Source: Podaxis mareebaensis (lineage: Eukaryota; Basidiomycota; Agaricomycetes; Agaricales; Agaricaceae). From it: DNA of 37,732 nt. Below, one piece after another: positions 1-37,732 of the stretch. The notes beneath the pieces were generated by a model. That model was not told the DNA's origin, made no database searches, and was given only the letters and a program-made list of their open reading frames with translations. Every line of letters begins with the position of its first letter. Within the stretch, counting starts at the first letter, position 1. Made by a program: the position numbers and the translations under genes. The stretch lies in NCBI GenBank assembly GCA_018524725.1, contig JAEUWP010000157.1, forward strand, positions 1 to 37,732, read 5' to 3'.

Positions 1-626
1 AGCTAAAAGTAGCAACATCTGACAAATCCTTACTAAGCTCCAACATTCTCAGGCCCGTTGTAGCATTCTTTATAGATACACTGAATCACCTTAGGGCAGT
101 GCTACAAAGGTGCGACTCGACTCTAGCAAAACTTCGGGTTTCAGGGTTTCAAACCTTACCCCGACTTCTTTTCTCGTTTGTACACTAGGATTGATAACAA
201 CACCTCAAGTGCATGTCCGAGATTTGAAGCCGTTAGGTTCGAGGAAAATGGATCCTTTCCGTGGTAGCCTCTTGCAACCTCCAACCAAAAATTTTGAAGA
301 TCAACCAAATGCACCAGAAGTAGGGTCATATGGCCATAATCCTTCGACTCTGCTTCCTTGTTCCGGTCTCTATTTCGGGAGGAGACTCCAAGTTGGACTG
401 AAGTTGATTATGTCTCGCTGGATAAGGCTCCAAATCAAAGCCCTGGTACTGAGGAATTGATGTCGTAGAGTAGTGTTATTTATGGACAATCAGGATGGCG
501 AAGTGTAGCGGCAAAGGTGTGAAAATTGTAATAACAGAAAGGATAGAGTTATGCACAACTTGTCATCACTATTTCACAGTGCACCAAATGGGAAGTAATC
601 ACAATTCATACCTCACATCGACGTTA
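1..626. other. No gene recognised
   Basis: Open frames here are short, show no domain, and have no convincing splice pattern. The stretch is the 3' flank of the minus-strand membrane protein gene that ends at 627. I see no repeat or RNA gene in it. Confidence 0.5.
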
Positions 627-3456
627 TCACTCCACATCGTCCTCCAAGCTCTTCACACTCCTATACCTCACAGCCTGAACCATATCTATAACCGAGATTA
701 AGATCACCACAGCTTCGGAAACGGGAACTCCGTGGAACCTCGTATTCTTCCCCACAATACTCGGCATCAAAGTCAACAGCGCCAGCACTTCTGTAAACAG
801 TAGTAACATGGTAGCGAGCCTGTACTTCCCAGCATATGTCTTCGAATGGTTGTTCATAATGATCTGTAGAATCGCGCCAGTGAGGTTCAGCGACTCCTCC
901 AAATTGGAGACACATTGAAGGAGGGTTAGGAAGCGTGAGGAGTAGACCGGACTAAGCTCTTCCTCTGGCAGTTGAATACGCGGCGAGAGGAGGTACATCG
1001 ACGAGGGGTTTAGGAAGTGCTCAGCTGAGAAAATGGCTACGAGGAGCTGCGTAAGGATATTATCAGTAATCAAACTAGATAAATCGTAGCCAATGTAGGA
1101 GCACGTACGATTAGTTTGACCCCTCGAGATATCCTCCCCTCAATCCTCTCACTCGCCCTCTCCAAGTGCGTAGCTTTGGCAAGATGTATCCTCGCAGTCC
1201 AATTCCCTTTCCCATGTTCATTTGACCAGCCAAACTCAAGCCTCAAAACCGCTTTGAGCATAAGCAACGGTAGAATCAGCTGGGAGGTGTGGATGAGTGG
1301 AATCGGCGTAAGCCATTGTCCAGCGTCTACACTGCTCATCACATATTCATGCATTATCTCAAGTGTCGATATCACCTTGCTGAGTGCGAGGAGTGTCGTC
1401 CCTAGACGTGCAATGCCTACTGTGCTTGTGCGAGCGTACCAGTAGTGAACTGTCAAGAACCAGGAGAAGATGCGGATATAAGCTCTGGATAATCATTAAT
1501 GTATAATTCCCACACGACATGAAGGACGCACATTGTCATTAAGAGAAAACGGACACGGTGTGGATGAGCATCTTCGTCAATTCTGTGCCCAGAAAGCGCA
1601 ACTGCACACGGGAATAAGAGATAAATATAATGGCAGAGTGTGATGAAAGTTGGAAGGGAACACTCACTTGTCAACTCATTGGAATATTGTAAATATTCCA
1701 GCTCGCTCTGTGATGCTGTCATGTTGTAAACTCCGGGTAGTGAATCAATTGCAGTATCCATCTCGGCAATCGTCTTAGGCGTGTATCCGGCGAAGGAGAG
1801 CTTCCATGTCACGGTGACGTATTCATCGTCTGAAAGAAACGTTGGCTCTTTATCGATTCGTCTTTCAGGAGCCGCCACACCTGGTGTAAGGGCTTGAGGT
1901 TCTACACCCTCAATAACTTCCTCTCTATCAACAGGAATTGCAACAAGGTCCTGCGAAACCGAATGACACGTCAAATGTCCAACGGGCGTAAACACTTAAA
2001 CTCCAAAAACCGCACCTTAGGTCCCGAAGCTCGCACCATCGCGGACAGAAACGGCGCGTACAGCCACTCTAGCTTCCCTTGCTCGCCTGCCTCCTTGGTG
2101 GACTCAGAATTGCTGGGTGGAACTTGTAAATGTATTTTGGTCCCAAAGACGCTATTCTCCTGGTACGACCGATCGCACTGATGCCATTGTGGATACTCGT
2201 AAGGGTTTCCATTTACCGGGTCAACGCACTAAAGTGAGCGGTTGGCTCTTGGGCAGCCAGCATCGTCAGAAAAGACAATGGCTTACTATGTTGCCCAAAA
2301 GTTCCTCCTGCGCTTGGTCGTAAGCTTCTCGTCTGAATAACTTTGTTTCGCCCACGATGCGGAGGTGTGTTCTATATACTTAGGCATCAACAAAGGCAGC
2401 GGCTTTCCAAGGAGTGAGGAGTCCACCTACCGGGTTGTTATATAAGGATGATAATCGGTGACAGGTGTCTGGCCGCTTGTGAATTCTAGATCGAAAGTAT
2501 TCCTAATTTCATTCGGAGATATATCACCGCTCCATTCTGGTTCCTCCTCCTTATCCGACCGTGGCGTTGATTCTCCCGGATTTAAATGCGCGGATCTTCT
2601 ACTCGCAATGTTGTGGAACTGGACGAGGGGTATCGTAATCCCAAAGCTGTCATATATTTCATCTTCGAGTGTTGGCTTTGACGACCTGGACAGTGGCACG
2701 CGAATGAGAAGTGGGCAACGCGTGTCAAAGGCTCAGGGAGACGACGGACCATTTCCGGACACTTGGCGTTTTAAACCATTGCGGCCTCCAAGTAGTATAA
2801 TTCTTCGCAAAATCCAACCACGAAGGTCTGTCTGGCTGGGTGAGAACGAACGAGGCGCGAAGGTCATAGTTCGATAAGTTCGCCCTCTTGCTAACACGTA
2901 CGTCAGCCCAAACATCGAAACAACAGAAACCCAAAGGTGAGACTCACAAATGACTCGTCGGGACACGCAGTGTCACATTCGCAAACGCATTCTTGCTATT
3001 CAAATTAATGCCCTTAAACACCGTCCCACTATACACCAGCCTCTCCGAGCGTTCTTCCTCATCGACAAAAATAACCCCATCCTTCGCGCGCTCATCCCTC
3101 ACCCAGACAGAAGCAACAATATCAAACGCAGAATCCTTCGTAATCATCGGTCGAACAACTTCATTCCAGTCAGATACCTCTCCCTCCGGCGCGTCGTGGT
3201 ACATATCTTGGTATGGGTCCTCCTCCCCATTCCACAGGTTGCTAAAAAATCCGCCCGTGCCCAAGATGCACACGATACCAAACACTATACCCAGGCAGAA
3301 TTTTATAATCGACCGGGGCTTGCGCTGTGGTGCGCCTGGGTTCAGGCTCAGGTGTAGCTGTGACCCAAAGTCATGGGGCCCCTGCGCAGCTTGGGGGACC
3401 AAATCGTGTGGAGTTTGTCCTCTGCGTTCGGCCTCAGGCGGGGGATCGATAATCAT
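627..3456 (-). CDS. Uncharacterised multi-pass membrane protein, paralog 1 (9 exons)
   Basis: Minus-strand exons are 2948-3456, 2750-2890, 2431-2685, 2287-2371, 2016-2228, 1668-1950, 1532-1601, 1109-1484 and 627-1046. Joined they give 783 codons with one stop. All introns are 47-66 bp and GT-AG, and all phases match the second copy at 7577-10410, which confirms the model. The protein has a Pro-rich cytosolic start, one signal-anchor helix near residues 50-70, and a long extracytoplasmic part with the block VVRPMITK and several N-glycosylation sites. A C-terminal bundle of about five or six membrane helices carries HYWYARTSTVGIARLG and AKATHLERAS. I do not recognise the family and see no catalytic motif. 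The general plan (lumenal domain, then a helix bundle) loosely recalls CLPTM1-like proteins, but I saw no diagnostic match. Function is unknown. Confidence 0.85.
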
Positions 3457-4428
3457 AGGTCTGGACTAGGTGCGTGGTGGGAAGCATTAGCGACACAAAT
3501 TGCGGATATATAAACTATAATGCTGTAACTCGGTAGAAGTAAGCGGTCGGATCAAAGAATATTATGGTGGTCGGGTTTCACGCTGATGGGCTAAGAATAA
3601 AATATAATACCTATGATAATCGGGGACACACGGCCACGACTTTACATGGGAGTTTGCACTTGGAGACGTGACAACGGATCCACAACACAACTGCCCTAGC
3701 GATGTTCCCTGGGAATAATCTCAACCTCAGCACACCACATCTTCTCTGTCGCATAACTCTCTAAGCAGTCAGAACAAGGAGTACCACGCTGAATTAACAA
3801 TGGCGTTAGCTGTTGCTGATAATATTCATGGAGGCAGTTGGGCACTCGGACTGCCTGATTCCCAAGTCGAGATAGTGTAAAAACGAGCGACTCTTCCCTC
3901 TTTGGGTTACACTTAGCCGAGAATTTGCAGTTGCAACAATCAAGTTGGTGCGTAGATCGCGTTCATTCACAACGGTGTCATCAATTGACGGAGCAACAAA
4001 AGCAAAGCCACAATAATCAACCGCAGCTCCGCATGGCATGAACCTCAAGACAAACACCCGGAAAAACCTCAAAAAAAAAAACTGTATTTCACAAAGTAAA
4101 GCCTGAAGAGAGAAAATAACTGCGCAACGAAAGATCTACCCGATAATGGCATCTACAAGTACATTTGTCCTTGGGAAAATAAAGGAAACGGCTAGAACAA
4201 AAGGAGGAAAGGAAGTCAACACCGGCCTAAGGTCACCCTGGACATTTTGGACACAAGACAAATATGGAGCAATAATGGACGAGGGATGCGCGTAGGGGTT
4301 TTTGAGAAAGGACAAGGGCAGTCGCGGAATAGAGGGCGGACGTTCTGACCAGCAGCAGGGACAAATCCTGTCCACACCAACCCAACCCAACCTTACACCA
4401 TCCACATCGTGCCCACTTACGACAGAAC
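3457..4428. other. Intergenic region, about 970 bp
   Basis: This holds the promoter side of the minus-strand membrane protein gene and the 3' flank of the small membrane protein gene. There is an A-run at about 4070-4082. Short open frames here show no domain or plausible splice pattern. I see nothing else. Confidence 0.5.
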
Positions 4429-5315
4429 TCAAAGGGAATTCTTCTTCGTCCCAAACAACCCCCGCTTCTTTTTCTCGCCACTCCCATTACTCTTCACACT
4501 TGTATTCGATTCCGCACGTTCCACCATCGCAGGTCGCACAAACGCCGACGAAGACGCCGAAGGTGTAGGAGAGGAGTATGGGGTTGGCGTGTTCGAGTTT
4601 GGTGAATGAGCAGCTCCGTCGATTGAGTCCGTGCGGCGGTTGAATGAAGTGGCAGTCATGGCTTTCATCATACCCCTATAGAATATGAGGGACGACGTGA
4701 GTATGAATTTAAACACGTGGACGGTGTGGAGAGGTGCTGATGCAAGATCGGGGGGAGGTGAAGTCTGGGGGAGTCAAGGAGAACATTGACGCACCGTTGT
4801 GTCGCGTCGACATAGTCTTCCCTATCGAAGCGTTTTGAAGTCTTGATAGACACGCCTTTGTTCGAGATGTCGTATCCTTTGCTTTTCAAACTATGAAAAC
4901 CATCAGCGATGTCGGATTTCATAAGCGAGCCAACGGATCGCACGGCGCAATGGCGAGAAGAGAAAAAGCCAGAACTTACTTCTCTTTGGTCGACTTGAGA
5001 CCTTCCGAGATCTGGGTAACGATATACACGACACCGTAAATCGTGCCTCCAAACACGCCGATCGTCTGCGGGGAATACACGACTCAGGTTTCATTCCGTC
5101 CACCGAGGAAAGAGCCAATGGAGAGTCCGTTGGTGAAGAGACGACTAACCACGAACAACGAGAAGAAATCAGTCCTGCGAAGCACGACACGTTAGCATAA
5201 TGTGTTGACGGTATCAACACCTCTCGTCCACCGAAACGCCCTTTCTCCGAGGGGACACCACTCCTCGGAAATGAATGGAGCAAGCTGGACCGAGAAAGAC
5301 TCACCAGCCAGCCAT
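4429..5315 (-). CDS. Small single-pass membrane protein (5 exons, 154 aa)
   Basis: Exons on the minus strand are 5305-5315 (11 nt), 5150-5174 (25 nt), 4980-5065, 4795-4890 and 4429-4675, totalling 155 codons in phase. The protein starts MAGWTDFFSLFV and runs into a Gly-rich hydrophobic helix (TIGVFGGTIYGVVYIV, about residues 13-28). An amphipathic Lys-rich segment follows (GYDISNKGVSIKTSKRF, then DREDYVDATQR). The last 65 residues are a low-complexity Ser/Thr/Pro tail ending in a basic KKKRG patch. I do not know the family. It is probably a membrane-anchored protein with a cytosolic tail. The first two coding exons are very small, so the start rests on splice signals alone. Donor GTTAGT after the second exon is the weakest choice. 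Confidence 0.7.
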
Positions 5316-5584
5316 GCGTTGTCAAAGTATGAGGGTTAGGAAGAAGACAGGTTTTGGAGAAACAAGAGGCGTGAAGGGCAGAGAAGAACGAGTACGGCAA
5401 CTGAATACGAGCGAAACTGGTTTCCCAGGGGAGCCGTGCTCACGGAGCCGTGGTCATGAAACATCCGATGCACTTGCCTTATCAAGCGTTCCTCATCAAT
5501 GCATCACCGCCCGAGCCCTGCCAAGACACTGATCAACACGGGACCTGATTGATTCTTAAATATCAAATATCATACAGAAATATC

Positions 5585-7134
5585 CTACAATTTTACATCG
5601 ACATTTTCTTCCTCTGGTCTGTTCTCTTTCTCATCCTCCCGATTCTCTTCAGCTTTCTCTTGCGCGGGTTTGTACGCGGGTACATCGGGGGCAGTGGCTG
5701 CGGCTGCGGCTGCAGTAGCCGCCTTCAGCGCTTCACGACTCTTGGCTCGCTTTCGATTCTCCCTCAAAGTTACTCTAACGGCGTCGAGTACCTTAGGGTG
5801 CACCCATTTTCCTGACGCAATGATGCCATAGTTCTTCCCTAGTGTTCGTCCCAGACCGAAATTGAGCGGGTTGCCTTTTGAATCAGTTACGACACCTCCT
5901 GCTTCCTCGACCAGGAGAGAACCAGGCGCATGATCCTGTCAGGGTTTAGGGAGCGTCAGTACGACAGAGGAGAGTTACGTACCCAAATCTTCTCTTCATA
6001 GTCGGGACGTGTAGGCATCCGTAGGTATAAATGTCCCCTTCCCATAGCGAGCGCGCAGTATTTGGCCTGGCTGTCCATCCGAAGCGGTGGCTCTTCCACA
6101 GTCAGGAGTTCCGAAACACGAGAGTTGAACGAGTGTGATGAATGACCAGATTCGACCGACTCCAACACGATGAGATCCGCGGGGTGAACAGTAGGCATGC
6201 TGATAATAGTTGGTTCGAAGCCTTTCATCGTTAACTAAATCAAAAATCAGCGCCAAGATGGCCGGGAGACGAGGCCGGGACTCACTCGCTCCGAACCCTG
6301 GTTCTTGACTGCGACGAAGATGTAGCCTTTTGGTCCATCTGGCTTGCTCGTCCGGTGTGGGAGATTTGGACAGCCAATGACACCAACTGTCACCTCTCCG
6401 TCTACAATTAACGAGAGACAGACAGCATATTGTTCTCCCCGCAAGAACCCCTTCGTTCCGTCAATAGGATCAATCGTCCACATACCTATCCATACAATAT
6501 GAGCACAAGCGCATTGAGAAAGATCAAACAAGCGCACGTCCGGCATTCCCTCCTTCGTATTTCCCTCTGTCAATCGCATCTCTCACCTCCCGTGGTGAAA
6601 TATCGTACCCCTCTCCAATCGCCCACTCCTCCTTCTCATAGTATAGCCGCTCATCCGTCAAACCCTCATTCACAAGCGACGTGATGTGGTGCAACATCTC
6701 CTTATTCTCCGGCTTCCGCAGCTCAGAAGCATCCTCTTCTCCAACGATCGGGTCCTCGGGGAAAACAGTACCGAGTATCGAAGAAATCAAGGCCTGTGCA
6801 GCATAATCACCCACTACATGGTAACAACCCCGGTACCAACAGACATCAGTATCAGCATCACAAACGCAGTGTATCACTCCACCCACGCACCGGTAACAGG
6901 TGATTCGTCTGACTTGGTTATAGACTCGCCTTCAACCAACGTTTCAAAAACCTTCTGAGTGACGATGCATGCACGACGGACGGCAGAAACGGCGACGGTG
7001 CGCTCTTTGTGGAACGGGAGGACGGGCTGGCCGGGGAGTTGAAACATCCTGAAACGGTGGTGGGATGTGTGGAATGGACGACGATGAGGAAGAGCTACAC
7101 GACAGATGAGGAGAGCTGCATTTCGTCCAACCAT
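5585..7134 (-). CDS. MET22: 3'(2'),5'-bisphosphate nucleotidase (Met22/Hal2 type)
   Basis: Exons are 6891-7134, 6538-6813, 6286-6485, 5983-6234 and 5585-5935, giving 440 aa. The family hydrolyses 3'-phosphoadenosine 5'-phosphate (PAP) to AMP in sulfate assimilation, is Mg-dependent, and is typically inhibited by Li and Na. The metal-site residues are present: GEED (E107, E108), DPIDGTKG (D179, D182) and WDHAPGS (D325), followed by VEEAGG. Two parts are unusual compared with the roughly 350-aa yeast enzyme. There is an Arg/His-rich N-terminus of about 30 residues before MFQLPGQP, which could be a mitochondrial presequence, or translation may start at the later Met. There is also an Ala/Glu-rich C-terminal tail of about 55 residues. 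The gene faces the membrane protein paralog at 7577 across a shared 442-bp promoter region. Confidence 0.93.
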
Positions 7135-7576
7135 TTACTATTGGACGATGCAACTTTCCCGCCGAATTTCGTTTGTAATTGGGGTCGTGTGAATATCAAC
7201 TCGGCTTATCTTATCGTGATTCTCCATCCACGTGAACCACATCGGGTTTCAAGGTACAGCCTGGTACAGCCGACTTTGTAATAACCTATAGCACCTTGTC
7301 TCGTGTTCGGGCTACGGACTACGATAGAGCATGGGTCATAAGACAGCACTAAAGCACAAAGAAGCCGACTTTGTCCTGGGAGAACTATCGGCTACGCCAG
7401 AGCATGGGTTATGGCAAATGTGGAATATGACAAAGAGTTGGTCGTATTCTGGTTTTCATCACCGATCAAATCTTGTATCGAAGTTGCAGTTGGTCTCCAG
7501 GCCACTAAAACAGGTGCCGACGACCCTAAAATATGATTTAAAAACCCGCAGTTCTCCAACATGAGCACGCAAACCC
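7135..7576. promoter_or_regulatory. Divergent intergenic promoter region
   Basis: These 442 bp separate two outward-transcribed genes: the Met22-like gene on the minus strand and membrane protein paralog 2 on the plus strand. Both promoters must lie here. I see no clear TATA box. A loosely repeated phrase (agagcatgggt) occurs at about 7326 and 7401. Confidence 0.5.
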
Positions 7577-10410
7577 ATGACAGACTCTCCCCCAGCCACC
7601 AAGGCACACGAAAACAATCAACTACAGCTCAACCCGGGCGTACCTCAACGTAAACCCCGCTCAGCATGGAAACTCTGCTTATGGACAACTCTCGCGATCT
7701 CCATGCTCGTCGGAGGTGCAATCACCTACTCCTTTGTCAGCAGCGTCTGGTATGCCTTTCAGCACACGCATGTCAGGTTGTACCATGGCAAAGCCAATGC
7801 AGAGGTTTCCGACTGGTCGCAGGTCGTCCGACCGATGATTACAAAGAACACAACGTTTGATATCATTGCTTCCGTGTGGGTCAGAGATGAACGGGGGGCT
7901 GATGGCGTTATTCGTGTTGATGGGGGAGAGTATCAGGAGAGGCTGATATTTTCCGAGACGGTGTTTAGGGACGTTAGTCTGAAGAGTGCGAATGCGCTGG
8001 CGAACGTGACGTTAAGCGTACCAACAAGCCATTTGTGAGTTCTCCGGTATCAGACATCCTTCATGCTGACACGGGTTAATATTGCAGCAAACAAACAAAC
8101 TTGTCTAACTACGACCTTCGGGCGTCTTTCGTCCTCACTCAGTCAAATAAACCTGCGTGGTTGGACCATGTTAAGAATTATACGACCTGGAGGCCCCGAG
8201 GACAACAAGTGCCAACTGTCCGAAAATGGTATGTTATCCTCCTACCAACACTTATTTCCTGTTCTCATTCATTCGCTTTTTACAGGGAACAAGAACCAAC
8301 GCTCCGGGAACAAATATATGATAGCTTTGGGTTTTCTATACCACTGATCCAGTTCCACAACATTACAAACCGTCAGCCCACACCACCCACAATAGACGAA
8401 TCCGACTCCACGCAACAAGAATCAAATTACGATTCCGATGGCGAAGCGGATTGGATGGACGATGGTTCACTGGATATGCAAAGTCAAGGAAAAAACGACC
8501 AGATACAATCCGGTTTCGTCCTCCAATACAACGGCAATAGGAAGCGCGTAACAGAACAACATCCTTATGTCGTCACTCGGTAGGTACCTCGTCCCTAAAC
8601 TGTTCTAGCGACCCCGCCTTACGACGAACACGCCAACTGCAGCACTCACCTTTTCGTCGTCGACGAGACTGAGCTATTCAATCGACAGTTATACAACATA
8701 GCACATAAAAGACTCATAAACCAGACTGTAATTTTTCATGTCGTCCCCAACAAAAGTACCCACTTATACCCTCGGTCTAGTGTATCGACCTGAAAACCAA
8801 ACGCCCATACGCAACCCCAGAGTGGTACCAATGCAAACGGTCCTATTTGACAAACGGAGTATTTGAAACGAAAGTTCAGTTACGTATCCCACCCAATGCT
8901 TCGGATACTGAGCACAAGGGAAACGGGAAATGGAGAACAGAGTGGATGTATGCACCATATTTTTCTGCGATTCAGCAAGCTCCTGGACCAAAGGTACGAC
9001 CATGAAAATCTTGCATGTATCTCATGATCTAAGGCATCAATAGGACCTCATCCCGGTTCCCGTGGATAGAGAAGGCACAACGGACTCCCTGAATCAGGTC
9101 TCAGTCCCAGGTATTATTATTCATCTAATATACATCGGACCGGAGACTTATCTCCTTTTAAAAGACGAAGAATATGTTAATGTGACCTGGAGGCTTGCAT
9201 TTTCCAGGGCCACAAGCGTCCAGATGATGTTCGCAGAATCAACAGCCCCTCCTATTTACAATATGACAGCACCAGAGCACGAGTTGCAGGATTTACAAGA
9301 GAACCATGACTTCTATCGTACGTTTCTCTAAATTCTGAGTTTTTACCTGGTCTCGCTCAAAGTGAGCCGTCTTTTTCCCTTTTGATTAGTGGGGTTGGCT
9401 GGCCTCAGAATCCACGAGGACGCACACCCTCGTCGTTCAGGCATCCTTATGTTTGCATTGTGAGTCCCATCCTGCAGCGCTGCTCAGCCGACAGCGAAAC
9501 CCCAGGCTCATGAACTTTGCTTTAGAGGGGTAATGCACATTCTCGTCTATTTGCTACAAACGCACTACTGGTACACTCGCACCAGTACAATTGGTATTGC
9601 ACGCCTTGGGACGATGTTATTTGCATTGGGGAATCTCGTTGAGTCATTCCGAGAGATACTTGAAGATGTCTTCAAGCAAAAGTATAGTCGCGGTTTCTTG
9701 CCGACCACGACACTAGTACTTGTGGAATTCTTTGACGCACTCCCGATGCTGTTTATGCTCAAAGCGGTGTTGAGGCTCGAGTTTAGCTGGTCGACGAAGA
9801 AACAAGATGGTGCAGGTGGTACAAAGGCTGAAGGGTGGACGCCGAGGATCTATTTCGCCAAGGCTACACACCTGGAACGTGCAAGCGCGAGAGTTGAAGG
9901 AAGAATTTCTGTGGGGAGAAGGCTAGCAGTAAGTTATGGCTCTTATCGAAGGTGTATGATATACTCAAACTACCTCCTCAGATCTTACTCGTCCTCTTCG
10001 CGACTTTCCACTTCCTAGTTCCGTTAACAACCCATCTCATAGCACCACGAATCCAACTCCCAACCTCGACAAGTTCACTCGAACCGCTCTCCCCACACAC
10101 ACCGACCATCCTCAAATATGTTGACAACTTGGTCAGCTCCCTTCACTTTACTGGCGGAATTCTCCAGTTGGTGATGAATTTCCACTCGAGAACGTATGCG
10201 GGAAAGTATAAATCCGTGGCGGTGTTATGGATGTTGGGACATTTGTTGACGTTCATATATTTATCTCCGAGTGTCCTGGGGAGGGATACGAAGGCGAATG
10301 GGCTTTACGTTAGTGAGGGTGTTGCGGTTGTATTTACAGTTGCGGATTTGTTGCAGGCTGTGAGATACCGTAGTGTGAAGGTTGTGGAGGAGGATGTATC
10401 GACTGACTAG
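7577..10410 (+). CDS. Uncharacterised multi-pass membrane protein, paralog 2 (9 exons)
   Basis: Exons are 7577-8034, 8088-8228, 8286-8579, 8643-8727, 8781-8993, 9044-9317, 9390-9459, 9526-9928 and 9982-10410, totalling 788 aa. Exon count and every intron phase match paralog 1, and exons 2, 4, 5 and 7 have identical lengths (141, 85, 213 and 70 nt). Layout: short cytosolic start with NPGVPQRKPRS; signal-anchor helix at about residues 34-56; extracytoplasmic domain to about residue 490; then helices around LMFALGVMHILVYLL, LFALGNLVESF, ALPMLFMLKAVLRL, ILLVLFATFHFLVPL and a C-terminal pair. The frame is open throughout, so both copies look functional. No enzymatic motif is visible. It may be a transporter-like, scaffold or folding factor, but that is a guess. 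The pair is a head-to-head inverted duplication around 4.1 kb of unrelated genes. Confidence 0.86.
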
Positions 10411-10500
10411 GCTTTGAGGTGGCTGTTGTTTGATGTTTGTGGTATCTGAGCATTTGTCTGGACTGATTTCGAAGTCGAAAACTGTCTCACTAGTAATCTC

Positions 10501-12240
10501 CATTCGTTCGAATTAACTCATTCCATCATCTTCCCAAAAGGTGCAGGATGTCGAGGGTGGTATGTATGTTTCTGCCATAAATTTCGGAACCTGACTCATT
10601 TGAGCCTTGCAACTTTATTCACCATCACTACCACCGAGGGAAATGACCACCCTCAGCACAGTTCATAGTGAACTGGATCTTTACCTGCGTGTGCGAATGG
10701 ACCCGTGTGAACAACCTCCAGCTCGTGGGTTGCCAGCGCTAACACAACCCTTATCAACACCGCACTCTCTCCACCACCGACTTCGCCCAGATCCATACGC
10801 GACTCGCAGCTGCCAGTGCGTATGAATAACCTTTGTCGGGTCACATCGTAATGGATTGTAACAGACCTGAATATCCAGGGCGATGCCTGCTCGCCAATGC
10901 AACAGTTGCCTCGAAACAGATCCGCCCCCGAAACAATGTGCGGCATGCAAAAAAGCCTGGTATTGTAGCAGAGAGTGCCAGCGAAATAACTGGGTCCGTC
11001 ATATCTTTGATTGCAATCCGTCGAGACCAATCAACACCGCGGATTACCTCGCACTCGCTGTTCGCGAAAACCTTATACCTGATCATATCCAGACACGCGA
11101 GGATTATGGATTCTCGAGGACAAGAGAGATGGGCAAGCTTCTTGGGTTGTATATCGGTCTTCTCGACCCTGCGCGTTTGGGGGTGAAGCCCTACACGTTG
11201 CACAAGTGGAGATTGAATGGTACGCTGGTTGAAAATATCAAGAAGGAATTTGAACGCCTTCCGGAAGGAAGTAGGGGTGGGTATTATGCTTGGTTTCTTG
11301 AAAACCAACATGTGGTCAGTGGAGCACGGAGCCAGGACAGGAAGCAGGAAGAACAATCGGAAGCGGACGATATGCTTCGTCGCGCTTGGTGTTTCATAGG
11401 AAAGTCTCCCACAGCTTCCGTTGACGAAATTCGTCAATATCAAAAGTCCGTTCCCGAGAGAATTAATGATTGCTTCGGTCTTTATGCAATGCTTTTGGCA
11501 GGAGCGCACCCAGGACCCAACCTTGAGCTCTGGATCAAGTTTGGCTTTTGTGCCTGCGAGTGCCAAGAAGCGGAGATGGAACTCGCCCGATCGTACATCC
11601 AACTGATCCATCGATGCACCTTCGACGAATTCTGCACTGCATACACCTCTTCTTCTCTCGTCTCTCTTTTCAGAGCCAAGGGAACCAACATCACAACCCC
11701 TTTGACTGTCGACTCAGACCTTTTGGTCGCCGATGTTCTATCCGGAACTCCACGTAGCAATAAATCGGTTTGGGATCTGAAACAGTATATCCAAGTCAAC
11801 ACCATCTATGGAGACAAGGACACTACGTATCATGCCATTCCTTCCATATCCGCCGACTACGGCTTCTTTAACTGCAGAACCGCGGAGGAACACAAATTGC
11901 TCTTCGATCTCTACAAGGGGTATTTTGCCCTCGGCTGGAGCGCGAACCCGCTCGAACTACACCAGGCCTGCATCCAGGGACGTCTCTTCGCATATTTCAC
12001 GGAGAATGTGGGGTTCAAGCTTAAGCAGAAGAAGACGTACAAACGGTTGTTGAAGAATCCGTATCCTCTTCCCGAGATTTGATTGAATTCCTCTCTAGCC
12101 TCCATGTATTTGTATTAGGGCTATCCCGCTTCCTTCCTCCTGTTATGATACTACATTGCTGTCGAAAAGCGGATGTTATTATGTATGACTATGGCAGGCG
12201 GCTGGAAACGAACCCGCACTAGGTAGTGTGTGAATAAATG
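10501..12240 (+). repeat. Tandem duplication, unit 1
   Basis: This unit matches 12395-14083 in order and orientation. The match covers the upstream flank (for example the shared gcctgcgtgt and gtgtgaac phrases), the whole MYND gene and about 150 bp downstream (aggtagtgtg). Boundaries are approximate, judged by eye. Confidence 0.75.
10883..12082 (+). CDS. MYND zinc-finger protein, tandem copy 1
   Basis: Single uninterrupted exon of 399 aa. The N-terminal MYND finger is complete, with ligands C6, C9, C19, C22, C28, C32, H40 and C44 (CNSC, CAAC, YCSREC, HIFDC). MYND fingers bind two zinc ions and usually mediate protein-protein contacts with Pro-rich partners. The remaining 350 residues have no SET domain or other domain I recognise, though the region after the finger (INTADYLALAVRENLIPDHIQTREDYGF in two adjoining pieces) is conserved between the copies. 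Agaricomycetes carry many such MYND-only proteins of unknown role. The start Met is shared by both copies (MPAR), which supports it. Confidence 0.9.
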   Translation: MPARQCNSCLETDPPPKQCAACKKAWYCSRECQRNNWVRHIFDCNPSRPINTADYLALAVRENLIPDHIQTREDYGFSRTREMGKLLGLYIGLLDPARLGVKPYTLHKWRLNGTLVENIKKEFERLPEGSRGGYYAWFLENQHVVSGARSQDRKQEEQSEADDMLRRAWCFIGKSPTASVDEIRQYQKSVPERINDCFGLYAMLLAGAHPGPNLELWIKFGFCACECQEAEMELARSYIQLIHRCTFDEFCTAYTSSSLVSLFRAKGTNITTPLTVDSDLLVADVLSGTPRSNKSVWDLKQYIQVNTIYGDKDTTYHAIPSISADYGFFNCRTAEEHKLLFDLYKGYFALGWSANPLELHQACIQGRLFAYFTENVGFKLKQKKTYKRLLKNPYPLPEI

Positions 12241-12394
12241 ATTGGCCTTCATCACTTATATTCTTATTTACGGGAGGTGAACTGTGCTACAGGCATCCGG
12301 GGAGGATCGCGTGTGTGCATTCGAATGTCTGTATACATTTTTAAAGTTACTTGCCCGTAGATTCTGGCCATGATCTATTAATTCATTCCTGTTT

Positions 12395-14083
12395 CATTCG
12401 TTCTATCACCTTCCCAAATGAATAGGCCTGTTGTCAGGAGAATATCGAGTGTAATGTGCATGCCTGCCATCTCATTTATATCCTTGTAACTTTATCTACC
12501 ATTGCCACTATTGAGGGACTAATCATGTCAGGCGCGTGTCACTGCGAACTGGGCTTGTGCCTGCGTGTCTGTGCATGGACTCGTGTGAACGGTCCTCATT
12601 GTGATCCCGTCTGCGTCAACACGTTTTGACCCTATACCACACCTCCACGACCACCTTCCCTACAACTTTTGCGTCTGATAGTGCGTATGGTCGACCTTAC
12701 CAAGGAAACTGCTATGACTGACATGAACTTGAAGGCAAATGCCTGCTCGCGAATGCAATTCTTGTTCCGAAACGTGCCCATCCCCAAAGCAATGCTCAGC
12801 ATGCAAAAAAGCCTGGTATTGTAGCCGGGAATGTCAGCTGAGCGACTGGGTCAGTCATATCTTCGACTGCAACCCGCCGAGACCCATCAACACCGCGGAC
12901 CATCTTGCGCTCGCCGTGCGCAAAGACCTTATACCCGATCATATCCAGACATGCGAGGATTATGGGTTCTGGAGGACAAGGCACCCGCATATGCTTTTTG
13001 GGCTGTACGTCGGCCTTTTCACGCATCTTGAGGTGAAGCCCTACACAGTACACAAGTGGAGGTTGAATGGTATGCTGGTAGAAAATATAAAGAAGGAATT
13101 TGGACGCCTTCCTGAAGGGAACAGGGGAGGGTATTACGCCTGGTTTCTTGAGAACGAGCATGTGGTTAGTGGAATCCAAGCCAAGGATTGGAAAGAAGTG
13201 CGTTCGCAGGCGGACGACATGCTTCGTGACGCTTGGCGTTTCATAGGGAGGTCCCCCACGGCTTCCGCTGAAGATATTCGTCGATATCAAAAATCTGTTC
13301 CCGAGGAGAATAGTGATTGCTTCGTTCTCTACACGATGCTTTTAGCAAGAACCCACCCAGGGCCCAATCACGACTTCTGGATCACGTTTGGCTTTTGCGC
13401 CTGCGGAGACTATGCAGCTGAGATGGAACTCGCTCGATCGTACATCAAACTAATCCACCGATGTACCTTCGACGAATTCTGCACTGCATACACCTCTTCT
13501 ACTCTCGTCTCTCTTTTTAGGGCCAAGGGAATCGACATCACACCCCCTTTGAACGTCGATTCAGGCCTCCTGATCACCGACGTTCTTTCGGGAACCCCCC
13601 GCGGGAATAAATCGGTTTGGAATCTAAAGCAATATATCGAAGTCAAGACTATCTATGGGTATGAAGACTCCGCATATCGCCCCATTCCTTCCGTATCCAT
13701 AGACTATGGCTTCTTTAATTGCAGAACCACGGGGGAACATAAAATGCTTATCGATCTCTATAAACGTTTTTTTGCCCTTGGCTGGAGAGCGATGCCACTC
13801 GAGCTGCACCAGGCTTGCATTCAAGGACGTCTCTTCGCATATTTCATGGAGGATTTGGAGTTTGAGGTCGAGCAGAAGGAGACGTACAAACGTTTGTTGA
13901 AGAACCTGTGTCCTCTTCCTGAGATTTGACTGAACTTCATTCTGGCCTCCTTGTATTTGTATTGGGACTGCCCCGCTTCGTTCTTCCTCCTGTTCTGATG
14001 CTATGCTGTTGTTGTAAAGCAGATGTTATGTATGAACATGCATACGGCTGGTAACGGTCGCGCGCTAGGTAGTGTGTAAATGA
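12395..14083 (+). repeat. Tandem duplication, unit 2
   Basis: This is the second direct copy of the roughly 1.7-kb unit, holding the second MYND gene with matching 5' and 3' flanks. Similarity in the flanks is lower than in the coding part, so the duplication is not very recent. Boundaries are approximate. Confidence 0.75.
12739..13929 (+). CDS. MYND zinc-finger protein, tandem copy 2
   Basis: Single exon of 396 aa, colinear with copy 1 from MPAR to PLPEI. The MYND ligands are all kept (CNSC, CSAC, YCSREC, HIFDC). The deletions relative to copy 1 are whole codons, for example near the HPHMLFGLYVGLFTHLEVKP region and near the DWKEVRSQADD region. The frame has therefore been kept under selection. 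The product is presumably a cytosolic or nuclear protein-interaction protein; no catalytic domain is seen. It arose from the same tandem duplication as its neighbour. Confidence 0.9.
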   Translation: MPARECNSCSETCPSPKQCSACKKAWYCSRECQLSDWVSHIFDCNPPRPINTADHLALAVRKDLIPDHIQTCEDYGFWRTRHPHMLFGLYVGLFTHLEVKPYTVHKWRLNGMLVENIKKEFGRLPEGNRGGYYAWFLENEHVVSGIQAKDWKEVRSQADDMLRDAWRFIGRSPTASAEDIRRYQKSVPEENSDCFVLYTMLLARTHPGPNHDFWITFGFCACGDYAAEMELARSYIKLIHRCTFDEFCTAYTSSTLVSLFRAKGIDITPPLNVDSGLLITDVLSGTPRGNKSVWNLKQYIEVKTIYGYEDSAYRPIPSVSIDYGFFNCRTTGEHKMLIDLYKRFFALGWRAMPLELHQACIQGRLFAYFMEDLEFEVEQKETYKRLLKNLCPLPEI

Positions 14084-14232
14084 CGTTCGCTTCTGGTTTT
14101 ACTTAGACGCTAAGACTAGCGGTGCGCGCCGGATCTCGCAGCGAAGGGATTCGAGCGCTTGTGGGACGCTGAATCAACGTGAATACGAAACGCGGCTATC
14201 TGCTGGCCATGATGACGTCTCGCGGACCGTAC

Positions 14233-14727
14233 CCCAGGGGCAGGTGCGGTGATCATCCAAGTATAATTCAAACCAGAGCCGCTTGCTATGAAAATATGGG
14301 TTTCCAGCACTTGGGAAGCTTTCTGGGTGTTTGTGACCTCCTGCATGAAGGCCTAGCTCGGTGGATTTATGCGGGTAGGTTGCTTGGCGAAGAATGTGCC
14401 GCCACCTACGACGGCTTGCGCTTCGAATGTCTGAATAGTTCACGTAACATCGTTGTTCTTGCAGCTAGAAGGGAATTCAAGTACAAGCCGAGGCACCTCC
14501 TTCGCTAGACACTTCCCTAATTAGCTTGTACTTTTTACCGCTGACCGTAATTGCTGCAATTTCATGCCAGCATTTTTGAGATTTCTATGCAGAATAAGCT
14601 GACTTGATCCAATGCCTTGCCTTTGGACAAGATCCGCGGGTTCTTGAGCATCTACAAGAAGCGCCAGAGCAGAGGCTGCCACGGTGAGCCAGAGAGCGAA
14701 AAGGACAATAGAAGAGGCGAACTTCAT
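14233..14727 (-). pseudogene. Kinase-like secreted protein family, copy C (broken)
   Basis: This is the third, inverted member of the family at 16494 and 29096. Exon equivalents are 14604-14727 (signal peptide MKFASSIVLFALWLTVAASA), 14489-14553, and a third exon starting at 14430. Intron 1 is 50 nt, as in the other two copies. Three defects mark it as dead. The donor of intron 2 reads GC instead of GT. There is an in-frame TAG at 14353-14355, where the intact copies have Gln. Similarity stops at about 14233, just after the hinge-like APAPG, so the catalytic HGD/DFG half is missing. The RR before the mature part is QR here. Confidence 0.8.
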
Positions 14728-14781
14728 TACAAATTGTGGAGTCGCTGAACTGGGGAGTAACCGTTTGTAGAATCTTGTGAG

Positions 14782-14789
14782 CTTTATAT
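14782..14789 (-). promoter_or_regulatory. TATA-like element of copy C
   Basis: On the minus strand this reads ATATAAAG, about 60 bp before the start codon, in the same place as the CATAAAA elements of the two intact copies. It is probably a core promoter relic. Confidence 0.35.
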
Positions 14790-15678
14790 CTGATTCTAAC
14801 TAGAGCTTACCCCCAGTTGTGCTGGGTGAGGCTGCAATCGAAGCTCATACAAACCATAAAAAGAGGTTCTGAGAAACTCACTCTCCGTTCCCATGCTTCT
14901 AGTGAGGAGTAATTAGTCAGTAGATGGCTTGAGAAAAGTGCGACGGTCTGACCTGAACCGCCCCTAAGATAAAACAAGCTTCTGGAGGATGTTCGGGACC
15001 CAATTTAGACTACATCCTCCCGCTGCATGAGCCGGAGAAAGCGGGAAAGCGAAGTAAATCTGAACGTTGGGTGGTTGTAGCAGTAATTCGACTTCACAAG
15101 ATAGCTTCCCGCACATTCGCTTGCGGCGCATAGGAGGTGCCCCATCGAGAAGGTTGCAAATGCCGAGTCTGCGAGCTTTTTTGAATTCAGACCTCGCTGC
15201 CTTTCCACATAAGCCCGAGATAACCAATCCAAACCCAGGGTGAATTTCCATGTGCTGTGTTCTTGGTGAAGAGACCAGTCGCTTTTAGTGCCTTAATCAT
15301 ATGGTACCGTCAACCCAAGGGACTCGGAGCGGCAAGGGTGGAGATCTGGCTTCTAATCGTTAGCAATTGAATGACTCATCCTTTCTCCGGCCATTAGCGT
15401 GTTGAGTTGGGGTAAATCCCTAGTCTGTACTTTGCGCATTAGAATCTACATTGTCAGCTACCGATACACTCAACTATTCAATTGCAGATGACGGAAGCAT
15501 TTTTTTTTTACCCAAGAGAGGTGAGCTGGACTGCATACCCGACTCCTGGTGAGACTACAGATTGTGGAGTCATTTCCTTTAATGTCCCTTGTGCTTGGGG
15601 CGCCCGCACGGTTCCGAAAAGGAGGTAGATGATAGAAGAGCTACCTCAGGTGGCTTGAAGTTCATTGAAATTTGACGT
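14790..15678. other. No gene recognised
   Basis: A minus-strand open frame at 14964-15251 has no recognisable domain and no paralog here. I consider it unsupported. There is a T-run at about 15500. The stretch looks like decayed duplicated DNA between family copies. Confidence 0.4.
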
Positions 15679-15770
15679 CTTGTATTTGCTGCGCACCAAG
15701 ACCTTAGACCTGATTATGTCCAGACATGTAAGGACTATGGGTCTCAAGGACAAGAGATCCGCATAAAGCC
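15679..15770 (+). pseudogene. Short relic of the MYND gene
   Basis: About 90 bp align without large gaps to the MYND genes just after the zinc finger. Shared words include aagacctta, tccagacatg, atgggt and aggacaag, corresponding to the protein region around DLIPDHIQTCEDYGF. The frame is broken (a stop near the end) and nothing before or after matches. It is a third, mostly deleted copy of the MYND unit. Confidence 0.7.
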
Positions 15771-16436
15771 TACTGTGTTCTCCCGTGTTCTACAATTAAA
15801 GAAGCTGTAGTCTATTGATGTAATCTAAGGATTCGGGCAATATGTGCTGCGATTGACTGCCGTATCGACATTTATCAAGAAGTCCTCGATCGATGATCCA
15901 GGTGTCACGTTACGCGGTGTGACACAGCTGACACTGGTGACATGCGAATGGCAAACATCAAAGTCTGCCTTGGACGTTCCGCCAACCCCACGGCTCATCA
16001 CGGGCTGAGATAGCACGATATGGAACGCTCAATAACGTCAATGCTCCGTGCATGAGCTACAAGCTTGAGGAGTGGGGGCAGCTTGAACTCGAGTCGCTGA
16101 AGTTCTCCGCTTCTTTTCCTCCATTCACTGGACTACTCAGTTTGTCCTCGGTCTCCGGCCCTTACAGCAGGATGCGTTGTGTTTGTTAATGGCGCTTGAA
16201 TAGCTTCTAGCTGCTTTTTTGGTTTCGGGGTCAGATCAGACCATACTACCTGTCAGCACCGCGAATATGGCCATACCTTTGCGCTTTCTCAAACCGTCTA
16301 CTGACCCACTTCCTTCCAGAAGCTTAGGAGTAGACATTGGAGCAATCAGAATGTTCTCTTCGGTGCTTTCATTGCTTGACTAACCTTGAACGCAGGACTA
16401 GCCGGTGTAATCGTGGGTAGGCTCTGGCGAAAATCG
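15771..16436. other. No gene recognised upstream of kinase-like copy A
   Basis: No convincing coding frame. The last 250 bp resemble the flank upstream of copy B (for example a shared gtgggtaggctctgg just before the TATA-like site), so the duplicated unit includes the promoter. Confidence 0.45.
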
Positions 16437-16444
16437 CATAAAAA
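16437..16444 (+). promoter_or_regulatory. TATA-like element of kinase-like copy A
   Basis: CATAAAAA lies 57 bp before the chosen ATG. The same element is at the identical distance in copy B, inside a longer conserved promoter segment. Confidence 0.4.
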
Positions 16445-16493
16445 CTCGCAAGCTATTATGACCGTCCCCAGCTTAGCTCCAGCACAATCTGCA

Positions 16494-17408
16494 ATGAAGT
16501 TTGCCTCTCCCATTTTCCTCGTCGCTCTCTATCTCGCCAGCAAAGTCTTTGCTGCGGCGCTTCCCGTGGATATTGCAGGATCCATTGACCTTGTCCGAAG
16601 GCAAGGCGTTGGATCAAGTCAGCTTATTCCACCCGTAAACCGAAACATTATTAACAAACTTTTGCAGCAATCACGGTTGGCGGGAGACAGTACAGGCTAA
16701 TCAGGGAAGTCTCTGGTGAAGGAGGTGCTGCGGTTCGTCAGAACTATTCTCTCACCATTCCAAAACATCATCTGACGTGATCTCTTCAGACATTCGAAGC
16801 ACAAGCCGTCGTAGGAGGCGGAACTTTCTATGCCAAGCGACCTACCCGCGTCAACCCGCCGAGCCAGGCATTCACAAATGAAATCACAAACACACAGAGG
16901 GCTTCTCAAGTCTTGGGAACCAACATCTTCGTAGCGAGTGGCTCTGACTTGAATTATACTTGGATGATCACTGCGCCCGCCCCCGGGGGTGAGATCTGGC
17001 TCCGATGGAACGCAAATAAAACTATGTTCGCAAGAAGGGCTGCTTGCGAGGCGGACATGACAACTGCTCGTACCGTAATTGTAAGCCAGAACCAGAGACT
17101 CGCTACTGGTGCTGGATTCGTTCATGGAGATAATCATCCCGGAAATGTAAGTCTCGATTCAGCTTCAGTTCCGTATGAGAGCTCACATTGCCTGGAGTGG
17201 TACGTGCCCTCCACCGGTACTATCAATACCGCAGTTCCTATCGACTTTGGACTAGTCCGTCCCCCGCCTCCGGTAAGGTGTTCTTATCCCCCATGCCATC
17301 TTTCTGATTCAGGAATAGGCCACCAACATCGAAACACTGGTTCGAGATCAATATGTCTATAGCGCGGACATGTGGAGCTTCTTTGCGTCTAGTGGCTTTT
17401 GCACTTAA
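16494..17408 (+). CDS. Secreted minimal kinase-like protein, copy A (236 aa)
   Basis: Exons are 16494-16617, 16668-16732, 16790-17146, 17198-17272 and 17319-17408. Residues 1-22 form a signal peptide (MKFASPIFLVALYLASKVFA). R35-R36 before QGVGS looks like a Kex2 cut. The mature part shows protein-kinase landmarks in order: a Gly-rich start (YRLIREVSGEGGA, 50-62), an AK lysine (K79 in GTFYAKRP), a helix-C Glu (E94 in NEI), a hinge-like WMITAPAPGG (121-130), the catalytic loop HGDNHPGN (H175, D177, N182) and PIDFG (D198-G200). The C-terminus is only 36 residues past DFG, far shorter than in ordinary kinases. These motifs usually mean ATP-Mg phosphotransfer; activity is inferred. Its place may be the secretory pathway or outside the cell. 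The model is supported by copy B, which has the same five exons. Confidence 0.75.
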
Positions 17409-18725
17409 AGCTGTCCGTCACCTGGTTGCAGATGTACTTCTGTTACGGTTAGTTGTACTTGGTTTTACTTGGCTGACTGGATCCGAATGCTGTTTTACGG
17501 CCAGAATTGATTGTTTCATCTGAGTGCCCTCCGATTCATAGTCGTAGGCTACGACCCGTGTTTAGATACGCCACTTGGCGTGTGTACAGGAATAAGTACC
17601 GATTGGCCGTTCCACATACCTATTGCCACCCCCAGGCCCAATCGACACCTTCCGAACCTCCCCCATTTTGCCTCACGCCCACTCTCACACAAATCCAAGT
17701 TATTTTACGTAGTTGATGCCAAAATGCGAAAAGGTCGCTGACATTGTTGCTAACGAGTTGATCAATCCTCCTCTTCGCGTCAGCTCTACATCCAACGAGC
17801 GTTCCTGTGTAGCACCAGCGCTCGTATTTGAGCTGGAGGAGTATATTCTTGCCGTCGGATTCCTTCCTATAGCCTTGACGTCTCTTTGTTGTTTCACTCA
17901 CTTTCTGCTTGATTTCTGACCTCCCCTCTTCGAAGGAAGATGCTCCTATAAGACCTTCTCACATTATGTCAGATGTAAGAACCCAGCATTTTTCATACTT
18001 TCCAACTAATGGAAGCTCTAGACCCGTTCATTGGCACGGTAAGTAAATTGCAGACGAGTAGAAACGTGTCTCGTGACTAATTAACTGAATATCTCATGCC
18101 CCTACGCCCAGACACCCGACTTCGACTAGACACAGAATGGGAGCCTTGCACTTCCCAAGCCTCTCCTTGCGTCACGCATTCTTCCCCCAGAGAAAGAACC
18201 TTCTCCCTCCCTTTGCGCACGTCAAATTCTCAAACGCATCTACAACTTGGATGAATTAAACCGTATCTCATAGCTCGACTCTCCAATTTATCATGAAATG
18301 CCAACTCAAAAATACCCACAATGGATTCCAAGACCACAATGATGTCCGTGGTATTCATGAAGTTGGTAGTGCTCCTGGATTTGGTGTAGTAAGGATTGTG
18401 GGGAGGAATACGATACGGCATGGGGCTTCGTGTTGTTGAAGGTGCGACGATCGCAGTTTTGGGCTGTGAATATGTCAGGCCTTCAGGTACAGCAATGTAA
18501 AGACCTCGGAGGGGAAGGAGGCGGGAGTGACAAAGTCGGTTTGCATCATATTCATTTCTCATCGTGTGCACCCCGTTACGAAGTGATGGTAGTGAGCTAT
18601 CGTTAGTTCAACTGTGTGATAAGCCGCCATGAAGAACCAACGTTAGATGCTGGTTTTCCCTGAGCGTTTTTGATTACATATATTTCGTCCAAATCACTAC
18701 TATTACAACTCTCGTACCTTTACAA
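17409..18725. other. No gene recognised, 1.3 kb
   Basis: Several short frames on both strands (for example 17713-17919 plus, 18230-18571 minus) lack domains, paralogs or coherent splice sites. I do not annotate them. Confidence 0.45.
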
Positions 18726-21025
18726 CTACACTTTTTCTTCCTCGCCGAACCACAGATCAAACCGTTCCTCCTGATACATCTTTTCACCATCAACCAAATT
18801 GTCTGTATAGAATTCTTGGTAATACTGTTTCGCATTATTGATTTCCCAATACCAGAACATTGATTTGGAGCCAACCCCAGCGAGATATAACCCTGTTTCA
18901 ACCTGACCCAGGGTCATCTTCCGAAGGAGATGCCAGAGTGAAGAAGCGGAGTCGGGAGAATATGGCTGCAGGACCCCCGCCTTCTGACGACGTTCAACGC
19001 CCTTCAAGAGTAGTGGTCAGTGATTTCTCGGTGCATCGAAGGGAATAGCACAACTTTCTTGAATTCGGTGACTGCAAACTTCGAAAATTCTCTAGGGTGA
19101 AGTCGGAATAGTACTGTCCCGCGGTCTGCTTTCGCGCGTCCCTGTAAGTCCCAAAGTTGGCAAGTAGAATATCCCCCATGTAGATTTGCCCAGATATACA
19201 AGGTCTTGCGAAAATCAGCATATCCGTGTTTTTGTAGTAATTTCATGTCCAACTGAGGTTGGTCTGCAAGCCGGCCGCACAAGTGCGCGACCAAACAATG
19301 AACCTCTGCCTTGATGATAGAGTTGGTCAATTCAGTGGTGTGAGGATAGGAAAGTGAGAACGCGGAATCAGGTGCGTGAGGTACCGAGACTAATTCTAGT
19401 GACGTATGCAGTTAGGGAAGAGGTCATGATGAGGCACGAAGACTCACCTGAGCACTGAGAATGGTAGCTTTCCTCGGAGTGGCGTCGCAAATTGTAGCAG
19501 TGCTTAAAAAGAACTTGGTATATTGCGAAAGGTTTAAACCAAAACACGTCCGAACGTCCGGGATCGATGAGAAATTCCTGGAATGATTTGTGATAGAAAG
19601 ACATATTCCCGCCAAGTTGAAAATAGATTGAACCCCGAAGCTTCTGAATGGCCCCAGGGCTGGCATTACTTTGTTGGTAGAATGGACGACTAGTATCAGT
19701 GCCGCAATCGAATTCAAGAGGTTGGTCACGGTCTGAAACTCGAAGCACAGCGCTCATTCGGTTGCATATGGTTTGGAACTGCATCCTGGACAGTTTCAAC
19801 ACGTTTCCCACTATTATCCCACTCATAGTTGAATTGGCATGGCATAGGATAGCGAGTAGGAGACGAATGGATGGAAGCATCTCGACGGGGATGCGTCGCA
19901 TGATCAACGTGTAAAATGCGTCTAGCTCCGCGAAGGGTGACTTAGAGCTACTAGGGGTGCTAGGGCAGTCCGAGATAACAGCGAGAACGGCACGCAATGG
20001 CTCCTCGGGTCCAAGTGCCCCCGATTGAGCAATGAACCGGAGAATGCTTGCCGGATAGACGAACAAGCCACCCGCAGCAGCAACGAGGGTCTTGATCACG
20101 TCCTCAGAGGGCCATGGAGATTCTGTGGATATATTATGGTGCCGGAGGATGTTTTCGAAGCCTGCACGGAGATAGAGCTCGATATCTCTATCGGCGTCAC
20201 GCGAAATAGGGAGTACCGTCACGTAACAGAGTCGGGCGATATCTACCTTGGAGAACGTTGCCGCGATACGGGGCTCTGGGCGGCTGAAGAACGCCCAGCA
20301 GAGGGGAATAGCACCTTCTCGAGCCGCCTTGGCCACGATTTCAATGATTGCACACTGTGCATCTTCCCCCTCACACTCGTCCAGTCCATCAACAAATATA
20401 GCGATCCTCTTCCCGATCCTCTTCCCATTCCTCTCTAGTTCTCGCAGAGGTTCGACAATCAGCTCGTTGAACTGAGATGCCAACGACTTGTCGACAAGGG
20501 TTTTGTCATGGCGCACTTTCTTCTCAACAAGATCGTGGTAATCGGGAAACTCAGCAGACAGCTGGTACGCGATGGTGGTGAAGAAGCGAGTGGGTTTGTC
20601 TCGCCCGTTGATCGAAAAGAAGAAAGCTGCACCGAGCTTTCCTCGATCCTTGAGCTTCTCCGCACAAGTCTGTGCTACGGCGGATTTACCAACTCCAGCT
20701 GGCCCACTCATCCAAAGGATAGGCAGAGGAGTGGCACCAATCGCAGGTATCGCCCATTGTACGGTATCCTCCACGTATTGCTCCCGGGTTCCAGGGTGAC
20801 AGTTGGGTGCCGGGTCACGAACGGAGGAATCGTGTGCTGCTTCAGGAGTCGATGCCTCGAGCAGGATTTCGATGCCTGAGAACGGACAACATTAGTTGAG
20901 CTATCTGCTTGTCCTGTAGAGAGAGGCTTACCGCTTGGTCCGTTTGAAACATTAGTTATCTGCTGCGCGTCCGTAAAATGAGAGTTATTGACCACTATCC
21001 CCTGGGCTCTGGAGAAGATTGGCAT
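18726..21025 (-). CDS. NACHT-domain NTPase (NLR-like), 712 aa
   Basis: Minus-strand exons are 20932-21025, 19448-20875, 19055-19395 and 18726-19001. The protein starts with a short segment rich in Asn and Gln (VVNNSHFTDAQQITNVS), then the agaricomycete-type linker EASTPEAAHDSS and CHPGTR. The NACHT domain follows, with Walker A GPAGVGKS (89-96, K95) and Walker B IFVDGLDECEGED (D194, D197, E198). After NACHT come winged-helix-like sequence, FYHKSFQEFLIDP, and a roughly 200-residue tail without recognisable repeats. Fungal NACHT proteins are signal-transducing ATPases linked to non-self recognition and heterokaryon incompatibility. No ankyrin, WD or TPR repeats follow, so this is a short architecture. 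The last intron uses donor GTTGTG and is inferred from phase and a good branch site. Confidence 0.88.
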
Positions 21026-22233
21026 TGTTTTTGAGCGAAGGGTTGAAGGGTTGTGGGAGAGGTGTGTGTGCTGTGACTTCTGAGCCCGTACTAATGAACG
21101 TTTCAGGGCTTTTGCCTAGCGCTCATCTATTGATAGGACAGGTAGTGCTTGGGAGCACCTCTCGGGATGAATCTGAGATTCCGTGGAACTTCCGCTGCTG
21201 ACTGGTGTGGGGATTGCAGATTTGACTATGGGCGTGTCACAGGCTGTGGCGAATGGGCATGTGAAGCGTTCCGAAGAAGGTATGGAGTGACGAAGTTAAC
21301 ACTTGATAGATGCATTTTCTCGTTTGGTGACGTTTTAACGAAATTAGCAGCCAGGCCTGACCAAGCTTCACTTACTTGGTGACTTTCTATTGTGAACTCA
21401 AATGCGAATGCAGATGAAGTCCTTGAGAGAAGTTAACTTGTTTGCTTTAGTACGCTGTCTTTCGTGCACACCCTATTATCTGTCTCGGATTCCATGCTCT
21501 TCAGCGTATCAGCTTCGAATGTCCTCGCAGGATGTTCCAGTTCACATGGTAGATCCAAAATATTCGCTGGTGATCTTGTGGGAGTAGCCGTGCGGCTACG
21601 TGAGGAATCCGCGCCTTGACGCGCTTCGGCGTGGCTGGATTTGCGTGCACGGATTGTCGATAGTTGCCTTAACAGATTTCGCTTGAATTGACGTTACGAC
21701 GTCCTGATATGATGCCTTAGCTACACTCGCTTTACATGTGCTTAGATCTCGCAGATGCTATATAACCACTCCTTGTAGTTGCATAGATACCATAGAATTC
21801 CCCCGTAACCCGTTTTATATCTCTCAATTAAATCTCGACTTCTATCTCTCTAAACCGCTTGTCACGATGACTTGATCCTCTCTAGAACTCACCCTCAAAC
21901 TTACAATCTGCGGAAGGCTCAAGATATCATTGACTTCAGAAGTCTCCAAGTACATGGCGAGCACTATATGTCATTCTTATATTAATTCAGGAGACGCCAT
22001 CTAATTAGGCGCAGAATATGAAATGACCTTAATTGTGTTTACGACGAACAAGTGAGTCATAAGCGTTGATATGTAGATATTAGTGGAGACAAACATCAGT
22101 TAGGGGATGCAAGGATAGATTGAATCATGGAGCAACTGTCGCGGTTGATGCAGTTGGCAAGGCTGTTTGTCGTTTCCTAAGGAGAGTTACTTCACGAGTA
22201 TGCACTATGCCACCGCGCGTCTTTAGAAAGCGT
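21026..22233. other. No gene recognised, 1.2 kb
   Basis: This is the 5' flank of the NACHT gene. Open frames are short and have no recognisable content. The only structured element I see is a perfect short hairpin at 21584-21599. Confidence 0.45.
21584..21599. repeat. Short perfect hairpin
   Basis: GTAGCCG, two spacer bases, CGGCTAC. A GC-rich stretch with further small palindromes follows for about 60 bp. It could be a terminus of a DNA transposon, but no partner end, target duplication or Helitron-type CTRR end was found. Confidence 0.3.
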
Positions 22234-24178
22234 TCACCCTCTAATTCTAGTGGATGGACAAGGATCCAAACATTCTTCCTCAAATGCACAAAACCCGACC
22301 AGTGGCGGATTAAATACCACCCCCGCTGGCAAATTCGCAATACGGTCTCGATGACTCTGTAGCCCTTTATTTTGTTCTGGGACCTCGTTCATGCTAGAGA
22401 CGGAGGAGAAAGTATCCCGTCGCGAGTATGAAGATCTACATCTCTTCAAAGCTTGGGCGGCCTGAAATGAGAATTTGGATCGGGAAGATCGTCGAGTCCG
22501 AGCTTGATCGTCACTGCCTTGGTTCCGCTTAGATAGTGAACCCGGACGCGTCCGACTCAAAGGCTTGCGCAAGGCCGTGTACTCGTCATCATTCTTACCA
22601 CCCCCCCCGAAAGCCTTGGGATCGAGGGCCCAAGCGCATTAGTCGTCTTTCCCATCCAGCCCCCGCCCGCTCCCTCACTCGTCACATGTGCTGACCGTCT
22701 TTCACTGACCCCCAGCAGGCTAGCAGTTCGTTCCGGAATGGAGGACTCTTCACCATCAACCTGAACCCTTTCTCCCTTCCCGCTCCCTCCCCAATTTGGT
22801 CGTCATTTCCGTCAACTATAGACACTCCGTTCTGTCCAAGAAATCTTGGAAGACATTGCACTCTCAGCACTTTTCACATTTTGGGTAGTCTCCCGAATCT
22901 TCTGAGTCGCACTCGGCCCACTTGTTCTCGGCACCCTCTCCCCCTTTTGAACCTCCGGTTGCGCATTTCCCAACAACTTCTTTTGTCGCTCAATCGTCCC
23001 CGTATTCTTTTTGGCGTCAGAGTAACCGTCTCGCACTCCATGGACCTCGCTCTCGACTTCAAGCCCATGTTCAGGTTTCAAGTCAGACTCGGAATACATG
23101 TGAGGGCAAATTTCCACGGGTGCAAATATGCCGCGGGGACCTGCTCCTCTTCTCAAACTCCTGCCTGTCCCTACGAGGACGAAAATGCGTTTTAGCTTGT
23201 GTGTGTGTCCTCCACTACTTCCCCCTTCCCCTCCCCTTCAATGTCGCCCTTCTCGTCAGGAGAGTCCTGTAGCTGTGCACGAGGCCGATAGAATTGGTAT
23301 TGTTCACCCTCGATCAACGGCTGTCGGTAGCTATGATCAAACCAGAGTTCTCTAGTATGCTGATAAAGGCAACCGGGGATATTAAGACCTGCGTCATCAC
23401 CCCGCACCATATCGTCGATGCCATATTGGCGCTCAGGATCGACGGAGCAAACTTCGAATTCCGGCGCTTCCCTCGTCTCAGGCGCTAACCCCGGCTCTCG
23501 GCCTCCTTTATTATATTCATACTCGGAGATGGCAACAGAATTGTAAACGTAGCTGCCGAAGGGACTTGCTGGACACGAGGAGCAGCGGTATTTAAGTTTC
23601 CGAGTGTAACAGACGTAGATCAACCATCTCGTTCCGCTGAGGAGAAAGACCCGCAAGACAAAGAATTAGGGTGAAGTAGGAGATGTTGAAGTTTCTTTTC
23701 TTAGGGGTCGCTGGCCCTGCGGCCTTCGAACTACTGGTGTCGGACAACAACAATGAGGGAACGAGAGAGATGGCGGAGGAGCTGGTGAACATAATGGGTG
23801 CGAATGCTAAGGAGACTGGAGTGGTGGTGGGGGCTCAAAAGTGGTTTAATTCTGGTTACCATTTGCGGCCGACAGAAATGGTGATGTCACCGGAAGAAGG
23901 ACGATCTGATCGCGCGTTGGCTTAACGAAAGGTATGGCCGTAGGAGTGTGAGTCGGAGTGAGTGTAGCAGTAGCCGCATCGGCAGGAGGGAATGGCCACC
24001 AATAATCGTATGTCCACGTCATGGCGGGGCTGTTTGCCTCTATTGTGGGTGTTGGTATAGATACAGGTAAGAGAGGTGGTATAGAGGGAACCTGCTGTTG
24101 CAATGGTCGTGTCACCAGGGGTCCTGCCACTACCGCATGCAACGGGAATACATATACCCGAATAAGTATGAGTATCAA
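22234..24178 (-). pseudogene. Possible single-pass membrane protein gene, structure unresolved
   Basis: Several minus-strand frames look coding and could belong to one gene read from 24178 down. A Thr/Pro-rich segment (TWTYDYWWPFPPAD, then TLTPTHTPTA) resembles an extracellular stalk. A hydrophobic stretch at about 23690-23610 (NFNISYFTLILCLA, then VFLLSGTRWLIYVCY one base out of frame) resembles a membrane helix followed by basic residues. Acidic, Pro-rich and Arg/Ser-rich frames at 23192-23656, 22812-23156 and 22234-22572 resemble a cytosolic tail. I could not find splice sites that join these in phase, so the gene may be broken or my reading incomplete. No known family is recognised. Confidence 0.3.
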
Positions 24179-24486
24179 CGAGGAGTCGGAACTTCAATCC
24201 TTCAGATTTTGCGTCAAAAAAAGGAGGAGGTTAAGAGGAGTAGCCGCTAGTTCGGGGTGAAGGTGAATTCAGGTGGGATAACGATACACCCGATGCGAGA
24301 TTCAACACAGAGAGCGCTGAGGTCGTGTATGGGTGCGTCAAATTGCAGGCCAGCAGCAATATAGGTCGACCGGCGAACGAGATGAGATGACGGAGAGTAA
24401 GAAGCTCCAGTTACACCTGAGCGGCGAGTCTTGCGCCAGAAAGTTGTTGGACGGACTGTTGGCGTAGCGAATATCAGCAGCCATGA

Positions 24487-24987
24487 TCAATGTTTGATCA
24501 AGAAACTAAACGCACGAAGTGGAGGTGGAGGGGGCAACAATTCACCTCCACGAGTTGTGCCAATACTGCCAAAGGTCGAAAAACTCTTTGATTGCAGAGG
24601 GCAGCTACTAGGAGGCTTTAGCGCTTCGAGTGCTATTATATTATTTTCTACAGCAGCTTCTGGCGTGGCTTCTAGCTTAGGTCGCCGGTCAGGTCCTGGG
24701 GGTGCGCTCTGTGATCTGGTTGGTCTATGCCTCCGTTGGCGGTTGGGTGACTTCCAAGTATTGACAGGGGGAGATAGAAATGAAGTGTCGTATTCAGGTC
24801 TTGAGCGGCGTCCACGGCTGGTGTTTTTCGTTTGGTCTTGGACTAGCTCGTCAGCGTCATGGTGCCTGATGTGAACAGGGGCTGAATGTTGCTGTTGAAC
24901 GATGAAGCGGGGTGTCGATTTAGAGAAAAGACCGTGTGTTAGTGGGTAGAGTGAGTTGGAAGCATGAAGGATGGTGAGGTCGGTCAT
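24487..24987 (-). CDS. Hypothetical protein, 166 aa
   Basis: One open frame from ATG to TGA, transcribed away from the Dpb4 gene with only 104 bp between starts. The composition is low-complexity and rich in Ser, Pro and Arg (SRGRRSRPEYD, TRSQSAPPGPD, and a run of six Pro near the end). No domain is recognised. It might be an exon of a larger gene. Support is only frame length and the divergent position. Confidence 0.3.
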   Translation of the reverse strand: MTDLTILHASNSLYPLTHGLFSKSTPRFIVQQQHSAPVHIRHHDADELVQDQTKNTSRGRRSRPEYDTSFLSPPVNTWKSPNRQRRHRPTRSQSAPPGPDRRPKLEATPEAAVENNIIALEALKPPSSCPLQSKSFSTFGSIGTTRGGELLPPPPPLRAFSFLIKH

Positions 24988-25091
24988 AATTTGCCACGCT
25001 CGTCGTGGTCGGCGGTGAGCAAGATCCAGCTAGAAGCCGTGTAAACAGGGAAGTGTGACAACTACGTGACATCTCCCTTGGCTCTGCACGT

Positions 25092-25854
25092 ATGCCTCGA
25101 AAGGAATCCAGCGGTGCTCCCATCTCAGCGCAGGCGCAGCAGGATCTTGTATCGGAAGGAATAGAGAACTTTGAACTCCCGAAGAGTGTTGTGACGAAGA
25201 TCGCAAAGAGCGCGTTACCAGAAAACGCGAAACTTCAGAAAGACACCGTGCTTGCCCTCGTCAAAGGTTCAACAGTGTTTATCAACTACCTAGGTGAGTG
25301 CTTTGTCCTTCCTCGCAGGTGCCATATTAACAGAATTAGCTGCAACGTAGGTGATTCAGTGTTCCCCTATGGTATCGGGAATTGACGCCAAGCAGAGCAC
25401 ATGATGTTGCCGTTTCCAAGCAGCACAAATCTATCTCTGTGTCCGACATTTTTAAGGCCCTTGAGCTCATAGAGTTCAACCATCTTGCGCCGACGCTTGA
25501 AGCTCAATTTCAAGGCTAGTCTTTTATTCCATAAACTTAAAGCTCGTTCCAATCAAGCTCTCTACAGCTTACCGAGCACAACCCAAAAACGAAAAGGGGA
25601 AGAAAGTCAACGGCGCTTCAGCCTCCTCAGCTCGTACCACTTCCACCTCAACAACCAATGGCCCCGTGGCCATCGTGCCCAACGGAAACCCCTACCCCAA
25701 TGTCCCGAAGTCTTCTAATCCCTATCCTTCAGTAGCATCCGACAACCCACCCACCAACAACGATTCGCCCTTCACAAACGAACCCTTGGCGCTATCCGCA
25801 GTTTCGAACAGAGCTCCTGCGCCGATGGATGTAGACGGTGATCAGACAGAATGA
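25092..25854 (+). CDS. DPB4: DNA polymerase epsilon subunit Dpb4 / POLE3-like histone-fold protein
   Basis: Exons are 25092-25293, 25340-25346 (7 nt), 25396-25514 and 25568-25854, giving 204 aa. Residues about 27-110 form a CBF/NF-Y-type histone fold: FELPKSVVTKIAKSALP, TVLALVKGSTVFINYL, AATAHDVA and SVSDIFKALELIEF. This is the pattern of POLE3/Dpb4, which pairs with Dpb3/POLE4 in DNA polymerase epsilon and in ISWI-type remodelers, and acts in the nucleus. The conserved YLAATAHD can only be read by including the microexon CTGCAAC between two introns. The third intron begins with GC (CAAG|GCTAGT) and ends with CAG. The C-terminal third is low complexity, rich in Ser, Thr, Asn and Pro, and ends in an acidic stretch. 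Confidence 0.92.
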
Positions 25855-26016
25855 GGAGACACGTCTTTTTGTATTTTTATTGCATTGATCCGAATATAAT
25901 TAACTATGCTCATGGTCCTGTAAGCATTGCCCCCAGAATTTCATCAGGTCCGGCCCGTAAACCAAGTCATTCGCGAAAATTGATTAGCAGCATACATACA
26001 CAAAGTTCGTCTATCA

Positions 26017-27120
26017 TTACACCGATGCTACTCGTCTCTTGGTACCAAGGAAGAACAAAAGAATGCGCCACCCAAGCTGCACCCTCAATTTCTTCGCCTC
26101 CTCAAGTGTCTGATAGAATTCCTCCTCGATACGTGCAGCCTCCTCCTCCAACTTCTCCTTCACATGACTATCGCCTGGGTTCTTCAGCTGCTCGGCCAGA
26201 CCCTTCAAAAACGCCTTCTGCTCATACAACAACTTCTGGAACGGGTTGTACAAGTGCCTTCCAGCCTGCGTCTCGTTCAAACGTTTCTTGAGATCCACGA
26301 CCTCCTCTTGCAATAACAACGCCTCCCGCTGTTCACGTTCCCTGATCATTTGTTCCACAACTCTCCATGCCTCTTCGAACGTGTTCTTTTCCAGACGATC
26401 TGTTCTTGACCCTTTCTCGATCATCACTTTCCAAAACCTCTCCCGCAGCTCTTGTTCTCTCTTCTTCCCAGTATCCGGATTAACCCTCTCCCACATCGTA
26501 GATAGCAGGATGACGTTCTTCATCGCACTATCCCCGACAAGTTCGATGAATGTCCTTAAGTTTCTGCATTGAGACCCAGCCATACGATTGTCTGTAATCC
26601 GATGGAGGTACACGATCCCGCTGAGTTTGACGTGATTTTCGTATCTGGCAGTGGAATGTTCGAGGTTTCGAATTTGTCTCAACAAGGGGCTCAGCACATA
26701 CGTTTGAGCCATCCACTTCCCGATAATCTCCAATATCTGCATATCAGACCTCGTCGTATCGTCAAATCCAGGTGTGTCGACGAGTACGATACGATCTCCA
26801 TATTTCTCATGTGTGACGCGCGTAGCTTGAATATCATTCATGGTCGACTTGAGTTCGTCCCTTGCCCGGCATCCCTTTTGATTCGTAAGGAGGTCGATTA
26901 GCTATCAACAACTCAGCTAAATTCACCAGGTCGTTATATCGTGGTGGAAAAAACTTACAAAGCTCTTCCCTGCACCAACAGGACCCATAAATCTGCGCGA
27001 AGAAATAAAAATCAGCTATAATGTCTCGGGTCTAGAACCAACCATCCCATACGCGATGATAATGTCATCTGCTCTCAGATCTTTCACAGTGGTGCTTGCG
27101 TTCGTATTCTCGACAGACAT
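26017..27120 (-). CDS. AIG1/septin-like GTPase with C-terminal coiled coil, 309 aa
   Basis: Exons on the minus strand are 27053-27120, 26959-26992, 26702-26901 and 26017-26644. A P-loop GPVGAGKS (26-33) and switch-II motif DTPGFDD (76-82) define a GTP-binding domain of the kind found in fungal AIG1/IAN-like proteins. VKLSGIVYLHRITDNRM follows, as is usual there. A canonical NKxD is not seen; STMWERVN takes the expected G4 place. The last 110 residues are Glu/Lys/Arg-rich and predict a long coiled coil, ending with a short hydrophobic patch (WRILLFFLG) that might touch a membrane. Many paralogs of this group occur in mushroom genomes, with unknown cellular roles. The start ATG at 27120 gives the shortest complete model. 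Confidence 0.86.
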
Positions 27121-27401
27121 CCTGATGCCGTTGGCAACGCACGGTATGGAGTGGCGTTGAGGCGGTCTCTGGCCCTGAAAGAAGGGTGCAGCAATGAAGA
27201 GTCAAACAGTCGGGTGAATGACTGCGTTGGGATGGAATGCATCTATTATACCACGAGGTGAAACTGTGGAATGCTGTCAGCCGTGCACGATGTAAACACG
27301 AGGGCAAGAAGCCCACAACCCAGTTAGCGCCTTTCGGGCGCTCGGTGAAGGCGGAAACCAAAAGTTAGGTGTTCACTACCGACAGATACATATGACCATG
27401 C

Positions 27402-28149
27402 TTAAGATTCGCCGACGTCCTGCCCTTTAATCAGGAAAATCCACCCATAATCCCTGATCTCACTCCCTCTCTTCCTCCTCGAGCCTGATTGGTGTTGCTC
27501 ACTGTCTTCGAAATTAGGGAAGAGATATTCAACTTCATATGCCCAATTGAATGTCCCCGTCACCCAGTTTAACAGTGTCTCCCGCATTTCCGAATCGTCT
27601 GGCGAGTCCTGAGTGGTGTCTGTGTCGGGTGCTGCATCTATGTTGGCTAGCGAGGAAGCGGCCTTTTGGGTGGGGGAAGAAGGGAATAGGCTGATTAGGA
27701 TGCTACCCGAACCTTTCGCAGCGCCGGTGATTGTTGAAGGGCATTTATGGGTCTCCAGTTCGCCTTTGAGCTGCATAATGCGCTCACGTATCATGGCTCC
27801 CACAAAATTGACTGCGCCTTGTAAAGTGAGCTCTGCGTCCGCCGTCAGAAGGAAAGCTATCAGATTCAAGCGACTGTGGTCGCTTTTGATCTAGAATGCC
27901 ATGCTTGGTGAATATTGTAGGCGAAAAGTTCCTACGAGATAGTTAGAATCACGGGAGAAACGGCATGGCGATCAAGGCTTACTGTGACACAGACAATGAC
28001 CTCAAGTACTAACGCCAGTGAACGTCGAAATTGGACGTGTTTCTCAGACGAAAGGAACAGTTCCGAAAGTATTCGGTGACCGCTCAGTGTTATCAATGCC
28101 ACAACTTTCCTTTCCGTTGCACTCCATGTGCATTTGCCTTCGCTTCAAT
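27402..28149 (-). pseudogene. Terpene-synthase-like C-terminal relic
   Basis: Three pieces on the minus strand resemble the C-terminal half of a basidiomycete sesquiterpene synthase. 27983-28149 reads a helical stretch ending LALVLEVIVCVT. After a 51-nt GT-AG intron, 27931 reads ELFAYNIHQ, where the family has the metal-binding ND..SY..E motif. After a frame change near 27890, 27402-27890 reads LTLQGAVNFVGAMIRERI and later LNWVTGTFNWAYEVEYLF, which match the helices near the family C-terminus. The Asn, Asp, Ser and Glu metal ligands are not kept. I found no Asp-rich N-terminal motif upstream. It is best read as an inactive truncated copy. Confidence 0.5.
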
Positions 28150-29038
28150 AAGATTGAAGGCGCATGCCAACCCTTCTGCGACTATAGAGCCAGTCTAGAC
28201 CCCGTTAATCCTAAACTTCAGAATCATTAAAGGAGTGGCTCCATAGTCTAGAAACCCAACACGAGTCTGGGAATGCACTGCGCTACTCCTTGAGCAGTCC
28301 ATCTATTAGATAAAGGAATGCTTCCATCGTCTTGTTTAATTGGGAGTTGGGCATATTGGTAACTTCCAATTGGGATTCTAGTGCGACAGGTAACAGACCA
28401 GGAATGTGCCATCAACCCAACCACGCTAACGACTGGAGAAAAGACGGCTCACCTAATATAATAACGATTAGAACTTTACCCTCTACCCCCACCATTCTTA
28501 TTCACTCACCTTGACTATACCATACGGTTGTAGCACGGAACACGAGGTCTCCTGGCTTATGGCATAGTACACGGAAGTCTCTGCTTTGTTCGGATCCCTT
28601 CTTTGAGTGACATGGAGATGCAATGGTCCAGAAACTCAGCTCAGGGCTCGCCGGTTCGACTTTTGTAGTCCGCGGGGCAAGGCGCCTCTCATGTGAGGCA
28701 AGTGACCATAAACCATTAATATGCTACCGGAATCTCCATCTTCAAAAGTTTTCTTCACTCTCTAGTCTCCCGGGCTCCACTGCAGGAGGGTCCAGTTTCC
28801 TTCTGAAATAACGTCTAGTTGCTTGTCTTGCTTTAGATTCAACCGTGTTACGTGTCGGCCTCGCGAGGACGGCCATACCTTTCTGTCTTTCTCAGGTTTG
28901 GTAATCAACCTCCCACAAGAAAAATCGGAGTAGATGGAAGAAGCATTAGAACCTCGTCTCTGGTGTTTTGCCTCGATTTGGTGTGCTTGAATTACAGGGC
29001 CAGCCGGTATAATCGTGGGTAGGCTCTGGCTGGAATCG
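28150..29038. other. No gene recognised, 0.9 kb
   Basis: No coding frame could be supported. The last 200 bp resemble the flank upstream of kinase-like copy A, so they belong to that duplicated unit. A small region near 28183-28254 holds two inverted phrases around tctaga. Confidence 0.4.
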
Positions 29039-29045
29039 CATAAAA
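29039..29045 (+). promoter_or_regulatory. TATA-like element of kinase-like copy B
   Basis: CATAAAA lies 57 bp before the start codon, the same spacing as in copy A, within a conserved promoter segment beginning gtgggtaggctctgg. Confidence 0.4.
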
Positions 29046-29095
29046 GCTCTCAAATTATTATGACAGTCCCCAGCTTAGCTCTAGCACAATTTGCA

Positions 29096-30007
29096 ATGAA
29101 GTTTGCCTCTCCCACTTTGCTCTTCGCTCTCTATCTTGCCAACGTAGCCTCTGTTCTGGCGCTCCCCGTGGATATTGAAGAATCCACTGGCCTTTCTCGA
29201 AGGCAAAATGTTGGATCAAGTCAGCTTATTCCGGCAGTTGATTTAAACATTACTGACAAACGTTTACAGCAATCACGGTCGGCGGAACGCAGTACAGGCT
29301 AGACGATGAAGTTTCCGGTGAAGGAGGTGCTGTGGTCAGTCCGAATCATGCTCTCACCACCGGAAAAATATTGTTTGACGTGATCTGCTCAGACTTTCCG
29401 GGCAACAGCTGTCAGCGGAGGCGGAACTTTCTACGCCAAGCGACCAACCCGCGTCGACCCACCGAGCCAAGACTTCGTAAATGAGATCACAGACACCCGA
29501 GAAGCTTCTCAAGTGCTGGGAACCAATATCTTCGTAGCGAGTGGCTCTAACTTGGGCTATACTTGGTTGATCACTGCACCGGCCCCTGGGGGTGAGATCT
29601 GGCTCCGATGGAACGCAGATAGAACCAGGTTCGCAACGAGGGCCGCTTGTGAGGCGGACATGGCTACTGCTCGTACCGTAGTTATAAACCAGAACCGGAG
29701 ACTTGCTGCTGATGCTGGGTTCGTTCATGGAGATAATCATCCCGGGAATGTAAGTTCTCAATTCCGCTTCAGCTTCATGGGAGCTCACATTGTCTGGAGT
29801 GGTACGTGCCCCTTAGTGGCACTATCGACACTGCCGTTCCTATCGACTTTGGACTAGTCCGGCCGCCGGTAGGGTGTTCTTTTACCCCATGTTATTTTAC
29901 TAATAATTCCATAATAGTCTACTGACATCGAAACATTGGTTCGGGACCAATATATCTATAATGCAGGCATGTGGGCATTTTTTGCGGAGAATCAATTCTG
30001 TCGTTAG
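29096..30007 (+). CDS. Secreted minimal kinase-like protein, copy B (234 aa)
   Basis: Exons are 29096-29219, 29270-29334, 29393-29749, 29800-29868 and 29918-30007. Intron 1 is 50 nt, as in copy A, and four exons have identical lengths to copy A; exon 4 is two codons shorter. The signal peptide (MKFASPTLLFALYLANVASV) and the basic pair before QNVGS (SRRQ) are kept. The kinase landmarks are all present at the same residues: GTFYAKRP (K79), NEI (E94), WLITAPAPGG, HGDNHPGN (H175, D177, N182) and PIDFG (D198). Many substitutions separate it from copy A while the frame and these motifs stay fixed, which suggests purifying selection on the catalytic core. The protein ends with a Cys (QFCR), matched by GFCT in copy A. 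Substrate and partners are unknown. Confidence 0.75.
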
Positions 30008-31051
30008 TGAGCTGCCCTTCAGCAAATTGCATATGTACCCACATTACAAGTAGTGGTAGTGGTTGGCACAAATCTAAATGTCTATTTTCTGCCAAATCAA
30101 TTGTTTCATCTGAATACCCTCTGATCGACTTAAACATGCCTTTGACTCATGTTTGAACACACCACCCAGTGTGTACAATGTTAAGTGCTGAATAGTGACT
30201 CCAGAGCTATTGCCAGCCTAAGTCCAACCAACACAACACATCTTGTCTCATCCCTACTCTTGCACAGACTCCAGGTGTTTGCAGTTGATGCAAGGAACAA
30301 GGGAGTATTGATGGCATTGATGTGAATGCAGTTGAGCTTCATATTTGCATCAGCTCAACAAAAATTGTTTGGATTGGAGTTGGAGCTTTGAGTAAGCTTT
30401 TGCTGTTAAATTTGGCCCTACAAGTTGATGAGGGTGCAACAGATTTGCAATGCCCATTGCTGTTGTGTTAGTTGTCTGTGTTCCAAACCCACTTTTTCAG
30501 TTCTTAGCATACCTTCCTTGAATCCCTCTTTGTTCTTGTTTAGTGTCATGTTGGGCACTCAGTGATATTGGTTGCATTGATCATAAGCCTGGAGCAGATG
30601 TAGAGTCTAGAAACTACTATAGTGTTGAAGAGGGGAAATTTCATTAAGTAGTGAGCACATCAGCATCCGTCTGATGCTAGGACTTTGACCCATAAGGTGG
30701 GATGGGGTGGATGGAGAGTGACAAAGGCAAAGGACAGATGAAGAGAAGAGGTAGAGGGAAAAGAACTAATATTTTGGTGATTTTGTAGGTATTTTACAGT
30801 GCTATATTTATACACAAAGTACCTATGGCTATGGTTAATATTTGGATGAGATCCATGGTACACTACGAGGTCCATAGAGGAGAAACCAAGTCAGAAAAGA
30901 TCACAGAAATGAAGACAACAATGAAATAGCTGAGTGGAGAATAAAGGACAAATCTAAAACTTAGAAAAAGGTTTACAATTTGTAATATTATAGATGGAAT
31001 TGAATTGAACAGAAAGAAAGGAACTGAAATTAATGGCATGAGGGGAGTGAA
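30008..31051. other. CpG-poor repeat flank without recognised gene
   Basis: From about 30180 the base composition changes to TG/CA-rich with hardly any CG. I see no coding frame with content. The stretch probably belongs to decayed transposon DNA. Confidence 0.45.
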
Positions 31052-31319
31052 TGTAAGCCTCTGGGGGCTTACTTAGAGCTCAGACCTTAAGTTCACACTG
31101 ATGTACAATAAGCCTGATGTATTGGGATGTACACAGTGTAGGTATAAGGTCAGCTGTCCTAACAACAGCTGATGATGAGATTATAAGGGATGTATTTTGA
31201 TGGATTGAGTAATCCATCAAGGTCAAAGACAAACAAGAAAATAATTGATTAATTAACAACAAATGACTCAAGATAATCTGGAACAATGATAACACAACTG
31301 TAAGGGCCCAGCCCTTACA
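31052..31319 (-). repeat. LTR-like segment
   Basis: The segment begins and ends TG...CA with inverted ends (TGTAAG / CTTACA). On the minus strand it starts TGTAAGGGCTGGGCCCTTA, directly after a purine-rich GGGGGGTG that resembles a polypurine tract, so it could be a 3' LTR of a minus-strand element. No matching 5' LTR or target duplication was found in the window. Confidence 0.4.
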
Positions 31320-31376
31320 CACCCCCCATTGAGACTGTAGAATACAGTCAAGGAAGTTGAGACACAAGTGGCATGG

Positions 31377-33217
31377 CTACTTGTGGTAGTGAGCAATAGA
31401 CAGGGCATATATAGTGCCCAGCTGGCAGGCTAGATTAGTATGAGGTGACAGTTCACCTTGTTGAAGGTGTAGGCTTGGGTTGACTCGTTCATGAAGGTGA
31501 CAAGGATGAGCATGAGCAGGAAGAGGTGATTGATGAAGACTCACTGACAACATCTTGGGATGAGGGGGCAAAGGCATTGGCCTCAGCCAAGAAGGCAATG
31601 GGAGGCAGATTGGACACAAGGGCAGAGGTGTTGGCCTCAGTCATGGTTGCGTCCAATGACAGATGGTTGGTGACAATGGGAGTGGTTACAGAGGCATTGG
31701 CCTCTGTCATTTGGGTGTCTACATCAAGAGCCACTCCCTTAGTGATTGTAGGTGCTGACCCAGTGAGGGTCAGCATGAGGGGGTGGGCTAGCCACAATTG
31801 AGAGGGGGGCAGTTCCAGCAGGCATTGAGGGTACTCATGGTTCTGGAGGAGCCAGAAGAATGGTGAGGCCCCTGCTGGTAACTATCCTCAGGGAACAAAG
31901 TGCTCCCCCTTGGTCTGTCATGCATTCTTGTACTCAAAGTACAAGAACTGGTTAATGTTGTCATGAGTGGGATGTCTCCATCCATCCCACTCAGGGATTG
32001 CTGGGGGCTTATGATATCAGTCAAGATACTTGACCCAATGATTGTCATGTTTGTCATATAAATCATGGTGCAGCTGGTCACCATGGTAGGTGTGGTTTAG
32101 CCACCACAGCCCAAAGAGGTAGGAGTGGTCTACCCATGAAATGGGTATGCCATTGCAGATGAGGACATGAGCCACATCATTGAGGCTCAGGTTGTGTGAT
32201 GCATAGGAAGTCATTTCTAGGAGCCATATTGAGTATACAGGCCTGTTTTGAGGAACAAAGGCACATTCTGGAGGAATGCAACTATTGTATGATGCAATGA
32301 ACTCATGGTACAGGTGAGGAGTTGCCACCAGTACTGCAAATAATTGCACAAATCTCTGGGTGGCACTCTTGTCATCAGGGCTCAGGGTACAACCCAGGCC
32401 ATATCCAAAGACACAACAGCAGTGCACAAGCTTCTGCTGTTCAAATGCAATGCCATTAAAGGCATTGCATGTGTCAGGATTTCCATGTATTAGAAGATAT
32501 TGACCTAAAAGGTCAATATCAAACAGTTGCAGTCTGGAGGGCATCAGTAATCCTTTGCCCTCATTTCACTTAAGGATACTGCATGTGCTGTGGTCTTGTA
32601 CAGCATGCATGATAGGTTCTAGCCTGGTGATGTATTCCTCCTGCATCCCAGGTGCCAAAAACTTGGGGTCATAACCCTCAAGATTCAGTATGAATTCCAT
32701 AGCATCATCGTGATGCTCTGGAAGAGTTGAAGAGGTGATGTGATACAGTTCTTGAAGCAAGAAATATGCTTCAAACCTGCTGTGGATATTGATGTGGTGG
32801 TTGTTCATAAACCACCATAGCCAGATTACCTGTCTTGGGGTCATAGGTAGACCCCGACCAGTGATGTGGTGGACTGTGCCCTTCTTGTTGTTGTGGATGA
32901 ACTCCCTACCTTGGAGTTCAGTGTTCACAGCAAGTTGGGCATTTGTACCAGCAAACACTGTATTTATTCCCTGGCAGTAGTAGATGTTGTGTGACAACAT
33001 TCCATGTATGAAGTTGTCGCATTCTTGAATGCCAGGTTCGGTTCCCCAGAGTTCCCAGAAGTTGGGGACTCTACCTCTGCAGCCAATGTGGTCTGATACA
33101 TCAGTGCAGTTGTCATTATTTGATGACAATGCCTTTGATTTGCTCTTGTTTTTCTTATGATGATTCTTTGTGGAATTGTTGTTGTCACTTGAGTATTCCA
33201 GTCCTGACAATTGTTCA
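31377..33217 (-). mobile_element. Unidentified decayed element with long open frames
   Basis: Three consecutive minus-strand frames (32566-33210, 32017-32544 and 31489-31797) are separated by stops and frame changes and read like one former protein of 500 or more residues. The first has an Asn/Lys/Ser-rich start and then NFWELWGTEPGIQECDNFIHG. The second has YSIWLLEMTSYASHNLSLND. The last is a low-complexity Thr/Ala/Ser region with near-repeats (TEANAS, TEANTS, AEANAF). I do not recognise the family and see no RT, integrase or transposase motif. The CpG-poor composition matches the neighbouring LINE. A LINE poly(A) abuts its start. Confidence 0.45.
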
Positions 33218-33490
33218 TTTTTTTTTTTTTTTAAATCGATGTTTATTGCACTAGACTAGCTAATACAAATGGGTGCACGATAGCAGTCCCAATACCAAAA
33301 CTAGAAGGAGAAAAGGAAAAAAGGGGGAACAAGAAGAGTAATAGTGAGAGAGATACACTAGAGACAAGTGAAATGAAAAGGAAGCAAGAACTAACTTAAC
33401 AAGATGCGATTGTGAGATAGATGGTTCAGAAAGTGAAGAGTGGCAGAAGCAGGGAGCTAGCTACAAGGCAAAAGAAAAAGAAGAAGACCT

Positions 33491-36400
33491 TCAATGCACA
33501 TCTGGTACTCCGTTTCTTGCAAGTCGCTCTCTATGGTTGAGGTGGCAGGTGGTGAACTCCTCTTGAGTAATGGGTCCTTGAATCTGGTCAGCAAAGGAGA
33601 ACACTGCAGGGTTCTGGTCTAGAAATTGGATAACCCAATGGAAGCCATCACGGGCTCCTACTGGGTAGTGGAAACAAGGGCAGTCATCAAGTATGTGATT
33701 GCGAGTCTCAAGTGGCTCCCCACATGGGCAGGAAGTGATGTGGCACCCAGGGAAGAAGTGCTGTTGGAAGGCACTGATGGGCACATGATTGGTAATGCAG
33801 CATGTGAAGCATGCACATAAATTGGTGCTTTTTCTGAGGGGAGAGTTTAGCCAAGTGCCCCCTTTGGCATACTTGGGTTGTAGGGGCTGCTCAGTGGGGT
33901 TGAGTAGAGGGAGCCATGAGTGACTGCAGTAGGTCGGATTGTTCATACATTGCTGCCAGATAGAAAGGCATTTCTGAGTGTAGTGATTTCGAATGAATCT
34001 GAGGGATGTGTGAATTGGTTGATGATGCAGGTTGGGAAGTCAAAGTGACTTGGCAAGGGTATGCACCTTATTATGGATAGACCAGTTGGTGGATGAGGGA
34101 ATGGACCAGAAGTGGATATGGTTGAGGGTAGAGGAGGAGAGCCAGGAATGAAGGAGAGGTGTGACCATGATGGAGTCTGGATGTGCACTGTGAGGCCTGT
34201 AAGAAAATAGAAGCTTAGCAGAAGAGATAGAGTCTGTAAAAACTACAATTGAGGAAGTACTGAGAGATTGAGAGAGAGATATAGAAGAAAATAAGCTGAG
34301 ACATAGTGCATATGATTCAGAGTCAGAAGAAGTGACTTCCCCACAAGGGTGAATGGCAGAAGAGAGAATGTCAGTTTCAGATGAATTGAAAACAAGAAAA
34401 GCAGAAGTGGCAGATAAGGAAGGGTTGGAAGGAACAGAGCTGTCCATAGCTACTGAGAGTGAAATGGGGGATGAGAAAGAAAGGTCTTGGGCACAGGAGG
34501 CATTGGCAATGTAGAGTGCCATGGCCCCTTCTTTCAAAGGGTCAGGACACTCAATGAATTTGATTTGGTCACTAAACAAGTCCAGTAGGTGCTGGCCAGG
34601 TTTGTGCTAGGATGAAGACACTGGAACTGGTCTGTGACCAGTTGAGCGTCTGAAACAAAATCAAGTGCTGTTGAGTGCTGCTTGGTTTGGTGTGCATCTA
34701 AAGAGTTGATGTCATGGGTGAGAAGTTTGAGAGGGTGGGAGGAGGGGAGGGCATGGAACTGGAGTGAGCATCATTTGGCGAGCTTGAAGAGGTGTAATTG
34801 GATAGGGATGAGGCCAGCAATGGCTTCAACCCTGCCAGATGGGGTGGTGTGAAATGCACCGGTAATCCAAAGGGCAGCTTGGCATTGCATGCATTGTAGG
34901 GATTTGATGAGGCCTTGGTATTGGGCATTACAGTTGAACCATAGGCAGAAACCATAAATGGCAATGGAAATGACACAGGATCAGTATAAGAGTTGTTTGT
35001 GTAGAGGGGAAAGACTGCAAATGGAATTGCCCAGCATGCGCATGCAACGGATGGTGGAGAGAGCCTTGGTTGAATAGAACTGGACGTGTTCTTTAAAGGA
35101 TAGGCTTCTGTCAAACCAGAAGCTGAGGTAATGGAGGTAGGGTTTGGGTCGGATGGTAAGGGAGTTGTTGATGAAGATAGGGGGGTTGGGTTCATGAGAG
35201 GGTCAATTGGAAAAATGAAAACCTTTGGTTTTATCTCTTTCGAGGACAAAACCAAGGCAGCAGAGGTAGTCTTCACAGTTTTTATATACCTGTGATAAAA
35301 GATGACAGTTAGTGGTGAAGGAATCGGATTGTATGACAATAAGTCCATCATCAACAAAAGAAATAATTTTACAATGGGAATTATTGGAAAATTTGAACAT
35401 AAAAGGGGAGAGTGATAAAGTGGTGAGAATAGGTGATAAAGCAGAGCCCTGGCTGACACCAACTGAGGTGGGGAATTTGGGGGAGTGGTTATTGTTCCAG
35501 GCATATGTGGTGAAATGATTGCTTAAATACTCGGAGAAAAATGCAACAAGATGGGAGTTGAATCCTTGGCGTCAAAGGGTGGAAATGAGGATACTGTGAT
35601 TGGTGGAAGGGAAGAATTGTGCCATGTCAAATGCAATGACACTAGTCTTGAGTTTGTGTTTCCAACCTGTTCAGACAAGGTGAGTGACATAGACCCCAGC
35701 GTCTTCAGTAGAATGCTGGATGATGCCTCTGAATTGGAGGGGGTGTATGAGGTTATGCTGGGATGCTTCAAATTGCATCCTAGCCGAAATCATCTTTTTG
35801 ATTAACTTACCAAGTGTGTTTAGAAGGACTATTGGTCGAAACATCTTTGGCATGGAATAGTGAGGTTTGTTGGGTTTGGGGATGATGACGGAGGTGGAAT
35901 TTTTGAAGTGTTCTGGCCAGGTAGAAAATTTGACACATTTGGATGTGGGGGGGAGGAAGTTGGAGAGGAAGATGTCATTAGACATGAGGTGTTTAATGTG
36001 AGCCCAAGATAGATGGTCTGGGCCAGGGGTGGAGGAGTTAGTGCACAGGTTGAGAGCATCAAAGAGTTCAGCTTTAGAGAATGGAGGCCATGAGTGCTCT
36101 GGATGGGCATCAAAGGTCTCAATGGTGCTTAAGTCTATGGGTTGGTCAGAGGCAGAGTTGTAGGAAGAGTCGAGAGCATGCCAGAGGTCTTCTAGCTCAT
36201 CACAACTCTTCCCATTGTAAGTGATGGACTGGGAGGGAGGGAGATTGTATTTGCCAACCCAGGACATGAGATCCCAGGGGCAGCAGTCTTCCTTGGCTAT
36301 GTCTTTGATTTTCTTGTCAAAAAATTGGCACTTAGCTTGGCATGTGGTGCACTGGAATCTAGTCCAATTCGCCTTGGACTTGTGGGTTTGGAAGACTCTA

Positions 36401-37400
36401 AGGGCAGTAGAGCATTGAGGGTTCCACCACAGCTTGGATTGCATGCAGATTTTGACAAGTTTGGTGTTGTGTTGCCATTCTTGGTTGATAATTTGAGACA
36501 TAGTGTAGGCATAGGCCTGTACATCTTCCACTGAGGAGAATGTGGGCAGAATGGCTTGCAAATGGACACCTATTGAATATAGGAAGGTGGCTTCTTCCTC
36601 TGAGTCTCTCAGGATGGTAAGTCTCTTGATAAAGGGTTGGAAGGGGGAGGGGATAGGGAGGGATGTGAGGAGAGGACAGTGGTCAGATGTGAATTGCCAG
36701 TCATCTTGAATTTGGTGGACTGGGCTTTGGGAGGGTTCATCTATCATGAAAATGAGGTCAATGACAGACAGATGTTTGTTACCATCATAGGGAATGTGCA
36801 TATATTTATCCTCTGATGGTGTCAAAAGGGAAAGACCTAGTGAGTTCATGATGTCAGTTAGAAGGTCACCACAGGTGGTGTGGTGAGTAATGTGGGGGTC
36901 CCATTCAGGGGAGTGTGAATTGAAGTCTCCTCTGGTGCAGACTAGGTTCTTTGGAAGGAGGTGAGCATGTGCTTCCAAGTAGGAGATGGAAGAGTCATCA
37001 GAGGGATCAAGATAACAGTTAAGAAAATAAATCTTCTTTGGAAAGGAGAAGGAGATGAGTTGAAAATCTGGGGACAAGATAATGTTTGGATGGGAGGTAG
37101 GCATGAGTGCATCGCATGAGCATTGGATGAAGGTGGCTGTCCTAGGATGATCTTCATCTGATAGAAAGATACACCAATTGGGATTATATGGTGTGCCTTT
37201 GTAAGGGACTCCTTCAGAGTCTTCAGTGGATGGGATATTGCAAATAATGCTAAAAGGGGGTTCTTGAAGGCATAAGACCAAAATGTCTTTAAATAAAGAA
37301 TCATTAAGTATAAGTTCAACGAGAGTGGAGGAATGGTGAATGTTAAAAAAGAGAATGGGAATAGAAGAGAAAGATAAAGGAGCAGGTCAGTTAAGAGGTC
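33491..37400 (-). pseudogene. LINE ORF2: endonuclease, reverse transcriptase, RNase H (decayed)
   Basis: One minus-strand reading frame runs from about 37400 to about 34620. The APE endonuclease spans about 37350-36600 (CLQEPP, RGDFNSHSPEWD, DLIF, TSDHCPL). RT motifs follow: RPIVLLNTLGKLI, AFDMAQFFPS, GVSQGSALSP and the active-site FVDD near 35360. The thumb reads FDRSLSFKEHV. After one frameshift near 34615 come RNase H (AMDSS, SDSESYA, FTDSISSAK) and a C-terminal CPCGEPLETRNHILDDC. In-frame TGA codons interrupt it (35671-35673, 35203-35205, 34040-34042 and others), several exactly where Arg is expected, so it cannot encode an active enzyme. It would have reverse-transcribed its own RNA at the target site. 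Confidence 0.92.
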
Positions 37401-37732
37401 CTTTAGACATTAACTGCACCTGAGTTGAAATTGTGTTGGTTCTTCTCAGCTTTAAGCTCTTGAAGTTTGGAAGAGATCCATTCCCGATCAAATCAGTGAT
37501 GGAAGAAGGGGCACTTGTCCGAGTTCACATGATGGTCTTTTGAGTCACATGAAAGGCATTGGAATGAGGTCACATGAGGGCATTCAGTGACATTGGTGGG
37601 GGTTGGGGGTCAGGGTTTCAGACCTGGTTTACCATGGCAGCAAAAGCCATCATGTCGGTGATGGGGCAGCAAATGGATTACTATAGAATATAACAAATAA
37701 AAGAGATAATGTGAAGTGAAATATAAAATAGT
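37401..37732 (-). pseudogene. LINE ORF1 (gag-like) C-terminal end, partial
   Basis: The minus strand reads a CCHC zinc knuckle CLSCDSKDHHVNSDKC (C-x2-C-x4-H-x5-C), then FFHH, an in-frame TGA, and FDREWISSKLQELKAEKN, a typical helical end. ORF1 proteins of LINEs bind the element RNA. The rest lies outside the window. The TGA sits where a sense codon is expected. Confidence 0.7.

Follow-up and report, generated by a model that had tools for sequence, protein, structure and literature searches.

Candidate secreted minimal kinases in the mushroom Podaxis mareebaensis and a few other Agaricaceae

The genome of Podaxis mareebaensis carries two related spliced genes, here called A and B, that probably encode secreted kinases of minimal size. 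For the full path proposed below, from secretion to phosphate transfer, we estimate a probability of about 0.6. We rate these proteins as a new family inside the protein kinase-like superfamily.

Two spliced genes with kinase landmarks

The window, that is, the whole stretch of DNA analysed, is 37,732 nucleotides long and constitutes an entire contig (C158) of the P. mareebaensis genome (36.95 Mb, 429 contigs). An earlier note on this DNA had proposed a gene of five exons, A, and a second copy, B. The exons are:

16494..16617, plus strand: gene A, exon 1; signal-peptide-like start (9-residue hydropathy maximum 2.8 at residue 7), short pro-region, RRQ
16668..16732, plus strand: gene A, exon 2; first strands and glycine-rich turn (TITVGG...SGEGGA)
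16790..17146, plus strand: gene A, exon 3; K79, E94, hinge, C149 and HGDNHPGN (D177, N182)
17198..17272, plus strand: gene A, exon 4; WYVP...DFG (D198)
17319..17408, plus strand: gene A, exon 5; final 29 residues, C235, stop TAA
29096..29219, plus strand: gene B, exon 1
29270..29334, plus strand: gene B, exon 2
29393..29749, plus strand: gene B, exon 3; Lys, Glu and HGDNHPGN retained
29800..29868, plus strand: gene B, exon 4; DFG
29918..30007, plus strand: gene B, exon 5; Cys as second-to-last residue, stop TAG

The five exons of A join in frame to give a protein of 236 amino acids, and the same join in B gives 234; the two products are 76.5% identical across 234 residues. Without splicing, the plus strand of locus A holds only two open frames of at least 100 amino acids (104 and 149). 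All introns are 46-58 bases long and run from GT to AG. Some donors are weak beyond the GT (GTCAGC in intron 1 of both genes, GTTCGT in intron 2 of A), so that the first two junctions of A rest mainly on homology. All four junctions of A are spanned by the alignment with P0001-P0004, which are gene models of Macrolepiota fuliginosa. Moreover, the last four introns of two further P. mareebaensis loci, F and G, coincide with the four introns of A, falling at all four intron places of its kinase part in identical phase. As judged by these comparisons, the gene structure of A and B is supported by homology.

The kinase landmarks claimed for A were found by count in the expected order (K79, E94, D177, N182, D198-F199-G200), and B keeps the equivalent of each. 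All ten aligned rows of the family share the catalytic Lys, Glu, Asp and Asn. The catalytic loop reads HGDNHPGN or HADSHPGN in every row, and DFG is present in each of the eight public relatives. The short C-terminal lobe was likewise borne out: the chain ends 36 residues past DFG in A and 34-38 residues past it in all eight public proteins.

Other sequences in the window were recorded as well. Tandem uninterrupted reading frames with MYND zinc fingers lie at 10883-12082 and 12739-13929 on the plus strand (Pfam E 6.9e-9 and 2.7e-8), 77-85% alike across three blocks. A NACHT/NPHP3-type NTPase frame, NLR-like, sits between A and B (19368-20774, minus strand). Segments 2942-3203 and 7779-8040 form an inverted duplicate (71%) of a gene whose product looks membrane-bound by eye, and between them lies part of an inositol monophosphatase gene (6250-6579); the interval 2947-3456 gave no Pfam match. 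On the minus strand, the frame at 26017-26841, with no Pfam match at E <= 0.01, contains a DTPGFDDT stretch that we take to resemble the GTPase G3 motif. Near the contig end (35671-37281, minus strand) lies a LINE-like endonuclease-reverse transcriptase fragment (endonuclease E 5.6e-14; RVT_1 below cut-off).

Relatives, further copies and selection

Homologues, which the earlier note had proposed to seek by profile search, were sought with single-protein and profile searches over 5.8 billion proteins. The protein search requires shared five-residue words, and distant relatives may escape it. Eight public relatives were found, all from basidiomycetes, with Macrolepiota and Leucocoprinus contributing four each. 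The four annotated M. fuliginosa proteins are 61-71% identical to A and cover 96-100% of it. All eight are named hypothetical, and their UniRef labels read uncharacterised or weak APH/ABC1. In the searched data, the family is thus limited to a few Agaricaceae of the parasol type. Scans outside the fungi yielded two sets of candidates that were set aside. Among prokaryotes, represented by one genome per species, a single one of 93 pattern matches was confirmed, an archaeal ORF of 583 residues (L023) which, by the look of its HADSHPGN/DFG stretch, is presumably an ordinary ABC1/UbiB protein. None of 35 pattern matches in viral contigs was confirmed as a relative.

The family of copies that the earlier note had envisaged was recovered in the P. 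mareebaensis genome as seven kinase-bearing loci, A to G, including a broken third copy in the window that had been overlooked. Besides A and B, they are:

14221-14727 (about) of the window, minus strand: copy C; in-frame TAG, likeness gone just past the hinge segment
contig C48: locus D; one in-frame stop
contig C112: locus E; in-frame stop, HGG in place of HGD
contig C322: locus F; open throughout, seven exons
contig C322: locus G; open throughout, seven exons

Four of the seven are intact (A, B, F and G) and three look broken (C, D and E). The in-frame stops of D and E, together with the HGG of E, indicate that not every copy is a working kinase. The pair on C322 occupies 16859-17191 (minus strand) and 29385-29720 (plus strand), in opposite orientation and about 12.5 kb apart; this spacing is close to that between A and B (12.6 kb), possibly by chance.

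A midpoint-rooted tree of 13 rows (the eight public relatives together with A, B, F, G and D, the last with X in place of its stop) separated an A-type (A, B, D and the four Macrolepiota proteins) from an F-type (F, G and the four Leucocoprinus proteins), both with support of 100/100. Six of the ten inner branches are open, and P0004 forms a long branch. A, B and D grouped together (97/96), as did F and G (99/97), and their placement in clades of their own points to duplication within lineages.

Between A and B, the kinase part has accumulated 52 synonymous and 56 nonsynonymous changes, with a dN/dS of 0.27 (0.37 overall). The corresponding figures for F and G are 10 and 4 changes and a dN/dS of 0.11 (0.07 overall). 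By these ratios, the kinase part is shown to be under purifying selection. The first 41 residues of A and B differ by 4 synonymous versus 19 nonsynonymous changes; the sites are few, and the pattern is consistent with an N-terminal region free to vary.

These data bear on whether the proteins might be secreted pseudokinases, the fold serving as a binding or scaffold module that at most binds ATP. Such a role would suit a C-terminal lobe cut to a minimum, the HGG of copy E and the loss in P0004 of the first Gly of the glycine-rich turn, which counts against a working kinase. Against it stand the invariance of the catalytic residues and the low dN/dS; moreover, the in-frame stop in E makes that copy look broken rather than repurposed. 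We regard the pseudokinase explanation as improbable, and favour working kinases.

Domain models and predicted fold

In Pfam scans, the best sequence matches of the family were the APH (PF01636) and ABC1 (PF03109) models, covering mainly the segment from helix E to just past DFG. With APH (cut-off 23.2), P0001 (28.9) and F (26.0) scored above the threshold, and A (14.6), B (14.1) and P0005-P0008 (13.4-16.5) below it. With ABC1 (cut-off 22.9), all scores listed were below the threshold: 20.2 for A, 18.8 for B, 19.4 for P0001, 21.0 for F and, as the highest, 22.8 for P0008. The Pkinase model (PF00069) did not appear among the matches listed for A and B up to E <= 10, nor among those of six aligned members and five further proteins at E <= 1, under HMMER filters that drop most weak matches. 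When the P. mareebaensis genome was searched with the Pkinase and APH models, the family loci were absent from the matches listed (149 and 8, respectively). Neither Fam20C nor CotH was listed in Pfam scans of family members. Stray matches among six members comprised PI3_PI4_kinase in three (best E 0.0058), Fer4_NDSU1 in one (E 0.003) and DUF7288 in one. PADLOC returned nothing for any of ten members.

The earlier note had also looked to structure prediction. A model was obtained for P0001, which is 71% identical to A, rather than for A itself, from an input alignment of ten rows. It displays the strand-helix order of a kinase, with the conserved Lys on strand 75-81 and the conserved Glu on helix 88-104 (K79 and E94 in A). 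Two short helices follow DFG in the model, and the full C-lobe (helices F to I) is absent. This is not the outcome named beforehand as contrary to the proposal, namely a confidently predicted structure lacking the N-lobe and catalytic loop of a kinase. The other four P0001 models scored 60.1-68.7, and residues 201-210 average 63. A single-sequence AlphaFold2 prediction of P0001 (pLDDT 37.9) was set aside. The P0001 model was submitted to fold searches with Foldseek and VIA-align. All 50 VIA-align matches listed were kinases; protein kinases led the fold matches listed, and TM-scores by query length of 0.44-0.56 were recorded among these. On the model of P0001, the family is predicted to adopt a kinase fold. 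The model scores, the TM-scores, the sub-threshold APH and ABC1 scores of A and B and the outcome of the two genome searches count against the kinase interpretation.

The same results can be set against the idea of a secreted small-molecule phosphotransferase acting on a sugar, glycan or antibiotic, like APH or the xylose kinase Fam20B. The HGDNHPGN loop scores best with the APH and ABC1 models and has HGD, not HRD, as such an enzyme might. The lead of protein kinases among the structure matches listed speaks against it. APH enzymes have their substrate-binding helices at the C-terminus, and the 36 residues that follow DFG in A are too few for them. We hold this alternative to be rather unlikely, noting that it overlaps with our preferred explanation, which admits a range of targets.

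N-terminus, pro-region and cysteines

A signal-peptide-like start had been claimed, and A, B, F and G indeed open with a hydrophobic stretch (9-residue hydropathy maximum 2.4-2.9) followed by ALPV. P0001 and P0003-P0006 start like A, and P0002 has 27 residues upstream of that start. The annotated models of P0007 and P0008 are without signal peptide, which counts against secretion. The RR site described in the same claim is present in A, B and P0003; P0001, P0002 and P0004 have one Arg left, and we therefore rejected RR as a feature of the family. The A-type pro-region is short and ends in RR or a single Arg. F-type proteins whose N-terminus is complete (P0005, P0006, F and G) are longer, 312-346 amino acids: their kinase part is preceded by an acidic stretch rich in LEAR, a linker rich in Lys and Pro, and a KR or KKR site. 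A search for the LEAR pro-region of F in other gene families matched only F, G, E and a degraded F-type remnant at 73685-73858 of contig C421, which retains the pro-region and has no kinase part visible downstream.

The A-type proteins A, B and P0001-P0004 each contain two cysteines and no more, one where helix E begins and one a single residue before the C-terminus. The complete F-type proteins have four, namely this pair, another close to the C-terminus and a fourth within the linker. F, G, P0005 and P0006 carry both extra cysteines, as does E on inspection by eye, and the A-type proteins carry neither; P0007 and P0008, whose models are without linker, have the extra C-terminal one. This co-occurrence suggests a second disulfide in the F-type, joining linker to C-terminus. 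Overall, the cysteine pattern would fit a secreted domain with a short C-lobe held by disulfides, and from the N-terminus and cysteines we infer that A and B are probably secreted. A also contains N-glycosylation sequons at N118 and N139.

Given their small, minimal form and apparent secretion, the proteins might act as effectors or toxins against bacteria, nematodes, insects or other fungi, in the manner of HopBF1. The broken-looking loci and the separate clades of A, B, D and of F, G would accord with the fast gain and loss of such genes. On the other hand, the uptake route, target and toxicity are all hypothetical, and HopBF1 was not named among PDB sequence matches nor among the Foldseek and VIA-align matches listed, an absence that does not speak for a difference in fold. 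We consider this special case of the preferred explanation doubtful.

Proposed mechanism and significance

We postulate the following path for the secreted minimal kinases A and B. The signal peptide would bring the protein into the secretory pathway, a short pro-region would be cut near the basic site, and the domain of about 195 residues would fold in an oxidising compartment. There, a disulfide between C149, where helix E begins, and C235 may hold the domain and could replace the missing C-terminal helices. K79 and E94, with the trio D177/N182/D198, would bind Mg-ATP, and the phosphate would go to a target that is secreted, foreign or part of the cell wall. Because every aligned row keeps the catalytic residues unchanged, phosphate transfer appears to be the likeliest activity of the family. 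The enzymes may act on proteins that the fungus itself secretes, on a foreign protein, or on a glycan or small molecule.

The fast gain and loss of copies leans towards an interaction role, and such turnover would fit conflict or recognition. A bolder version, which we advance only tentatively and think unlikely as a whole, is that of an extracellular family, made as proproteins and locked by disulfides, that phosphorylates proteins of competitors or grazers or of the fungus's own cell surface, and so resembles bacterial minimal effector kinases in function but does not descend from a common line with them.

Secreted fungal kinases seem little described. The literature matches listed contained no description of this family, and an earlier listing of related kinase-like proteins is possible. 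A domain ending 34-38 residues past DFG, with two intact pairs in one genome, offers a test of how small a working kinase can be, and of whether disulfides can substitute for a missing C-lobe.

Comparison with known systems

The family shares with ABC1/UbiB and APH proteins a catalytic loop of the HxDxHPGN type and DFG, but A and B fall below both Pfam cut-offs. ABC1/UbiB and APH enzymes are not known to be secreted by signal peptides and have a fuller C-lobe. Unlike the eukaryotic protein kinases GAK and AAK1, the family has no Pkinase match in the scans above and lacks most of the C-lobe past DFG.

Fam20 kinases are larger than these fungal proteins, in which no Fam20C Pfam match was listed. 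By analogy, they show a kinase fold at work in the secretory pathway, and that such a fold can have a disulfide at its C-terminus, such as the C332-C389 bond of Fam20B reported in a passage of PMC7948968.

According to passages in PMC8150971 and PMC9950578, HopBF1 adopts an atypical kinase fold of minimal size, with a distant relationship to both protein kinases and aminoglycoside phosphotransferases, and this bacterial, injected protein is reported to phosphorylate HSP90. It is delivered by a type III secretion system, whereas the members of the present family are spliced fungal genes with a signal-peptide-like start and a conserved Cys pair. As an analogy, HopBF1 is nonetheless the nearest in design: a minimal kinase fold exported to act elsewhere.
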